A stretch of DNA of 64,000 nt, taken from NCBI GenBank assembly GCA_030949985.1, contig JAUZRX010000023.1, forward strand, positions 1 to 64,000, given 5' to 3'. Shown one piece after another: positions 1 to 64,000 of the stretch. A model generated the notes under the pieces. It was not told the origin of the DNA, searched no databases, and saw nothing but the letters and a program-made list of their open reading frames with translations. This DNA comes from Acidobacteriota bacterium (GTDB taxonomy: Bacteria; Acidobacteriota; Polarisedimenticolia; J045). How positions within the stretch are numbered: the first letter of the stretch is position 1; every line of letters starts with the position of its first letter. The position numbers and the translations under genes are program-made.

Positions 1-33
1 AAGAAAAGCGGGTGACCCGCAGGCCACCCGCTT
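1..33 (-). terminator. Rho-independent terminator of the RiPP cassette
   Basis: On the minus strand a 9-bp stem (AAGCGGGTG pairing with CACCCGCTT, bases 6-14 with 25-33) with a 10-base loop is followed directly by TTCTT, so the transcript ends in a U-rich run. It lies about 130 bases past the precursor stop codon. A T-rich stretch also follows the stem on the plus strand, so it could act in both directions. No other reading frame is evident between it and the peptide gene. Confidence 0.75.
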
Positions 34-163
34 CCCGTTTCTTTGGCGTGCACGCTAAAGAAGCTTCAGGGCCGTCGGTAACTCTCGTCACCGGCCACCG
101 GCCTGGGTTCGGCTCGGGGGCGCCGGCCTCGACCTCGCGACTCGACGCCGCGAGGTGGAGTCT

Positions 164-280
164 TCAGCTCTGGATCGGCCCAGCCTCGCAGGTAGCTGCA
201 TCAGCCTTGGCGCAGCCGACGGCACGGGCTTCGACCTTTTCCGCGTAGATCACGCGCGGCTTTTCGTAAGCCTTCTTCAT
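164..280 (-). CDS. Putative RiPP precursor peptide (38 aa)
   Basis: Small peptide gene placed last in the PqqD-like/radical SAM unit. The start is fixed by a perfect AGGAGG eight bases before the ATG; the frame ends at TGA. The N-terminal part is Lys/Glu-rich with YEKPR at residues 5-9, resembling the Y-x-x-P leader motifs bound by PqqD-type RRE domains. The C-terminal part has Cys23 and Cys31, Asp27, Gly34-Pro35 and a terminal Ser38 (ending GPIQS). The position, the ribosome site and the leader/core division support a ribosomally made peptide modified by the adjacent enzymes. Leader and core boundaries are inferred; Val21-Gly22 is a reasonable junction. No cleavage or export gene is in view, so the peptide could be matured by genes elsewhere. 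I recognise no named precursor family. Confidence 0.8.
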   Translation of the reverse strand: MKKAYEKPRVIYAEKVEARAVGCAKADAATCEAGPIQS

Positions 281-288
281 CGAGCTTT

Positions 289-294
289 CCTCCT
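289..294 (-). promoter_or_regulatory. Perfect Shine-Dalgarno of the precursor peptide
   Basis: AGGAGG on the minus strand, eight bases upstream of the ATG. It is stronger than the ribosome sites of the neighbouring pqqD-like and radical SAM genes and is the main evidence that this 38-codon frame is translated at a high level, as expected for a precursor relative to its modifying enzymes. Confidence 0.8.
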
Positions 295-312
295 CGTCGA
301 GGTTTCTGTTAC

Positions 313-373
313 CGGGAGTCACCCCGGCGGGTAAAACGTTGCTGGTTGCCGGGCCTGTCCGGAGCAGACCCGG
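313..373 (-). promoter_or_regulatory. Two intercistronic hairpins between radical SAM and precursor genes
   Basis: Two inverted repeats lie in the 121-base spacer. Bases 350-373 form CCGGG-x-CTG / CAG-x-CCCGG around a 7-base loop, and bases 313-328 form CCGGG / CCCGG around a 6-base loop. Neither is followed by a T-run. They could stabilise or process the mRNA so that the precursor message outlasts the enzyme message. That role is inference from position. Confidence 0.45.
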
Positions 374-401
374 TGCGGGTTGAGGTCAGGTCCCCCGTCA
401 T

Positions 402-1514
402 TTACGCCTTGTCAGGGCTTTGTGCAAGGGGATCTTCGTCATCCTTTTCCGCTTCCGCGGCATCCTCACCGCGCTGGCAGGCTTCGAAGGCCTCCAGCTT
501 GGTCAGCCCGGAGACCCGGGAGGCCTCGTAGAAGGCGTAGGGGTCGCCGGTTTCTTTCTCCGCCGCGGCAGGGCAAAACGAGGCGAAAGCTCCTTCCGGA
601 TGATGGATCAGGGTCTTCCTGGGGACCTCCTCGGCCACCTTGCGCACGTAGTCGAGCGTCTCGTTGGGTCCCGCTTGACCTTGCCAAAGGGCATTGAGGT
701 CTTCGACTTCCAGGATATTGGCAATGGGGCGGCGCCAGGCCACGCAGGGGAACATGTCGCCGTAGGGGTCGATGGTGATGGCGGTGCGTCCCACGCCGCA
801 GTTTTGCTTCATTTTCTCCACGGGCCGGGGCCTGAGGCCCCGACGGCCCCGCTGCACCTGGTCGACGAAAAAGCGCACCAGGAAGGTCCTGTCCGGGGCC
901 ATGCCCAGGGGGCCGAGATCGCCGTCATCGGCGGGAACGATGTTCGTATCGAAGGTGACGTGGTAGCCGAAACTCTCGCCGAGTTTCTCGATGGCGTGAA
1001 GCTGACCCTGGTTCAGACGCGTGATCGGAGTCTTGAGGGTGACCTTCACCCCCAGCGACGACAGCACCCCCAACGCTTCGAGCAGCTTGTCGAAGGAGCC
1101 CCTGATTCCCGTGAGGCGATCGTGGGTCGCGGCATCGGCCCCGTGGATGCTGATCTCGGTGTCGAAGGGGCCCAGTTCGGCGTAGCGGACCGCCCGCCGA
1201 CGATCGGTGAGAAGCACTCCGTTGGTGTAGGTCTTGAGGACCATGCCCCGCTCACGAATGCCCTCGCAGATCTGGAAGAAATCGCGGTGCACGAAAGGCT
1301 CCCCACCGGTCAACGTGACGGTGAAGGTGCCCGCCGCCTTGAGCTTGTCCACGGCGGCGATCCACTGCCGGCCGTCGAGTTCCCGTTTTTCCTTGGGATT
1401 GTTGTAGCAAAAGGAGCAGAGCAGATTGCACTTGTAGGTCAGTTCGAGCTGGGCGTTGATCGGGCGCGCCTGGTCGAAGGCGCTTTCGATCATGCGCGTC
1501 AGGGGGCTCGTCAA
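402..1514 (-). CDS. Radical SAM RiPP maturase with reduced SPASM/twitch-like C-terminus
   Basis: 370 aa. The cluster motif C29-x3-C33-x2-C36 binds the [4Fe-4S] that cleaves SAM, and GGEP at 70-73 contacts the SAM amino group. The C-terminal part has C239-x12-G-x4-C257, which matches the first half of the SPASM consensus, then single cysteines at 314 (FCPAA) and 346. The central CX2CX5CX3C block is missing. This suggests one auxiliary Fe-S cluster (twitch-like) rather than two. Family knowledge: such enzymes install C-C, thioether or other crosslinks, or epimerise residues, in precursor peptides. The gene lies 33 bases after the PqqD-like gene and just before the peptide gene, so the substrate is probably that peptide. 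The chemistry cannot be read from sequence. The last 25 residues are acidic and low-complexity. Confidence 0.88.
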   Translation of the reverse strand: MTSPLTRMIESAFDQARPINAQLELTYKCNLLCSFCYNNPKEKRELDGRQWIAAVDKLKAAGTFTVTLTGGEPFVHRDFFQICEGIRERGMVLKTYTNGVLLTDRRRAVRYAELGPFDTEISIHGADAATHDRLTGIRGSFDKLLEALGVLSSLGVKVTLKTPITRLNQGQLHAIEKLGESFGYHVTFDTNIVPADDGDLGPLGMAPDRTFLVRFFVDQVQRGRRGLRPRPVEKMKQNCGVGRTAITIDPYGDMFPCVAWRRPIANILEVEDLNALWQGQAGPNETLDYVRKVAEEVPRKTLIHHPEGAFASFCPAAAEKETGDPYAFYEASRVSGLTKLEAFEACQRGEDAAEAEKDDEDPLAQSPDKA

Positions 1515-1547
1515 GGGGGCCTCCGGTGGGTGCGGGCCGCTGCCGGA

Positions 1548-1874
1548 TCAGTCGGCCGGAAGATCGACGGTTTCCACGGCCTGCTCCCGGAGCAGGTCGG
1601 TGAGCACTTCCATCACGTCCCGCTCGACGTCCTCGAGGCTGGCTCCGTCGTATTCGTCCGCCAGGCGGCGGGCCAGTTGGCGAATCGTCGCGGGGCCCTC
1701 GCCGAGGACCTCCACCAGGCGCGCCCCCGTGTCGTTGAGCACGATCTGCATCGCGCTTTCGGGCACGACCAGCAAGCCATCGTCGCCGAAGCGTGTGAAC
1801 GCGGCGTTGCGCCGCCTCCGGAACGCAGTTTCGGGGGTCCATGCAGGGGATGTGGAAGTCGGATCTGGATTCAT
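1548..1874 (-). CDS. PqqD-like RiPP recognition element protein
   Basis: 108 aa, single-domain PqqD/RRE type. Residues about 35-105 show the typical pattern: a short beta region (LLVVPESAMQIVLNDTG), a Gly turn, then helices rich in Leu/Arg (TIRQLARRLADEY, DVMEVLTDLLRE). Such proteins bind the leader of a precursor peptide and deliver it to a radical SAM partner. It is the first gene of the cassette, just downstream of a good promoter. The N-terminal 30 residues are Pro/Ser/Thr/Arg-rich and probably disordered. An internal start is possible, but the ATG used lies at the expected distance from the promoter. The family is not PQQ-specific, and no pqqA, B, C or E genes are present. Confidence 0.85.
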   Translation of the reverse strand: MNPDPTSTSPAWTPETAFRRRRNAAFTRFGDDGLLVVPESAMQIVLNDTGARLVEVLGEGPATIRQLARRLADEYDGASLEDVERDVMEVLTDLLREQAVETVDLPAD

Positions 1875-1894
1875 GGGTTCACCATTCGACGCAG

Positions 1895-1923
1895 AGTATA
1901 CGGCGGCCCCCCGGGGGGGACAA
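1895..1923 (-). promoter_or_regulatory. Sigma70-type promoter of the RiPP cassette
   Basis: Minus strand: -35 TTGTCC, a 17-base spacer, and -10 TATACT, ending about 20 bases before the ATG of the PqqD-like gene. The spacer contains a C-run/G-run palindrome of about 6+6 bases, which could influence promoter geometry or act as a small operator. Transcription from here would cover all three cassette genes through to the terminator at the left edge. Confidence 0.6.
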
Positions 1924-1999
1924 TTGATACTGGAAACAAAATTCCACTATGGGCGAGCCTGAAGGCGGCCCGGGAGCCGGGCTTTTTCCCCGGTTCACC

Positions 2000-3826
2000 T
2001 TACTGGACATAGCCCAGGCTGCGCAGGCGCTCGAGGAGTCGGGCCTCGGCATGGACATCCCCCTCCCCTGTCCGCCGCACCTCGGCCCGGGTCAGTTCTT
2101 TCCGCAGGCGTTGGCCCTCGACCCCGGCAAGATCGGCCCGGGCCCGCCCGCTCATGCGGCTGTCCACCGGATAGCCGGCGGCCGCCAGCCAGGTCGGGGC
2201 GATGTCCTCGGCGACCGCCGCCGGGCTCCGGCCGGGCTTCCCGCGGGCCAGCAGGAACCAGCCCGGCCCGGCTGCCGGATTCCGGCCCGGGGCTCCCGCC
2301 ACGGCCAGCAGGTTCTCCGTCGAGGGGAGTCCGACGACCTGGGCGAGACGGGCGTCGATGCGCTCCACGTGAGACGCGACGGCTTCCAGCCGGCGGAAGG
2401 GGTCCACACCCTCCCGTCGAAGCCCCTCGCGCAGAATGTCCAGGCCCGGCAGGTAGATCGTGGCTACCGAGACCTCCGGGTCGCCGAGGGCTTCGGCCAG
2501 GGCCTCGAGCCGGAAGAGATCGACCCGCAACGCCAGGCGGGCGATTTCCCCGGGCAGGTCCGAACTGCCGCTGCGGGCGCGCTCGAGCCACCGGGCGGCC
2601 CGCGGGGCCCACCCCTCGGGGTAGATGGCCTGCTCGAGGCCCTCGCCCCCCTCGGCGGCCGGCAGGGCGCCGTCGGAGACCAGGTACCCCCCGGCGGGCC
2701 CGGGTCGGCCCGCCGGCCAGCTTCCCCACCAGCCGACGATCGCCGTTTTCTCCGCCTGGGCCGTGATTTCCCAGAAGGTCGGCAGGAGCCTGACCCCGGC
2801 CCGCACGGCCCGTGGACGGGTCGGCAGCAGTTTGACCAGCACTTCCAGGGGACCCGCCGCCAGCCCGCGGGCCACGGCGGGGGCTCGGGTTCCCCTGAGC
2901 CCCGGCACGGAGGCGCCCCGCACGCCGTGCCGGGCCGGCGGGCTGCCGGTGGCGATGGTGGTCCAGGTGGCAGCGGGATCCCCCGGCTGTTCGTCGGTGA
3001 TCGGCGCCAGTCGCCCCGCGGCCCGGCAGGCGGCGAGCCAGGGGCTGCGGCCGGAGCGGGTCAGGCCGTCGAGCAGCGGCAGATCCAGGCCGTCCCAGCC
3101 GATCAGCAGCGCCCGGGCCGGTGCGTGGGGACTGCGCACCACCGGGGCGCCGGCGGTCGCGGCGGATCCTCCCGGCAGGGTCGCCGCCACGGCCGCCACG
3201 GCCACCGAGGCCAGCGCCGCGGGCAGCAGCCAGCGCCCCCCCCGGGAACGGGCCTGCCGGGGAGCGCGCCCGGCGCCCAGCGCCGCCTGCACGAGGACCG
3301 CCGCCGAAAGAACCCGCCCCGAAAGTCCGGCTCCCAGTGCCAGGGCCGCCAGGGCCGCGAGATCGGCCGCCCCCAGCCGCCGCTCGCTGCCCGCCCACCA
3401 CAGGCCCAGGTAGAGCGCCACCATGACCGCCGCCCCCAGGCCCGTGACTTGGGACGCCCGCCACGGAGACAGTCCGCGCCGCCGGCGGGCCAGCAAGCGG
3501 ACGACCAGGGCGACGACCACTTCGGCCGAGGCCGCCAGCAGGGTGGCGAAGGGGGCGAAGAGCGCCGCGTAGAGCACGCCGTCGGGCCAGAGGGGAACCA
3601 GGCCCCGGGATTCCACCACCAGCGCCCCGGCCAGCAGGACCCCCACGGGGACTCCGGCGAACAGGCCCGACAGGCCGGCGATGCGCAGGACGGCCCCGAA
3701 ACGGTCCCGGCCGCCCCCCCCCGCATCGAGGAAGATCCTTTCGAGGGGTGTCTTCAGATAGCCACGTTCTTCGAGGGCGCGCCGCACCTGCGCGTAGTCC
3801 TCGCCGGGCCGGCCGGGGGAGGTCAC
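2000..3826 (-). CDS. Membrane protein with alkaline-phosphatase/phosphodiesterase fold, metal site degenerate
   Basis: 608 aa, GTG start overlapping the TGA of the polyprenyl synthase gene (GTGA). Residues about 45-230 contain several hydrophobic segments. The following soluble domain begins ALLIGWDGLD, like type I phosphodiesterases, with ATWTTIATG supplying the usual Thr nucleophile and ARHGVRG after it. The protein ends in LRSLGYV, a tail I associate with this superfamily in Acidobacteria and Myxobacteria. The later ligands are poor: the D-x3-H element reads LDILREG and the SDHG element is replaced by AVAGAPGRN. It may therefore be inactive or have altered metal binding. Earlier in-frame start codons lie inside the synthase gene and are unlikely. 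Confidence 0.65.
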   Translation of the reverse strand: MTSPGRPGEDYAQVRRALEERGYLKTPLERIFLDAGGGGRDRFGAVLRIAGLSGLFAGVPVGVLLAGALVVESRGLVPLWPDGVLYAALFAPFATLLAASAEVVVALVVRLLARRRRGLSPWRASQVTGLGAAVMVALYLGLWWAGSERRLGAADLAALAALALGAGLSGRVLSAAVLVQAALGAGRAPRQARSRGGRWLLPAALASVAVAAVAATLPGGSAATAGAPVVRSPHAPARALLIGWDGLDLPLLDGLTRSGRSPWLAACRAAGRLAPITDEQPGDPAATWTTIATGSPPARHGVRGASVPGLRGTRAPAVARGLAAGPLEVLVKLLPTRPRAVRAGVRLLPTFWEITAQAEKTAIVGWWGSWPAGRPGPAGGYLVSDGALPAAEGGEGLEQAIYPEGWAPRAARWLERARSGSSDLPGEIARLALRVDLFRLEALAEALGDPEVSVATIYLPGLDILREGLRREGVDPFRRLEAVASHVERIDARLAQVVGLPSTENLLAVAGAPGRNPAAGPGWFLLARGKPGRSPAAVAEDIAPTWLAAAGYPVDSRMSGRARADLAGVEGQRLRKELTRAEVRRTGEGDVHAEARLLERLRSLGYVQ

Positions 3827-4713
3827 TGGTCCCGCCGCCCGACGAAACGCGCGATGGCGACCAGGGGTTCGGCACGCTGCCCGAGGGCCGAGAGGCTCTC
3901 CACGGCGGTTTCCACCAGTTCCGCGGCCAGCCGCCGCGCGCCCTCGACGCCGGCGAAGGCGACGAAACTCGTGCCCGCGTGATCGTGGCCGACATCCTTG
4001 CCCGTCACCTGGGGGTCGCCGACCACGTCCAGCAGGTCGTCGGTGATCTGGAAGGCCAGACCGAGATTCTTGGCCCACGCCTCGAGGGCTGCCAGTTCCG
4101 CCGCGCCCGCACCCGATACGCGGCCCGCTTCGACCGCGCAGGCGATGAACAGGCTGCCCGTTTTCAGCGCGTGAATCCGCTCGAGTTCCGCCAGTTCCGG
4201 CGACTGGTCCCCGGCCGCCAGGTCCAGGGCCTCGCCCGCGATCATGCCGTCTTCGCCGACGGCGCCCGCCAGTGCCCGCACGGCCATCGAGCCGTCGTCG
4301 GGACCGATCCAGCGGGTGCGGGCGGCGCCGCCCAGGTGGCGATAGGCCGCGTTGAGCAGCCCCACGGCGGCGAGGATCGCCGTCGATTCTCCGAAGGCGA
4401 GATGGGCGGCCATCGCGCCTCGACGGCGTCGGGCATCGTCGAAGGAAGGCAGGTCGTCGAGAATCAGGGACGAGGCGTGAATCATCTCGGCGGCGACGGC
4501 CAGGGGCATCACGTGGCGCTGCCGGCCGCCGAGAACCTCCGAAACCGCCAGGCAGATGATGCCCCGCAGGCGCTTGGCCGGCAGCAGGAGGGTGTAGCGC
4601 ATGGCCTCGACCAGTCGTCCGGGGTCGGGATGGCGCGGTGGCAGGGCTTTTTCGATGGCCTGTTCGACCCGTTGCCTGCGCTGCTCGAGATAGCTGCCGA
4701 GGTCCACGCCCAT
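3823..4713 (-). CDS. Polyprenyl (farnesyl/geranylgeranyl) diphosphate synthase
   Basis: 296 aa. It condenses isopentenyl diphosphate with allylic diphosphates in the cytoplasm to feed quinone, undecaprenyl and other isoprenoid pathways. The first aspartate-rich motif is DDLPSFDD at 86-93 followed by RRRRG, and the second is DDLLD at 225-229. Both are intact, and the spacing and length fit the short-chain IspA-like branch. Chain length (C15 or C20) cannot be settled from sequence. A GTG two codons after the chosen ATG has a better-spaced GGAGAGG and is a plausible alternative start. It is translationally coupled to the phosphodiesterase-fold gene. Confidence 0.85.
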   Translation of the reverse strand: MGVDLGSYLEQRRQRVEQAIEKALPPRHPDPGRLVEAMRYTLLLPAKRLRGIICLAVSEVLGGRQRHVMPLAVAAEMIHASSLILDDLPSFDDARRRRGAMAAHLAFGESTAILAAVGLLNAAYRHLGGAARTRWIGPDDGSMAVRALAGAVGEDGMIAGEALDLAAGDQSPELAELERIHALKTGSLFIACAVEAGRVSGAGAAELAALEAWAKNLGLAFQITDDLLDVVGDPQVTGKDVGHDHAGTSFVAFAGVEGARRLAAELVETAVESLSALGQRAEPLVAIARFVGRRDQ

Positions 4714-4816
4714 CCTCTCCCACGGGAGGTCTGCTTCCCGGGGATCTTGTACTCCGCCCGGCTTCGGCGCCACCATCGACGTGCATCGAGGCCGGCCGAA
4801 ACCTACATTGGCGGAT

Positions 4817-6010
4817 GTGAAAGGCTGGACCGTGCGGCGGAGACAAACCGCGCTGGCGGTAATCATCACGATCGTGACCGTCGGTGCCGGGGTGGTTCTC
4901 TTCGGGCCTCGCCTCTACCAGGCGATGGCCAGGCAGTCTTCGAAATCGACCGAGCAGAATCGGCCCCTGCCGGTCTCACGCGACGCCTTCCGGCGCGGCC
5001 CGGGCGCGGACATTCTCGCCACCATGGAAAAAATCGACCGCACCAGCGTGCGGATCCGCGCCGACCGGGGCGGCGCCCTGGTTTCACCGGACGGGGCGGT
5101 GCGGCTCGAACTCCCTCCCCATGCCCTGGCTCACGACATGGATGTGGAGATCATCCGTTACGCGGTGACGGGCGACGACGTGATCGATGCGTTCGCCTAC
5201 GATCTTCAGCCCGATGGATTGCAGCTCAAGCGCCCGGCGCAGTTCAGCGTGGCCCTGCCGCCGGGCTTCCAGCCCGAGGAGGTCGAGGTCAGCGTCTACG
5301 ACCTGGCCCGCGCCGCGTGGGTCCGCGAGCCGGACCAGGAAGTGGCCGCGGGCGGCGATCGCCTGCTGGCCCGCCTGGCGCACTTCTCCCTGCGTCGCCT
5401 GCGGATCCGCCCCGGCCTGCGCTTTCCCTTCGAACCCCATCACGGACGGGCCACCTTCTACCTCGAGTCCGATGCCGGAAACAACTTCGAACGCTATCTC
5501 GAAGGGCGCTGGGCGGCCGTGCGGCGGCGCACCGGCACCTACCGCGAACTGATGCGCATGGGGCGTCTGAGCCGGATGAGCCTGATCACCAGCGGACGAC
5601 TGCGGGCCATCACCGCGGCGCGCCCGACCCCCACCGTCTTCCTAGACGAGCGGCGCACCGCCGCGATGCCCGCCGGCGCGCCGGAGGCGATCACCGGTTG
5701 GGTGCGCGTGCGTCGCCTCGATGCGCGAGGCCGGCCCACCGGCCAGGAGGTCGTCGTACGGGTCAACGACTACGGCCCCGGCCCCGCCCCCCGGCGGGCG
5801 GGGGTCATCATCGACCTCTCCCGCTCGGCCATGGAAGCCCTGGGCCTCGAGTGGGGCCGCGATTTCGGCCTGGCCGAAGACAACCCCGACCTGGCCTGGA
5901 TCCGGATCGATCCGGGTTCCGGGGAGGACCCGGTGCTGCACTATCTTCCGGTGGCGGTCGAGGCCTACCAGCCTCAGCCCCGTCGGGCTCCTTCCTGCCG
6001 CCTGTGGTAG
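4817..6010 (+). CDS. Membrane-anchored ZU5-like/RlpA-like (double-psi beta-barrel) protein
   Basis: About 397 aa from the GTG; an ATG 12 codons earlier is possible, and neither has a clear ribosome site. One hydrophobic segment (about residues 8-28) anchors it, leaving a periplasmic body. Residues about 80-190 read like a ZU5-type beta domain (DGAVRLELPPHAL pattern). Near the C-terminus VRVNDYGP...GVIIDLSRSAMEALGL matches the core of RlpA-type DPBB domains, which act on or bind denuded peptidoglycan glycan strands. The first half of the DPBB (the ASWYG segment) is not recognisable, so the domain is partial or divergent. It is followed after 30 bases by the HPr-kinase-like gene on the same strand. 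Confidence 0.55.
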   Translation: MKGWTVRRRQTALAVIITIVTVGAGVVLFGPRLYQAMARQSSKSTEQNRPLPVSRDAFRRGPGADILATMEKIDRTSVRIRADRGGALVSPDGAVRLELPPHALAHDMDVEIIRYAVTGDDVIDAFAYDLQPDGLQLKRPAQFSVALPPGFQPEEVEVSVYDLARAAWVREPDQEVAAGGDRLLARLAHFSLRRLRIRPGLRFPFEPHHGRATFYLESDAGNNFERYLEGRWAAVRRRTGTYRELMRMGRLSRMSLITSGRLRAITAARPTPTVFLDERRTAAMPAGAPEAITGWVRVRRLDARGRPTGQEVVVRVNDYGPGPAPRRAGVIIDLSRSAMEALGLEWGRDFGLAEDNPDLAWIRIDPGSGEDPVLHYLPVAVEAYQPQPRRAPSCRLW

Positions 6011-6040
6011 GATCCCTGCCCCTCAACCACGGGTGGCCGG

Positions 6041-6946
6041 ATGAGCGAAATCGACCCGCGCAGATTCACCACTTCACACGGCAGCGACGAACAGGTTCCG
6101 CCGGGGAAGGTGGACGTCGACCTCCAACTCGGTCCGCTGCGGGTGCGCTTGCTGGGCCTGCCCACCAGCTACGAGCCCTTCGTCGCCGAACACTACGACC
6201 CTTTCTGCGAGCCGGCGGACCCCACCCGGGAAGCCGACCTGGAAGTGGCTTGCCGGGAAGTGCCCGAAAAGATCGTCATCCCCCTGCCGCCCCCCGGCGG
6301 CGGGACGGTGCTCGAACTGCACGACGAGGGGGACGGCCGCTACCGCATCTGTTCCCATTGGCAGGATGGTGAGGTTCGGCCCGGGGAGGGGCGTGGCGAG
6401 GTGGTGCTCTCCAGCCGGGCCTACATCCCCTTCCGCATGTCCCTCGAGAACTACCTGCGGATCGCCTCCCAGTTGATGCTGATCGACCGGGGCGGTTTCC
6501 TGATGCACACGGCGGGGATCCTCGATGCCGGCCGGTGCTATCTCTTCTTCGGGCCCTCCGGCGCGGGCAAATCCACCGCCACGGCCAATTCGGCGCCTCG
6601 TGCCGCCCTTTCGGACGACATGGTTCTGATCGACGTCTCGGGAGAGGTGCCCAAGGCCCACGCGGTGCCGTTCTTCGGCGCCTTCCCGCCCCGAAAGCGG
6701 GTGCGGGGCGCGTTTCCGATCGCGGTGGCCTGCCGCCTGCGCCAGTCCCCCGACACGCGTATCGAGCGTCTGCCGGCGGCCCGTGCGGTGGCGACCATCT
6801 CCGCCAGCGTGCCCTTCGTCCATGAACTGGGGTTGCCCCACGAGGGCCTGACCGAGCGTGTCACGCGCCTGTGCGCGGCGGTACCCGTCTGCGATCTTCA
6901 TCTCACCCGCAGCCCCGACTTCTGGAACCTCCTCGGGGACTTCTAA
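6041..6946 (+). CDS. HPr kinase/phosphorylase-like ATPase (HprK C-terminal-domain homologue)
   Basis: 301 aa. Walker A GPSGAGKST lies near residue 170, followed by LSDDMVLID and a VPFFGAFPPR segment typical of HprK-like proteins. The N-terminal 130 residues are not the classical HPrK domain. Family knowledge: such stand-alone kinases occur in many RiPP loci, and one from the paeninodin lasso cluster phosphorylates a C-terminal Ser of its precursor. Here the RiPP cassette lies about 4 kb away on the other strand and its peptide ends in Ser. A link is possible but unproven. HPr itself is not encoded here. The gene converges on uvrC with a 4-base overlap at the stop codons. Confidence 0.7.
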   Translation: MSEIDPRRFTTSHGSDEQVPPGKVDVDLQLGPLRVRLLGLPTSYEPFVAEHYDPFCEPADPTREADLEVACREVPEKIVIPLPPPGGGTVLELHDEGDGRYRICSHWQDGEVRPGEGRGEVVLSSRAYIPFRMSLENYLRIASQLMLIDRGGFLMHTAGILDAGRCYLFFGPSGAGKSTATANSAPRAALSDDMVLIDVSGEVPKAHAVPFFGAFPPRKRVRGAFPIAVACRLRQSPDTRIERLPAARAVATISASVPFVHELGLPHEGLTERVTRLCAAVPVCDLHLTRSPDFWNLLGDF

Positions 6947-8775
6947 CCTTTCGAGGGTCGCCGGCGACCGGATCCCGCGTCGCCGGCGTCGAGGGCTTCC
7001 CGCAGCCGCCGGGCCCGGACCGGTCCGATGGCCCCGCTCAAGGCCTCGAGGGAAGCTTCCCGTACGGCACGGACCGAGCCGAACTGCTCGAGCAGTCGCC
7101 GCGCGGTGACCGGCCCGACTCCCGGCACTTCGGTCAGCTCACTCTTCAGGCGGCTCCGGCGGCGGGCCTTGCGGTGGTGGTGGAGGGCGAAACGGTGGGC
7201 CTCGTCGCGCACCTGCTGGAGCAGGCGCAGCGCCGGTTCCGCCCGATCGAGCAGCAGGGGGGCCGCCTGGTCGGGGAGGAAGATCTCTTCCTCCCGCTTG
7301 GCCAGTCCCGCTGCGGCCAGGGAATCGAGCCCCAGTTCGCTCAGCGCCTGGCGAGCCGCCGCGAGCTGACCGCGCCCGCCGTCGATCAGCACCAGGTCGG
7401 GCAGCCGGCGGCCTTCCCGCAGCAGCCGCCCGTAACGCCGCCGAACCACTTCCCGCAGGGCCTGGTAGTCGTCGCCTCCGACCGCGGTCCGGATTGCGTA
7501 GATGCGGTAGTCCGCCTTTTTCGGCCGGCCGCCCTCGAAGACGACCATCGAGGCCCGGGGCGCTTCTCCCTGGAAATGGCTGATGTCGAAGCCCTCGATG
7601 CGGAAGGGCGCGGCATCCAGGCCGAGCAGGTCCCGCAGGCCCTCGATCGCCTGCACGCCGTGGGCGTGGGGCGAACGGAAGCGCGCTTCGAAGAGCATCT
7701 TGGCGTTGGCCGAGACCAGGTCGAGAAAACGTCGACGCTCTCCGCTGCGCACGGCGGCCAGGCGCACCCGGTGACCGGCGCGGTGGTCCAGGAAACGCTC
7801 GATCAGCTGCCGGTCCGCCGGAAAGCGCGGCAGGACGATCTCCCGGGGCACCTCCTGGTCGGCGTAGAAGCGGGCCAGCAGCAGGTCGTAGAAGCTCTCG
7901 GGCGGAGGCGCCGGATCGAAGGTGAACTCCCGGCGTCCGATCACCCTCCCGCCCCGCATGCGGAACAGCTCCACCGCGGCCTGGTCGCGGACCCGATACT
8001 CCGACCAGAAATCGATGTCTTCGAGTCCCACCGAGGTCATCTGCGGGCGGGAAGCGAGACTCTCGATGGAGGCGATCATGTCCCGCAGTCGCGCCGCCCG
8101 TTCGAAGGCCAGCTCGGCGCTGGCCGCCTCCATCTGGCGCCGCAGAACCGCCACAAGCTCTTCGTTGCGTCCTTCGAGAAAGAGCTTGGCCTCCTCGACC
8201 CGCGCCGCGTACTCGGCCGGATCGGCCTTGCCCGCGCAGGGCGCCAGGCACTGGTCCAGGTGGTAGTAGAGGCACGGTCGCTGGCGTCCGTCGAAGGGCA
8301 GGTGGCAATTGGCGACCTGGAAGAAGCGGGGAATCAGGCGCAGGGTGCGTCGCGCGTGGGACGCGGGCAGGAAGGGCCCGTAGGTCGGATCCTTGCCGGC
8401 CCGCGGTCGTCGTACCAACTGGACCCGGGGAAAGGCTTCGCTGGTGGTCAGGCGCAGGTAGGGGAAGCTCTTGTCATCCCTCAGCAGCACGTTGTAACGC
8501 GGGCGGTGCTCCTTGATCAGGTTGTTTTCCAGGATCAGCGCCTCGACCTCGCTGGAAGTGAGGATCAGGTCCAGGTCCCTGATCTCGGCCACCAGCGCCA
8601 GGGTGCGGGGCGGATGCTGAGCGGAGGGCTGGAAGTAGGAGCGCACCCGGGCACGGAGGGACTTGGCCTTGCCGACGTAGAGCACCCTGCCCTTCCCGTC
8701 CAGAAAGCGGTAGCAGCCCGGACTGTCCGGCAGCCGTGCCAGCTTCTGCTCCAACTCGGGGGACAAGGGTTTCAT
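6943..8775 (-). CDS. uvrC: UvrABC system protein C (excinuclease subunit)
   Basis: 610 aa, full length. It makes the 3' and 5' incisions around UvrB-bound lesions in nucleotide excision repair. The N-terminal GIY-YIG nuclease domain is present (GCYRFLDGKG...VLYVGKAKSLRARVRSYF pattern), then a UVR region around residue 200 (ELAFERAARLRDMI), the RNase H-like domain (FDISHFQGE, LVLIDGG) and a C-terminal helix-hairpin-helix (VPGVGPVTARRLLEQFG). It is the last gene of a lysK-uvrB-uvrC run, 20 bases after uvrB. Confidence 0.96.
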   Translation of the reverse strand: MKPLSPELEQKLARLPDSPGCYRFLDGKGRVLYVGKAKSLRARVRSYFQPSAQHPPRTLALVAEIRDLDLILTSSEVEALILENNLIKEHRPRYNVLLRDDKSFPYLRLTTSEAFPRVQLVRRPRAGKDPTYGPFLPASHARRTLRLIPRFFQVANCHLPFDGRQRPCLYYHLDQCLAPCAGKADPAEYAARVEEAKLFLEGRNEELVAVLRRQMEAASAELAFERAARLRDMIASIESLASRPQMTSVGLEDIDFWSEYRVRDQAAVELFRMRGGRVIGRREFTFDPAPPPESFYDLLLARFYADQEVPREIVLPRFPADRQLIERFLDHRAGHRVRLAAVRSGERRRFLDLVSANAKMLFEARFRSPHAHGVQAIEGLRDLLGLDAAPFRIEGFDISHFQGEAPRASMVVFEGGRPKKADYRIYAIRTAVGGDDYQALREVVRRRYGRLLREGRRLPDLVLIDGGRGQLAAARQALSELGLDSLAAAGLAKREEEIFLPDQAAPLLLDRAEPALRLLQQVRDEAHRFALHHHRKARRRSRLKSELTEVPGVGPVTARRLLEQFGSVRAVREASLEALSGAIGPVRARRLREALDAGDAGSGRRRPSKG

Positions 8776-8795
8776 CGTTTCCTGCTCGCGATTCC

Positions 8796-10796
8796 TCAGC
8801 GCGGCGCCAGGGCTTCTTTCTCGCGCAGTGCCCGGATCCGGTCACGCAACTCCGCGGCCTTCTCGAACTCCATCTTGGAGGCCGCCTCGAACATGTCCCG
8901 CTCCAGTTCCCCGATGGTGCGTACGATCTCCTCGAAGGTCATCGGAGCCCCGTCTTCGGTGGTGGAGGGAACCGTCAGGTAGTCCTTCTCGTAGACCGAC
9001 CCCAGGACTTCATCGATGCGCTTGACGATCGAAGCCGGGGTGATGCCCATCTTCTCGTTCCAGGCCTTCTGGCGCCGGCGTCGGCGTTCGGTCTCGTCGA
9101 TCGCCTGGCGCAGGGCGGGGGTGATCCGGTCGGCGTAGAGGATCACCTTGCCCTCGACGTTGCGGGCCGCGCGGCCGATGGTCTGGATCAGCGCGGTCGC
9201 CGAGCGCAGGTAGCCCTGCTTGTCCGCGTCGAGTACCGCCACCAGGGAGACCTCCGGCAGGTCCAGGCCCTCGCGCAGCAGGTTGACCCCCACCAGCACG
9301 TCGAACTCCCCCGCCCGCAGGTCCCGCAAGATCCGGATCCGGTCGAGGGTCTGCACGTCCGAGTGCAGGTACTCCACCCGAACCCTGTTGTCGCGGAAAT
9401 GCTCGGTGAGTTCTTCGGCCATGCGCTTGGTCAGCGTGGTGACCAGTACCCTCTCGTTGCGTTCCGCGCGGGCGCGCGCCTCGCCCAGCAGATCGTCCAC
9501 CTGCCCTTCGACCGGGCGTAGGATCAACTCCGGGTCGAGCAGGCCCGTGGGCCGCACCACCTGTTCGGCGATTTCCCCACCGGTGAGGTTCAGCTCGTAC
9601 TCCGCGGGGGTGGCTGAGACGAAGATCGTCCGCGGGCGGATCGCTTCCCACTCCTCGAAGGTCAGCGGCCGGTTGTCCATCGCCGAGGGCAGGCGGAACC
9701 CCCATTCCACCAGGGTCTGCTTGCGCGAGCGATCGCCGCGGTACATGGCCCGCACCTGGGGCACCGTCTGGTGGGATTCGTCCACCACCAGCAGGGCGTC
9801 GGGAGGCAGGTAGTCCATCAGCGTGGGAGGAGGCTGCCCCGGCCGGCGGCCGGTGAGGTGCCGGGAGTAGTTCTCGATGCCGTGGCAGTAGCCGGCCTCC
9901 TGGATCATCTCCAGGTCGAATTGGGTGCGCTGGCTCAGGCGCTGGGCCTCGAGCCGCTTGCCCAGGGCGTGCAGCTCGGCCACCCGCGCGTCGAGTTCTT
10001 CGCGGATCGAGCGCATCGCTTCGACCAGCTTTTCCCGGGGTGTGACGTAGTGCGAGTTGGGATACACCGGGAAACGTTCGACTTCTTCGACGGTGACCGC
10101 CCGCAGGGGATCGATGCGCCGCACCCGGTCGATCTCGTCGCCGAAGAACTCCACCCGCAGGGCCGTGTCGTCGTAGGCCGGCCAGATGTCCACCGTATCG
10201 CCCCGCACCCGGAAGGAACCGGGTCGCAGGTCGCCCCCGCTGCGCTGGTACTGGATCTCCACCAGCCGCCGCAGCAGGTGATCCCGGCCTTCCCGCGCGC
10301 CCCGCTCGAGCAGGAGCATCATGCCGTGGTAGGCCTCGGGGGAGCCCAGTCCGTAGATGCAGGAGACCGAGGCGACGATGATCACGTCCCGGCGTTCGAA
10401 AAGCTGCCGCGTGGCCGAATGGCGCATGCGGTCGATCTCCTCGTTGATCGTCGCTTCCTTCTCGATGTAGACGTCCGACTGGGGGATGTAGGCCTCGGGC
10501 TGGTAGTAGTCGTAGTAGGAGACGAAATACTCCACGGCGTTGTGCGGGAAGAACGAGCGAAATTCCTGGTAGAGCTGGGCGGCGAGGGTCTTGTTGTGGG
10601 CCATGACCAGGGTCGGCACCTGGCAGCGCTGGATGACCTGGGCGATGGTGAAGGTCTTGCCGGAGCCGGTGACCCCCAGCAGCACCTGGTCGCGCAAGCC
10701 CTGTTCGAGTCCGCGGCAGAGCTGGTCGATGGCCGCGGGCTGATCCCCCGCGGGTTCGAAGTCGGAGACGATACGGAAACCGGCCTGCCGGCTCAT
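8796..10796 (-). CDS. uvrB: UvrABC system protein B
   Basis: 666 aa, the usual length. It is the DNA-damage-verifying helicase-like subunit that accepts DNA from UvrA and recruits UvrC. Walker A is [10 protein letters not shown] near residue 43. The beta-hairpin region ([12 protein letters not shown]), helicase motifs V/VI ([23 protein letters not shown]) and a C-terminal UVR motif ([14 protein letters not shown]) that pairs with UvrC are all present. It sits directly upstream of uvrC, so the two incision partners are co-transcribed. uvrA is not in the window. Confidence 0.97.
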
Positions 10797-10803
10797 CGCC
10801 AGC

Positions 10804-12360
10804 TCAGGATCCCGCCGCCTCGGCCAGGCGCCGGGCCACCTGGCGCGGTCCGAGGGCAGCGATGAAATGCCCCGCCCGCGGGCCCCTGTCCCGGTCGATC
10901 AGCGCCCGGTAGACGGCCTTGAAACCCTCACCCACTCCGGGGCCGTCTTCCGCCCCGCCCAGCTCGCGGATCGTCGCCTGGATGGCCTCGGGGTCGTCGA
11001 GGGATTCGAGGGCCTCGGCCAGGCGCCCGAGCAGCCGCTTCTGGCTCTCGCTGAGTTCCGCCACGGAAGCCGGCAAGGTGGCGCAGACGCTGACCTTCAC
11101 TTCCTCCGGCGCGAAAGACTCGAGCCAGCGGCGGACCATTTCGAGCCGGCGGGCCAGGGCCGAGGGTTCGAGATCGCGATAGCCTCCCCGCTCGAGGATC
11201 TCCCGGGCCCGGTCCGGATCGAAATCCGCGATTTGACCGACCAGCACCAGGTGCCTCCAGGGTACGCCCAGCCGCTCCACGTCCGCGGCGGTGGAGAGTT
11301 CCAGGGCCCGGTTGGGTGGGCCGCCCTCGGCGCCCCGGTCGACCTCGTCGGCCACCCGCAGCAGCGGCAGGCCGGGGTCGAAGCGAATCGCCCGGGTCGG
11401 GCGGGCCTTGAGCACGACGTAGCGCAGCACTTCCGGGGGCACCGCTTCGAGCAGCCGGGAAGGCTCGAGCACGTTGCCCCGGCTGGCGGACATGTCCCCC
11501 TGCCCCTTGAGGGCGATCCACTCGTAGACGATGGGGAACGGCGGCTCCATGTCGAAGACCTCACGGGCCAGCCGCTTGCCGCTGTCGTAACTCCCTCCGC
11601 GGGAGGCGTGATCCTTGCCGAAGGGTTCGACGCTGACCCCCAGCGCCTTCCAGCGGGCCGGCCAGTCGACTCTCCAGGTCAGCTTGCCCCCCTCGGTGAC
11701 CCGGCGGACGTGCTCGGCCCCGCTCTCCGTCACGCGGAAGCGGATCCAGCCCTCCCGGCGGTCGAAATCGAGCACTCGAGCCGCGCAGATGCGCCCGCTG
11801 TCGGGATCCCGCGGGTTCCAGGGGGACCACTCGGGGGGCACCGTCTTGCCGGTCACCTCTTCGAGGATCCGGGCGATGGTGTCCCGTTTCTCGAGAGCGG
11901 TGAAGACCACGTCGTTCATCTGCCCCGAGCCGTAGAACTCGGAGGCCGGGCGGATGTCGGCATCGACACCGAGGGTTTCGAGGGCGTCGAGGAAGGGGGC
12001 GAGGAAATGCTGGTCGTATCGTCCCTGCCCGTCGGGGCCCGGCAGGGCGACCAGGGGAAAGCCCACCTTGTCGGCGAAGATCTCGGGATCCAGGAAGGGA
12101 TAGACCTTCCTCAGCGGATCGAGGTTGTCCACGATGAAGACCAGCCGCGCGTCCTGTCCCTGATCGCGGAGGGCCCGTGTCACGGCGTCGCCGGTGAGGA
12201 TCTCTCTCAGGTGGCCCACGTGGAAGGGGCCGGAGGGTGAGATGCCCGTGCAGACCACGAAGGGACCGCTGCCGGTAGCGGCGATCTGGCTGGCCGCTCG
12301 ATCCGCCCAGTGGCTCTCGCCGCCCGCCGAGGCCTGTTCTTTGGTGTTAGGCTCTGTCAT
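10804..12360 (-). CDS. lysK: Lysyl-tRNA synthetase, class I
   Basis: 518 aa. It charges tRNA-Lys using a Rossmann-type catalytic domain, as in archaea, spirochaetes and scattered bacteria, instead of the common class II LysS. The HIGH-type motif is [10 protein letters not shown] near residue 43 and the KMSKS-type motif is GDMSASRGN near residue 285. The C-terminal region is the helical anticodon-binding domain of this class. The ATG is preceded by GAGGGCAGG. A longer upstream frame exists but lacks family similarity and runs into the divergent fbp gene. It is the first gene of the uvrB-uvrC run, seven bases before uvrB. Confidence 0.93.
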
Positions 12361-12457
12361 CCTGCCCTCGACCCGCGCCGCCCTGCGCGGCTGCGGGAGA
12401 CTGTCGGCAAAGATTAACCTCAAACCGGCGGCGTTGCCCCGGTGGAGTTCCCAGAGC

Positions 12458-13462
12458 ATGCAACGACAGCCGCTGACCCTCATCGAGCACATCACCCGCG
12501 CCCAGGCCAGTTTTCCCGACGCCACCGGCGACTTCACCCAGCTGATGGAGGCCATCGCCCTGGCCTGCAAGCTGGTCGCCAGGGAGGTCAACAAGGCCGG
12601 CGTGGGCCAGCTGCTGGGCCTGGCGGGCCGGCGCAACGTCCAGGGTGAACAGGTGGCCCGGCTCGACGAGTTCGCCAACGACACCCTGGTCCACACCCTC
12701 TCGCGCACCGGTGTGGTCTGCGCCCTGGGCTCCGAGGAGTTGGCCGTTCCGATTCTGCTTCCCGGCAGCGTTTCCGAGGGCAAGTACGCCGTGCTCTTCG
12801 ATCCCCTCGATGGTTCCTCCAACATCGACCTGGCGATGCCCGTGGGGACCATTTTCGGGGTCTACCGCCGCAGCAGCCAGGCGGGACGGCTCGGCGAGGT
12901 GAGCGACCTGCTGCAGCCGGCCCGGGCGCTGATCGCCGCGGGTTACGCGGTCTACGGCTCGAGCACGGTCTTCGTCTACACCACCGGCGAGGGGGTCCAT
13001 GGGTTCACCCTCGATCCGAGCATCGGCGAGTTTCTGCTCTCGCATCCCGACATCCGCGTGCCGGAGCGGGGTTCGATCCTCTCGATCAACATCGCCAACC
13101 GCCCGGGCTGGGACTCGGCGACCACCCGCGCCGTCGACCGCTGGCTCGGCCGCGGTGGCGGTCTGACCTCTCGTTACGTGGGCAGCCTGGTGGCCGACGC
13201 TCACCGCGCCCTGCTCCGCGGCGGGCTCTTCGCCTACCCCGCCGATACCAGTCACCCGGAAGGCAAGCTGCGGCTGCTTTACGAGGCCGGGCCGATGGCG
13301 CTGCTTTTCGAGAAGGCCGGCGGCGCAGCCGGCGACGGTCGCCGGTCGATCCTCGACATTCAGCCCCGGGATCTGCACGACAGGACTCCGCTGATTCTCG
13401 CGGGAAAAGCCGATTACGAGCTCTGGCGGGACGCTCTGGGTGAAGACGACGAGAGCCGGTAG
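12458..13462 (+). CDS. fbp: Fructose-1,6-bisphosphatase, class I
   Basis: 334 aa, typical for bacterial FBPase I. It hydrolyses fructose-1,6-bisphosphate in gluconeogenesis or carbon fixation. Visible motifs are GSEEL, the metal-binding DPLDGSSNID, GYAVYGSSTVFVYTTG and the C-terminal KLRLLYEAGPMALLFEKAGG. The ATG has a weak GGAG about 11 bases upstream. The gene is divergent from lysK with a 97-base spacer. Confidence 0.95.
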   Translation: MQRQPLTLIEHITRAQASFPDATGDFTQLMEAIALACKLVAREVNKAGVGQLLGLAGRRNVQGEQVARLDEFANDTLVHTLSRTGVVCALGSEELAVPILLPGSVSEGKYAVLFDPLDGSSNIDLAMPVGTIFGVYRRSSQAGRLGEVSDLLQPARALIAAGYAVYGSSTVFVYTTGEGVHGFTLDPSIGEFLLSHPDIRVPERGSILSINIANRPGWDSATTRAVDRWLGRGGGLTSRYVGSLVADAHRALLRGGLFAYPADTSHPEGKLRLLYEAGPMALLFEKAGGAAGDGRRSILDIQPRDLHDRTPLILAGKADYELWRDALGEDDESR

Positions 13463-13483
13463 GCAGGCCAAACACAAAAGAAC

Positions 13484-13513
13484 TTGAAGTCAGGCGGACC
13501 CTTGTGGTAGCTA
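13484..13513 (+). promoter_or_regulatory. Promoter of the HTH/coiled-coil gene
   Basis: TTGAAG, an 18-base spacer, then TAGCTA. It sits just after fbp and would give a leader of roughly 90 bases. The leader contains a GGGCCGC/GCGGCCC stem with a 6-base loop. Its placement argues against the in-frame GTG at 13504 being the real start of the downstream gene. Confidence 0.45.
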
Positions 13514-13608
13514 AGGGGGCGAAGGGCCGCGACGAAGCGGCCCGGGTGTTGGGAAATGGGAGGTATTGGGTGACGGCCTCGGAACCGCGGGGAGTGGAGC
13601 ATCCCTTG

Positions 13609-14229
13609 ATGACGCTGCGACAGGCAGCCGAGAAAACAGGACTTTCAGCCACCACCTTGCGCCGCTACATCAAGGCGGGACGTTTGCGGGCGCGGCTGAT
13701 TCCGGGGCGTTACGGCCCCGAGTACGTCGTCGATGACGACGACCTCCACGCAGCGGGCCTCGACGGCCGCGCTGGGGGCGACAACGAAGAGAACGGGGCC
13801 GTGGTCCGGAGTGCCGGCAACGGCGATACCGGCGTTCGCACGGTTTCGGCCCAGGACATGGTGCCGGGCCTGCTCTATCGCGAATTGATGATGAAGCACG
13901 AGCACCTGCTGGTGCAGTACGGCATGCTTCGCGTCTCCGGCCGCCAGCTCTACGAGGTGCGCCAAGCCGCCGAACAGAAGGCCGAGCAGGCCCGCCAGGC
14001 CGCCGCCGAGCTGCGCCGCACCCGGGACCGCCACGCCCGGGAGATCGGGGGGTTGAAGACCGAGTTGCGCCGCGCCGAGTTGGCGCTCGCCGAGCGGGAA
14101 GAGCGCATCCGCGAACTCGAACGGCGGGTCGCCCAGCTCGAGATGCAGCTCCGCAACCAGCTCACGGCGCGCCAGATGGACGAGCATTTCAGCCGACGGC
14201 TGAAAGACGCGCCTTCGACGGAGCACTGA
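13609..14229 (+). CDS. MerR/excisionase-like HTH protein with long C-terminal coiled coil
   Basis: 206 aa from the ATG with GGAG ten bases upstream. Residues 1-50 are a winged-HTH of the MerR or helix-turn-helix_17 type (TLRQAAEKTGLSATTLRRYIKAGRLRA pattern). A Gly/Asn/Asp-rich linker follows, and residues about 105-195 form a strongly charged heptad-repeat coiled coil (many Glu/Arg, Leu at regular intervals). DNA binding plus oligomerisation suggests a regulator or chromosome-associated protein. There is no effector domain and I recognise no specific family. It stands alone between fbp and a convergent methyltransferase gene. Confidence 0.65.
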   Translation: MTLRQAAEKTGLSATTLRRYIKAGRLRARLIPGRYGPEYVVDDDDLHAAGLDGRAGGDNEENGAVVRSAGNGDTGVRTVSAQDMVPGLLYRELMMKHEHLLVQYGMLRVSGRQLYEVRQAAEQKAEQARQAAAELRRTRDRHAREIGGLKTELRRAELALAEREERIRELERRVAQLEMQLRNQLTARQMDEHFSRRLKDAPSTEH

Positions 14230-14283
14230 CGCCGCCCCGGCCCGCCCGCCGGGAGGCGCCCGGCCCCGTGACCGGTGCCGGTG

Positions 14284-14919
14284 CTAGTGGGCGGGTGTCG
14301 GCTTCTTTTCGAAGACCAGCAGGCGCCAGAGCTTGAGCATGTTGACCCGGCGGTCGTCGACCTTCTCGAGGTCGTCGAGGCCGAGGACCGATTCCACCGG
14401 CAGATCGAGGCGGAATCCCATGTGCTGGGTGAGGGGCGTCAACTTCTGCTCGAGCCAGTGGCCGAAGCGGTGCCGGCTGCCGAAGTGGTTGACGATGACC
14501 ACCTTGCCCCCGGGCCGGCAGACGCGGCCCATCTCGGCGACCACCTCCCGCGGGTGGGGCACCACCGAGATCACGTAGGGCGCGTAGACGAAATCGAAAG
14601 CATTGTCGGGGAAGGCCATCTGCGTGGCGTCCATCAGCCCGAGATGGATCCTCGCGCCCCCCTCGGCGACCCGCCGGCGCCGGCGGGCCTCCTCGAGCAT
14701 GGAACTCGACAGGTCGATCCCCACCACGCGGACCCCGCTGGGATAGAGCGGCAGATTCAGCCCCGTCCCGACCCCCACCTCGAGCACCCTGTCACCCTGG
14801 CGGAAGTCCATCGCTCCGATGGACTCGACCCTTCCCGGCTGGAAAACCTGGTTGAAGACGATGTCATACAGCCCGGCGAAACGGTCGTAGAACCTGCCGA
14901 CAGCGGCCACGTCCATCAC
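14284..14919 (-). CDS. SAM-dependent methyltransferase, PmtA/UbiE-like
   Basis: 211 aa, class I Rossmann methyltransferase. Motif I is VLEVGVGTGLNLPLYP, followed by VVGIDLSSSMLEEA, then MDATQMAFPDNAFDFVYAPYVI and RVCRPGGKVVIVNHF. The opening (RFYDRFAGLYDIVFNQVFQPGR) resembles Rhodobacter-type phosphatidylethanolamine N-methyltransferases, so phospholipid headgroup methylation is the best guess. UbiE-like quinone methylation is an alternative. It is followed on the same strand, upstream, by the K+ channel gene with a short gap. Confidence 0.75.
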   Translation of the reverse strand: MMDVAAVGRFYDRFAGLYDIVFNQVFQPGRVESIGAMDFRQGDRVLEVGVGTGLNLPLYPSGVRVVGIDLSSSMLEEARRRRRVAEGGARIHLGLMDATQMAFPDNAFDFVYAPYVISVVPHPREVVAEMGRVCRPGGKVVIVNHFGSRHRFGHWLEQKLTPLTQHMGFRLDLPVESVLGLDDLEKVDDRRVNMLKLWRLLVFEKKPTPAH

Positions 14920-14953
14920 GGTCCTCCCATCGCGGAGTCCAGGAAAAGATCGT

Positions 14954-15970
14954 TCACTCCCCCGCCCCCGCGGCCAGCCGTGAGAGCCGGTCCAGGGCGG
15001 AAGGACGTCCCATGGCGATCAGGACGTCTCCAGCCTCGATCGGCTCGTCGGGAGAGGGGTTGAAGAGCTTCTCACCGGCCGCTTTGAGGATGGCGGTGAT
15101 GATGATATCAAGTTCCCGCCGGATCGGGCTATCCCTCAGGGCGGTGCCCACCAGCGAGGACTCCCGGCCCACCTCCACCTGCTCGAGGTGGATGTCGATG
15201 CCGACCCCCTGGGAGATGGCGTCGATGAAATCCACGACCTGGGGCCGGAGCATCACCTGGGCGATCAGCAGGCCGCCCCGCTCGTAGGGGTTGAGCACCC
15301 TGTCGGCTCCCGCGGCCAGCAGTTTGCGCGCCGAGCGGTCTTCGCTGCAGCGGGCGACGATCAGCAGTTCGGGATTGAGGGAACGGGCGGCGAGGACGGT
15401 GTAAATGTTCTCGGCATCCGAGCCCAGGGCGGTGACCAGCCCGCGGGCGCGCTCGATCCCCGCCTGGCGAAGGACATCGTCGTCGGTGGCGTCGCCCACG
15501 ACCCAGGGCGCCGGCTGGGGCGTCGGGGCGTCTTCCCGGTTGACCACCACGTAGGATCCGCCGTGCTCGCGGATCTGTTGGCAGACCGCCTGGCCCACGC
15601 GGCCGTAACCGCAGACGATGTAATGCTGGGACATGCGCTGGATCCTCCGCAGGGTGCGCCGGCGCCAGAACATCCGGCCCCGGACGACGGCCTCGGAAAG
15701 GCTGCCCAGGATGTAGATCACCAGGCCCGTGCCCACCAGGATCAGGACGATGGCCACCACCTGGCCTGCCGGCGTCAGGGGGTGCACCTCGGCGAAACCC
15801 ACCGTGGTGACCGTGATCACCGACATGTAGAAGGCGTCCAGCAGGGTCCAGGTGGGCCCGCCGGCGATCTTGAAGGCGATGGTGCCGGCTGCGAGCAGGC
15901 TGCCCACCGCCAGGGCGGCGGCGAGCAGGGGATGCCCGAGATAGATGTGTGGCAGGCCTGTGCGTTTCAC
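14954..15970 (-). CDS. Potassium channel with RCK (TrkA-N/TrkA-C) domains
   Basis: 338 aa. Two transmembrane helices (about 13-33 and 66-90) flank a pore loop with the selectivity filter TTVGF at 55-59. Residues from about 115 form a TrkA-N Rossmann domain (IVCGYGRVGQAV), and the last 80 are TrkA-C-like. This is the MthK-type arrangement: an inner-membrane K+ channel gated by ligand binding to the RCK ring. The filter has F in place of the common Y (TVGY), which is frequent in prokaryotic channels. The start is GTG without a clear ribosome site. Confidence 0.88.
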   Translation of the reverse strand: MKRTGLPHIYLGHPLLAAALAVGSLLAAGTIAFKIAGGPTWTLLDAFYMSVITVTTVGFAEVHPLTPAGQVVAIVLILVGTGLVIYILGSLSEAVVRGRMFWRRRTLRRIQRMSQHYIVCGYGRVGQAVCQQIREHGGSYVVVNREDAPTPQPAPWVVGDATDDDVLRQAGIERARGLVTALGSDAENIYTVLAARSLNPELLIVARCSEDRSARKLLAAGADRVLNPYERGGLLIAQVMLRPQVVDFIDAISQGVGIDIHLEQVEVGRESSLVGTALRDSPIRRELDIIITAILKAAGEKLFNPSPDEPIEAGDVLIAMGRPSALDRLSRLAAGAGE

Positions 15971-15978
15971 GTCGCGGG

Positions 15979-16007
15979 ATCATAGCCTCCCGCGCCCCTC
16001 GGGAAAA
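15979..16007 (-). promoter_or_regulatory. Promoter of the K+ channel gene (possibly near-leaderless)
   Basis: Minus strand: TATGAT ends nine bases before the GTG start, with TTTTCC 17 bases upstream as a weak -35. Transcription would begin within a few bases of the start codon, and no ribosome site is visible, so the mRNA may be leaderless. Confidence 0.4.
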
Positions 16008-16024
16008 CCCGCGGACCCCGGGAA

Positions 16025-16054
16025 TGTGCCCGGGACCGGGGAAGTCCCTATAAT
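16025..16054 (+). promoter_or_regulatory. Promoter of the Mrp ATPase gene
   Basis: A perfect TATAAT -10 lies about 24 bases before the ATG; the -35 region is poor (TGTGCC or GTGCCC at 17-18 bases). The following AAGGAG sits seven bases before the start. The site lies back-to-back with the channel promoter. Confidence 0.55.
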
Positions 16055-16077
16055 CCGGTTCTTCCAAGGAGCTAGCC

Positions 16078-17196
16078 ATGCCGAGCGTCGAGACCCTGCG
16101 CCAGATCCTGTCCACCGTGCCCTTCCCCGGTTTTTCCCGCGACATCGTCAGCACGGGCAGCGTGACGAAGATCGATGTGGAGGGGGACGTGGTGACCGTC
16201 AGTCTCCAGGCCGACGGCAGCGACGACGAGACCCGTCGGCGACTGGCGGAGGCCGTGCGCCAGGCGCTCGCCGGCCAAGAGGGGGTGAGCGAGGTCAAGG
16301 TGCGTTTCGCCGCGGCCGGCCCCGTGCGCCTGCCCGTGGCCGGTCAGGCCGCCGAACCCACCCCCGCGCCGCCCAAGGGCCCCCAGGCGAAGAACATCAT
16401 CGGGGTGGCCTCGGGCAAGGGCGGCGTGGGCAAGAGCACCGTGGCGGTGAACCTGGCCGTCACGCTGGCCCGCCAGGGACGCCGGGTCGCTTTTCTCGAC
16501 GCCGACGTCCACGGCCCCTCGGCCCCGCTGATGTTCGGCCTCGAGGGCAGCCGCCCCGAGCGGGCCGACGAGCAGGGTCGCCCCCTACCCCTCGAGGCCT
16601 TCGGCGTGAAGATCATGTCGATGGGCTTTTTCGTCGAACGGGGCAACGCGGTGATCTGGCGCGGCCCCATCGTGGGCAACTTCATCCGGCAGCTGCTGAC
16701 CGACGTGGCCTGGGGCGAGCTGGACGATCTGATCATCGACTTCCCCCCCGGCACGGGAGACGCCCAGTTGACCATCTCCCAGACCATCCGCATGACCGGT
16801 GCGGTGGTGGTGACGACTCCCAACGACCTGGCCCTGATCGACGCCCTCAAGGCCATCGCCATGTTCCGCAAGGTAGAGATTCCGGTGCTGGGGATCGTGG
16901 AGAACATGTCCTTTTTCGTCTGCCCGGGATGCGGAGAGAAACACGAGATCTTCGGCCGCGGCGGAGCGGATCGCGCCGTGAAAGACGAGCAGATCCCCCT
17001 GCTGGGAAGAGTGCCCATCGATCCCCAGGTGGTGCTCGAATCCGACAAGGGACGCCCGGTGGTCATCGACCGACCGGAGGCTCCCGCCGCCCTGGCCTAC
17101 GGGAAGATCGCCCGGGCCGTGGTGGATGCCGCCGAGGTCCCCGAGACCGGGAAAGGGGGATTGGGGCGCTTTCTGGAACGCTTCGGAGGAAAGTGA
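16078..17196 (+). CDS. apbC: Mrp/NBP35-family Fe-S cluster carrier ATPase
   Basis: 372 aa. The N-terminal DUF59/MIP18-like domain (about 1-80) is followed by an Ala/Pro linker and a ParA-like P-loop ATPase (deviant Walker A SGKGGVGKST near residue 112). A CPGC pair in the C-terminal third binds the transferable [4Fe-4S] cluster between two subunits. It delivers Fe-S clusters to apoproteins in the cytoplasm. It overlaps the next gene by one base (TGATG). Confidence 0.92.
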   Translation: MPSVETLRQILSTVPFPGFSRDIVSTGSVTKIDVEGDVVTVSLQADGSDDETRRRLAEAVRQALAGQEGVSEVKVRFAAAGPVRLPVAGQAAEPTPAPPKGPQAKNIIGVASGKGGVGKSTVAVNLAVTLARQGRRVAFLDADVHGPSAPLMFGLEGSRPERADEQGRPLPLEAFGVKIMSMGFFVERGNAVIWRGPIVGNFIRQLLTDVAWGELDDLIIDFPPGTGDAQLTISQTIRMTGAVVVTTPNDLALIDALKAIAMFRKVEIPVLGIVENMSFFVCPGCGEKHEIFGRGGADRAVKDEQIPLLGRVPIDPQVVLESDKGRPVVIDRPEAPAALAYGKIARAVVDAAEVPETGKGGLGRFLERFGGK

Positions 17197-18074
17197 TGCC
17201 GCTTCGGCGATGGCTCGTCCCCCTTCTCCTGGGCGCCGCGGGGCTTGCTCCCACTCCCGTCACCCCGGCCGACTCCTCTCCCTCCGCGGAAGTCTCCCGG
17301 GCCCTGCGCGAGGCCCTGGCCCACGTGGAACGGGTCGATCAACGGGTCGAGATCCTGGGCCGGCTGGCCTACGACCCCCAGGTGGATCCGGCCCTGCGCA
17401 AGCATGCCGGCGAACTCTTCCGCCGCGAGGCGGTCTCCTCCGCGGTGGCTCTCGAGCGCCTGTTCCCCAAGGCTCCGCCCGAGTGGCAGGCGTGGATCCT
17501 CGATCTCTATCGCGAAAACTGGTCCGCGCTGGGACGGGGAGTGAGCACCTGGCGGCGGGAGATGGTGCGCCTGGGCCTTGAATCCGGCGACGCCGCCGTA
17601 CGGCTGGCCGCGGCCCGCCTCGGTGCCACCCGGCCGATTCCACGCATCACCCACCCGATGATCGACGCCGCCGTCGAGCATCCGGAACTCCAGCAGGCGG
17701 CGATCCTCTGCCTGGGGGTCAACCGGGACCCGAAGGGGTTGCGCTGGGCCCTCGACGTGGCTGCCCGGCACGGTGGTCGCTGGCGCGAATCCCTGCTCTT
17801 CGCCGTCTCCCAGATCGGGGCAGGCGCACGCCTGCGCTTGCTCGAGGCCCTCGACGATACGGATCCCTCCCGTGTGACCGTGGCCCTCGAAGCCCTGCTC
17901 CTGGTGGCCGGCGACGACGACATTCCCCGCCTCCACGCCTGGCTGATCGACCACGGCTCGGCCGTCCCCGATCTGGCCACCCGCGTGCGGCGCACCATTG
18001 CCGAAATCGAGGCGGGAAGCCGCGAGAGAGTCCTCCTGGAGGAGCCGGAACTGCTCTTCGACCCGCCGCGCTAG
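17196..18074 (+). CDS. Exported HEAT-like repeat protein of unknown function
   Basis: 292 aa. A signal peptide at 1-25 (RRWLVPLLLGAAGLAP, then TPADSS) suggests secretion. The mature protein is all helical, rich in Leu/Ala/Arg, with repeating patterns such as AVRLAAARLG and ITHPMIDAAVEHPELQQAAILCLG that look like HEAT or armadillo units. No catalytic motif is visible. It is translationally coupled to the Mrp ATPase gene and converges with the aminotransferase gene (4-base overlap of stop regions). A scaffold or inhibitor role is only a guess. Confidence 0.6.
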   Translation: MPLRRWLVPLLLGAAGLAPTPVTPADSSPSAEVSRALREALAHVERVDQRVEILGRLAYDPQVDPALRKHAGELFRREAVSSAVALERLFPKAPPEWQAWILDLYRENWSALGRGVSTWRREMVRLGLESGDAAVRLAAARLGATRPIPRITHPMIDAAVEHPELQQAAILCLGVNRDPKGLRWALDVAARHGGRWRESLLFAVSQIGAGARLRLLEALDDTDPSRVTVALEALLLVAGDDDIPRLHAWLIDHGSAVPDLATRVRRTIAEIEAGSRERVLLEEPELLFDPPR

Positions 18075-19210
18075 CGGTCGCCCGCTTCGAGACGGAGCGC
18101 GATGCGCTCGAGGGCCTTTTCGAGTTCTTCCTCGCGCCGGGCGTAGCTGACTCGGATCCACCCGTCGCCGCCCGGGCCGAACGCTTCTCCCGGAATCACC
18201 ACCACGCCGTCTTCCTCGAGCAGTTGGCGGGCCAGCTCGCGGCTCCCCGCGCCACCGGCGTGGATCCATGCGTAGAACGCGCCTTCCATCGGCGCCCGGC
18301 GACATGCGGGGGGCAGCAGGCTGGTGACTCTCTCCCGCCTTCGGCGGAAGCGCTCGACGAGTCGATCCCGCCCCCGCCGGCCCTCGGCGGTGAAGGCGGC
18401 GCGGGCCCCGATCTGGATCGGCGTGGACGCGCAGGTGAGCACCGTCTGCTGGAGCGCCACCAGCCGGGCCATGAAGGCCGGATTCCGGCACAGGGCCCAG
18501 CCCACACGCCATCCGGTCAGGGCCAGGGATTTCGAGAGTCCGCCGCAGATCACCACGTGGTCGGGTAACACCGTGGCGATGCCGGGGGCCCGCGGCGCGG
18601 TCCAGCACAGGTCCCGGTAGGTGTCGTCGAGGATCAGGGCCACGCCGGCCCGGGCGCTGAGGTCCACCAGCGCCTGGATCGTCCCGGCGCTTTCCACGGT
18701 CCCGACCGGGTTGGACGGAGAGATCACCACCACCGCGCGGGTGCGGGGCGTGATCAGCGCCTCGACCTGTTCGGGGTCCAGGTGAAAGTTCCGCTCTTCC
18801 GGCAGCGGGTAGCCGCGGGCCCGGGCGGACCAGGCGACCGCCGCCCGCTCGGCCCCCGGGAAGCCGGGATCGGGTACCAGGATTTCATCGCCAGGATCGA
18901 GCAGGCAGCCCAGGGTGACGAAAGTCGCCTGCTGACAGCCCGCCGTGACCAGCACGTCGGAGGATCCCAGGCCCAGGTCCGGGTAGTCCGCGGCGATTTC
19001 CTCCCGCAGCGCCTCGAGACCCGCGGTGGGGCCGTAGCCCCCCGGGCCGTGCTCGGCGGCCGCCGCGAGGGCGGCCCGCAGTGCCGGTGGTGCTTCGAGA
19101 TCCGGCTGACCGAGGCCCAGGTTGATCGCCTCGGCCGGTGCCGATTCGAAGATTTCGCGGATCAGGGTCCGCCGCAAGGGCCGTACGTGGTCGGCGACAC
19201 GAAGGCTCAT
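18071..19210 (-). CDS. dapC: Class I/II PLP aminotransferase, likely succinyl-DAP aminotransferase (DapC)
   Basis: 379 aa. The fold-type I signature is complete: NLGLGQPDL at the start, SPSNPVGTV, DDTYRDL, and the PLP lysine in GGLSKSLALTGWRVGW. The closing Arg is in WIRVSYARRE. Sequence alone fits aspartate-type aminotransferases. The position as last gene of asd-lysC-dapB-dapA-dapD, with a 4-base ATGA overlap with dapD, makes N-succinyl-2-amino-6-ketopimelate the probable substrate. That is the only step needed between DapD and DapE. Confidence 0.8.
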   Translation of the reverse strand: MSLRVADHVRPLRRTLIREIFESAPAEAINLGLGQPDLEAPPALRAALAAAAEHGPGGYGPTAGLEALREEIAADYPDLGLGSSDVLVTAGCQQATFVTLGCLLDPGDEILVPDPGFPGAERAAVAWSARARGYPLPEERNFHLDPEQVEALITPRTRAVVVISPSNPVGTVESAGTIQALVDLSARAGVALILDDTYRDLCWTAPRAPGIATVLPDHVVICGGLSKSLALTGWRVGWALCRNPAFMARLVALQQTVLTCASTPIQIGARAAFTAEGRRGRDRLVERFRRRRERVTSLLPPACRRAPMEGAFYAWIHAGGAGSRELARQLLEEDGVVVIPGEAFGPGGDGWIRVSYARREEELEKALERIALRLEAGDR

Positions 19211-20082
19211 CGCAGGGCCTCTTCCAGGGCGGCCCTCGCGTCGGTGCCTTCGTCCCGCCGCTTGACGATCAGCGCCGCCGAGGCCGCCAGGCCGTGTTGC
19301 CGCGCCCACCGTCCCGCCAGGGGTCGGCTGCCGGGTACGACCACCGCCCGCTCGGGAATCTCCAGCACGCCGTCTTCTCCCGCCCGCAGCACACGCTCGC
19401 CGGGCAGGTCGTAGACCGGGGTCGAGGCGGTGAGGATCACGCCGGCGCCGATCACCGCTCCCCGTCGCACGCGGACACCTTCCACCAGCGCCGCCAGCCC
19501 GCCGACGAAGGCCCCCTCTTCGACGATCACGGGCATCGCCCCGGGAGGTTCCAGCACGCCCCCCACCTGGGCACCGGCGGAAAGATGGACGCCGGCGCCG
19601 ATCTGGGCACAGGAGCCCACCAGGGCATGGGAGTCGATCATCGTTCCCGGACCGACCCACGCGCCCATGTTGATGTAGCAGGGCGGCATCAGTACGGCCC
19701 CCGGGCCCACGTAGGCGCCGCGCCGGACGGCGCTGCCTCCGGGAACGATGCGCACCGAGGCCAGTCGCTCCGCGCTCTGTACCGGGTAGATCGCCTTGTC
19801 GCGGAAATGCATGGGACCCGCCGGGGGCATGGGTACCACGTCACTGTGGCGGAAGCCGAGGATCAGGCCGCTCTTGATCCAGGAAGCCACCTGCCAGCGG
19901 CCCTCCGCGTCGGGCCAGGCGGCGCGCACTTCACCGCGTTCGAGGAGGTCGAGCAGTTCTTCCACCGCCGCACGCACCGCGTCGGGGTCCGGGGAGGGCG
20001 CGGCGGCGTAGGCGGCGAGCCGCTCCCGGAGATCCTGGATCGCGGGGGAGGGTGGCGCGGGGTGTGTCTCCGATCTGTCCAT
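19207..20082 (-). CDS. dapD: Tetrahydrodipicolinate N-succinyltransferase
   Basis: 291 aa. It transfers succinyl from succinyl-CoA to tetrahydrodipicolinate in lysine/diaminopimelate synthesis. The C-terminal half is a left-handed beta-helix with hexapeptide repeats (GAYVGPGAVLMPPCYINMGAWVG type, then IGAGVHLSAGAQVGGV). The N-terminal helical domain holds the acceptor-site region WIKSGLILGFR. The start was chosen with GGAG seven bases before; an ATG four codons upstream is also in frame. Its presence defines the succinylase branch of the pathway. Confidence 0.93.
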   Translation of the reverse strand: MDRSETHPAPPSPAIQDLRERLAAYAAAPSPDPDAVRAAVEELLDLLERGEVRAAWPDAEGRWQVASWIKSGLILGFRHSDVVPMPPAGPMHFRDKAIYPVQSAERLASVRIVPGGSAVRRGAYVGPGAVLMPPCYINMGAWVGPGTMIDSHALVGSCAQIGAGVHLSAGAQVGGVLEPPGAMPVIVEEGAFVGGLAALVEGVRVRRGAVIGAGVILTASTPVYDLPGERVLRAGEDGVLEIPERAVVVPGSRPLAGRWARQHGLAASAALIVKRRDEGTDARAALEEALR

Positions 20083-20132
20083 CGAGATCTCCATCCGGCC
20101 CCGGCCGCGTCGCGCGTCCGAGGGCACCGAAG

Positions 20133-21020
20133 TCAGAGCAGGCCGGCGGCCGCCAGGCCCTCTCGCAGCAGCCGTCGGGTCGCCTCCGATGCCGCGGCCA
20201 GGGGCGGCCGCACCGCGTCCCGGCACAAGCCCAACTCCGCCAGGGCGGCCTTGGCCGGCACGGGATTGGTTTCAGCGAAGAGGGCCCGGGTCAACTTCAG
20301 CAGCCGGTAGTGGGTCCGTCGCGCCGCCGCCGCATCGCCCTCGAGAGCCGCCTCGACCATGGCCACCGTTCCGGCGGGATCCACGTTGGAGACCACCGAG
20401 ATCACACCGTCGCCGCCGAGCAGGGTCATGGCACAGGTCAGCTCGTCTTCCCCGGAGAGGATCGAGAAATCTGCCCGCGGTCGGGCCGCCACCAGGCTCA
20501 TCGCCTGGGAGAGCTGCCCGGAGGCCTCCTTGACCGCCGCCAGTCCCTCGATTTTCGCGATTTCCAGCACCAGTTCGGGAGCCACGTTCAACCCCGTGCG
20601 CGAGGGGACGTTGTAGAGCACCACCGGCAGGCCGACTGCGGCCACGGCGCGGTAGTGGCCGACCAGCCCCCGGGGATTGGGTTTGTTGTAGTAGGGCGAG
20701 ACCACCAGGGCGGCATCGGCCCCCAAGGCCGCGGCGCGGCGGGTGCGGGCCACGCTGCGCGCCGTGTCATGGCCTCCCGTGCCGGGAACGACGGGCACCC
20801 GGCCGTCGGCCATTTCCACGCAGCAGGTGACCAGCGCCGCCCACTCGTCTTCGTCGAGGGTCGGCGTCTCGCCGGTAGTCCCGCAGGGCACCAGGCCGTG
20901 AATGCCGGCATCGAGCTGCCGGGCGACCAGCGCCCGGAAGGCATCCATGTCGACCTTGCCGGAATCGTCGAAAGGGGTGATCAGGGCGGTCAGCACGCCC
21001 TTGAGATGCAGAGCACTCAT
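20133..21020 (-). CDS. dapA: 4-hydroxy-tetrahydrodipicolinate synthase
   Basis: 295 aa TIM-barrel aldolase that condenses pyruvate with aspartate semialdehyde. Visible landmarks are GVLTALITPFD at the start, PCGTTGETPTL, VSPYYNKPNPRGL with the catalytic Tyr, NVPSRTGLN, and the Schiff-base lysine in GLAAVKEASG. The length is normal. The ATG overlaps the dapB stop by four bases, and a 50-base gap separates it from dapD. Confidence 0.96.
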   Translation of the reverse strand: MSALHLKGVLTALITPFDDSGKVDMDAFRALVARQLDAGIHGLVPCGTTGETPTLDEDEWAALVTCCVEMADGRVPVVPGTGGHDTARSVARTRRAAALGADAALVVSPYYNKPNPRGLVGHYRAVAAVGLPVVLYNVPSRTGLNVAPELVLEIAKIEGLAAVKEASGQLSQAMSLVAARPRADFSILSGEDELTCAMTLLGGDGVISVVSNVDPAGTVAMVEAALEGDAAAARRTHYRLLKLTRALFAETNPVPAKAALAELGLCRDAVRPPLAAASEATRRLLREGLAAAGLL

Positions 21021-21796
21021 CGGGGGTCTCCATTTTCGTTTCCGAGGATTTCGTCCAACATGTCTTCGAGCCGGGCGCTGCCCCGCCGGCCCACCAGCCA
21101 TTCCGCGCAGCGCAGGGCGCCGATGGCGAAGATCTCCCGGCTGCGGGCGCGGTGGATGATCTCCAGCGACTCGCCGGGGCCGTCCCAGCCCAGACGATGT
21201 TCGCCCGGAATGCTGCCGGCGCGGATCCAGGCCACCGGCAAGAGCTCGGGATCGACGGCCCCCTCGGCCGGAGCCGGGCCGTAGCGCGTTTTGCCCGGAG
21301 TCTGCTCGACGACGATCTCGGCGATGCGGCAGGCCGTGCCCGAGGGGCCATCCTGCTTGGCGTCATGGTGCGCTTCCCAGAGCCAGGGCGAGAACTCCCC
21401 CAGCTCTCCGAGGGCGCGCGCCGCGGTGGCCGCCAGGCGAAAGAGGAGATTGACGCCGAGGGAGAAATTCGGCGCCCAGAGAAAGCCCACCCCGCGGCGA
21501 TCGGCTTCGGCCTGCAGGGCGCCGAGCCGATCGCTCCAACCGGTGGTTCCGGAGACGACGGGAACACCCTGCCGGATCAGGCGACCCACGTTGTCCGCGC
21601 CGGCCGCCGGTGAGGAGAATTCGAAAGCCACGTCGCAGCTTCCGGCGAGGGTATCGAGACTCGTCCCTTCGCCCTCGGGCAGCGTGGGATCGACACGGGC
21701 CACGACGCGGTGTCCCCGTTCCGGGGCCAGGGCCTCGATGGCCCGTCCCATCTTTCCGTAGCCCACCAGCGCGAGGCGAAGTGGCCTGACCTTCAC
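21017..21796 (-). CDS. dapB: 4-hydroxy-tetrahydrodipicolinate reductase
   Basis: 259 aa. It reduces the DapA product with NAD(P)H. The N-terminal LALVGYGKMGRAI is the nucleotide-binding loop, where the usual GxxGRMG reads GYGKMGR. EAHHDAKQDGPSGTA contains the catalytic His-His and Lys. A GTG start overlapping the lysC stop (GTGA) has GAGGAAGAG just upstream and fits the family better than the ATG six codons earlier. Confidence 0.95.
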   Translation of the reverse strand: MKVRPLRLALVGYGKMGRAIEALAPERGHRVVARVDPTLPEGEGTSLDTLAGSCDVAFEFSSPAAGADNVGRLIRQGVPVVSGTTGWSDRLGALQAEADRRGVGFLWAPNFSLGVNLLFRLAATAARALGELGEFSPWLWEAHHDAKQDGPSGTACRIAEIVVEQTPGKTRYGPAPAEGAVDPELLPVAWIRAGSIPGEHRLGWDGPGESLEIIHRARSREIFAIGALRCAEWLVGRRGSARLEDMLDEILGNENGDPR

Positions 21797-23148
21797 AGCT
21801 CTTCCTCCACGCATGAGAGACACAAAGCATGCCACCGCTCGATCAGGGTCTGCACCTTCGATTCGGGCAGGAGCACACCCAGTGAAGAACCGAAGGGGCC
21901 TTGCACGATGCGCCGCATCCCGAGGTCGCGGGCCTGTTCGAGCCAGCGGGGCCAGAGCTGCGGGCGGGTCGCCAGCCCCTCCCCCACGGCCGCGACCAGG
22001 CCCAGGGGGGCGGCGATCTGCAACTCGCCCAACTCCGCCAGTCGCCCCTCGGCCGCAGCGGCCTGCCCGGCGGGGAGAACGAGCGCCACGCCGGCGGGGC
22101 CGGCCGCCACCTGGATCGGCGCCGCTCCCGCACCGGCGGCGACCCGCAGCAGGCGGTGGAGGAAGTCGCCCTCCATCGTGCGTCCCGGGCAGTGCAGCCG
22201 CACTTCGGCCATGGCGTCCCGCGAGGCGATGGCCCGGACGCCTCCGCGCCCCGTTCCCTGCCGGTCGATCCGCGTGCCCGGCCGCGAAGGTGCCAGGGAG
22301 TTGCGGATCAGCACCGGAACGCCCCCCTCGAGGGCCGGGTCGATGGAGGCCGGGTGCAAGACCCTGGCGCCGAAGCCCGCGAGTTCGGCGGCCTCCCGGA
22401 AGGTGGCCCGGGGCAGGACCCGCGCTCCGTTCACGCGCCGGGGATCGGCGGTCATCAGCCCGTCCACGTCGGTCCAGATCTCCACCGCTTCCGCCCCCAG
22501 GGCCAGCCCGAGTAACGACGCCGAGAGGTCCGACCCGCCGCGACCCAGGGTGGTCGGCAGCCCCCCGGGGGTGGCGCCGACGTAGCCGCCGAGCACGGGG
22601 ACCACGCCCCGCTCGAGCAGGGGGGCGATCTCCCCGGCGGCCTGCCGCCGGGTGCCGTCGAGATCCGGGGTGGCGGCGCCGAAGCAGGCGTCGGTCACGA
22701 CGACGCGGGTCGAGGGCACGAACTGCGCGGGGCAGCCGCGCGCCGTGAGCGCTGCGACCAGCAGTTCCTGGGCCATCAACTCACCGTGTCCGAGCACCGC
22801 ATCACGGGACCGGGCGCGGGCGGTGCCCACCAGGCGCAGACCGCGCAGCAGCACGCGCAACTCCCGCAGGTGGCCTTCGAGACGCCGGCACAGGGTGTCG
22901 GCTGCCCGGTCCAGGGCGGCGGCCGCCGCCAGGTGCAGCGCGCGCAACTCTTCGAGTTCGGCGTCCAGCCGCTCCCGCTCGCCTTCCAGGGCCATCTCGA
23001 ACAGGCTCGAGAGCGCGTCGGTGACGCCGGCCATGGCCGAGGTCACCACCAGGGGGCGTTCGCCGAGCCGGTCGTGAACGATGGCGGCGACCCTCTGCAG
23101 GCGCCCGGCTCCCCTGACCGAGGTCCCGCCGAACTTCATCACGATCAT
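21793..23148 (-). CDS. lysC: Aspartate kinase
   Basis: 451 aa. It phosphorylates aspartate, the first step toward lysine, threonine and methionine. KFGGTSV at the N-terminus, GHGELMAQELL, GRGGSDLSASLLGLALGAEAVEIWTDVDG and TADPR are the kinase landmarks. The C-terminal 140 residues form tandem ACT-like regulatory domains (AIASRDAMAEVRLH onward). The second is divergent, so the feedback effector cannot be named. It lies between asd and dapB with 4-base overlaps on both sides. Confidence 0.94.
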   Translation of the reverse strand: MIVMKFGGTSVRGAGRLQRVAAIVHDRLGERPLVVTSAMAGVTDALSSLFEMALEGERERLDAELEELRALHLAAAAALDRAADTLCRRLEGHLRELRVLLRGLRLVGTARARSRDAVLGHGELMAQELLVAALTARGCPAQFVPSTRVVVTDACFGAATPDLDGTRRQAAGEIAPLLERGVVPVLGGYVGATPGGLPTTLGRGGSDLSASLLGLALGAEAVEIWTDVDGLMTADPRRVNGARVLPRATFREAAELAGFGARVLHPASIDPALEGGVPVLIRNSLAPSRPGTRIDRQGTGRGGVRAIASRDAMAEVRLHCPGRTMEGDFLHRLLRVAAGAGAAPIQVAAGPAGVALVLPAGQAAAAEGRLAELGELQIAAPLGLVAAVGEGLATRPQLWPRWLEQARDLGMRRIVQGPFGSSLGVLLPESKVQTLIERWHALCLSCVEEEL

Positions 23149-24209
23149 GGCAGCAGACCGCGGTCGGCGAGAAGCTCGGCAATCAGCAGGGTTCCCCCCG
23201 CCGCTCCCCGCACGGTGTTGTGTCCGAGGATTTCCATTTTCAGGCCCAGGACGCTGCAGCGGCGGATTTGTCCCACCGTCACGCTCATCCCCGCCCCCGC
23301 GTCACGGTCGAGGCGGGGTTGGGGCCGGTCGCGGCCGTGGACGATTTCGAGCGGGCGCGCGGGGGCCGAGGGCAGGCGCCGACGCTGGGGCTCGCCCTGG
23401 AAGCCGGCGATCAGCGCCGTCGCCTGTTCCGGCGAAAGGTCCCGACCCGGACGCAGATGCACCGTGAGCAGGTGCCCGTCGCAAACGGGAACCCGGTGGA
23501 CTTGCGCCGAGATCCGCATGGCGGCGGGCTCGATCCGCCCGGCTTGCAGTCGGCCGAGGATCTTCAGCGGCTCGCGCTGGATCTTCTCTTCCTCGCCGGA
23601 GATCCAGGGGACGACGTTGTCGACCATGTCGAGGGCGGCGACCCCCGGATAGCCGGCGCCGGAGATGGCCTGGAGGGTGGTGACCACCACCTCTTCGATG
23701 CCGCAGTGCTGTGCGAAGGGGGCGAGAGCCAGGGTCAGCGCGATGGTCGAGCAGTTGGGGTTGGTGACGATGAAGCCCCCCTCCCGTCGACCGCCGGACG
23801 GGTTGTCGAGCAGGGCCAGGTGGGAAGGGTTGACTTCCGGGATCAGCAGTGGGACAGGAGCCGCCATGCGGTGGGTCCGCGCGTTGCTGATCACCGCCCG
23901 CCCCGCCTGGGCGAAGAGGGCCTCGGCGCTCTCCGCGGCCCGCGCGTCGAGGGCCGAGAACACCACCTTCGAGGCCACGTGGTCGGGGTGGGCGGGAAGC
24001 ACGGTCATCGAGGCGACGCGCCCGGGGGGCGGTCCGGGCAGGCGCCAGCGCACCGCCTGCTCGTAGGGCTTGCCGGCGCTGCGCTCGGAGGCGGCGACTT
24101 CGGCGATTTCGAACCACGGGTGCTCGACCAGCAGCGTGACCAGGCGCTGGCCGACGAGTCCGGTCGCTCCCAGGACGGCGACAGGAATCTTTTGCTCTTT
24201 TTCGGCCAT
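23145..24209 (-). CDS. asd: Aspartate-semialdehyde dehydrogenase (archaeal/fungal-type)
   Basis: 354 aa. It reduces aspartyl phosphate to the semialdehyde. VAVLGATGLVGQRLV is the NADP loop and TNPNCSTIALTLAL holds the catalytic Cys. SAQVHRVPVCDGHLLTVH contains the active-site His region. The length and the NPNCST wording match the archaeal/fungal-like branch more than the E. coli branch. The ribosome site is weak. It is first in the asd-lysC-dapB-dapA-dapD-dapC operon, and its promoter must lie in the 183-base divergent spacer. Confidence 0.93.
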   Translation of the reverse strand: MAEKEQKIPVAVLGATGLVGQRLVTLLVEHPWFEIAEVAASERSAGKPYEQAVRWRLPGPPPGRVASMTVLPAHPDHVASKVVFSALDARAAESAEALFAQAGRAVISNARTHRMAAPVPLLIPEVNPSHLALLDNPSGGRREGGFIVTNPNCSTIALTLALAPFAQHCGIEEVVVTTLQAISGAGYPGVAALDMVDNVVPWISGEEEKIQREPLKILGRLQAGRIEPAAMRISAQVHRVPVCDGHLLTVHLRPGRDLSPEQATALIAGFQGEPQRRRLPSAPARPLEIVHGRDRPQPRLDRDAGAGMSVTVGQIRRCSVLGLKMEILGHNTVRGAAGGTLLIAELLADRGLLP

Positions 24210-24314
24210 TTCACGTTTTCGCAGGGTGCCGCCCCGGTGCGGGACCGTTTGGCGGGATGATAGCACCGGCAGCCGCCCAAGCCGCCTGGAGGTGTTCTTT
24301 TACAGGCGGGGGGG

Positions 24315-24343
24315 TTGACAGCGCGCCGGAATCCCGGTCAACT
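24315..24343 (+). promoter_or_regulatory. Possible promoter of the small secreted protein gene
   Basis: A perfect TTGACA is followed at 17 bases by TCAACT, a poor -10. The distance to the start codon is about 50 bases. The -35 is convincing, the -10 is not. Confidence 0.35.
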
Positions 24344-24392
24344 TTCAGTGAATCTCGTGGTAGGCCGTGTGCTGCTGACTTGGGAGGCGACG

Positions 24393-24836
24393 ATGAGACA
24401 GGGACACTCGAGACTTCCGAAAATCCTGCTGCCGGCTTCGGTGCTGCTGGCGTTCACCCTCCTGGTCGGGAGCGCCTTCGCCCAGGCCCCCCCCGACCCT
24501 TCGCAGCCCCGGCTGGACCTGGTCGATGGCAGCGACTTCGCCACGGGGGCGATGTGGGCCATCTTCCAGCCCATCGAGCTGGACATCAACGAAAACCTGC
24601 TGCCTCCCGTGACCATCCAGTTGCCCCAGGGCGCTGGCGTGGGCGATGTCTCCCCGAGAACCTCGGGCAGCGGGAGCATCGGCTACGTCGGCAAGGGGGC
24701 CGGCACCGGGGCCATCGATGCCGGGGCCTCGCTGATCCTGCCTTCTTCGGGCGCCGATCCCCTGCCCCGGATCCTCACCCCCGCCGATGTGCTCGGTGAG
24801 CTCGAGCGCTTGCGCGACGAGCTGCTGGCGCGCTGA
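24393..24836 (+). CDS. Small secreted protein of unknown function
   Basis: 147 aa, ATG with GGGAGG seven bases upstream. A clear signal peptide covers residues 1-31 (KILLPASVLLAFTLLVGSAFA, cleaved before QAPPD). The mature chain is short, acidic and Gly/Pro/Ser-rich with no cysteines, including a GSGSIGYVGKGAGTGAIDAG-like Gly stretch and a C-terminal amphipathic helix (VLGELERLRDELL). I recognise no family. It is monocistronic, followed by a strong hairpin. Confidence 0.65.
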   Translation: MRQGHSRLPKILLPASVLLAFTLLVGSAFAQAPPDPSQPRLDLVDGSDFATGAMWAIFQPIELDINENLLPPVTIQLPQGAGVGDVSPRTSGSGSIGYVGKGAGTGAIDAGASLILPSSGADPLPRILTPADVLGELERLRDELLAR

Positions 24837-24858
24837 ACCCGCCATCGGCACCTTGCGG

Positions 24859-24880
24859 CGCGACCCCCGAGGGGGTCGCG
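24859..24880 (+). terminator. Strong GC hairpin between convergent genes
   Basis: A 10-bp perfect stem (CGCGACCCCC with GGGGGTCGCG) around a 2-base loop, 22 bases after the stop codon. It is followed by TTCG rather than a long T-run, so termination by the hairpin alone is uncertain. It is symmetrical and could serve the convergent gene from the other side. Confidence 0.45.
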
Positions 24881-24979
24881 TTCGTGCGTCGAGGCGGACC
24901 CGGCAGCCCGCTTGCCAATCCTTGTTTTCTGGCCTGCCGGGCCCTCGCGTCGGAAAACCCCGGCAACCCCGGCGGGCGG

Positions 24980-27385
24980 CTAGCGCCGGGGTTGCCGGCG
25001 CCGGAAACGCACGGCCCGGGCCAGCCGGCAGGCGGCCTTCCACTCGGGGTCGGCGGCCTCGGCGCCCCGGATCAGTTCCAGCAGGTAGGCGGCACGCTCC
25101 GAGGGCTGTCGGGCCAGCAGCAGGGTCAGGCAGCGCTGGGGCGATGCTTCCCGGCCGGATCGCGCCGGGTAGTCTGCCAGCAACGTCTCGCCACCACGGA
25201 CCTTGCGTCCCGCCCTCCAGCCATCGGGAGGGGGCCCTCCCGCCTGGTTCTCGGCGCGCACCCTGAGCAGCTCGGGGGCACCGCCCTTGGCCGGCCAGCG
25301 GTGGATGCGCATCAGCGTGCCGTCTTCCTCGTGCCGCAGGGTCAAGGGAAAGCCGTCGGCGCTGCGCCGGTTGAGGCTGACCCGGAATCCCCGGGGGACG
25401 GGCAGTTGAATCTCCGCCGCGTAGAGCAGCCCGGCCCGAGGGTCCGCGCGGCGTTCCGGATCGCGGAAGCGGTCGAAGCGCACCTCGTAACGGCTGGCCA
25501 GGTCGACGAGCGGAGGGGGTTCGTCCCCTCGATCGGTGTGTACGGTCAGGGGCATGTAGAGCAGGGACAGGGATTCGGCGCCCTCCCCGACCGGAAGGAA
25601 TCCCTCCACCACCTGGCCGGCCAGGCTGCGCCGGAAGAGGATCCAGGTGCCCTCGAAGGCGCGGCCGGTGGCCCTGCGCACGCTCCCGCTTCCCGGTAGC
25701 CGCAGGCGGGTCAGGGCCCGGTCGAGAGAGACCGCCGGGCCCAGCCGCGCTTCCGGGTCCAGTTCCGGCGGACCGGGACCCTCCCCGGCCGCCGGGGATG
25801 CCGCCGTGACCCGGACCCATCCGTACCAGTTCTCGTCGCCGATCCGCACCTTCCGGCCCTGCTGGTCGACGAAGGTGCCGCGCAACCACAACCGGGCCCC
25901 GGAGGGGGGCGTGAAGTCCAGCGGCATCGAACCCAGTTCCGCGGCCACCACACCGGGGGGGACTTCGACCCGCATCGCCCCCCCGAGACGGTAGGTGCGC
26001 CAGGGCCTCTCCCGCTCGTCGTGGGGCTGCGGCCCGTTCCACGCAAGCGGCTGGGGAAGATCCAGCGTCGTGCCTGCGGGCACGTTGCGGGGCGGGCCGG
26101 GGGCGGGCCGAAAACTCCCCATCACGGTGCGGAGTTCTTCCCGCGCCGATTCGCGGCACGCCGCACCGCACCCGGCGTCCGAAGGCAGAGCCACCAGCAG
26201 CAGACCGGTGGGCCATCCGGGCCGAAGGAAAAGTCTCGTCTCGAGCAGGCCGGTTCCCTCGGCGGCGAAGTCGACCCGTCCGCGGGCCTCGAGGCAGGTG
26301 CCGTCCCGCGCCCCGCCCGGGCAGGGACGGAAGGGGCCCTCGAGTCGAATCGGGGGATCGCGGAAGGCGTCTTCCACCGCGGCCCGCGCCTGGTCCGGGT
26401 TCGGCACCGGCAGAAGATGAACACTCAGCTGCGTGTCGCCGGGAAAACGCCGGGCGACCAGCAGAGGCGCACGGGGACCGCGGGGAAGCGGCACCACCTG
26501 CCAACCGGCGGGTAGATCCAGCGCGCCCCATGGATGGCGCACCGCCAGCGGTTGGCCGACTCCCAGCAGTTCCTGCAGTTCCGCCAGCGCCGCGGTGGAG
26601 GCCACGCCCCGCGCCAGCAGGACCTCGGCGAGTTGGGCCAGTCCCCGGCGCCGGGTCGGTTCGGTCCAGCCGACGATCAGCGCCGCCCGTTCGGCCAGGG
26701 ACCCGGCTCGCGGCAGGATCCCGCCCAGTGCCTCCCGCAAGCGGGCGGCCAGGGCTTCTTCCCGGGGGGTCGGTGGCGCCTCCCCCCGCCCCAGCGCGGC
26801 GAGGGCCGCCCGGTACAGCCCGGCCCGCTCCAGGTCGCGGGCCAGTCGCCGGCGGCCGTCGACGTCCGCCCGGCCCTCGGCCAGCGCCAGTTCTTCGAAG
26901 AAGGCCGCCAGGAGCCAGGCTTGGCGATTCCGCCAGTAGGCCGCTGCGCGCTCCCACTCCGGCGCCTGGCCGGGAGTGCCGATCCAGCTCCAGGCGGCGA
27001 TGGAAGCTTCCGGTTCGACGGGACAGTCCAGGTCCAGCGCCGAACGGTAGGTGCGTGCGGCCGGCTCGAGGGTGGGGTCCAGGCGCCGGGCGACGGCAGC
27101 CGCCCCGCGGGCCGCAGTGGGCCGGCAGCGCTGCACCTCCGCCGCGGCCAGGTTGGCCCAGGCTCCGGCCAGCAGGGGGTCGAGGCCGACGGCCCGGGTC
27201 AGCAGGGCGGCGGCCCGCTCGACCTGGCCGCCGTGAAGGATCTCGGTGCCCTCGAGCGCCAGCCGGCGGGCACGCAAGCGCCCGGGGTGGGGCGCTTGCA
27301 GCACGGACTCCTCCCCGGTCGCCCCTCCGACGGCCCCCGCGGCCAGGCAGAGCACGGTGAGCCAGGTCCTCAGGCGGGGCGTCAC
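24980..27385 (-). CDS. Large exported protein with N-terminal TPR-like region, unknown function
   Basis: 801 aa, GTG start overlapping the cysQ-like stop (GTGA). A signal peptide covers about 1-25. Residues about 35-240 are Ala/Leu/Arg-rich helices resembling TPR units (ILHGGQVERAAALLTRAVGLDPLLAGAWANLAA pattern). The remainder alternates hydrophobic strands with Pro/Gly-rich loops, includes three cysteine pairs or singles (PCPGGARDGTC, AGCGAAC) and has no recognised enzyme motif. It probably acts in the periplasm or at the surface. The coupling to a CysQ-like gene gives no functional hint. Confidence 0.55.
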   Translation of the reverse strand: MTPRLRTWLTVLCLAAGAVGGATGEESVLQAPHPGRLRARRLALEGTEILHGGQVERAAALLTRAVGLDPLLAGAWANLAAAEVQRCRPTAARGAAAVARRLDPTLEPAARTYRSALDLDCPVEPEASIAAWSWIGTPGQAPEWERAAAYWRNRQAWLLAAFFEELALAEGRADVDGRRRLARDLERAGLYRAALAALGRGEAPPTPREEALAARLREALGGILPRAGSLAERAALIVGWTEPTRRRGLAQLAEVLLARGVASTAALAELQELLGVGQPLAVRHPWGALDLPAGWQVVPLPRGPRAPLLVARRFPGDTQLSVHLLPVPNPDQARAAVEDAFRDPPIRLEGPFRPCPGGARDGTCLEARGRVDFAAEGTGLLETRLFLRPGWPTGLLLVALPSDAGCGAACRESAREELRTVMGSFRPAPGPPRNVPAGTTLDLPQPLAWNGPQPHDERERPWRTYRLGGAMRVEVPPGVVAAELGSMPLDFTPPSGARLWLRGTFVDQQGRKVRIGDENWYGWVRVTAASPAAGEGPGPPELDPEARLGPAVSLDRALTRLRLPGSGSVRRATGRAFEGTWILFRRSLAGQVVEGFLPVGEGAESLSLLYMPLTVHTDRGDEPPPLVDLASRYEVRFDRFRDPERRADPRAGLLYAAEIQLPVPRGFRVSLNRRSADGFPLTLRHEEDGTLMRIHRWPAKGGAPELLRVRAENQAGGPPPDGWRAGRKVRGGETLLADYPARSGREASPQRCLTLLLARQPSERAAYLLELIRGAEAADPEWKAACRLARAVRFRRRQPRR

Positions 27386-28224
27386 GGTGCTCCTTGCCGG
27401 TGCTCCGGCACGCCGGGCTCGAAAGAGGATGTCGCGGCCTCGAGGATCGTCGACGCGAGTCCGGGCCGCGCGGCGAGAAGGCCCTGGCGATTGCGAACGT
27501 CTGCCAGGTTGTAGCGAAAGGGGCGACCGTCGGCCTGCAGAAAGACGCCGCCGGCCTCGCGGACGATGATCTCCGGGGCGCAGGCGTCCCAGTGGGACGA
27601 GCGCCGTCCCAGCGAGAAGTAGGCGTCGGCCCGGCCCAGGGCCACCAGGCAGGCCTTGCGCCCCACCGATCCCGAACGCAGCACGCGGGATGGCTGCAGC
27701 CGGTCCAGCACCTGCCGGGTCCGGGGCCCGGCGTGGGAACGGGAGACGGTCACCCGGGGAGCCCCCAGGGCGGGCGACCAGGGCTCGAGTTCGAGGAAGC
27801 GACGGTGGCCCGATGCCTCCACGACGAACGCGCCGGCCCCTTCGAGGGCGGCGAGGGTGAGCTGCTCTTCCGGCAGGTGGACCACTCCCAGCACGCTGCG
27901 TCCTTCGAGGGCCAGCCCGATCATCACCGCGAATTCGCCGATGCGATCGACGAACTGGTGAGTGCCGTCGAGGGGGTCGATGAGCCACAGCCGGCTTCGC
28001 CCCATGCGGGCCGGATCGTCGGGGCGCTCCTCGCTGAGTTGAGCGTCGTCGGGAAAGGCCGACCCGAGAATCTGGCGGATGACCTCGTCGGCACGCAGGT
28101 CGGCGGTGGTCACGGGGCCCTCCGCCCCTTTCTGACGCACGTCGAAACCCTCGCGATAGATCCTCGAGACCTCGCGTCCGGCTGCCATGGCCGCCTCGAG
28201 AGCGACTTCCAGTTCACGCTTCAC
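27382..28224 (-). CDS. cysQ: CysQ-like 3'(2'),5'-bisphosphate nucleotidase / inositol phosphatase family
   Basis: 280 aa, lithium-sensitive Mg2+-dependent phosphatase family. Metal-binding motifs are intact: LSEERPDD (the EE site), WLIDPLDGTHQFV and WDACAPEIIVREAGG. The order and spacing match CysQ, which removes the 3'-phosphate from PAP formed in sulfate assimilation. Inositol-1-phosphatase activity cannot be excluded. It overlaps the next gene by four bases. Confidence 0.82.
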   Translation of the reverse strand: MKRELEVALEAAMAAGREVSRIYREGFDVRQKGAEGPVTTADLRADEVIRQILGSAFPDDAQLSEERPDDPARMGRSRLWLIDPLDGTHQFVDRIGEFAVMIGLALEGRSVLGVVHLPEEQLTLAALEGAGAFVVEASGHRRFLELEPWSPALGAPRVTVSRSHAGPRTRQVLDRLQPSRVLRSGSVGRKACLVALGRADAYFSLGRRSSHWDACAPEIIVREAGGVFLQADGRPFRYNLADVRNRQGLLAARPGLASTILEAATSSFEPGVPEHRQGAP

Positions 28225-28283
28225 GGGTGGATTCTAACCCGCTGCCGCCCGGGATTCCCCCCGGTGAGCTGTCGGCGGCGGGT

Positions 28284-29423
28284 TCAGGAAACAGTGACGG
28301 GCGCGTCCAGCCCGACCACCCGACTGCCCTGGGGCAGCGTTTGCTCGAGCAGCAGGTCCACCGCCTCCGCATCCAGGCGCAGGTCGCGCAGCCGGGACAT
28401 CAACCGCCGAGCCTCCGGTTCTTCCACGGCGGGGCGGAAGGTGCGGGGCGTCCGGAGGGCCGCGTAGACGTCGGCCGCCTGGATCAGCAGGGCTGCGGGA
28501 CCCGGATCCAGGGCGGAACCGACCTGCGGGTAACCGCGGCCTCCCGGCCGGCGGTGATGGTCGAAGGCCACCACCGCCGCCAGCAACGGCGCGTCCGGAG
28601 TCGTCAACAGGAGGCGCGCGCCATGGATCGGGTGCTTGCGGATCAGGCGGAACTCGGCGGCGGAGAGCTTGCGCTCGCTGCCCCACACCGAGAAGGGAAT
28701 CTCCAGCATGCCCACATCGCACCACAGCGCGGCGTTGAGCATGCCGGAGAGGTCTTCCCCCCGCCATCCCCGCTGGCGCCCGGCGAGGTAGGCCAGGCGC
28801 GCCATGTTCAGGGCATGGCAGGCGAGGGCCTCGAGGGGATCCCGCGCGCTGTAGAGCAGCGCCGGCTCCACCAGGCCATCGCCCCGCTGCCTGACGACGG
28901 CCATGGCGATGGCTTCGATCTCTTCCCCGGGGTATGCCCGTTTCTCCCGCAGCACGTTCCAGGTCGAAAGCAGCCGACCGGGCAAGGCGGGGTCGAGGGG
29001 GCTTTCCTCGGTCCTGGCTTCCCGGCGGGGGGGCGGCTCCGGTGCCTCCGCCTGAGGGTCTCGCCCGGGACTCAGCGGTCTCCCCTCGATCAGCGCCTCG
29101 ACCAGGGTTCGCGCGTCGGTGCCGAGATGTTCCCGTCGCAAGAGGGCCGTCCGGTTTCCGCTTTCGATGCCACGCTCGATCCACTCGCGGGCGCCGGGGT
29201 GCTGGATCTTGATCCGGCCGGCCGCTCCGACGTGCAGGGTGGCGTCGGCCAAGGAGAGTTCCACGTCGTCATCGATGACGGCGGCCAGGGCGCGGGCACT
29301 TTCCTCGAGAGCGCGCAGCTGGGTCCGGGTTGCGGGATGCCGGCCCGGGTAGAGGCGGGCGCTGTGGTAGGCGCGGGAGAGAGCTCCGAGGAAAGCCTCG
29401 GCAGCGTGATGGACGCCGCTCAA
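28284..29423 (-). CDS. HD-GYP-related protein with degenerate catalytic HD motif
   Basis: 379 aa from a TTG start that overlaps the upstream stop (TTGA) and has AAGGAAAG before it. Residues about 195-330 follow the HD-GYP layout: H203 in ACHALNMARLA, then AALWCDVGMLEIP where LLHDIGK is expected, HPIHGARLL, DHHRRPGGRGYP at 288-299 and ALLIQAADVYAAL. The catalytic His of HD is Cys235 and the following Lys is Met, so cyclic-di-GMP hydrolysis is doubtful. The N-terminal 120 residues are a separate alpha/beta region. It may be an inactive c-di-GMP sensor. It is coupled to the HEAT-like gene. Confidence 0.68.
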   Translation of the reverse strand: MSGVHHAAEAFLGALSRAYHSARLYPGRHPATRTQLRALEESARALAAVIDDDVELSLADATLHVGAAGRIKIQHPGAREWIERGIESGNRTALLRREHLGTDARTLVEALIEGRPLSPGRDPQAEAPEPPPRREARTEESPLDPALPGRLLSTWNVLREKRAYPGEEIEAIAMAVVRQRGDGLVEPALLYSARDPLEALACHALNMARLAYLAGRQRGWRGEDLSGMLNAALWCDVGMLEIPFSVWGSERKLSAAEFRLIRKHPIHGARLLLTTPDAPLLAAVVAFDHHRRPGGRGYPQVGSALDPGPAALLIQAADVYAALRTPRTFRPAVEEPEARRLMSRLRDLRLDAEAVDLLLEQTLPQGSRVVGLDAPVTVS

Positions 29424-30286
29424 CTTTCCTTCTCCTCCGGCTCCGACGGAGTCGGTCGCTCCTGATCGATGGTCGATTGCAGCGCTTCGAGTTGACCGCG
29501 CAGGCGACCTTCGACCGGGCAGGGCCCCTTCTCGCTCAGCGCCAGGGCGACCAGTCGCTCGTTGGTCGGCCGGATGTTGATCAGCGCCGCACGAGCCACG
29601 TTGGCCATCTGTGGATCGGGATGGACCAGTGCCCATTCGAGCAACTGGGACCAGCAGGCGTCCTTGGGCGAGGCGTTGATCAGGAAGGCCAGAACGCGAG
29701 TGCGCACCCGGCTGTCGGGATGCTCGAGCAGCGCGTAGCCCAGGCCGCGGGCATTTTCCACCGGCAGGCGACCGAGCAGCGGGAGCAAGGCGGAGACATC
29801 TTCGAAAGGCCATTCCTGCGCGCGGGCGATGACCTGCTGCCAGCAACCGTCGCCCAGGCGCACGGTCAGGGCCGCCAACTCCTCGGCGACGGCGTCTCCC
29901 CGGCGGCCCCGGATCGCCCGGGCGATGGCCAGGATCGAATCCGCGCCACCCGCTGCCAGCAGGGCCTCGAGTTCGGGGGTCAGGGAACCGAGAGCCCGGG
30001 CCGACTCCACCAGCGCTGCGATCGAGTCCTGCTGTTCGAGGCGTGCGATCAAATCCAGCGCCGACCGGCGCAGCTCTTCCGGTGTTTCGTCGGCCAGGGC
30101 CAGCCGCCGGGCGACCAGGATCACGTCGCGCAGAGAATCCCACGGCCCGGTGCGCACCACCTGCGGCAGGAGCCCCCTCGCCCGCCGGAGCAGGGCCAGA
30201 CGGTCGTCATCCTGCAGGGGCTCGCCCACCAGCAGCGCAGCGATGGCGGATGTCGCGGCACCGGCGGCCGCGGTCTCCAGGGACAT
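29420..30286 (-). CDS. HEAT-repeat-like cytoplasmic protein
   Basis: 288 aa, ATG preceded by GAGGAGG. There is no signal peptide. It is all helical with repeated units, for example LPVENARGLGYALLEHPDSRVRTRVLAFLINASPK-like segments, resembling HEAT repeats. The C-terminus is Glu/Pro-rich. The 4-base overlap with the HD-GYP-like gene implies coupled translation, so the two products may interact. No enzyme motif is seen. Confidence 0.6.
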   Translation of the reverse strand: MSLETAAAGAATSAIAALLVGEPLQDDDRLALLRRARGLLPQVVRTGPWDSLRDVILVARRLALADETPEELRRSALDLIARLEQQDSIAALVESARALGSLTPELEALLAAGGADSILAIARAIRGRRGDAVAEELAALTVRLGDGCWQQVIARAQEWPFEDVSALLPLLGRLPVENARGLGYALLEHPDSRVRTRVLAFLINASPKDACWSQLLEWALVHPDPQMANVARAALINIRPTNERLVALALSEKGPCPVEGRLRGQLEALQSTIDQERPTPSEPEEKES

Positions 30287-30442
30287 GGGCCCTCCTCACC
30301 AGGCAAAAATTGGTTGCCCGGCTCTCCGGCGCAACCCTCCGCCCCGGATCGCAGGCCATCGTCCCGGCCGCCCCCCCGTCCGGCCTGGGCCGACGACGGC
30401 AGGCCCGATGTCGCCGGCGGAACGTGCTTGCCGGGCGGGGCG

Positions 30443-31186
30443 CTAGGGCGATTTGACGGCGGCGCTGACGCGGATCTGCGCTTCCGGGTACTCGGGATCG
30501 GTCGTGCGCACGATGATTTCCGCCCGGTGAATACCTTCCGGCGTCTCGGGTCCCAGCGTCACCGTGATCCAGACGTCTCCTTCCCGGGGGAGCAGCACGT
30601 TGGCCAGACGCCCCGTACCGTCGTCGGACTCGGCGGCCACCTCGGCCGGCTCGAAACGCACGCTGATGTTGGGATTGTTCGACTCCACGCCGGTGATCTT
30701 CATGCCCTTGCGGTGAGGCCGTGCCAGGACTTTCTCCTCCTTGCTCTGGCCCTTGACCGATCGCAGGTAGACCATCGGGCGGGGCAGGAACTCGAGGGGC
30801 GTGAAGAGTTGCATCTTGACTTGCAGGATCACCCGTTCGGATCCCGGGGCGTTGGTCAGCACCGTGGTCGTCTTGGAGTTCTTGCCGCTGTGAAGGGTCT
30901 TGGTGTCGATGCGCAGTTTCACCGCTGCGGTCTCTCCCGGCGCGACGACCTTCGGATATTCGGGGACCGTGCAGCCGCACTGGGGCAGCACGTCCTTGAT
31001 CTTCACCGGCTCGTCACCGACGTTGGTGAACAGGAAGTCGTGCTCGAGTACAGCGCCGAGTTCGACCTCGCCCGCGTTCCAGGCCTTTTCCTCGATCACC
31101 AGGCGTCCGGCGGCCAGGGCCGGAGCGGAAGCCATCGCCAGCACCACCAGTAAGACTGCAAGTGCGCCCGAAACAACCCGATGCAT
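30443..31186 (-). CDS. DUF1573-containing exported protein
   Basis: 247 aa. A signal peptide covers 1-26 (GALAVLLVVLAMASAPALA). The mature N-terminal domain is DUF1573: AGEVELGAVLEHDFLFTNVG followed by the signature PQCGCTVPEYPK and PGE. Residues about 150-245 form a second Ig-like beta domain. Such proteins occur in the periplasm of Bacteroidetes, Acidobacteria and Planctomycetes; their role is not established. The ATG is preferred over the GTG one codon earlier, since GGAGG lies eight bases before the ATG. Confidence 0.8.
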   Translation of the reverse strand: MHRVVSGALAVLLVVLAMASAPALAAGRLVIEEKAWNAGEVELGAVLEHDFLFTNVGDEPVKIKDVLPQCGCTVPEYPKVVAPGETAAVKLRIDTKTLHSGKNSKTTTVLTNAPGSERVILQVKMQLFTPLEFLPRPMVYLRSVKGQSKEEKVLARPHRKGMKITGVESNNPNISVRFEPAEVAAESDDGTGRLANVLLPREGDVWITVTLGPETPEGIHRAEIIVRTTDPEYPEAQIRVSAAVKSP

Positions 31187-31328
31187 CACGTCGACCTCCG
31201 TGCAGGAACAGATCCGGGAAAGCCCCGCATCCCGCCACCGCGGGGCCTCGTGGCCCGCGGGAGCGGCGCCGCCGGGCGGCGGCGCCCTCCGAATATAACT
31301 TCGCCCCGTACGGAGGGCACGTTCGTGC

Positions 31329-32486
31329 TCAAACCCGGAAGCGCAGGTGGGCGATCATGCCCCCGGCCTGCTTGAGCAAACGCCCGCCGTCTATCACGGC
31401 CACGTAGCCGCCTTCGGCCAGCACCTTCTCGGCCAGCCTGGCCGTCAGGTCGCAGCGAACCAGCTTCGATGAGCAGGCGGGGCAGGATCCCGGCGACCGG
31501 CCCGGGTCCAGCAGCCCGCAATCCCGGCAACGCCAGCCGAGCCGTTCCAGCCTGTCCTGTATCAGCAGCTCCTCGATCGCCCCTGCGTTGGCGGCCCGGC
31601 AACAGGCTTCGACCCCGATGTCGGTGCCCGATTTTGTGGCCTCCGCGAAAATGCGAATCCGCCGGACCTCGTTGTCTTTGGCGGCCAGCCTCTCGAGCAG
31701 CCACAGCATCACCTGCGAAATCGCGGACAGATCCACACCCGGTTTCAGGTGGATGTCCACCGGATTCCGTTCGAGGATTCGCCGGGGCAGCACGGCGCGC
31801 AGCAGTGCCAGGGGTTCGGGCGGGGCGGAAATGATGAGCCGAGCCGCGGGTCGCTGGTCGGCCAGCTGGACGAAGGTCTCGGCCACCTCCCTGAGATGAC
31901 GCTCACGCTGCCAGTCGATGCGCCGCTGGTAGCGCGTCTGCGACCATCCTCCCTGGGCATGGCGACCGGGGATTTCCGGGTGGCTGATGGTGAATTCTCC
32001 CTCGAGAGTGCCGAAATCGAACTCCAGGATCCGTGCCGAGCGCGAATCGGCCTGGCAGAGCAAGGCCTCGCGGAAGATGCCGGTCATGCGGACGAGCTGC
32101 AGGAGATGCGGGACTTGCCGGATGATCAACCGGTTGGCGAACGGTCGAGGCGCCTCGATCCGGGTCCACAGTCCACGACCGGAGGAGGAAAACAGGACCA
32201 GTCCCTGCCCCTCAGCCGTCCGTCCCGGTGCCAGTCGCGCATCCAGCGCGTCCCGGATCTTCGCTGCATCCTCGGCCAGGGAATTCGCATGGGCCGGGTA
32301 GCGCCGCTGCGCGTCCTGGATGTCTTTCAGCCGATGGCGGACGAAGATCTGCGTCACTTTCCGGCGAGTCGGGTCGTCCTTGCGCGCATCGAGGTAGAGC
32401 GAGACGACCGGCGGACCGGTGTCGGGGCAGCCGGCCAGACCCCGGAGGGTTTCCCGCAACGCCGTAGTCGGCATCGGACCCAGCAT
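31329..32486 (-). CDS. baeRF/VLRF1-like release-factor family protein with zinc ribbon
   Basis: 385 aa, ATG with GGGGAGG six bases upstream. The central region has GGWSQTRYQRR at 179-189, like the GG-x-S-Q-x-R loop of VLRF1/Vms1 and bacterial eRF1-like proteins, which cleave peptidyl-tRNA. Residues about 205-320 match the eRF1 domain 3 fold. A C-terminal zinc ribbon (CRDCG ... CPACSSK) is inserted before the final GGMIAHLRF strand. Likely roles are rescue of stalled or split ribosomes, or hibernation-type ribosome binding. The exact activity is not known for this bacterial branch. Confidence 0.7.
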   Translation of the reverse strand: MLGPMPTTALRETLRGLAGCPDTGPPVVSLYLDARKDDPTRRKVTQIFVRHRLKDIQDAQRRYPAHANSLAEDAAKIRDALDARLAPGRTAEGQGLVLFSSSGRGLWTRIEAPRPFANRLIIRQVPHLLQLVRMTGIFREALLCQADSRSARILEFDFGTLEGEFTISHPEIPGRHAQGGWSQTRYQRRIDWQRERHLREVAETFVQLADQRPAARLIISAPPEPLALLRAVLPRRILERNPVDIHLKPGVDLSAISQVMLWLLERLAAKDNEVRRIRIFAEATKSGTDIGVEACCRAANAGAIEELLIQDRLERLGWRCRDCGLLDPGRSPGSCPACSSKLVRCDLTARLAEKVLAEGGYVAVIDGGRLLKQAGGMIAHLRFRV

Positions 32487-32555
32487 GTGACCTCCCCGCC
32501 GGAAATCCAGTGCCCGCCGAGGCGCGCACCACCCGGCGGGCACAGGATATCAGAG

Positions 32556-33719
32556 TCAGGTTCCGGAAAGGTCGTCCCCCAGGGCCAGGATCGCTTTCCC
32601 GAGCACCCCCACCTGCCACTGCCGCATGCCGCGGGCGAGCAAATCCGCCGGGCTCCCGGCCGGCTCCCGTGCGACCTCCCGCAGGACGGCCGTGGGAAGG
32701 ACCGTGCCCTCCTCGAGCCCCAGCTCTTCGGCCTTGCGTCGGCGCAGCGCCTTGAGCGCCTCGAGCCTGGGGGCGGGTATCTCGGGGCGCGGGGCGCGGG
32801 CGGGCCGGGGAAGGCGCGGGGGCGGAGGGGGCGGGTCGCGGATCAACTCGAGCAGGCGAGACCCCCAGCGGCGGCAGGCCTGGGGCGGCAGTCCGGCCCG
32901 GGACAGGGCTTCGAAGGACCGGGGGCGCTGCCGGGCCAGGTTCAGCAGGGTGCGGGGCTCGACCAGGAAATGGGCCGGACGGTCGATGGCCCGGGCCTGC
33001 TCCTCGCGCCAGGCGACCAGCGCCAGCAGGACACGCCGCGCCTGGCCGTCGAGCGCCCCCGCCCCCTTCAAGCGCGAGGCGAGCTGGTAGGGGTCGACGG
33101 GCTTCTCCGGCCCCATTCGCACCTTCTCCAGCAGCCGGCATTCCTCCTCGGCCCATGCCCAGCGTCCCATGGCCCGGAGTCGGCTGACCAGGGCTTCCCG
33201 CAGGGGAAGCAACAGCATCGCGTCGGAAGCGGCGTAGTCCATCGCCCGCCGGTCGAGGGGTCTTCGGGCCCAGTCCAGCCGTTGGCCGGCCTTGCTCAAC
33301 CGCGCGTCCAGCAATGCGGCGGCCAGGGGCACCAGCCCCGTGCGGGCGAAGCCGGCCAGCCGGGCGCAGATCTGGGTGTCCACCAGCCCTCTCAGGCTCA
33401 CATCGCAGTCCCGGGCCAACAAACGCACGTCGTTGTCCGCCCCGTGGAGAATCTTCTCCTGGCCGGGATCCTCGAGACGCTCGGCCAGCGGGCCCAGGCG
33501 CCCGCCCAGAGCGAGGGGGTCGACCAGCACGCATCGGGCCCCGCCGGCCTCCTCCCAGGCCACCTGGATCAGGCAGGTCCGGGGCCGATAGGCGTGAAAT
33601 CCGTTGGCTTCCGTATCCACCGCCAGGCGCCGGGCGGCCTTCCAGCGCGGCGCGAGGGCCTCGAGAGAGGCCGTCGTCTCGATCCACGCGACCGGTGGTG
33701 TGGCAGGCTTCTGGTTCAC
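32556..33719 (-). CDS. rnd: Ribonuclease D-like 3'-5' exonuclease
   Basis: 387 aa from a GTG. The DEDDy exonuclease domain comes first: VDTEANGF (DxE), ILHGADNDVRLL, and YAASDAMLLLPL with the Tyr and last Asp. It is followed by an HRDC-like domain (about 215-290) and a divergent C-terminal helical domain after a Pro-rich linker. RNase D trims the 3' ends of tRNA and other stable RNAs. It is divergent from the LOG-family gene. Confidence 0.88.
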   Translation of the reverse strand: MNQKPATPPVAWIETTASLEALAPRWKAARRLAVDTEANGFHAYRPRTCLIQVAWEEAGGARCVLVDPLALGGRLGPLAERLEDPGQEKILHGADNDVRLLARDCDVSLRGLVDTQICARLAGFARTGLVPLAAALLDARLSKAGQRLDWARRPLDRRAMDYAASDAMLLLPLREALVSRLRAMGRWAWAEEECRLLEKVRMGPEKPVDPYQLASRLKGAGALDGQARRVLLALVAWREEQARAIDRPAHFLVEPRTLLNLARQRPRSFEALSRAGLPPQACRRWGSRLLELIRDPPPPPPRLPRPARAPRPEIPAPRLEALKALRRRKAEELGLEEGTVLPTAVLREVAREPAGSPADLLARGMRQWQVGVLGKAILALGDDLSGT

Positions 33720-33815
33720 CCCTCGGCTCCCTTCTCGTTCCGGGCCCTCCGCGCCCCGGCTTGCTCCGACCGCGCGCATCAGGATACCTTCGGCCCATTC
33801 TTCCCGGAGACAGCG

Positions 33816-34583
33816 ATGAGCCGCAACGACCACGAGGGACCGGTCAAGGCCTACCGGAACCTGGACTTTCTCAGCAGCGCCCCCGCACGCACCCTCAGGC
33901 TGCTCGCCGAATACCTCGAGCCCGAGGCCCGCTTCGAACGCTTCAACGTGGACGACACGATCGTCTTCTTCGGCTCGGCCCGGGCCCGGCAGCCCCCGGA
34001 CGGCGCCCCCCCCCGGCCCCTCGACCGCTACTACGAGGCCGCCGAAGAACTGGCCTATCGCCTGACACTGTGGTCCAAGGGACTGCACAAGACCCGTCGG
34101 CGCTTCATCGTCTGCTCGGGGGGCGGTCCGGGAATCATGGAAGCAGCCAACAAGGGTGCGTCCCGCGCTCGCGGGCTGAGCGTCGGGCTGGGTATCAGCC
34201 TGCCCTTCGAGCAGGGCATCAACCCCTTTGTTTCGAGGGAGCTGGGCTTCGAATTCCACTATTTCTTCATGCGCAAGTTCTGGTTCGTCTACCTGGCTCG
34301 AGCCCTGGTGGTCTTCCCCGGCGGATTCGGCACCATGGATGAACTCTTCGAGCTTCTCACCCTGGTGCAGACCGGCAAGGCCAGCCGCCCCCGGCGGGTC
34401 GTCCTCTTCGGGCGGGAGTTCTGGGAGAAGGTGATCGACTGGGATCTGCTCACCCGGTGGGGGGTGATCGATGCGGAGGACCTCTCCCTGTTCCGTATCT
34501 GCGACAGCGTGGACGAGGCCGAGTCCTACCTGACCGGGGAACTCTCAGCCCTCTACGACCTGGAAGACGGCACGGAGCGCTAG
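33816..34583 (+). CDS. LOG-family nucleotide-sugar-like hydrolase (Rossmann, TIGR00730 type)
   Basis: 255 aa, ATG with CCGGAGA upstream. Diagnostic motifs are CSGGGPGIMEAANKGA and FPGGFGTMDELFE, the PGGxGTxxE signature of LOG proteins that release bases from nucleotide 5'-monophosphates (cytokinin-activating in plants). It is longer than plant LOG and belongs to the bacterial branch often mislabelled lysine decarboxylase. The substrate here is uncertain; it is probably nucleotide salvage or AMP hydrolysis. Confidence 0.85.
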   Translation: MSRNDHEGPVKAYRNLDFLSSAPARTLRLLAEYLEPEARFERFNVDDTIVFFGSARARQPPDGAPPRPLDRYYEAAEELAYRLTLWSKGLHKTRRRFIVCSGGGPGIMEAANKGASRARGLSVGLGISLPFEQGINPFVSRELGFEFHYFFMRKFWFVYLARALVVFPGGFGTMDELFELLTLVQTGKASRPRRVVLFGREFWEKVIDWDLLTRWGVIDAEDLSLFRICDSVDEAESYLTGELSALYDLEDGTER

Positions 34584-34832
34584 CCACGGTGCAGCGGCGG
34601 GGTCGAGTCCCGCCGGGGCCCGCAAAAGCGGGTCTGCCGAGACGGCCCGAGGTGAGACACCCCGGCTCCTTCCGGGAAAGGAGGGCATCCCGACGGAGCC
34701 GGGCCGGGGGCGCCCCCCGGCCCGGCGGTTGCCGAGGGGACGCCTTTCGTGGAGAATGCCGCGTCTTCGACTCCCGGGGATCCGGGAACTGCCGCGGCCC
34801 GAGTCAAGGGTGCGGGCCAAGGAGTATGGGGC
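34584..34832 (+). promoter_or_regulatory. Highly structured 249-base spacer upstream of the outer-membrane protein
   Basis: It contains a CCCGC-AAAA-GCGGG hairpin near 34620 and a 12-bp stem (GCCGGGCCGGGG with CCCCGGCCCGGC, 34698-34726, 5-base loop) without a T-run. A segment GGCGGGGTCGAGTCCCGCC resembles a tRNA T-arm, but no cloverleaf surrounds it. It may be a terminator pair for the LOG gene, a structured leader for the barrel gene, or both. I cannot match it to a known riboswitch. Confidence 0.4.
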
Positions 34833-35462
34833 ATGACTGGTAGATCCAAGGTCTGGCTGATGGTCATTCTGGCGGTGCTGGGAACCTGGGCGGCGGCAGG
34901 GGCCCAGGAAGGCACCGGGCTCGAGATCAACGCGGGCATCGGCTACGCGCTGAACTCCCGCCTCTTCGAAGTCGAGCAGGGCACGACCTACGGCCTGGAG
35001 GTGGGCTACCGCTTTTCACCGCGGTTCTCCCTCGGCCTGGTCTATGACAGCCTGAGCACGACCTCCGATGTCAACGACTTCTCCTGCGGTCCCGTCACCC
35101 CCGCGAAAGCCATCCCCGAAGGCTTCGTCCGCTGTCAGGGTGATGTCAAGATGACCCTCTACGGCATATCCGGCATTTTCGTGTTTTCCGGTGAACCGGA
35201 TTTCCAGGTTCTGGGGGTCGTCTCCGCCGGCCAGGGCAAACTCGACTACACGCCGCCCGCGGACCCCATCTTCGAGATCGCCGACACTGACATCTCCCTC
35301 TGGTACGAGATCGGAGCGGGCGCCCGCTGGGCCCTTGGAGACCACTGGAGCCTGCGTTTCCTGTTTTCCCTCCGGCGTGTCAAGCCGAAGGATCCCAACG
35401 AGATTCTCTCCACCGCCCGGACCTACGTCTCCCCCACCCTGCGGTTCGGGTATCGGTTCTGA
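34833..35462 (+). CDS. Outer-membrane beta-barrel protein
   Basis: 209 aa, ATG with AAGGAG nine bases upstream. A signal peptide covers 1-24 (VWLMVILAVLGTWAAAGA, then QEG). The body alternates short strands and turns with aromatic girdle residues (YGLEVGYRFSPRFSLGLVYDS), about eight strands, and ends in RFGYRF with the C-terminal Phe recognised by the BAM complex. It resembles OmpW/OmpA-barrel-sized proteins. The role is unknown. A single pair of cysteines in one loop could form a disulfide. Confidence 0.75.
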   Translation: MTGRSKVWLMVILAVLGTWAAAGAQEGTGLEINAGIGYALNSRLFEVEQGTTYGLEVGYRFSPRFSLGLVYDSLSTTSDVNDFSCGPVTPAKAIPEGFVRCQGDVKMTLYGISGIFVFSGEPDFQVLGVVSAGQGKLDYTPPADPIFEIADTDISLWYEIGAGARWALGDHWSLRFLFSLRRVKPKDPNEILSTARTYVSPTLRFGYRF

Positions 35463-35492
35463 GGTCCGGCGCGGCAGGGCGGAGCGCTCGCC

Positions 35493-36644
35493 ATGGGGCC
35501 TCCCGGTAGCAAGGTCTTCCGCTCCCCCGAGGGCCTGGATTTGCGGTTGGGCGGGCGGCTTGCGGCCTTCGAACTGGTCTACGAGACCTGGGGGCGGCTG
35601 ACCCCCTCCGCCGACAATGCCTTGCTGCTTTGCTGCGGCCTGTCGGCATCGTCCCACGCGGCTTCCACCCCGTCCCACCCCGAGCCGGGATGGTGGGAGC
35701 CGATGATCGGCCCCGGCAAGGCCATCGACACCGACCGCTACTTCGTCATTTGCAGCAATGTGCTCGGCGGTTGCTTCGGCAGCACCGGCCCCTCGTCGCC
35801 GCATCCTGCCACGGGTCGCCCCTGGGCCACCGACTTTCCCCTGATCACCATCTGGGACATGGTCGAGGCCCAAGCGCGGCTGCTCACCGCCCTGGGCATC
35901 GACAGGTTGCAGGCGGTCATCGGAGCCTCCATGGGCGGCATGCAGGCGATGGCCCTGGCGGCGGCCTTCCCGGCCAAGGTCCGCCGGATGATCGCCATCT
36001 CGGCCCCGGGCCGCTCCTATCCCCTTTCCATCTCCCTGCGCTTCACCCAGCGCCAGGCCGTCATCAGGGATCCGGCGTGGCGGGGAGGGCGCTACTACCC
36101 GGGGCCCGGTCCCCGCTCGGGTCTGCACCTGGCCCGGCAGATCGGCACGATCACCTACCGCTCGGGCCCGGAATGGGATCGGCGCTTTGCCCGCGAGCGC
36201 CGTCCGCGCCCAGCGGGAAGTGCGGACCCCTTCGCGGTGGATTACGAGGTGGAGTCCTACCTGGTCCACCAGGGCGACCGTTTCGTCGATCGCTTCGACG
36301 CCAATTCCTACCTGTATCTCTCCAAGGCGATGGACGATTTCGACCTGGGTGACGGCTGCCCTTCCTACGAGGAGGGCGTGGGCCGCATCGCCTGCCCCTG
36401 CCTGCTGATCGGTGTCACCACGGATCTGCTCTTTCCCGTCGGGCAGCAGGAGGAAGTCGCCCGCATCCTGCGGGAATGGGGACGCGAGTGCCGCTTCGTC
36501 CGCCTCGATTCGGTCTATGGTCACGACGCTTTCCTGATCGAGATCGATCGCTTCGGCCGGCTCATCTCGAGTTTCCTCGCCCCGGACGCCGGGCGGGGGG
36601 ACGACGGCCCGATGGGAGGCCTCGAGGCCATCTCCGGGGGATGA
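35493..36644 (+). CDS. metX: MetX-family acyltransferase, probably serine O-succinyltransferase type
   Basis: 383 aa alpha/beta-hydrolase with the nucleophile in GASMGGMQ and the catalytic His in YGHDAFL near the end. The general annotation would be homoserine O-acetyltransferase. Several stretches (GLSASSHAAS, PGWWEPMIGPGKAIDTDR, TYRSGPEWDRRF) are closer to what I recall of Xanthomonas-type proteins shown to make O-succinylserine for cysteine synthesis. The acyl donor and acceptor therefore need testing. No metB, metY or cysK neighbour is present. Confidence 0.75.
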   Translation: MGPPGSKVFRSPEGLDLRLGGRLAAFELVYETWGRLTPSADNALLLCCGLSASSHAASTPSHPEPGWWEPMIGPGKAIDTDRYFVICSNVLGGCFGSTGPSSPHPATGRPWATDFPLITIWDMVEAQARLLTALGIDRLQAVIGASMGGMQAMALAAAFPAKVRRMIAISAPGRSYPLSISLRFTQRQAVIRDPAWRGGRYYPGPGPRSGLHLARQIGTITYRSGPEWDRRFARERRPRPAGSADPFAVDYEVESYLVHQGDRFVDRFDANSYLYLSKAMDDFDLGDGCPSYEEGVGRIACPCLLIGVTTDLLFPVGQQEEVARILREWGRECRFVRLDSVYGHDAFLIEIDRFGRLISSFLAPDAGRGDDGPMGGLEAISGG

Positions 36645-36668
36645 CACGGGGCCCCCGCTCCGCTGCGG

Positions 36669-38018
36669 TCAGCTTGGCGGCTCTTCCCCTCTTTGGGCCT
36701 GGATACCGAGCTGCTGCAGCCGGCCCTCGAGTTCCTCCCTGCTGATCCCCAGCCGGGCCGCCGTGCGCCCCAGGTCGCCATCGGCCTCGGCCAGGTGGCG
36801 TCGCAGCCAGTTGCGCTCGAAACGCCGCAGGGTGGCCTCGACCCCCTCCCCCTCCCCGGAAGCGCCGGTGACGCCTCGGGGGAGGTCCGCCGCGGTGAAG
36901 GACGGCCCTTCGGCGAGCAGCACGACCCGCTCGAGGGCGCGCTTGAGTTCGCGAACATTGCCCGGCCAGGAGTAGGCCAGCATCGCCTCGAGGGCCGAGG
37001 GCGACAGGCGAAGCTCCTCGCGGGCATATTCGCGGCAGATTTCCCGCAGAAAGCGTTCGGCCAGTTCGGGAATGTCCTCGCGACGTCGGCGCAGGGGTGG
37101 GATCTCGATCACGTGGGGGAAGCTGGCGAGAAAGGTTTCGCCCAGCCGCCCCTTGTCGAGCAGCGTGTTGGGATCTTCCAGCAGAGCCACGACCAGTCGG
37201 GCGCCCGAGCGGACCCGGCGTCGCTGGCCCGGCACCGGATAGCTGCCCTCCCGACAGCCCGCGCTCAGCGAGGCCTGCACCGAGGGAGGCAGATCGTCCG
37301 CGTTCTCGAGGTAGAGGGTCCCCTCGTCCGCCAGGGCGATGTGCCCGGGATCGTCGTAGTGGTGGGCCTGGCCGTAGAGGGTGGCGATCAGCCGCTCCCG
37401 GGAGAACGCCGAGGCCTGCACATCGAGAAAGGGGCCGTCCGGCCGCAGGCCGTGCAGGGACAACCAGCGGGCGGCCAGTCGGCGACCGCTGCCCTTTTCA
37501 CCGTAGAGCAGGACGCATCCGGCGTCCGCCGCCGCCGCCAGTTCGAGACGCAGCGCCTCCACCGCCTCCGAGCGCCCGAGAAATTCGGCTTCCCGGCGCA
37601 ACTCGGCCCGCAGGGCCCGGTTGCGGCGCTCGAGACGGACATGCCGCAGGGCGTGCGAAGCGACCAGCAGCACACGCTCGAGAGAAACCGGTTTCTCGAC
37701 GAAGTCGTAGGCGCCGAGCTTGGTGGCCTTGACCGCGGTTTCGATGGTGCCATGGCCGGAAATCATGATCACCGGTGCGGTGGCGCCCCGTTCGCGCAGC
37801 ATGCGCAAGGCCTCGAGACCGTCGATACCCGGCAGCCAGATGTCGAGGAAGATCACGTCCGGATGCTCGGCCAGCGCCCGCGATACGCCATCCTCGCCGC
37901 TGGCGGCGGTGATCACCTCGTATCCTTCGTCTTCCAGGATCTCCCCCAGGGCTTCCCTCACCGGGGCTTCGTCGTCGATGACGAGAATCCTGGCCTTCCG
38001 CCGCTGCTCAGCCGTCAT
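36669..38018 (-). CDS. NtrX-like response regulator with degenerate AAA+ domain
   Basis: 449 aa. The receiver domain is intact (DDE at 15-17, Asp59 in FLDIWLPG, Thr/Ser region VIMISGHG, Lys in VEKP). The NtrC-type AAA+ region is eroded: Walker A is GEKGSGRR with Arg for Lys, the GAFTGA sigma54 contact loop is absent (GQAHHYDDPGH in its place), and Walker B reads GTLYLENADDLP. The arginine-rich sensor region (PPLRRRREDIPELAERFL) and WPGNVRELKRALER remain. A Fis-type HTH closes the protein. It probably regulates without activating sigma54 promoters. It overlaps the kinase gene by 11 bases. Confidence 0.8.
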   Translation of the reverse strand: MTAEQRRKARILVIDDEAPVREALGEILEDEGYEVITAASGEDGVSRALAEHPDVIFLDIWLPGIDGLEALRMLRERGATAPVIMISGHGTIETAVKATKLGAYDFVEKPVSLERVLLVASHALRHVRLERRNRALRAELRREAEFLGRSEAVEALRLELAAAADAGCVLLYGEKGSGRRLAARWLSLHGLRPDGPFLDVQASAFSRERLIATLYGQAHHYDDPGHIALADEGTLYLENADDLPPSVQASLSAGCREGSYPVPGQRRRVRSGARLVVALLEDPNTLLDKGRLGETFLASFPHVIEIPPLRRRREDIPELAERFLREICREYAREELRLSPSALEAMLAYSWPGNVRELKRALERVVLLAEGPSFTAADLPRGVTGASGEGEGVEATLRRFERNWLRRHLAEADGDLGRTAARLGISREELEGRLQQLGIQAQRGEEPPS

Positions 38019-40182
38019 GGTTGGTCTCCCGCTCCGTCGTCGGACCCGCCGGCAGTTCGATCACCATCCGCGTACCCCGGGGCTCCGCGCTTTCGGCGCG
38101 TATCGTACCCCCGTGTTCGCTGACGATCCGGTGGACGATGGCGAGCCCCAGCCCGGTGCCCCCCGGCCGCCGGGTAAAGGAGGGCAGGAAGAGCTTGTCC
38201 CGATCTTCTTCGGACAGGCCGACGCCGTCGTCCTCGACTTCCAGTGCCACCGCCTGGTGGGCCGGCACGCTGCGGGCCCGTACCACGACCGTGCCCTGTC
38301 GGCCCACCGCCGCGATGGCGTTCTCGATCAGGTTGATCAGGCAACGTCGCATGGCCTGTTCGTCGAGACGGTGAGGCGGCAGCTTCTCTTCCACCTCGAC
38401 GAGAATCTTCACGCCGGGATGGGGGCCCTGGTAGAGTTCCACGCCCTCGCGCACCACCGCGCCGAGGTCCCCCGGCTGCATGCGCAGGCGCGGCAGGCGG
38501 GAAAAACGGGAGAACTCGTCGATCAGCGCCTTGAGGCTCTCCACCTCGCGCACGATGGTCGCCACCCCCTTCTCCACCACGGCGCCCGCACGGGCCGGAT
38601 CTTTCCTGTAGTGCCGGAGCATCCTCTCCGCCGCCAGGCGGATCGGTGTCAGGGGATTCTTGATCTCGTGGGCCACGCGGCGCGCCACTTCCCCCCACGC
38701 GGCCAGCCGTTCCGCCCGGCGCAGATCGGTCAGGTCCTCGAGCACCACCAGCAAGCCTTCCCCGCCCTCCGCCAGAGGCAGGCGCTGGCCGCGGAGCTGG
38801 ACACTGACCACCCCCTCCTCGACGGTGATGGCGACTTCCTCGGCCAGCAGTTCGCGCTCGCCGCGGACCAGGGGCTCGAGGCTCGCCGCGACGCCGGCCC
38901 GCCCCCGGTCGAGCACCTCGTGCAGCGGGCGCCCCACGACCAGCGACTCGACGCGCAGCACCTCCAGCGCCCGACGGTTGGCGGTGCGGATGGCCCCGGA
39001 GGCGTCCAGGCTCAACACACCCACGGGCACCGCTTCGAGCAGGGCCTCGATGTAGCGGCGACGGGCCTGCAGATCCCACCGGTGTCGCTGGATCTCCTCG
39101 GCCATGCGGTTGAACGAGGCTGCGAGTTGCGCGATTTCGTCGTCTCCCGCTTCATCGACCCGGTAGTCCAGGTCGCCTCCCGCCAGGGCCTCGGTACCCC
39201 GCGCCAGCTCCAGAATCGGATCGGTGATTTCTCGCGCCAGGTGGAGGCCGGTCCAGACACCGGCAAAAACCACCAGCAGGGCGAGAAGCGCGAAGAGAGC
39301 CACGTAGAGCCGTTGCATGGCCGGGCGGGTGCGGCGGAAATCCACCACCCTCTGCTCGGTGCGCTGGAGGCGTTCGAGCCGGACGGCCAGTCGATCCGGG
39401 ACGTAGATCTGGGCCCAGACCAGCGCTCCCCGGCCTCGCGCCCCGTCGAGGGGCGCGAGGGCCACCGCTCGCCATCCGAAGGTGGCCAGGCTCCCCTCGG
39501 CGTGACTCATCCGGCCCTCGCGGCGCGCCCGCTCCATCAGCCCGGCAGGCAGGTGGCAGAGTTCGTCGGGACCGGCCGAACGTTCGGAAGAACCCAGGCG
39601 GGTCAGGCAAAGCGGCTCTCCTTCCGGCGGGACGTAGCCGACCGCCTGCAGATCGAAGCCGTAGAGGGCCGCTTCGAGCTTCGCCCGGATCGCCTCGGTC
39701 TCGGCGCCGGCAAGCCCCCGGGCCAGCTGGCCCGTGGCGTGGGCCGCCCGTCGGCGGGCCGAGCCGAAGACGGCTTCCGCCACGGTGCCCGCGTCCCGCA
39801 GGGTCTGTTCCAGTTCCGGAGTGGCCACCGCGCGGAGGGTGCGTGAGACGATGGAGACCGCCCCGGCGAAGAGGAAGAGCGAGGGGGCGAGAACCAGGGC
39901 CAGGAAGGCGAAGACCACCCGCGCGCGCAAGCGTGAGCCGAACGCGCCCTCCCGCCGCTGGGCCAGGGTGCGGGCGAGGTGCCCGATCAGGACCCAGAGC
40001 AGGGAAATGGTCAGCAGCACCAGAGTGGCGGCCAGCCCCACCAGGAGAGTCTTGTCCGTCGCCAGGCGGAGATCTCCCACCTTTCCCCGCTGAATGACGA
40101 AGTAGAGCACGCTGGCCAGCACCAGCAGCAGCGCGATGGCGACCAGCTTGAGCCTTTCGGTGCGCAGCCGGAATCCGCTCAC
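38008..40182 (-). CDS. NtrY-like sensor histidine kinase
   Basis: 724 aa. Three hydrophobic segments near the N-terminus (about 12-30, 46-66, 88-112), a periplasmic region of about 170 residues, then another membrane helix near 290, HAMP (about 315-365), a PAS domain (about 375-480), HisKA with His in RVAHEIKNPLTPIRL, and HATPase with DDGVGLSEED and GGTGLGLAIV. The layout is that of NtrY. The partner is the adjacent regulator. The signal is unknown. It follows lpxC by three bases, linking the pair to envelope synthesis. Confidence 0.85.
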   Translation of the reverse strand: MSGFRLRTERLKLVAIALLLVLASVLYFVIQRGKVGDLRLATDKTLLVGLAATLVLLTISLLWVLIGHLARTLAQRREGAFGSRLRARVVFAFLALVLAPSLFLFAGAVSIVSRTLRAVATPELEQTLRDAGTVAEAVFGSARRRAAHATGQLARGLAGAETEAIRAKLEAALYGFDLQAVGYVPPEGEPLCLTRLGSSERSAGPDELCHLPAGLMERARREGRMSHAEGSLATFGWRAVALAPLDGARGRGALVWAQIYVPDRLAVRLERLQRTEQRVVDFRRTRPAMQRLYVALFALLALLVVFAGVWTGLHLAREITDPILELARGTEALAGGDLDYRVDEAGDDEIAQLAASFNRMAEEIQRHRWDLQARRRYIEALLEAVPVGVLSLDASGAIRTANRRALEVLRVESLVVGRPLHEVLDRGRAGVAASLEPLVRGERELLAEEVAITVEEGVVSVQLRGQRLPLAEGGEGLLVVLEDLTDLRRAERLAAWGEVARRVAHEIKNPLTPIRLAAERMLRHYRKDPARAGAVVEKGVATIVREVESLKALIDEFSRFSRLPRLRMQPGDLGAVVREGVELYQGPHPGVKILVEVEEKLPPHRLDEQAMRRCLINLIENAIAAVGRQGTVVVRARSVPAHQAVALEVEDDGVGLSEEDRDKLFLPSFTRRPGGTGLGLAIVHRIVSEHGGTIRAESAEPRGTRMVIELPAGPTTERETNHDG

Positions 40183-40185
40183 GGT

Positions 40186-41091
40186 TCAACGGGACTCGTC
40201 ACCGGGAGGCGCGGGACTGGAGGGCGGGGTCGCCATCGGGGCATCGGCCGCCATCGACCAGCAATGGCGATGGGTCAGGATGGCATCCACCAGGCGGCCA
40301 TGGAGTCCGTGTCCGGCCCTCCAGGCCACGATGCGCCCTTCGAGGGAACAGCCGAGCAGAGCCAGGTCGCCCACCAGGTCCAGCACCTTGTGCCGGACGA
40401 ATTCGTCGGGAAAGCGCAGCGCGCCGCCCTGGATGCCGTCCTCGTCGACGAGGATCGCGTTGTCCAGCGAACCGCCGCGGATCAGTCCCGCCTCTTGCAG
40501 CCGCTCGATGTCCCGTCGCAGGGCGAAGGTCCGGGCCGGAGCCAGCTTGGCCAGGAAGTCCGCCTGCTGATCGAGACGCACGGTCAGTTCCTGGTATCCC
40601 AGGTGCCGGTGTTCGAAATCGATGGCCGCCGTCAGCTGCAGGCCCCGCCCGGGGTGAATTTCGAGTCCCCGGTCTTCTTCCTCGATGCTCAACGAGCTGT
40701 GGATCACCAGGGTCGGCCGGGAAACGTCCTGCTCCTTCAGGCCCGCGCCCACGAGCGCCCAGGCGAAAGGCAGGGACGAGCCGTCGAGTATCGGCACCTC
40801 ACCGCTGTCCATGTGCAGCCGCGCATTGTCGATCCCCAGGCAGAAGAGGGCCGCGAGCAGGTGCTCGGGGGTCTCCACCGTGGCCTCTCCCCGTCGCAGC
40901 CGCGAGGCGTTGACCATCGGCACCCGGTACTGCTGGAGAGCCGGAATCTCGAGGCCGCCCAGGTCGTCGCGGACGAAGACCAGGCCGGTGTCCGGGGGGG
41001 CGGGGGCGATCCGCAGTCGCGTGCTCACACCGCGGTGCAAGCCCACACCCGCCAGCTCCACCTCCCGCGCGACGGTTCGTTGCAAGCGCAT
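40186..41091 (-). CDS. lpxC: UDP-3-O-acyl-N-acetylglucosamine deacetylase
   Basis: 301 aa zinc amidase that commits UDP-GlcNAc to lipid A. ETPEHLLAALFCLGIDNA supplies the first zinc His region, and DEFVRHKVLDLVGDLALLG supplies the second His and the Asp. TFALRRDIERLQEAGLIRGGSLDNAI is the typical central block. The last 20 residues are a Pro/Ala-rich extension. First gene of an lpxC-ntrY-ntrX-like run. The start codon lies only five bases after a TAGAAT -10-like box. Confidence 0.94.
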   Translation of the reverse strand: MRLQRTVAREVELAGVGLHRGVSTRLRIAPAPPDTGLVFVRDDLGGLEIPALQQYRVPMVNASRLRRGEATVETPEHLLAALFCLGIDNARLHMDSGEVPILDGSSLPFAWALVGAGLKEQDVSRPTLVIHSSLSIEEEDRGLEIHPGRGLQLTAAIDFEHRHLGYQELTVRLDQQADFLAKLAPARTFALRRDIERLQEAGLIRGGSLDNAILVDEDGIQGGALRFPDEFVRHKVLDLVGDLALLGCSLEGRIVAWRAGHGLHGRLVDAILTHRHCWSMAADAPMATPPSSPAPPGDESR

Positions 41092-41096
41092 GAGGT

Positions 41097-41102
41097 ATTC
41101 TA
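41097..41102 (-). promoter_or_regulatory. -10 element (TAGAAT) immediately upstream of lpxC
   Basis: TAGAAT on the minus strand with five bases to the ATG. The expected transcription start would fall at or next to the A of the ATG, giving a leaderless mRNA. The -35 region at 16-18 bases is weak. No ribosome site fits in the gap. Confidence 0.35.
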
Positions 41103-41188
41103 CCCTTCGCGGTGGGCAGACAGCCTTCCGCATTTGTGGGAACATAGAACCGGCCGATGGGGCCTTCGAGCTAGCGGGAGGAGCGTGC

Positions 41189-42250
41189 ATGTCCGAGGTG
41201 ACCACCGTATCCAGACCTATCCCCCCTGCCCGGATCGACGAAGTGGTGCAGGCGCTCAGCGCCATGCTGGGCGAGCAGGTCGAAAGTGCGGCCACCGAGT
41301 TGCGCAGCCGCCTGGCGTCCCTCGATGTGGAGTGCCAGGTGCCGGCTCCCCGTGAGCAGACCCCTCGAGAACTGCCTCGGTACGCGGCGAGCATCGCGGC
41401 CGCCACGGGGCAGGTCGACGCGCTGCGGGCGCTGCTCGCCGGCGCCGAGAGCCTCGGTGCCCGGGCCGCCGTCATCGTGGTCGACCCGGCTGCCGGCCGG
41501 GTCTGGAACAGCGTTGGTTTTCCCGAGGGGGAGGCCCTGGCCGGCCGGCAGGTCGACCTCCAGCAGAGTGCCATCGCCGCGGCCCTCGAAGGCGAGCGGG
41601 TGCTCTGCGGTGAGGACAGCGGCTTCCCGCCGCCGACGCTGGGCGAGCAGACCCCGGTCGAAGCTCTGCTCGTGCCGATCCGCGTTCAGGACAGGGTCGT
41701 CGGCCTGTTCCATGCCGAGCGCCCCGACCGGGATACCGACTGGGATCCCGCCGGCCTCGAGATGCTGGCCACCACCACGGGGCTGGTGGTCGAACGCCTG
41801 GCGCTGGCCAAGGCGCTGGCCCGCTCCACCGGTCAGGCGGTGGAAACCACGGGGCCCGTGCCGAGCGCCGTCTCCGCTCCGGCTGCCCCCGGTGCTTCCG
41901 CCCCCGTCGAACCGGCCCCGGCCGCCGCTCCCGAGGCGGAGGTCTCCGGCGGCGTGGTGGAGCCGACCGGCGACGGCGAATCCCCCGAAGTGGAAGACGC
42001 CCGCCGGTTCGCACGGCTGCTGATGGAAGAGATCTGCCTGTACAACGCCGACCGGGTCGAGGCCGGTCGCCAGTCCTGCGACCTGCTCGAGCGCCTCGGT
42101 GACGAGATCTCCCAGGCCCGCCAGATGTACGCCCAGCGCATCAGCCCGGACCTGGCCGACAAGGATGCCTATTTCCGGCAGGCGGTCGTGGACGTCCTGG
42201 GCGCGGGCGACCCCAAGACTCTCGGCGCGGAACAGGGGCAACCGGGCTGA
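41189..42250 (+). CDS. GAF-domain protein of unknown function
   Basis: 353 aa, ATG with GGGAGGAG upstream. The N-terminal helix region (about 1-75) precedes a GAF-like domain (about 80-200: AAVIVVDPAAGRVWNSVGF, VEALLVPIRVQDRVVGLFHAER, DPAGLEMLATTTGLVVERLALA). A long Ala/Pro/Glu linker (about 215-265) leads to a helical C-terminal domain (RFARLLMEEICLYNADRVEAGR). There is no kinase, cyclase or DNA-binding output. It could be a small-molecule sensor acting through protein contact. Divergent from lpxC. Confidence 0.65.
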   Translation: MSEVTTVSRPIPPARIDEVVQALSAMLGEQVESAATELRSRLASLDVECQVPAPREQTPRELPRYAASIAAATGQVDALRALLAGAESLGARAAVIVVDPAAGRVWNSVGFPEGEALAGRQVDLQQSAIAAALEGERVLCGEDSGFPPPTLGEQTPVEALLVPIRVQDRVVGLFHAERPDRDTDWDPAGLEMLATTTGLVVERLALAKALARSTGQAVETTGPVPSAVSAPAAPGASAPVEPAPAAAPEAEVSGGVVEPTGDGESPEVEDARRFARLLMEEICLYNADRVEAGRQSCDLLERLGDEISQARQMYAQRISPDLADKDAYFRQAVVDVLGAGDPKTLGAEQGQPG

Positions 42251-42270
42251 GCCCAAACGGGGAGTTCGGC

Positions 42271-43374
42271 TCAGTCGCGCAGGTAGTGGCAGGTGTAGCC
42301 GCCGGGATGCTTCACCAGGTAGTCCTGGTGATAGGCCTCCGCGGGATAGAACGGCCCCGCGGGGACGATTTCGGTCACCACGGGAGCGGGCCATTTCCCC
42401 GAGGCCTCCACCTCGGCCCGTACTTTCTCGGCCGTTCGCCGTTGCGCTTCATCGTGGACGAAGATCGCCGAGCGGTACTGGCTGCCCCGATCGTTGCCCT
42501 GGCGGTTGGGGGTGGTCGGATCGTGGAGGCGGAAAAAATAACGCAGGATCTCCTCGTAGCGGATCCGTGAAGGGTCGAAGACCACCTGCACGGCCTCGGC
42601 GTGGCCTGTCGTGCCGCTCTTGACGTCCTCGTAGCGGGGATTTTCGAACTCTCCCCCGGTGTAGCCGACTTCCGTGGTGATCACGCCGTCGAGTTTTCGC
42701 AGCAGATCCTCGACGCCCCAGAAACATCCCCCGGCCAGGGTCGCCACCTCGTGAGGCGTTTCCGGGGCGGCGGCCGAAGACCCCGCCGCGAAGAGCGCCG
42801 CGAACTCGCCGTAACCCTCCGCTTCCAGCCGTCGGGCGGGAATGAAACGCAGGGCCGCCGAGTTGACGCAGTAACGCAGACCCGTCGGGGCGGGACCGTC
42901 GTCGAAGACATGTCCCAGGTGCGAGTCGGCCACCCGGGATCGGACCTCGGTCCGCACCGAGAAGAGGCGTCGATCCTCCTTCAGGGCGACGGCGTCCTTC
43001 GCGATGGGCCGGGTGAAGGAAGGCCAGCCGGTGCCGGAATCGAACTTGTCCAGGGAGCTGAAGAGTGGCTCCCCGGAAATCACGTCGACGTAGATGCCGG
43101 GCTCGTGATGGTCCCAGTAGGCGTTGTGGAAAGCTCTTTCCGTGGCCTCTTCCTGGGTCACCGCGTACTGTTCGGCGGTCAGCCTGGCCTTGATCTCCGC
43201 ATCGCTCGGCTTGCTGTATTTCCCCATGTCTTTTCCCGTCTCGTCTCGCCCGGGTGTGCTGCCGGCCGGGCTGGTGGCCCCGGCGGGGACGCAGGCTCCC
43301 GTGGTGACGAAGAGCGCCGCCAGCAGGGCTGCACGCCGCCAGTTCATCGTCGGGCGTTTCCTCCTCAGAGCCAT
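42271..43374 (-). CDS. msrAB: Exported MsrB-MsrA fusion (peptide methionine sulfoxide reductase)
   Basis: 367 aa. The N-terminus has a hydrophobic export segment ending in TTGAC at residue 28, a weak lipobox. MsrB follows ([21 protein letters not shown], and the catalytic Cys in [11 protein letters not shown]), then MsrA ([28 protein letters not shown]). The two reduce the R and S isomers of methionine sulfoxide in envelope proteins. The order MsrB-MsrA is the reverse of the common PilB/MsrAB fusion. The MsrB zinc cysteines are absent. It follows dapF after an 83-base gap. Confidence 0.9.
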
Positions 43375-43457
43375 CGGAACTCCTTGCCGGCCGCATGCTC
43401 CCGGTGCCGGGGGTCCTTCTTCCGATGCTCGTCACGCCGCCGGGGTTTCACGGCCCT

Positions 43458-44246
43458 TCAGCCGATGCGTCCCCGGAACACCTCCCGCACTTCCCCCTCC
43501 AGGGCGACGCGTCCCTCCCCTCGATGCTGGACGGTCAAGGTCATCCCGGAGGGGGGCAGGATCGTCCAGCTCCCGGCCTCGCCCAGGGTTTCCCGGGCCC
43601 AGGTGGCCGCCGCCAGGGCGGCGCTCCCGCAGGCCAGGGTCTCGCCGCAGCCGCGTTCCCAGGTGCGTACGCCCAGGTGGCCGTCGCGGGTCACTTCAAC
43701 CAGGGTCAGGTTGGCGTCGAGGGGCTGTCCGCCGGCCGTGACACGTTCGAAGAGCGTCGCCAGATCGGCCTGGGCCACCGCCGGAACACGCAGGACCACG
43801 TGGGGAACACCGGCCTGGATGTGCATTCCCTCGAGGATTCCCAGTCCGCCACCATCGATGCCGCGCACCGGAGGACCGGGTTCCACCCCCTCCAGGATCA
43901 CCCGGACCCGCCGCCCCCGCTCGAGGATCTCCGCTTCGATGGTCAGGGTCTCGAACCGCAGATGGTCGTGCTCGGCCGCCAGGCCCCGGGACCAGGCGAA
44001 GTGCGCCGCGCAGCGTGCCCCGTTGCCGCAGAAGGCGGCGGGCGAGCCGTCGGCGTTGCGATAGAGCACCTCGATCCCCTCTTCACCTCGACCGATCACC
44101 AGCAGGCCGTCGGCTCCCACCGCCAGGCGGCGTGGACAGAGGCTGCGGGCCAGCGCGGAAGGATCCTCTCCCGCCAGCTGGTCCCTTCCAAGGATGATGA
44201 AGTCGTTGCCGGTGGCGCTGTACTTGGCGAATTCCCGCGTTTTCAT
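43458..44246 (-). CDS. dapF: Diaminopimelate epimerase
   Basis: 262 aa. It converts LL- to meso-diaminopimelate without PLP, using two cysteines. The first Cys is in FCGNGARCAAH and the second in ERGCGETLACGSAALAAA; the N-terminal KYSATGNDFII is characteristic. It lies about 19 kb from the asd-dapC operon, at the end of the hslVU run, and supplies the final step before peptidoglycan or LysA. ATGA overlap with the upstream lipoprotein gene. Confidence 0.95.
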   Translation of the reverse strand: MKTREFAKYSATGNDFIILGRDQLAGEDPSALARSLCPRRLAVGADGLLVIGRGEEGIEVLYRNADGSPAAFCGNGARCAAHFAWSRGLAAEHDHLRFETLTIEAEILERGRRVRVILEGVEPGPPVRGIDGGGLGILEGMHIQAGVPHVVLRVPAVAQADLATLFERVTAGGQPLDANLTLVEVTRDGHLGVRTWERGCGETLACGSAALAAATWARETLGEAGSWTILPPSGMTLTVQHRGEGRVALEGEVREVFRGRIG

Positions 44247-45337
44247 GGGGTCTTGTCCGTGGGCCGTGGGGTCACGTACCGGGTCGGCCCGGCGGGAGGC
44301 GCGGAGTTGCCGGAATGGTCGAGGGCAATCACCCGGTACCGGTAACGACGGCCCGGCTCGACGCCGCGATCTTCGAAATCGGTATCCGGAACCGCCACCG
44401 TGCCCAGGGTCTCCCAGGCCTCGCTGCCCTCCGCTTGCCTTTCGACCCGTGCCCGCGCCTCGTCCTTCGATCCTCCCGGAAACCACAGCACCCGCACGCC
44501 GCCCCGCTCGGAGACGGCGTCCACGTCCCGCACGGCGGCGGGTGGAAAGGTGTCCCGGTAATCGAGAGCAGGCGGCCGGAAGAGAGGGGATTCCACCGCG
44601 ATCTCTCCGCCGCGCGCCGCGGAGGCCAGGGCGTAGTGCAGCCGCTGGCCGTAGGAAGCTTCGTGGTCCACGAGGGTTCCCTCGCCGGCGTCGGCCTTCT
44701 TCCACGGTACGAAGCCTCCCGCCTCGGCTCCCACCGCCCGGTAGACGTGCACCGCCTCGACGCGCGGGTCCGGCGGGGGTTCCCAGTACAGCGCCACGCC
44801 GTCTTCGAGGGGTTCGACTCTCACCCCGCGCAGGACCGGCAGGGGCTCGCGGGCGGGAAACAGCACGCGCCGTCTCGAGGGCAGCGAGACCCCTCGCCGG
44901 TCCGCCACCCCCAGGGCCAGCACCACCGCCTCCCCCGGGCCCAGGCGGGACACCGGCACACGGCGCTCGAAGCGCAGGCGTTGATCTTCCGCCGGGAGAT
45001 CCACGGCTTCGAGGTCGAAACGCCGGGCCAGGCGCAGGAACTCCCGGTCGCGGGACGGGGTGTCCCAGCCCATGGCCAGGCTCCGGTCGGGAGCGGAGAA
45101 GAAGAAAAGCACCGGCCTCAGGGGTGCCTTCAGACGTCGCCCGGTGAGACTCTCGCCCAGGATTTCCCCGGCAACCCAGAGCTGGTCTCCGCGCTGGACC
45201 CAGGCCACGTCCACGGGCATCCGGGGTATGCGCGGCAGGGGGGGGCGTGGCGGCCCGCGATGTCCGCAGCCGACGGCGATCAGTGCTACCGCCGCCGCGG
45301 CCAGGGCTCCTGCACCTCGCAGCAGGTTCCTCATCAT
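44243..45337 (-). CDS. Lipoprotein with fibronectin type III-like domains
   Basis: 364 aa. Signal peptide with lipobox AVGC (Cys24), then a Pro-rich stretch (HRGPPRPPLPRIPRMP). At least two fibronectin III-like units: GVRVEPLEDGVALYWEPPPDPRVEAVHVYRA-like and GVRVLWFPGGSKDEARARVERQ-like, each with the Trp/Tyr and Gly pattern of the fold. It is probably anchored in the outer membrane. The role is unknown. It sits between hslU and dapF with a 2-base gap and a 4-base overlap. Confidence 0.72.
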   Translation of the reverse strand: MMRNLLRGAGALAAAAVALIAVGCGHRGPPRPPLPRIPRMPVDVAWVQRGDQLWVAGEILGESLTGRRLKAPLRPVLFFFSAPDRSLAMGWDTPSRDREFLRLARRFDLEAVDLPAEDQRLRFERRVPVSRLGPGEAVVLALGVADRRGVSLPSRRRVLFPAREPLPVLRGVRVEPLEDGVALYWEPPPDPRVEAVHVYRAVGAEAGGFVPWKKADAGEGTLVDHEASYGQRLHYALASAARGGEIAVESPLFRPPALDYRDTFPPAAVRDVDAVSERGGVRVLWFPGGSKDEARARVERQAEGSEAWETLGTVAVPDTDFEDRGVEPGRRYRYRVIALDHSGNSAPPAGPTRYVTPRPTDKTP

Positions 45338-45339
45338 GG

Positions 45340-46722
45340 TCAGAGGACGTAGCGGGCGAAGTCGTCCCTCCCGCCCAACCGCTCCATGGTGCGCCGGACT
45401 TCCTCGGCATCGACGCGCCAGCGGCCCGAACGCTGGTCGGGGGCGTCGAAGAGCGCCGGTTCGAGAATCCGTTCGAGCAACGTGGCCAGGCGGCGGGCAC
45501 CGATGTCCTCGGTGTTGCGGTTGACCTCTTCGGCGGCGCGGGCGATTTCCCGCACGGCATCGTCGGTGATCTCCAGCTCGATGCCGTCGACCTGGAGCAG
45601 GGCCCGGTACTGGCGAACCAGGGAATTCTCCGGCTCGGTGAGGATGCGCCGGAAATCGTCCTCTCCCAGGGAGTCCAGCTCGACCCGGATCGGCAGTCGG
45701 CCCTGCAGCTCGGGAATCAGGTCGGAAGGCCGGGCGAGGTGGAAAGCACCGGCAGCGATGAAGAGGATATGGTCGGTGCGTACCGCGCCGTGCTTGGTTT
45801 GCACGATGGTGCCTTCGATGATCGGCAGCAGGTCGCGCTGCACACCCTGGCGGCTGACGTCCGGCCCCTGTCCCGCAGAGCCCACGGCGACCTTGTCCAG
45901 CTCGTCGATGAAAATGATGCCACTGTCTTCCACGGCTCTCAGGGCTTCCTGGTTCAGCTCTTCCTGTTCGAGATGACGCTCCTCCTCCTCCCGCGTGAGA
46001 ATTCCGCGGGCCTGGCTGATCTTCATCGTCTTGCGCTGGGTCCGCCGGCCCAGCATCCCGGGCATCATCTCCCCCAGGCGGATGTCGATTTCGTCCATGC
46101 CCGGAGCCCCGGCGATGCGGAAGGCCGGGCCGGGAGCGTCCTCGACCTCGATGCTGATGGTCTCGTCCTCCAGCTCGCCGGCTCTCAACCGGGCCCGGAT
46201 CGCCTCACGCGCCTCGATGCGATCCACCTTGCCCCCGGGAGGCTGCTCGCACAGGGCCTGGAGCAGGCGATCTTCGACGGCTCGGCTGACCCGCGCGCCG
46301 ATGTCCTGGCGATGGCGGTTGCGGGCCATCTCCAGCGCCACCTCCACCAGGTCCCGAACCATCGACTCGCAGTCGCGGCCCACGTAGCCCACCTCGGTGT
46401 ACTTGGTGGCCTCGACCTTGATGAACGGGGAGCCGGTCAGCCGTGCCAGCCGGCGGGCGATTTCGGTCTTGCCGACTCCTGTCGGCCCGATCATCAGGAT
46501 GTTCTTCGGCTGGACTTCCTCGGCCAGCGCCGGCGGCAGCTGGCGTCGCCGCCAGCGATTGCGGAGGGCGACCGCCACCGCCCGCTTGGCCGCCGCCTGC
46601 CCGACGATGTAGCGATCGAGTTCGGCGACGACCTGGGTCGGTGTCAGGCTGTCGGCCCCGGGGAGCGGCGTGCCGGCGCCCAGCGGAGAGTCCTGCCGCC
46701 GGTCGCCCATGTAGAACACCAT
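45340..46722 (-). CDS. hslU: HslUV protease ATPase subunit
   Basis: 460 aa, AAA+ unfoldase of the two-component cytoplasmic protease. It starts LTPTQVVAELDRYIVGQAAAKRAVAVAL, with Walker A GPTGVGKTE, then GYVGRDCESMVRDLVE (pore loop), an I-domain insertion, and Walker B IIFIDELDKV. The C-terminal RYVL tail inserts into HslV. The ATG overlaps the hslV stop by one base; a GTG one codon earlier gives the GTGA form. Confidence 0.96.
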   Translation of the reverse strand: MVFYMGDRRQDSPLGAGTPLPGADSLTPTQVVAELDRYIVGQAAAKRAVAVALRNRWRRRQLPPALAEEVQPKNILMIGPTGVGKTEIARRLARLTGSPFIKVEATKYTEVGYVGRDCESMVRDLVEVALEMARNRHRQDIGARVSRAVEDRLLQALCEQPPGGKVDRIEAREAIRARLRAGELEDETISIEVEDAPGPAFRIAGAPGMDEIDIRLGEMMPGMLGRRTQRKTMKISQARGILTREEEERHLEQEELNQEALRAVEDSGIIFIDELDKVAVGSAGQGPDVSRQGVQRDLLPIIEGTIVQTKHGAVRTDHILFIAAGAFHLARPSDLIPELQGRLPIRVELDSLGEDDFRRILTEPENSLVRQYRALLQVDGIELEITDDAVREIARAAEEVNRNTEDIGARRLATLLERILEPALFDAPDQRSGRWRVDAEEVRRTMERLGGRDDFARYVL

Positions 46723-47279
46723 CACTTCCCTTTCTCGTCCCGTGACAGCACTTCACAAGTGATGGTGCCGCCGGTGTAGATGTCGATCTCTCCCGCGATG
46801 GCCAGGGCCCGGCGGGCGATGGCCTCGGCCTCGAGTCCGGTATGTTCCACCAGGGCGCGCGCCGCGGCCAGGGCCACGCTGCCGCCCGAGCCGATGGCCA
46901 TCACCGCGCCATCGGGTTCGATCAGGTCCCCCGTGCCGGAAAGGAGCAGCGTACGCTCGGTATCGGCGACGAGGAGCATCGCCTCGAGGCGGCGCAGCAT
47001 GCGATCGGTACGCCATTCCCGCACGAGTTCCACCGCCGCCCGCTCCAGGCGCCCGCCCGCCTCCTCGAGGCGCGCCTCGAAACGGGTGAAGAGGGTGAAG
47101 GCGTCGGCCGCCCCCCCTGCGAAGCCGGCGATCACCCCGCCGTCGCCCAGTGGCCGGACCTTCTGCGCGCCGCTCTTGACGATGGTGCGGTCCAGGGTGA
47201 CCTGGCCGTCGCCGGCCACCGCCACCTGTTCCGCTGTACGCACCGCGAGGATCGTCGTCGAACGGATCCGGCGATTCAC
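46722..47279 (-). CDS. hslV: HslUV protease proteolytic subunit
   Basis: 185 aa, GTG start overlapping the upstream stop (GTGA). Removing the first seven or eight residues exposes the catalytic Thr in [32 protein letters not shown] and AIGSGG are the proteasome-beta-like landmarks. It pairs with HslU encoded next. Confidence 0.95.
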
Positions 47280-48082
47280 GAGCTTTGCTCCTCGCCCTCG
47301 GCGAGGCGGGCGATGATTTCGTCTTTCAGAGCCAGGGCCTGCCCGCGATACTTTCCCGTGGGGTATTCCGCCAGCAGGCGGTCGAGGTTCAAACGCGCTT
47401 GCTCGAGATCGCCGCGATCTTCGAGTCCCTTGGCCAGTTCGAAAAACGCCTGCTCGCGAAAGCGGGAGTTGGGGTAGCCGTCGACCAGCCGTTGCAGGCG
47501 ATGGATCATTCCCAGGGGATATCCTCGCCGCCGGTAGAATTGGGCCACGTGCCATTCGTGGGCGGCCAGCTTGTCCTGGCACTTGTGCACCATCACGGTC
47601 GCGGCCGTGCGCCAGGGGCTGTCGGGGGGCAGGTCGCGGGTCATGGCCTCGAAGTGGCGCAGGGCCCGGTAGGTGAACTCCTGGTCGTTCTCCGGGTCTT
47701 CCGACTGGAGATACAGGCACATGCCCACCTGGTAGCGCGCGTAGGCGGCCCGCGGATGGAGCGGGTAGAAGCTGAGGAATTGCTCGTAGCGACTCTGGGC
47801 CTCGACCACGTTGACGACACCGGACTGGAAGAAGTAGGCATCGGCCAGCAGCAGCTTGATCTGCGGGTCGAGTTCCGACTCGATGGGACGGATCAGGCCG
47901 ATGTCCCCCAGGCGTCGAATCGCGCTCTGGTAGTTGCGGTCGGCAAGCTCCTGCCGGGCCTCCTCGAACAGGCGGTAGTTGTCGTCGCTCAGCTTCTTGT
48001 CGCCGCGGTGGCACCCGGTGGCGACCAGGGCCAGGATCAGCACGGCCGGCTTGAGCAGAAGGAAAAAGCAGCGTTCACGCAC
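47276..48082 (-). CDS. bamD: BamD-like outer-membrane assembly lipoprotein
   Basis: 268 aa from a GTG preceded by GAGGATT, giving a compact signal peptide and lipobox VATGC. A longer ATG frame nine codons upstream is possible. The mature protein has TPR-type repeats over its whole length ([69 protein letters not shown]). The length and repeat layout match BamD, the essential lipoprotein of the beta-barrel assembly machine. bamA is not in the window. Confidence 0.85.
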
Positions 48083-48512
48083 GTCGGGAATCCTCGCTGG
48101 GGGCCCCATCGCCCCGCTGCAACCGATCGAAAAGATGGGGCGGCAAGCGTCGCGGCCGGCCGCGGTCATCCGCCGCCACGTGGGCGGTCATACCTTCCGC
48201 CAGCAGCCGTCCGTCCCCCGGACGGACGATCCGGTAGTCGAAACGCACTCTCAGCCGTGACAGGGAGTCGAGTCGGGTGATCACCTGCAGTTCTTCGTCG
48301 TAGCGGGCCGGCGCGCGGAAACGGGAACGCGCCTCGACCAGCGGGAAGAACACGCCCTCACGCTCTTCGAGCTGCCGGTAACTCATGCCGCGGCGCCGCA
48401 TCCACTCCGTGCGGCCCAGTTCGAACCACACGAAGTAATGGGAATGATGGGCGATGCCCATGCGGTCGATCTCGGGATAGCGTACTCGAAAGCCGGTGAT
48501 CTCGTCACTCAC
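48075..48512 (-). CDS. 4HBT/YbgC-like acyl-CoA thioesterase
   Basis: 145 aa hotdog-fold protein, GTG start overlapping the rpe stop (GTGA). RVRYPEIDRMGIAHHSHYFVWFELGRTEWMR is the YbgC-type signature with the active-site Asp. In other bacteria such thioesterases sit with Tol-Pal genes. Here it lies between rpe and bamD. The substrate is unknown. Confidence 0.85.
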   Translation of the reverse strand: MSDEITGFRVRYPEIDRMGIAHHSHYFVWFELGRTEWMRRRGMSYRQLEEREGVFFPLVEARSRFRAPARYDEELQVITRLDSLSRLRVRFDYRIVRPGDGRLLAEGMTAHVAADDRGRPRRLPPHLFDRLQRGDGAPSEDSRRA

Positions 48513-49171
48513 GCCGCATTCTCCCCCGCCGCGCGCAGTGCCGCGACGGCCGCCGCGGGGTCGTCGGCGCCGAAGACCGCCTGTCCGGCAACGAAACTGC
48601 GCGCACCGGCCCCTACAAGGGCCGCGATGTTGTCGGCATTCACGCCTCCGTCCACCTGGATCCGCAGCGAAGTTTCCCGCCGGCGGGCCATCGCCGCCAG
48701 GGTCCCGACCCGCCCCACAGCCCCTTCGATGAAGCGTTGCCCGGAAAAGCCGGGATTGACCGACATCACCAGCACCGTGTCCACCATCTCGAGGACCTCC
48801 TCGATCGCTCCGAGGGGTGTGGCCGGGTTGAGCGCCACGCCCGCCTCGACGCCCGCCTGGGCGATGCGGCCGAGTGTGCGGTGGAGATGGGGACAGGTCT
48901 CCTGGTGCACCGTCAGGCGGCGCGCACCTGCCTCGGCGTAGGTTTCGATCCAGCGATCCGGATCTTCGATCATCAGGTGCACATCGAGCGGCAAACGCCC
49001 CAGGCCGGCCAGAGCCTCGACGATCGGCGGGCCGAGGGTGAGGTTGGGCACGAAGTGTCCGTCCATCACGTCCACGTGCAGCAGGTCGGCCCCCGCCCGC
49101 GCGACCTTTTCCACCTCGTCGGCCAGGCGGAGGAAGTTCGCTGAAAGCACCGAAGGACAGATTTCGATCAT
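48509..49171 (-). CDS. rpe: Ribulose-phosphate 3-epimerase
   Basis: 220 aa TIM barrel of the pentose phosphate pathway. CPSVLSANFLRL, HVDVMDGHFVPNLTLGP, DVHLMIEDP, VNPGFSGQRFI and VDGGVNADN are all present, giving the metal-binding His and Asp residues. Normal length. Coupled to the PASTA gene upstream by a 4-base overlap. Confidence 0.97.
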   Translation of the reverse strand: MIEICPSVLSANFLRLADEVEKVARAGADLLHVDVMDGHFVPNLTLGPPIVEALAGLGRLPLDVHLMIEDPDRWIETYAEAGARRLTVHQETCPHLHRTLGRIAQAGVEAGVALNPATPLGAIEEVLEMVDTVLVMSVNPGFSGQRFIEGAVGRVGTLAAMARRRETSLRIQVDGGVNADNIAALVGAGARSFVAGQAVFGADDPAAAVAALRAAGENAA

Positions 49172-49998
49172 CGCGATTCTCCTCCGGCAAGAACCACCGG
49201 GCCCGCGATCAGGGTCACGCGGGCCGAGGGATCGAGCCGGCTGCCGGGAGGCGGCACCTGGTCGGTGACGCGGTCACCGGCCGCCGCCTCGCGCTCACCG
49301 CGCAGGCCGTTGATCCGCGAGATGCCGGCGGCCGCAAGGCGCCGGCGGGCCGCGGCGACACTCCATCCCGTCAGGGAGGGCATCACCACGCTGGCGGGCG
49401 GCGGACCGGCGCTGACCAGCAGGCTGACCCCGTCGCCGGGATAACCGGTACTGCCCGCCTGGGGTGACTGGGCGATCACCCGTCCCAGGGGAATGCTGGG
49501 GTGGTAGGCGCTGGCGGTGTTCTCCAGGCGGAGTTCCGCCGCCCGCAGGGCCAGTTGCGCCCGCCGCAGGCTGCTGCCGGCCAGATCCGGCACCTCGGAA
49601 CGCTCGGGGCCCAGGCTGACGATCAGTCGGACGGGTCTCCCCGGCTTGGTGCGGGAGCCCGGCGGCGGAAACTGGTCGAGAACATTGCCCGCCGGCTGCT
49701 GGGGGTCGAAACGCCGGCCGCTGATTTCCGGCACGAGTCCCAGGGAGCGCAACCGCTGTTCGGCCAGCACCGCGTCGAGGCCGGCGAGTTCCGGCAAGGT
49801 GACCTCCGGGCGGCGCACGCTGTAGCTGAGGGTCAGCCAGGTCGAGAGGGCGAGGACCCCCCCCGTGGTCGCCAGGAGCAGGCCGGCGAGCAGCAGCCGC
49901 ACCAGGAGCCGGCGACCGCGTCGCGCACCTTTCCCCCCCTTGCGGGAAACCGGCTCCCGCGCGGCCGCCGGATCCTGGGCATGTGGCTCACCGGGCAT
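49168..49998 (-). CDS. PASTA-domain membrane protein
   Basis: 276 aa. A basic N-terminus, one membrane helix (about 31-55), then three PASTA-like units of about 65 residues in the periplasm (VTLPELAGLDAVLAEQRLRSLGLVPEI, EVPDLAGSSLRRAQLALRAAELRL, VMPSLTGWSVAAARRRLAAAGI starts). PASTA domains bind muropeptides or lipid II and are usually attached to Ser/Thr kinases or penicillin-binding proteins. Here no catalytic domain is present. It lies between rsmB and rpe, an order seen in several phyla. Probably a cell-wall sensor or adaptor. Confidence 0.85.
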   Translation of the reverse strand: MPGEPHAQDPAAAREPVSRKGGKGARRGRRLLVRLLLAGLLLATTGGVLALSTWLTLSYSVRRPEVTLPELAGLDAVLAEQRLRSLGLVPEISGRRFDPQQPAGNVLDQFPPPGSRTKPGRPVRLIVSLGPERSEVPDLAGSSLRRAQLALRAAELRLENTASAYHPSIPLGRVIAQSPQAGSTGYPGDGVSLLVSAGPPPASVVMPSLTGWSVAAARRRLAAAGISRINGLRGEREAAAGDRVTDQVPPPGSRLDPSARVTLIAGPVVLAGGESR

Positions 49999-50055
49999 GG
50001 CGCGGATGATACCCGATGGACTCCCGACGTGCGCGACCCGTTCCGGCGGCGCCGG

Positions 50056-51372
50056 TCAGCGGCGGCGCAGGAGGGCCGCCTGGAAGCCGTCGCCCTCGTC
50101 CAGCGGGAGGATCTCGAGCCGGGGGGGATCCCGGCGGGCCAGGGATCTCGCCTCTTCGGGCAGCCAGGGGCGGGGGTCGAGGGCCTCGAAGTCGGGATGG
50201 CGATCGAGGAAGGCCCGAATCCGCTCGACCCCCTCTTCGGCCTCGATGCTGCACACCGCGTAGAGCAGCACGCCCCCGGGGGCCGCCAGGCGGGCCGCCG
50301 CGTCGAGCAGGCGGGCCTGCAACTCCGCCGCCCGCCGGATCGCCCCCTCGCTCAGCCGCCACCGTCGATCCGGGTGCCGGCGCAGGGTGCCGGTGCCGCT
50401 GCAGGGGGCGTCGAGCAGGAGGAGGGCGAAGGAGCCTTCGGCCAGGGGCGGGGCCAGGGCGTCGGCGCGGACCACGGCGTATGGCTCGGGGGGGAAGCGT
50501 CGGGCCAGGTTGGCCGCCAGGTTGCGCAGGCGGCTGGCCACGGGCTCGAGGGCGATCAGGGGCCCGGCGCGCTGGTCGATCAGCAACGAGGCCTTGCCCC
50601 CCGGTGCGGCGGCGAGATCGGCGGTCGGGCCCGGAGGCGCCGCCGCCGCCAGGCGGGCCACCAGCGCGGCGGATGGATCGAGGATCACGCACGCGCCCCG
50701 GCGGCAGGCCGTGCTGAGCTGGGGAGCCCCGGCACCCACCTCCAGTCCGCCGGGGACGAGGGAGGAGAAAACGGTGTCGACTCCGTCTTCCGCCAGGCTC
50801 TCCGCCAGGGCGGCGGCGCCTCCCGCGGACTTCAGGGGGACCACGAAGGGCCTTGCCGGGCGATTGAGGGCCGCACACAGGGCGTCCACGCGCTCCGCGC
50901 CCCAGCGGCGCCGCCAGCGTTCGAGCAACCACGGGGGGAAGCACAGGCGAGGATCGAGAGCCGCCTCCCGCGACCGGCAGCAGCGCCGCAGCACCGCGTT
51001 GACCAGGCCTGCGGCCCGTGCGGCCCCACCGCTGCGGGCCGCGTCCACCGCGGTACTGACGGCCACCGCCGCCGGCAGCTCCAGGACTCGCGCCTGGCAC
51101 AACCCCAGCCGCAGCAAGGCCCGCGCGCGGGGAGCCAGTCGCTCGAGAGGATGCTTGAGGAAAGGAGCCAGGCAGTGGTCGAGGGCGCCCTGCCAGCGCA
51201 GGGTGTCGAGTACCAGGCGGGAGAGCAGCGCCCGGTCCCGGCTGTCGGGCAGGTCGCCGGCCCGGGCCGCCAGCAGACGGCCGGCCCAGGCCCCCTTCTC
51301 CACGCGCTCGAGAATCTCCGCCGCCAGGAGGCGGCTGCGCACCCCCGCCGGCAGGTCCTTGCCGGTGGTCAC
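50056..51372 (-). CDS. rsmB: 16S rRNA (cytosine-967-C5)-methyltransferase
   Basis: 438 aa, GTG start overlapping the fmt stop (GTGA). The N-terminal NusB-like RNA-binding domain (about 10-140) precedes a SAM domain with AAPGGKASLL, LLLDAPCSGTGTLRRHPDRRW (the releasing Cys) and YAVCSIEAEEG (the nucleophile Cys). It modifies 16S rRNA in the small subunit. Part of the conserved def-fmt-rsmB set. Confidence 0.93.
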   Translation of the reverse strand: MTTGKDLPAGVRSRLLAAEILERVEKGAWAGRLLAARAGDLPDSRDRALLSRLVLDTLRWQGALDHCLAPFLKHPLERLAPRARALLRLGLCQARVLELPAAVAVSTAVDAARSGGAARAAGLVNAVLRRCCRSREAALDPRLCFPPWLLERWRRRWGAERVDALCAALNRPARPFVVPLKSAGGAAALAESLAEDGVDTVFSSLVPGGLEVGAGAPQLSTACRRGACVILDPSAALVARLAAAAPPGPTADLAAAPGGKASLLIDQRAGPLIALEPVASRLRNLAANLARRFPPEPYAVVRADALAPPLAEGSFALLLLDAPCSGTGTLRRHPDRRWRLSEGAIRRAAELQARLLDAAARLAAPGGVLLYAVCSIEAEEGVERIRAFLDRHPDFEALDPRPWLPEEARSLARRDPPRLEILPLDEGDGFQAALLRRR

Positions 51373-52322
51373 GGGGCCGGCACCGACAGTCGCCCCCCGG
51401 AAGCCAGGTACCCCCCGGCCAGGGCGGCCGCCCCGTCCATCTCCCGCCGGCCCTCCGGCTGCAGGCGCTGGATCCAAAGCACGCTGCCCGCGCCGCAGAC
51501 CACCGCCACCGCCTCCCCGCGGGCACCGAGCACGGTACCCGGCAGGGCTTCTTTCGGCGGCGTCTCGTCGGCCGGACGCACCCGGCGCAACAGAAGCACC
51601 CCCCGCGCCCCCCGGGCCCGCACCTTGGGCCATTGGCCGAGGGCCCGCACCCGACGGGCGATGGCCTCGGCGGATTCCTCCCAGTCGAAACGGCCCGCGT
51701 TCTTGTCGAGCAGGGGGGCGAGAGTCGCCCGGTCCTCGTCCTGGCTGCGCGGGGTGATGCGGCCGGCGGCCAGGCCGTCGAGAGTCTCGAGCAGGAGGCG
51801 GGCACCGATGTCGGCCAGTCGCGAGCCCAGTTCGGCGGTGGTCTCCTCCGGGCCGATGGGAGTGGAGACCTGCAGCAGGATCGGCCCGGTGTCCAGGCCC
51901 CGATCCATCTTCATCGTGGTGACGCCGGTTTCCCCGTCGCCGCGGAGAATGGCGTGCTGGACGGGACTGGCTCCCCGGTGCCGGGGCAGCAGGGAGAAGT
52001 GGAGGTTGACCGCCCCGTGGGGAGGAGCGTCGATCAGCCTTCCCGGGAGAATGCGGCCGTAGGCCACCACGACGAAGACGTCGGCTTCCAGGGCGAGGAT
52101 CGCCCGGCGCGCGGCGGTGGGGCGCAGAGTCGCGGGCTGCAGGATCGGGGCCAGCCCCAGTTCCCGGGATCGGGCCTTGACCGGGCAGGGCACGGGACTG
52201 CCGCGGCGTCCCGCCGGGCGATCGGGGTTGCAGACCACCCCCGCGACCTGGTGTTCCGAGGCCGCCAGCGCCTCGAGGGGGGGAACCGCCCAGAGGGGAG
52301 TGCCGAAGTAGACCAGTCTCAT
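51369..52322 (-). CDS. fmt: Methionyl-tRNA formyltransferase
   Basis: 317 aa. It formylates initiator Met-tRNA. Visible motifs are LVYFGTPLWAVPPLEAL, HFSLLPRHRGASPVQHAIL (catalytic Asn/His region with SLLP) and GVTTMKMDRGLDTGPIL. The C-terminal beta-barrel tRNA-binding domain follows. Located 22 bases after def and coupled to rsmB. Confidence 0.96.
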   Translation of the reverse strand: MRLVYFGTPLWAVPPLEALAASEHQVAGVVCNPDRPAGRRGSPVPCPVKARSRELGLAPILQPATLRPTAARRAILALEADVFVVVAYGRILPGRLIDAPPHGAVNLHFSLLPRHRGASPVQHAILRGDGETGVTTMKMDRGLDTGPILLQVSTPIGPEETTAELGSRLADIGARLLLETLDGLAAGRITPRSQDEDRATLAPLLDKNAGRFDWEESAEAIARRVRALGQWPKVRARGARGVLLLRRVRPADETPPKEALPGTVLGARGEAVAVVCGAGSVLWIQRLQPEGRREMDGAAALAGGYLASGGRLSVPAP

Positions 52323-52344
52323 CGCCGCCTCCCCGCCGGGGGGT

Positions 52345-52899
52345 TCAGCCCTGCGCCGGCTCCGTCGCTTCGGGCAGCACGGTCTCGGGCCACTCCCCCG
52401 ACTCCCGCAGCCGTCGGATCTGGCGCTGGACCAGGCGCCTTTTGAGAGGCGACATGCGCTGGAGGAAAACCACGCCGTCGAGATGATCGAGTTCGTGGAG
52501 CAGGGCCCGGGCGAAGAAGTCTTCGGCCTCGACCTGGACGGTCTCGCCGTCGAGGGTCATACCCTCGATGACAGCCTTGGCCGGACGGGTGATCACCTCG
52601 AAGATGCCGGGAAACGACAGGCAGCCCTCGTCGCCGCTCTGGCGGCCGGAGGTTTTCAGCAGCCGCGGATTGATCAGTACCGTCAGCGCTTCCGGATCTT
52701 CTCCCGCACTGACGTCGACCACCATCAGCCGGCGGCTCTCGCCGACCTGGTTGGCCGCCAGGCCCACGCCCCGTTCCGCCCGCATGGTGTCCACCATGTC
52801 GGCCACCAGGGTGCGCACCTCCTCGTCGACGGCTTCCACCGGGCGGGTGGGGGTCGTCAGAACGGGATGGGGATAGACCACGATCGCTCGCACCGCCAT
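52345..52899 (-). CDS. def: Peptide deformylase
   Basis: 184 aa metalloenzyme that removes the formyl group from nascent chains. All three motifs are present: GVGLAANQ, EGCLSFPG (metal Cys) and HELDHLDG (metal His pair and Glu). ATG with GGAGG seven bases upstream. First gene of the def-fmt-rsmB-PASTA-rpe run. The C-terminal 20 residues are an acidic tail beyond the usual end. Confidence 0.97.
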   Translation of the reverse strand: MAVRAIVVYPHPVLTTPTRPVEAVDEEVRTLVADMVDTMRAERGVGLAANQVGESRRLMVVDVSAGEDPEALTVLINPRLLKTSGRQSGDEGCLSFPGIFEVITRPAKAVIEGMTLDGETVQVEAEDFFARALLHELDHLDGVVFLQRMSPLKRRLVQRQIRRLRESGEWPETVLPEATEPAQG

Positions 52900-53190
52900 G
52901 GGCAACCTCCGCCGCCGGCAGCCGGCCGGCGGCCCGATGCATGTTGACATGTTCCCCGCCGCCGTGGCCACCGGGCGGCCTCGCCCGAGGACGGCCGTCC
53001 CCTGGGGTGGACGGCCCGGGTCCCGGGAGCGCCCACCGCCCCGTACTCCGCCGCGGCTCCTAAATCCATTCAAACCAGTCACTTGGTGTCGTCATGCCCG
53101 AGCCGGCCCGCTCGTTCCGTCCGGGGGGGCGGAAGCGGTATGGGTTTTGCTTCTACCGGGGTGGGATCCACCCAGGAAGGACTTGCGACC
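52900..53190. other. Divergent spacer between def and the FecR/W-rich gene
   Basis: 291 bases. I see no convincing small gene. A TTGACA at 52944 has no -10 partner at the right distance. The last 30 bases hold an AGGAAGG ribosome site for the plus-strand gene. An in-frame ATG at 53140 could extend that gene by 17 codons but lacks a better ribosome site. Confidence 0.5.
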
Positions 53191-55485
53191 ATGTTCGAGG
53201 CCCACTTTCCCGTGAGCGGCTTTCACCCCCGGCGGCGCCTGCTGGTGCTGCTGACCGTCCTGACCCTCTCGCTCGGCCTGCCCGTTCCGGCGGACGAAGA
53301 GCCGGCCTTCGACGGCCAGGTGGTGGTCGAACCCGAAACCCCCTACGTGTTCGCCCGCGTGCGCTTCGTGGACGACAGCCTGGTGGTGCGCCGGGATGCG
53401 GGCTACGAGGAACCCCTCAAGTTCAATGATCCGGTCTACGAGGGCGACCGCGTGCAGAGTCGAGACCGGCAGCGGGGCGAACTCCAACTCCCCGACGGTT
53501 CCCTCCTGCGCCTCGACTCCAACACCTCGGTGCAGATCTACGACCTTTTCGACCCCACGCGCAGGGACACCGATCGCACGGTGCTCGGCCTGGAATGGGG
53601 CCGCCTGCAAGCGGATGTCCCCCACCCCGACGGTGGCGAGAACTTCCGCGTCGACACACCCGCCGCGTCGATCTATCCCCTCGAGCGTTCCTCGGTGCGG
53701 ATCGATATCGAGCCGGGAGAAGTGACCCGGGTCACCGTGGAGCGGGGGCGGGTGGAAGTCGCCGGGCAGGGCGGATCGGTGATCGTCCGTTCCGGAGAGC
53801 GGACGCGGGTGGTGGCGGGCCGCTCTCCACGGCGCCCCTGGGACGTGATCATCGGATTGCGGGATGGTTTCGGGCAGTGGGTCTCCCGCCGTGACGACGT
53901 CTATCGCCTGCGTGCCGTTCCGGGCGACGAATACGCGGCGCTGCCCGAGCCGGTGCGCCCCTACTACGGCGAGCTGTCACGCAACGGCGAGTGGGAATGG
54001 ACCGCCGAGTACGGCTGGGTCTGGAATCCGGACGTGGACGACGATTGGGCGCCCTACCGCGATGGCTACTGGTCCGCGGGGCCCTACGGCCCGGTGTGGG
54101 TCGGCGCGGAGGCCTGGGGCTGGCCGGTCTATCGCTACGGCCGTTGGGATTGGCGCGTGGGTTTCGGCTGGTGCTGGATCCCCGGCGGGGTGTTCCGCGT
54201 CGCCCACGTGGACTGGTACTACGGGCCGAGCTACGTGGGCTGGGTCCCCCTGGGCTACTACGACCTGCCCGTGACGATCTCCATCGGCTTCACCTGGGGG
54301 CATCCTTACTTCGATCACCACCCCTGGATCTTCGCCCACTACGGCGACGTCTACTTCTACGGCCATGATCACGGCTACTACGGCCGCTACTACGACTACG
54401 GGTACTTCGGCGGGCACCGCCGGCCGGGCAGCGCCCGCCTGACCCGGCCCGACCTGGGCCGGGGCGTCGTCAGCCGCCGGGCCCTCCAGCCCCGCGCGGC
54501 GCTGACCCGGCGAGGCGCCGGGGTGCGAGCCGAGGTGGTCGCTCCCCGGGTCTACGACCAGGCTCGCCATCTGGCCCGCCGGCGGGCCTCCGGCGTGCGC
54601 CTGGCCGATCGCGCCGTGCGCGAGAGTCGCGCCGGCCAGCGCCGGGCCTTCCGGGAGCGGGAGCGTCGACCGGCCGACCCCGGTGGGGTTCGCGCCCGGC
54701 TTCCCCGCTCCGGCGCCGAGCGGGCGCGGGACGCGGCCGTGGGCCGTGTTCGGCCGGGCGGCGACCCGCCGGCCGCCGGTGCCACCCCTCGCCGCCGGGT
54801 GACGCCGCGGACGCCCGGCGCCGCCGGACCGGATCGTCAACGGGAAGCCGCGCGTCAGGGCGGTGCCGCCGTCGAGCGCAAGGCCCGCGACAAGCGGCGT
54901 GCGGTCACGGGAAGAGGCGCTGCCGAGGGTTCCCCCCCGGCCGCTCCCGGCCGGCGTTCGGCCCCCGCGACCGCCCGCCCGCTCCCCCCCGACTCCCGAC
55001 GTGGCGCGAGTCGCCGGGCGGCCCCCGCTCCCACCGCTCCCCGCCGCCACGGGGATCCGGAGGCCTCCCGCCGCGGCACCTCCCGGCGGAACCCCTCCTC
55101 CCCAGCGACCCGCGGCCCCGCGGGCCGCTCCTCGGGCGAGGAGAGCGTCCGCCGCTTCTTCGACCGCATCGGCGGTCGCAGGGAAAGCGCCCCCGGCGCC
55201 CTCCCCCAGGCGCCCAGGGCTCCCTCCTCGCGGGACGGCGTCCGCACGCCGCGTCCGGCACCCGCCCCGCGCAAGAAGGCCCCCGGGACTTCCCGCTCTT
55301 CCGGCGCCTCCCGACGTTCGGCGCCGGCGGCCGGCCGGTCCCGGGCCGAGGGCGGGAGTTCCGGCAAGAGTGCGACCCGCTCCCGGGGCGGCGCGTCCAG
55401 GTCTTCGCGGGGCGGCCACGCCAGCGGCAGCCGGGGCTCTTCGGGCCGTTCTTCCGGGAGCCGGAAGGGCGTGCGGCGCCGCTGA
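53191..55485 (+). CDS. Exported FecR-domain and W-rich (DUF6600-like) protein with long Arg/Ser-rich tail
   Basis: 764 aa. A signal peptide covers about 1-35 (RRRLLVLLTVLTLSLGLP). Residues about 75-210 are FecR-like: YEGDRVQSRDRQRGELQLPDGSLLRLDSNT pattern, then VDTPAASIYPLERSSVRIDI. Residues about 250-400 are extraordinarily Trp/Tyr/Gly-rich (GEWEWTAEYGWVWNP, WGWPVYRYGRWDWR, YYGRYYDYGYFGG), as in DUF6600 proteins. From about 410 to the end the chain is low-complexity, Arg/Ala/Ser/Gly/Pro-rich and highly basic, probably disordered. A polyanion- or cell-wall-binding surface protein is likely. The specific role is unknown. Confidence 0.72.
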   Translation: MFEAHFPVSGFHPRRRLLVLLTVLTLSLGLPVPADEEPAFDGQVVVEPETPYVFARVRFVDDSLVVRRDAGYEEPLKFNDPVYEGDRVQSRDRQRGELQLPDGSLLRLDSNTSVQIYDLFDPTRRDTDRTVLGLEWGRLQADVPHPDGGENFRVDTPAASIYPLERSSVRIDIEPGEVTRVTVERGRVEVAGQGGSVIVRSGERTRVVAGRSPRRPWDVIIGLRDGFGQWVSRRDDVYRLRAVPGDEYAALPEPVRPYYGELSRNGEWEWTAEYGWVWNPDVDDDWAPYRDGYWSAGPYGPVWVGAEAWGWPVYRYGRWDWRVGFGWCWIPGGVFRVAHVDWYYGPSYVGWVPLGYYDLPVTISIGFTWGHPYFDHHPWIFAHYGDVYFYGHDHGYYGRYYDYGYFGGHRRPGSARLTRPDLGRGVVSRRALQPRAALTRRGAGVRAEVVAPRVYDQARHLARRRASGVRLADRAVRESRAGQRRAFRERERRPADPGGVRARLPRSGAERARDAAVGRVRPGGDPPAAGATPRRRVTPRTPGAAGPDRQREAARQGGAAVERKARDKRRAVTGRGAAEGSPPAAPGRRSAPATARPLPPDSRRGASRRAAPAPTAPRRHGDPEASRRGTSRRNPSSPATRGPAGRSSGEESVRRFFDRIGGRRESAPGALPQAPRAPSSRDGVRTPRPAPAPRKKAPGTSRSSGASRRSAPAAGRSRAEGGSSGKSATRSRGGASRSSRGGHASGSRGSSGRSSGSRKGVRRR

Positions 55486-55516
55486 GTCGGCCGGGGCGCG
55501 GGCCGGGGGCTTGATT

Positions 55517-56455
55517 TCAGCGGGAGGCGAAGACCGAGAAGCCGCCCACGGCGCGGCGGTAGACTTCCCGGTTGAGCCGATAGCCCGGCCCGGGGCCGAG
55601 TCCCGAGCCCCGGTTCTCGAGCCAGCGGGCCCGGTCCGCCGCCAGCAGGAAACGTCCACCGGTTCCGGCTATCGAAGCGGCTTCCACCAGGCGCAGGGCC
55701 CGGGAGCCGGCGGTAGGGTCGTAGCCGGCCCGCACCAGCGCGGCGAGGGCCTCCCGATCGGCGGCGCGCTCGGCGCGGTCCGGAAAGCCGAGCTTGAGCC
55801 CCAGCTCGATGGTCGTGCCGGCGGCCGCCTCCTCGATGCCGGCGGAGAAGAGCCGTCCCTCCCGTTCCCGCGCATGGGCCCAGGCCAGGCGTCTTCCGGG
55901 CCATCCCGCCTGCTCGAGGGCCTCTTCCCGGGCCAGGAGAAAGGCGAGCTGGGCCTCGTCGTCGAGGCCGGCCATCAGCCCCAGGCTCAAGACCAGCCGG
56001 GAGCCCGGCCAGATCGCCAGGGCGGGTTCCCCCAGGTCGATCAGCAGCAGGGGGCCGGGGGAGGCGGCTCCCACCTTCCGCCGGAGTGCGGTGACGTAGG
56101 CCTCCAGACGGGGATCGGAAACCCGGCGGAAGCGCCGCAGCACCCAGCGCTCGACGGCCTGGTCCAGGCGCGGAGAAGGTGGCCGCCAGGCGGGGGCCGG
56201 GAGGTCATCCCGCCGCCGGTCTCCCGCGAAGCTGAGCAGGGTGGTCCGTTCCGACAGTTCGAGGGCCTCGCCCCGGGGCGAGACCAGTCCTCCGCAGCCG
56301 GTGCAGATCAGAACCCCCGGCGAACCCTCGAGACCCGACGGCCAGCGCTCTCCGACCCGGCTGCAGTGGGGACAGGGTCCGCGACCGCCCTCGGCGCCGA
56401 CGCCACGGGGGCGGCGGATCCAGCGGGCGAGAGGCTCGAGCAGGGCGTGGGACAT
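55517..56455 (-). CDS. Degenerate M48-peptidase-like protein with N-terminal zinc ribbon
   Basis: 312 aa. The N-terminus has CPHC and CTGC pairs (28-31, 51-54), a zinc ribbon. Residues about 105-260 follow the M48 layout: GSRLVLSLGLMAGLDDEAQLAFLLAREEALEQ, then ERAADREALAALVRAGYDP. The expected HExxH reads REEAL at 176-180, so both zinc His residues are lost, while the ERAAD/GYDP element of the family remains. It is best read as a catalytically dead relative, perhaps a chaperone or regulator. No membrane helix is evident. Confidence 0.65.
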   Translation of the reverse strand: MSHALLEPLARWIRRPRGVGAEGGRGPCPHCSRVGERWPSGLEGSPGVLICTGCGGLVSPRGEALELSERTTLLSFAGDRRRDDLPAPAWRPPSPRLDQAVERWVLRRFRRVSDPRLEAYVTALRRKVGAASPGPLLLIDLGEPALAIWPGSRLVLSLGLMAGLDDEAQLAFLLAREEALEQAGWPGRRLAWAHAREREGRLFSAGIEEAAAGTTIELGLKLGFPDRAERAADREALAALVRAGYDPTAGSRALRLVEAASIAGTGGRFLLAADRARWLENRGSGLGPGPGYRLNREVYRRAVGGFSVFASR

Positions 56456-56519
56456 CGTCGGGATGGACTCTCCTCACCGCCAATCTAGTCTCCCGGTGCC
56501 CGGACGGCGAGCCGCGGGC

Positions 56520-56549
56520 TTGACGGGGTGCCCGCGCTGCCTCTAGAGT
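56520..56549 (+). promoter_or_regulatory. Promoter of the EF-G-like operon
   Basis: TTGACG, an 18-base spacer, then TAGAGT. The transcript would have a leader of about 190 bases before the EF-G-like start. The rest of the spacer back to 56456 is featureless apart from GC-rich sequence. Confidence 0.5.
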
Positions 56550-56562
56550 TCCGTGTTCGCCG

Positions 56563-56590
56563 CCGGGTTTCACCCCGGGCAGGGGTTTTT
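56563..56590 (+). promoter_or_regulatory. Attenuator-like alternative hairpins in the EF-G leader
   Basis: Two mutually exclusive stems share bases 56574-56576. An upstream stem pairs CCGGG (56563-56567) with CCCGG (56574-56578). A downstream stem pairs ACCCC (56572-56576) with GGGGT (56582-56586) around a 5-base loop and is followed by further Ts. The second resembles an intrinsic terminator. No leader peptide with regulatory codons is evident, so any control would be by another signal. Confidence 0.4.
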
Positions 56591-56746
56591 CGCCCGCCCT
56601 GTATCGGACTTCAGCTCGAGGCCTGCCGGGCTGGATCGGCGCGGCGCTCCCTGGTTCCCAGGGGACGGCGCGGCGATGCGCCCGGGGCCTTTCGTGGAGC
56701 CGGAAAGGGGCCCCCACCAGCCGGTCGGCGCCAGGAGTCGACGACG

Positions 56747-58831
56747 ATGAAGGTCTACGATAGCGCGCACATCAGGAACGTTGCCCTGCTCGGTCACGGC
56801 GATGCCGGCAAGACCAGCCTCACAGCCGCTCTGGCCTTTGGCGCCGGCGCGACCGACAGCCTCGGCTCCGTGCTCGAGGGCACGGCCGTTACCGATTTCG
56901 ACGCCGAGGAAATCCAACGCAAAGTCAGCATGTCGGTGGCCGTGGCTTTCGTCGAGCACGGTGATTGCAAGATCAACCTGATCGATGCCCCCGGTTACAC
57001 CAATTTCATCGGCGAGGCGGCCGCGGCCCTGCGTGCGGCGGACTGCGCCATGCTCACCGTGCACGCGGTTCACGGCATCGAGGTGCAGACCGAGAAAATG
57101 TTCGAAGACGCCGAGAGCGATGCCCGGCCGCTGGTCTTCGCGGTGACCCAACTCGATCGGGAGAACACCGACTTCGCCACGGTGGTCGAAGCCCTGGGCG
57201 AGCGCTTCGGGCGGCAAGTGATGCCCATCGCCCTGCCCATCGGCACGGGAGACAGCCTCGAAGGCGTGGTCTGCCTCGTCACGGGCAAGGCCCTGCGGCC
57301 CAAGTCCGGCGGCCGCGAGGTGGAGATCGGCGATCCGCCGGCGGAGATGGCCGACGCGGTGGCGACCGCCCGCGAGCAGTTGATCGAGATGGTCGCCGAG
57401 AGTGACGACGAACTGATGAACGCCTTCCTCGAAGAGGGCGAGCTGAGCGACGAGCAGTTTCGCCGGGGACTGGCCCTGGCCATCGGCTCCCGCAGCCTCT
57501 TCCCCGTCTTCGCCACCGCCGCGCCGAAGATGATCGGCGTGCACCAGATCCTCGAAGCCCTGGTGGGCTTCGCGCCTTCTCCCGCCGACCGTCCCCTGCC
57601 GCCGGTCACCGACGCCGAGGGCGCGGCGGTGGAGGTGAGCGTCGATTCCGACGGCCCCCTGGTGGCCCAGGTCTTCAAGACCTACATCGACAAGTTCGCC
57701 GGCCAGATCAGCATGCTGCGGCTCTTTTCCGGCAGGATCAGTGCCGACCAGGGCGCGTGGAACGCCGACACCGAGACCGCCGAACGACTGTCGGGGTTGG
57801 CGCTTCCGCGGGGCAAGGAAGGAACCAAGGTCACCCAACTGATGGCCGGCGACATCGGCTTCGTGACCAAGCTCAAGGCGACCCGTACCGGAAACACCCT
57901 CGTCGCCGACAAGGGCAGCGTGGTCAAGGTGGCGCCGATCCCCTTCCCCGAGCCGGTCATCGCCTACGCGGTGCACGGAGAGGGCAAGGGCGACGATGAA
58001 AAAATCGCCCGCTCCCTGGCGCACCTGGCCGAGGAAGACCCCACCCTGCGCATCTCCCGCGACCCCCGCACCCACGAGCTGATGCTCCACGGACTGGGCA
58101 TCGACCACGTGCGCACGGCGATGGACAAGATGGAACACCGGGACGGGGTCAAGGGGATCCTGCAGAAGCCGAAGATCCCCTACCTCGAGACGATCACCAA
58201 GGCCGCCTCCGGTGACTACCGGCACAAGAAGCAGTCCGGTGGTGCGGGACAGTTCGCCGAGGTGCACATGCGCATCGAGCCCCTGCCGCGGGGTGGCGGC
58301 TTCGAATACGACTCGGAGATCGTCGGCGGCGCGATCTCGCGGAATTTCTGGCCCTCCATCGAGAAGGGCGTCAAGCAGGTCATGGAAGAGGGTGTGATCG
58401 CCGGCTACCCGCTGCGGGACGTCAAGGCGGTGATCTTCGATGGCAAGGAGCACCCGGTGGATTCCAAGGACATCGCCTTTCAGATCGCCGGTCGCCAGGT
58501 CTTCAAGGCCTGCGTGATGCGTGCCGCGCCGGTGGTGCTCGAACCGGTGATGAAGGTGGTGGTGACCTGTCCCGACGAGAACATGGGTGACATCCTCGGC
58601 GACCTCTCCCGGCGCCGTGGCAAGGTGCAGGGCTCCGACAGCCAGTCCGGACGCAGCATCGTACGGGCCCTGGTGCCCATGGCGGAGATGCTGGAGTACT
58701 CGGCCACGCTCAAGTCGCTGACCCAGGACCGGGGTTCGTTCACCATGGAACTGGCCAGCTACGAGAAGGTGCCGGCCGAGATCCAGCAGGAACTGATGGC
58801 GGCCTACAAGCCCCAGGACAGCGAGGACTGA
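56747..58831 (+). CDS. Elongation factor G-like translational GTPase (EF-G-2 type)
   Basis: 694 aa, ATG with AGGAG nine bases upstream. All EF-G domains are present in order: GTPase, domain II (VAQVFKTYIDKFAGQISMLRLFSGRI), III, IV (HKKQSGGAGQFAEVHMRIEP) and V. The P-loop is GHGDAGKTS at 16-24. Switch II reads DAPGY at 80-84 where canonical EF-G has DTPGH, so the catalytic His is Tyr. This occurs in EF-G paralogues found beside a normal fusA. It may have slower GTP hydrolysis and a specialised role. It is followed by asnS after one base. Confidence 0.85.
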   Translation: MKVYDSAHIRNVALLGHGDAGKTSLTAALAFGAGATDSLGSVLEGTAVTDFDAEEIQRKVSMSVAVAFVEHGDCKINLIDAPGYTNFIGEAAAALRAADCAMLTVHAVHGIEVQTEKMFEDAESDARPLVFAVTQLDRENTDFATVVEALGERFGRQVMPIALPIGTGDSLEGVVCLVTGKALRPKSGGREVEIGDPPAEMADAVATAREQLIEMVAESDDELMNAFLEEGELSDEQFRRGLALAIGSRSLFPVFATAAPKMIGVHQILEALVGFAPSPADRPLPPVTDAEGAAVEVSVDSDGPLVAQVFKTYIDKFAGQISMLRLFSGRISADQGAWNADTETAERLSGLALPRGKEGTKVTQLMAGDIGFVTKLKATRTGNTLVADKGSVVKVAPIPFPEPVIAYAVHGEGKGDDEKIARSLAHLAEEDPTLRISRDPRTHELMLHGLGIDHVRTAMDKMEHRDGVKGILQKPKIPYLETITKAASGDYRHKKQSGGAGQFAEVHMRIEPLPRGGGFEYDSEIVGGAISRNFWPSIEKGVKQVMEEGVIAGYPLRDVKAVIFDGKEHPVDSKDIAFQIAGRQVFKACVMRAAPVVLEPVMKVVVTCPDENMGDILGDLSRRRGKVQGSDSQSGRSIVRALVPMAEMLEYSATLKSLTQDRGSFTMELASYEKVPAEIQQELMAAYKPQDSED

Positions 58832-58832
58832 A

Positions 58833-60161
58833 GTGTCCGCTCCGAGGGTCTTGATCCGGCATCTGGCCCGGCACGTGGACCAGGAGGTGCTGATCGCCGG
58901 CTGGGTGACCCACCTCCGTTCCAAGGGCAAGATCGCCTTCCTGGTCCTGCGGGATGGGACCGGCCAGTGCCAGGCCGTCGCCTCGGTACGGGACGTCGAC
59001 CCGCAGACCTTCGAGCAGATCACCCGCTGCGGCCACGAGTCATCGGTCAAGGTTTCCGGCGTGGTGCGCGCCGACAGTCGTGCGCCCGGTGGCTTCGAGC
59101 TGGGAGTCAAGAGCTTCGAGGTGGTCACCCAGACCGAGGACTACCCCATCGGACGCAAGGAACACGGCACCGAGTTCCTCCTCGATCATCGGCACCTCTG
59201 GCTGCGCCATCGGGGTCCTTGGGCCGTGCTGCGCGTACGGGACGAAGTGGTCAAGGCGATCCGCGACTTCTTCTACGACCGGGAGTTTGTGCTGATCGAC
59301 TCGCCGATCCTCACGCCGGCCGCCTGCGAGGGCACCAGCACGCTGTTCAAGACCGACTACTTCGGTGACAGCGCCTACCTCTCCCAGTCCGGCCAGCTCT
59401 ACCTCGAACCGGCCTGCCAGGCCTTCTCCAAGGTTTATTGCTTCGGCCCCACTTTCCGCGCCGAAAAATCCAAGACCCGTCGGCATCTGACCGAGTTCTG
59501 GATGGTCGAACCGGAGATGGCCTGGGCCGGGCTCGACGAGACGATGCAGCTCGCCGAGGCACTGGTCGCCTACGTGGTCGGCCGCGTACTCGAGCGGCGG
59601 AGCGAGGAGCTGGCCATCCTCGAACGGGACACCAGCAGGCTCGAAGCCATCGTGCCCCCCTTTCCCCGGCTCAGCTACGACGAGGCCGCCGCGATCCTCA
59701 CCCGCCCCGAAAACGTCGAACGGGCCCGACAGGCCGGCGCCCCGCCCTTTGAACCGGGCTCGGATCTGGGCGCTCTGGACGAGACGATGCTCGCCGAGGG
59801 CCATGACCGCCCCCTGATGATCCACCGCTACCCGGCGGAGGTGAAAGCCTTCTACATGGAACCGGACCCGGACGACCCGTCCCGGGCCCTGTGCGTGGAT
59901 GTGCTCGCCCCCGAGGGCTACGGCGAGATCATCGGCGGCAGCGTGAGGATCCACGACGCCGGGTTGCTGGCGCAGCGTATTGCCGACCACGGCCTGCCCG
60001 AGGAGTCCTTCCGCTGGTTCATGGACGTGCGGCGCTTCGGAGGCGTGCCCCACGCCGGTTTCGGGATGGGTGTCGAGCGGGTGGTGGCCTGGATCTGCGG
60101 GATCCACCACGCCCGCGAGGCCATCCCCTACCCCCGGACCCTGCAACGGTTGTATCCGTGA
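58833..60161 (+). CDS. asnS: Asparaginyl-tRNA synthetase
   Basis: 442 aa, GTG start one base after the EF-G-like stop. Class IIb synthetase: OB-fold anticodon domain (1-105), then motif 2 in FGPTFRAEKSKTRRHLTEFWMVEPE and motif 3 in AGFGMGVERVVAWI. GTSTLFKTDYFG and SQSGQLYLEPAC are typical of AsnS rather than AspS. It charges tRNA-Asn directly, so the organism need not rely only on transamidation. Confidence 0.94.
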   Translation: MSAPRVLIRHLARHVDQEVLIAGWVTHLRSKGKIAFLVLRDGTGQCQAVASVRDVDPQTFEQITRCGHESSVKVSGVVRADSRAPGGFELGVKSFEVVTQTEDYPIGRKEHGTEFLLDHRHLWLRHRGPWAVLRVRDEVVKAIRDFFYDREFVLIDSPILTPAACEGTSTLFKTDYFGDSAYLSQSGQLYLEPACQAFSKVYCFGPTFRAEKSKTRRHLTEFWMVEPEMAWAGLDETMQLAEALVAYVVGRVLERRSEELAILERDTSRLEAIVPPFPRLSYDEAAAILTRPENVERARQAGAPPFEPGSDLGALDETMLAEGHDRPLMIHRYPAEVKAFYMEPDPDDPSRALCVDVLAPEGYGEIIGGSVRIHDAGLLAQRIADHGLPEESFRWFMDVRRFGGVPHAGFGMGVERVVAWICGIHHAREAIPYPRTLQRLYP

Positions 60162-61543
60162 GTTCCCGCCCGACAGACCCCCACAAGGGCCGCCGGGTGG
60201 CGCTGGTCAGCCTGGGGTGTCCCAAGAACCAGGTGGACAGCGAGTTGATCCTCGGACGCCTGGCCGCCGAAGGTGCGGAGTTCGTCGAGGATCCGGAGTC
60301 GGCCGACATCCTGGTGGTCAACACCTGCTCGTTCATCGACAAGGCCCGGGCGGAGTCCGTCGAGACCCTCCTCGAAGCCGCCGAGTGGAAATCCCGCCGC
60401 CGGGGGCGGCATGTGATCGCCGCCGGCTGCCTGGTCCAGCGTTCCGGCGACGAACTGGCCGCGAACCTGCCCGAGATCGACGGCTTCGTCGGCCTGGACC
60501 AGATTCGGCGGGTGAGCGAGGTGGCGCGGCAGCCGGGTCGCGCTGAGGGCCGCTTGCCGGTTGCGGGGACCGCCGCCCGGGAGCTCTACGCCGCCGCCGA
60601 GCCGCGATTGCGGCTCTCTCCGCCCTGGACGGCCTACGTCAAGATCGCCGAGGGATGCGATCAGCAATGCGCGTTCTGCGCGATCCCCACCTTTCGGGGC
60701 AAGATGCGTTCGCGGTCCGTGGACGACCTGCTCGAGGAAATCGTCGCGCTGGCCGCCGACGGCGTACAGGAAGTCAACCTGGTGGCCCAGGACTCCTCCT
60801 CCTACGGTCGCGACCTGGGAATGGACGACGGCCTGGCCCGCTTGCTCGAGGCGATCGACGGCTGCGAGGCCGCCCCGGCCTGGGTACGGCTCCACTACCT
60901 CTACCCCGGTCGCCTCTCCGGACGCCTGGTCGACGCCCTGGCCGGTTGCCGGCGCCTCGTGCGCTACATCGATCTGCCCCTGCAGCACGCCCATCGGGAC
61001 GTGCTGCGCCGGATGCGCCGTCCCGGAAACGCCGACAGCTACCTGCGGCAGGTGGAGGAACTGCGACGCGCCCTGCCCGGCGCCGCCCTGCGGTCGGCCT
61101 TCATCGTGGGCTTTCCCGGAGAGAGCGAAGCGGAGTTCCGCGCCCTGGTCGATTTCGTCGAGCAACTGGCCCCGGACAGCGCGGGGGTCTTCACCTACTC
61201 TCACGAGGAGAACACCACCGCCCACGGTCTCGACGACGACGTCCCCGAAGAACTCAAGAACGAGCGGCGGGAGATCATCGAAGAACTCTGCTCGTCTCTC
61301 AGCCACCAGCGAGGCGAGCGTCGGCGGGGAGAACGCCTGACCGTGCTCTGCGAGGGGCCCGCCGAAGACCAGCCGGAACACGGTGCCGGCCGCTGGGAAG
61401 GCCAGGCCCCGGAGGTCGATGGCCGGGTCGTGATCGAAGGTGGCGCCGCCTGGCCCGCCGGCACTTTCCTCGAAGTGGAAATCACGGGCGCCGCTCCCTG
61501 GGAGCTGTGGGCCCGGCCAGTGGCCGGCACAGGCGAGGCATGA
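60158..61543 (+). CDS. rimO: Ribosomal protein S12 methylthiotransferase
   Basis: 461 aa, GTG start overlapping asnS (GTGA). MTTase N-terminal domain with SLGCPKNQVDSE, NTCSFI and AAGCLVQR (three Cys for one [4Fe-4S]), radical SAM centre EGCDQQCAFCAIP, and a C-terminal TRAM domain. It methylthiolates the conserved Asp of S12. Confidence 0.95.
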   Translation: MSSRPTDPHKGRRVALVSLGCPKNQVDSELILGRLAAEGAEFVEDPESADILVVNTCSFIDKARAESVETLLEAAEWKSRRRGRHVIAAGCLVQRSGDELAANLPEIDGFVGLDQIRRVSEVARQPGRAEGRLPVAGTAARELYAAAEPRLRLSPPWTAYVKIAEGCDQQCAFCAIPTFRGKMRSRSVDDLLEEIVALAADGVQEVNLVAQDSSSYGRDLGMDDGLARLLEAIDGCEAAPAWVRLHYLYPGRLSGRLVDALAGCRRLVRYIDLPLQHAHRDVLRRMRRPGNADSYLRQVEELRRALPGAALRSAFIVGFPGESEAEFRALVDFVEQLAPDSAGVFTYSHEENTTAHGLDDDVPEELKNERREIIEELCSSLSHQRGERRRGERLTVLCEGPAEDQPEHGAGRWEGQAPEVDGRVVIEGGAAWPAGTFLEVEITGAAPWELWARPVAGTGEA

Positions 61544-62001
61544 GCCTGGTCCGCCGCACGGTGGCCACCGCCCTGGGAGTCGGACTCGTACCTTTCGCTC
61601 CGGGCACCTTCGGGAGTTTGGCGACCCTGCCCCTGGTGCTGCTGCTGTGGTGGAGCGGCCGCCCCCTGCTCTTCCTGCCCGCCGTGCTGGCGGTCACGGC
61701 CCTGGGGCTCTGGTCGACCCGCCGGGCCGAACAGGACTTCGGCACGCCGGATCCCGGCGCGGTGGTGATCGACGAGGTCGCCGGCATGCTGCTGGCCGCG
61801 GCGGCGTTGCCCGCCGGGTGGCTTTCGCTGTCGATGGCCTTCGTCGCCTTCCGCCTCTTCGACGTGGCCAAGCCCTGGCCCGTGGGCCGCGTGGAGCGCT
61901 GGCCGGGAGCCTGGGGCATCATGGCGGACGACCTGCTGGCCGGCGCCATGGCCCAGGTCACCGTACGGCTGCTGCTCTGGGCCCTGGAGAGGCTGGGATG
62001 A
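61540..62001 (+). CDS. pgpA: Phosphatidylglycerophosphatase A
   Basis: 153 aa integral membrane protein. PFAPGTFGSLATLP is the family N-terminal block. IDEVAGMLLAA and FRLFDVAKPWPVGRVE hold the conserved acidic and Lys residues, and GIMADDLLAGAMAQ closes the site. It makes phosphatidylglycerol. ATGA overlaps on both sides, with rimO and ribF. Confidence 0.93.
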   Translation: MSLVRRTVATALGVGLVPFAPGTFGSLATLPLVLLLWWSGRPLLFLPAVLAVTALGLWSTRRAEQDFGTPDPGAVVIDEVAGMLLAAAALPAGWLSLSMAFVAFRLFDVAKPWPVGRVERWPGAWGIMADDLLAGAMAQVTVRLLLWALERLG

Positions 62002-62936
62002 AGGTCATCCGCAAGCTGGACGAACTCCACCTCGCTGCGCGGGGCGGGATCGTGGCGACCATCGGCAACTTCGATGGACTCCACCTGGGCCACCAGGCGA
62101 TCATGGCCCGGGTGACATCGCGGGCGGCCGACCTCTCCCTGGCCTCGGCGGTGGTGACCTTCCACCCCCATCCTCTGCGGGTGCTGCGCCCCGAGCGCGC
62201 CCCCCGGCTGATGCTCACCGGGGCCCAGAAACAGGCGCTGGTGGAGCAGGCCGGCATCGACGTGCTGGTGGTGCTGCCCTTCCACCGGCGGCTGGCGGAC
62301 ATGCCCGCGGAAGCCTTTGTCGAGCAGGTGCTGGTACGGGGCCTTGCAATCAGGGAACTCTACGTCGGTCCCGACTTCCGTTTCGGGCGCGACCGGGCGG
62401 GAGACGTGGACCTGCTGGCGCGCCTGGGTAAAAGCCACGGCTTTCTGGCCCGGGGCGTCGAACCGGTGCTCGACGAGGGTCGGCGCATCTCGGCTTCCGG
62501 TATTCGCCGGCTGCTGGCCGATGGTCACGTGGCGCAGGCCGGCCGCCTGCTGGGCCGTCCCTTCACCCTGGTCGGCACCATCGTTCACGGCGAAGGGCGG
62601 GGCACCACGCTGCTGGTGCCCACCGCCAACCTGGCTCCCGAGAATCAGTTCCTGCCCGCCCGGGGGGTGTACATCACGCGCACCCGTTGGGGGGGGCGCA
62701 GCCGGCTCGGCGTGACCAACGTCGGTATCCGGCCGACTTTCGGTTTTCGGCGGATCGTGGTGGAGACTTTCCTGGTGGATTTCGAGGGAGATCTCTACGG
62801 CCAGCGGGTGGAACTGGAGTTGCTCGAACGGCTGCGCGAGGAGCGTAAGTTCGGTTCGGCGGCGGAACTGCGTGCGCAGATCCAGCGGGACATCGAGGCC
62901 TTCAAGGCCTGGCGCGAGGAAAACGGCGCGTCATGA
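61998..62936 (+). CDS. ribF: Bifunctional riboflavin kinase/FAD synthetase
   Basis: 312 aa. The N-terminal adenylyltransferase domain has TIGNFDGLHLGHQ and FHPHP. The C-terminal flavokinase domain has GTTLLVPTANL (PTAN motif), GVYITR and VNVG-like GVTNVGIRPTFG. It converts riboflavin to FMN and FAD. No FMN riboswitch is visible; the gene is embedded in the operon. Confidence 0.96.
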   Translation: MKVIRKLDELHLAARGGIVATIGNFDGLHLGHQAIMARVTSRAADLSLASAVVTFHPHPLRVLRPERAPRLMLTGAQKQALVEQAGIDVLVVLPFHRRLADMPAEAFVEQVLVRGLAIRELYVGPDFRFGRDRAGDVDLLARLGKSHGFLARGVEPVLDEGRRISASGIRRLLADGHVAQAGRLLGRPFTLVGTIVHGEGRGTTLLVPTANLAPENQFLPARGVYITRTRWGGRSRLGVTNVGIRPTFGFRRIVVETFLVDFEGDLYGQRVELELLERLREERKFGSAAELRAQIQRDIEAFKAWREENGAS

Positions 62937-63562
62937 ACGAGGTCCTCGCGGTCTTCTGCCGCTGGCCCGAACCGGGGAAGGTCAAGACTCGACTGATTCC
63001 CGCACTCGGCGCGGAAGGCGCGGCGGCGTTTCAGCGTCGCTGCATCGAGCGGGTCGTCGAACTCTGCCGCGGCCTGCGCCGGCCCGGCCTGGTCACGCAG
63101 CTCTGGATCACGCCGGATTCGGCGGTGGCAGAGGTTCCCGGCGACCTTGCCGGCGACTTTACGGTGCACCCCCAGGGCGAGGGGGACCTGGGGGCGCGGA
63201 TGGCGCGTGCGGTGGTCCGGGCCCGGGCCCGGGGCGCCCGCCGCGTCGTCGTGATCGGTACCGACTGTCCGGCTCTCGATCGCGCCGTCATCGACGCCGC
63301 CCTGGACGGGCTGCGCCGCTTCGACGCCGTCATCAACGAAGCGGAAGACGGGGGCTACTGCCTGATCGGTCTGGCCCGGGCGATTCCGTCGGTCTTCCAG
63401 GACATCGCCTGGGGCACCGAAGCGGTCGCCGCCCAGACCCTCGAGCGGCTGGAAGCCGCCGGTGCCGCGACCTTGCGCCTGCCGCCCCTGGGGGATGTCG
63501 ATCGCCCCGAGGATCTGCACGAGGTCCGGCGACGCTGGCCCCGACTGCTCGATGGCGTCTGA
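62933..63562 (+). CDS. TIGR04282-type (DUF2064) glycosyltransferase-like protein
   Basis: 209 aa nucleotide-diphosphosugar-transferase-like fold. CRWPEPGKVKTRLIPALG, GDLGARM, VVIGTDCPAL and EDGGYCLIGL are the family landmarks (often called rSAM/selenodomain-associated transferase 1). The DxD-like acidic pair is IGTDCP. The substrate is unknown. Last gene of the operon, ATGA overlap with ribF. Confidence 0.85.
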   Translation: MNEVLAVFCRWPEPGKVKTRLIPALGAEGAAAFQRRCIERVVELCRGLRRPGLVTQLWITPDSAVAEVPGDLAGDFTVHPQGEGDLGARMARAVVRARARGARRVVVIGTDCPALDRAVIDAALDGLRRFDAVINEAEDGGYCLIGLARAIPSVFQDIAWGTEAVAAQTLERLEAAGAATLRLPPLGDVDRPEDLHEVRRRWPRLLDGV

Positions 63563-63635
63563 AAGGGGAACGACACGGCGACGACGTTCGCGCCCATCCT
63601 CCCGGGAGCCGACCCGCCGGGGCAGAGCCCGGGGC

Positions 63636-64000
63636 TCAAGGCTCTCGAGCCAGTTCCCGGATCAGGACCTCGGCCAGGTACCGATACTGCTCGAGCCGGT
63701 TGTAGAGCTGGGCCGACAGGCGCAGCAGGCGCCGGGGAGGATCGGGCCAGGAGAAGACCGGCACCTCGACACGGTGCGCGTGCCAGAGCCGGTCTTGGAG
63801 GGGATCCCAGCGCCCCTCGGCGGCGGCACCGGATCCCGGCGGCAGGGGGATCGAGGCCAGCGAGCCGATCATCGATGCGGGGGCGGGGGCGGCCGTCCCC
63901 AGGGCATCGAGCAGCAGCCGCCGGCCCGCCAGGGCCAAGTCCCGGTTGGCGCGGCGAATCGCCGGCCAGCCCCCGTCGACCGCGTTCTCGAAGAAGTCGA
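63636..64000 (-). CDS. Class V aminotransferase (isopenicillin-N-epimerase-like), C-terminal part
   Basis: Partial: the frame stays open through the right edge, so about 121 C-terminal residues are seen. The pattern GWPAIRRANRDLALAGRRLLLDAL, MIGSLASIPLP, DPLQDRLW, VEVPVFSWPDPPRRLLRLSAQLYN and the ending QYRYLAEVLIREL match the small domain of isopenicillin-N-epimerase-like PLP enzymes. The PLP lysine lies outside the window. The apparent TTG start inside it is not a real start. It converges with the transferase gene. Confidence 0.8.
   Translation of the reverse strand, partial: DFFENAVDGGWPAIRRANRDLALAGRRLLLDALGTAAPAPASMIGSLASIPLPPGSGAAAEGRWDPLQDRLWHAHRVEVPVFSWPDPPRRLLRLSAQLYNRLEQYRYLAEVLIRELAREP

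Follow-up and report, generated by a model that had tools for sequence, protein, structure and literature searches.

A conserved Acidobacteriota gene set joining an RRE, a radical SAM enzyme and probably an HprK-like kinase to a 38-residue precursor peptide

Several described systems bear on the locus considered in this study. GeoRSP pairs a PqqD-like protein with a SPASM-type radical SAM enzyme. SkfB is a twitch enzyme that forms thioethers (PMC6231123). RiPP recognition elements (RREs) of the lasso type recognize a [Y/W]xxP motif in the leader of their precursors, and discrimination between Y and W leaders by RREs has been demonstrated for Bacillota (PMC13381572). Kinases with an H-K-D-D set of residues phosphorylate the C-terminal serine of lasso precursors (PMC9266682). 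The locus examined here comes from a 64,000-nucleotide stretch of an Acidobacteriota genome (GenBank assembly GCA_030949985.1, contig JAUZRX010000023.1), which I will call the window and which starts at base 1 of its contig (C23).

Within 1.9 kb of the minus strand lie a promoter-like site, genes for a PqqD-type RRE and a twitch-type radical SAM enzyme, a gene for a 38-amino acid peptide, and a terminator (Table 1). An earlier note, made from the sequence alone, had listed a promoter, a PqqD-like gene, a radical SAM gene, a 38-codon gene preceded by AGGAGG, and a terminator, and all of these were found, on one strand. The promoter-like site is the only one in positions 1-2200, where shuffled sequences give 0.1. 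The TTG start of the radical SAM gene is preceded by GGAGG. Folding of the final 60 nt (window 1-60) yields -34 kcal/mol (z -5.4), and the terminator hairpin lies inside 1-36. Since the window begins where the contig begins, it is the assembly, not biology, that truncates the cassette on its downstream side.

Table 1. Features of the window in and around the cassette. Positions are those of the window.
Feature	Position	Strand	Remarks
Intrinsic terminator, 3' of precursor gene	1..36	-	Within the 141-bp overlap with contig C18
24-bp palindrome TTCTTTGGCGTGCACGCTAAAGAA	39..62	.	Between precursor and terminator
Precursor peptide gene MKKAYEKPRVIYAEKVEARAVGCAKADAATCEAGPIQS, 38 codons	164..280	-	Leader YxxP, two-Cys core, C-terminal Ser
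Shine-Dalgarno AGGAGG of precursor gene	289..294	-	Read from sequence
Radical SAM peptide maturase, 370 aa	402..1514	-	TTG start; twitch-type auxiliary domain; PF04055 E 3e-20
Discrete RiPP recognition element (PqqD family), 108 aa	1548..1874	-	Pfam PF05402 E 1.6e-10, above cut-off
Sigma-70-like promoter TTGTCC-N17-TATACT	1895..1923	-	5' of RRE gene; 9/12 matches
Alkaline-phosphatase/phosphodiesterase-superfamily membrane protein	1998..3826	-	Weak PF01663 in a homologue; conserved upstream neighbour
Polyprenyl diphosphate synthase	3823..4707	-	PF00348 E 1e-42; cluster 9, 19/46 loci
HprK-like kinase	6041..6946	+	Start 6041 or 6110 (uncertain); displaced homologue of the kinase preceding the RRE in relatives

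The palindrome at 39-62 has a counterpart at the same position in close relatives. It is a single site in its genome, with no other copy when up to 3 mismatches are allowed, and a genome-wide repeat is thereby ruled out. Its centre is TGCA, and the flanking bases co-vary among the relatives (GCGTGCACGC, GCATGCATGC, GTGTGCACAC). Candidate readings are an operator or an RNA hairpin, with no role assigned.

The 38-amino acid peptide is encoded by a real gene. The frame was found by tblastn in 38 of 60 related genomes, with a best E-value outside its own genome of 9e-19, and among six close relatives the gene shows pS of 0.63 and pN of 0.09 (pN/pS 0.14). Matches in relatives and purifying selection together make a chance frame untenable. 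Its distribution was assessed in 149 Acidobacteriota genomes, evenly sampled and at least 90% complete, with a threshold of E<1e-90 for the cognate radical SAM enzyme. The peptide profile matches 33 of the 149: all 26 that carry the cognate enzyme and 7 of the 123 that lack it (Fisher 5e-23). One of these seven (G007) has a radical SAM gene broken by a contig end, and others hold a weaker radical SAM homologue. The peptide thus recurs beside the RRE and radical SAM pair across Acidobacteriota, with leader and core conserved, which is what the earlier note had named as support for its proposal of a RiPP-type pathway. That proposal is borne out, in that an encoded precursor is kept next to modifying enzymes.

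The precursor consensus is MKKxYEKPAIIHTEKxEARAVxCxKADxxxCxxGPIQS. Y5, P8, A20 and C23 are invariant, and K3, E14, E17, R19, P35 and S38 nearly so. YxxP is present in 52 of 53 first-system precursors; the exception (L189) may have been truncated by the gene caller. Exactly two cysteines follow the motif in 51 of the 52. Of 53 distinct precursors, a set that includes distant ones with an unrelated core, 49 end in Ser and two in Thr. One of the remaining two (L073) ends in Phe and comes from a genome (G013) where both the radical SAM enzyme and the kinase are absent at the thresholds used. The terminal Ser is the sole conserved hydroxyl residue of the core. A core that hardly varies points to a single conserved product, a signal or a cofactor-like compound, and away from an antibiotic that diversifies. 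Core length and composition do differ in distant members.

The RRE has as its nearest solved structures RREs of the PqqD family and of lasso systems (9x8z, TbiB1, TfuB1), and by analogy with the latter it is predicted to bind the YxxP leader. The radical SAM protein carries the motif CNLLCSFC (CX3CX2C). The cysteines of this motif (C29, C33 and C36) are invariant across 12 aligned relatives, as are C239, C257 and C314, which fall in a twitch-like C-terminal region; the protein thus appears to have both the CX3CX2C motif and the C-terminal auxiliary cysteines expected of SPASM/twitch maturases. The closest fold to its AlphaFold model (pLDDT 88) is SkfB, followed by SuiB and then by CteB-type and PqqE structures, and a sequence search also puts SkfB (6efn) first, at 6e-30. 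Because SkfB is nearest by both measures and forms thioethers, a crosslink through cysteine is the leading guess for the chemistry: by this analogy the enzyme most plausibly crosslinks the two-Cys core through a Cys, by a thioether or some other bond. The auxiliary domain has only three conserved Cys, so the sequence does not disclose the reaction.

To describe the surroundings of the genes, contigs were scanned for loci with a radical SAM alignment, and neighbourhood gene maps were built with a codon model; in this GC-rich DNA, maps of the longest ORFs gave false long ORFs. The conserved order is kinase, RRE, radical SAM enzyme, peptide, C25 peptidase and ECF sigma factor. Neighbours were counted at 46 radical SAM loci, some of which are duplicates of one genome. 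The sigma factor usually follows the peptidase (cluster 5, 25 of 46), and the alkaline-phosphatase-superfamily protein (cluster 4) occurs at 26. The polyprenyl diphosphate synthase is probably a syntenic neighbour outside the pathway. Synteny of window 1995-10796 extends to other Acidobacteriota, where uvrB, uvrC, the HprK-like kinase, the polyprenyl synthase and the alkaline-phosphatase-superfamily membrane protein lie near the RRE. No conserved exporter was seen in the YxxP clusters. A distinct arrangement, type B, was observed at five loci (L156, L157, L158, L159 and L160), in which 12-16 kb separate the precursor from the radical SAM gene ahead of it. The precursor there lies behind genes for the C25 peptidase, the ECF sigma factor, FG-GAP and other secreted proteins, and immediately after a secreted-protein gene whose product ends in Phe.

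The peptide gene of relatives (in type-B clusters, the radical SAM gene) is usually followed by a gene for a protein of about 1450 amino acids. This protein starts with what looks like a signal peptide and contains fibronectin type III domains and a C25 domain (E 4e-49 in L037). A catalytic-type His and Cys (H903 and C942 of L048) are invariant in 21 aligned C25 sequences. This gene lies beyond the edge of the window, but the 141 bases that open the window also close contig C18, without a mismatch and with no further copy in the genome, and on C18 a gene for a C25 (gingipain-family) peptidase is found about 470 nt 3' of the peptide gene, on the same strand. Contig C12, which starts inside a C25 gene, was also considered as the continuation and was ruled out, having no sequence overlap with the window; only C18 overlaps. 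Given the unique overlap of C23 with C18, the genome most likely shares the common order of peptide followed by peptidase. The peptidase is a candidate for removing the leader or for final processing. A gingipain-type cut after Arg19 was favored at first and then downgraded, since three precursors (L072, L180 and L182) have another residue in place of Arg19 and still lie beside a C25 gene. In two genomes, G003 (complete) and G006, the peptide and C25 genes are not neighbours. In a distant Acidobacteriota genome (G048) Peptidase_C25 matched 17 times, and the cognate radical SAM enzyme is absent at the threshold used.

The other enzyme encoded outside the 1.9 kb is the kinase. In many families a gene for a P-loop protein directly precedes the RRE, with a 4-bp overlap in L156. 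In the window its homologue lies between uvrC and a gene for a DPBB-domain protein, 4 kb from the RRE and on the opposite strand. Its model (pLDDT 86) has the PEPCK/HprK fold, and it matches the ScmC and HprK-related kinase models, below their cut-offs. H156, K177, D192 and D193 are invariant, and so the protein, as far as sequence and model can tell, has the H-K-D-D set within an HprK-like fold that characterizes lasso-type kinases of C-terminal Ser. Each of the 26 genomes that encode the cognate radical SAM enzyme also has a member of this kinase family (E<=1e-15). A broken kinase was suspected in one genome (G015), whose precursor ends in Thr and where a stop was flagged, and was ruled out: the kinase is intact, at 322 aa. 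With the kinase present in every such genome, its H-K-D-D residues kept, and the terminal Ser the only conserved hydroxyl of the core, the best-supported second modification is phosphorylation of S38; by analogy with the lasso kinases, this enzyme would be the one to carry it out. The kinase very likely belongs to the cassette, and the C25 peptidase probably does. The earlier note's description of the cassette as compact, complete and self-contained therefore fails, since the kinase lies outside the interval it described and the peptidase even outside the window.

The genome encodes a second, paralogous set. On contig C15 (L055 4987-11130, G000) are found a radical SAM enzyme, a kinase, the precursor MSATQNEKKKTWIRPAIEWEEDYEPVVFAASCTSEAFNCGGGAHS, with core FAASCTSEAFNCGGGAHS, and an RRE. 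Such precursors were read in five genomes (G000, G002, G006, G009 and G010), and their leader has WxxP in place of YxxP. They end in HS, RD, RG, R and RL, so that the terminal Ser is not kept though the kinase is. The split between Y and W leaders parallels the discrimination by RREs in Bacillota, and the two pathways are accordingly predicted not to cross. Contig C15 also carries an orphan precursor of the first type (L047 9974-10087; G000:C15:49973-50086), which has no enzyme set adjoining and may be modified in trans.

The reading that I favor, with a probability of roughly 0.6, is that of a conserved Acidobacteriota RiPP pathway. The RRE would bind the YxxP leader and present the precursor to the twitch-domain radical SAM enzyme, which would modify the two-Cys core, most plausibly through a Cys thioether or other crosslink; the HprK-like kinase would phosphorylate the C-terminal Ser; and the exported C25 peptidase, encoded off the contig end, may remove the leader or complete the processing. 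Weighing against it are the absence of a conserved exporter, the loss of Arg19 from some precursors, the unlinked C25 genes of G003 and G006, and two facts concerning the kinase: its distant and divergent position next to uvrC, and the WxxP system, which keeps its kinase without a conserved terminal Ser. Because of the last, the link between kinase and serine is not proven. The position of the kinase could also mean that only the radical SAM enzyme acts on the peptide, the terminal Ser staying unmodified and the kinase serving a role linked to uvrBC or the WxxP system. Kinase paralogues do adjoin uvrB or uvrC in several families, and in the genome's second system a separate kinase adjoins the radical SAM gene. 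I consider this unlikely, however, in view of the kinase gene that directly precedes the RRE in many families, its occurrence in every pathway genome, and the terminal Ser as the one hydroxyl that the core conserves.

Another view puts the C25 peptidase and the secreted proteins encoded after it at the centre: they would form the actual system, a locus for cell-surface maturation controlled by the ECF sigma factor, and the modified peptide would be its regulator or ligand instead of a natural product for secretion. The sigma factor at 25 loci, with secreted proteins after it, would fit, as would the type-B peptides that come right after a secreted-protein gene, far from the radical SAM gene. 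In structure the C25 domain comes nearest, if weakly, to the sortase PorU, and the orphan precursor adjoins genes for REC (response-regulator), EAL and PAS-histidine-kinase proteins, a context repeated in G001 and G008. The peptide nevertheless has no direct link to the sigma factor or the peptidase, the latter being unlinked in G003 and G006, and distant members of the family (L183-L185) have neither C25 nor sigma gene nearby; I regard this possibility as rather doubtful. Least probable, and indeed quite improbable, is that the set makes a small redox cofactor derived from the peptide, as with PQQ and mycofactocin, the core being excised and degraded. The highly conserved core and the layout of RRE, radical SAM enzyme and short peptide are what such a pathway would have, and the mycofactocin and PqqE models are among the best NCBIfam matches of the radical SAM protein, at 100 and 85 bits. 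These scores are far under the cut-offs (265 and 381), however, no precursor match like PqqA or MftA was obtained, inspection of the neighbourhood recognized no genes like pqqB, pqqC, pqqF or mftE, and the core is variable in its more distant members.

Returning to the favored RiPP pathway, its precursor family has been kept across much of a phylum whose members are mostly uncultured, and annotation pipelines miss it because neither Pfam nor NCBIfam has a model: the window's own peptide found no match in either, and members of the family found no credible match in NCBIfam (best E 0.23). If the reading is true, a single small precursor would be acted on by both a radical SAM maturase and an HprK-type peptide kinase, two RiPP chemistries brought together; none of the papers found describes such a pairing. 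YxxP and WxxP systems within one genome let the leader-discrimination model from Bacillota (PMC13381572) be tested independently, by a natural example outside that phylum, and all the parts are short enough for joint expression. One may go further and imagine a RiPP family spanning the phylum, with a two-Cys core modified by the radical SAM enzyme and a phosphorylated C-terminal Ser, several genomes running two pathways kept separate by their YxxP and WxxP leaders, and the product a conserved signal or cofactor matured by the exported C25 peptidase. This more extended view is less likely than not.

How does the gene set compare with known systems? All scores against the curated models are under the cut-offs: 84.6 of 381 bits for PqqE and 20.5 of 46 for PqqD, 100.6 of 265 for mycofactocin MftC, 26.6 of 125 for ScmC of SynChlorMet, 81.5 and 82.6 of 400 for ScmE/ScmF, 96.3 of 400 for the GeoRSP radical SAM enzyme (TIGR04303) and 65.9 of 300 for the SkfB sactipeptide enzyme (TIGR04403). 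Membership in PQQ, mycofactocin, GeoRSP, SkfB and SynChlorMet families was rejected on these grounds, and that of a lasso peptide because the whole genome has no B2 leader peptidase (PF13471). The earlier note had placed the peptide outside PQQ, mycofactocin and lasso systems, and there it stays. By its sequence matches, then, the set of RRE, twitch radical SAM enzyme and HprK-like kinase is outside every curated family tested. The set is apparently undescribed: in the papers found on SynChlorMet, on C25 with radical SAM and on HprK with radical SAM, no account of an RRE/radical SAM/kinase system was found.

The resemblances are nonetheless instructive. For GeoRSP, no partner is recognized here. 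SynChlorMet is closer, in that the HprK-like ScmC is paired with radical SAM/SPASM proteins, and the window's kinase and radical SAM enzyme match ScmC, ScmE and ScmF; it differs in that most clusters here have a single radical SAM gene, and the precursor lacks an NCBIfam match. One locus (L180 1613-6741, G079) has a precursor preceded by two radical SAM genes in tandem and by the kinase gene in three copies, a layout nearer to that of the SynChlorMet cassette. SkfB with SkfA shares the twitch domain and, as predicted for the present set, the RRE-guided modification of a Cys peptide (PMC6231123), and among solved radical SAM enzymes SkfB comes closest in both sequence and fold. In contrast to SkfB, the RRE here is separate rather than fused, the precursor is unrelated, and a kinase is present. 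Finally, with respect to the phosphorylated lasso peptides of the paeninodin type (PadeK/ThcoK) and the linear polyphosphorylated peptides (LPP), the set differs in having no B2, in a radical SAM enzyme that takes the place of the macrolactam synthase, and in a leader that diverges beyond YxxP. What it has in common with them is the YxxP/WxxP leader, the discrete PqqD-type RRE and the HprK-like kinase with its H-K-D-D residues, and the phosphorylated lasso case, like the precursor here, also has a C-terminal Ser (PMC9266682, PMC13381572).
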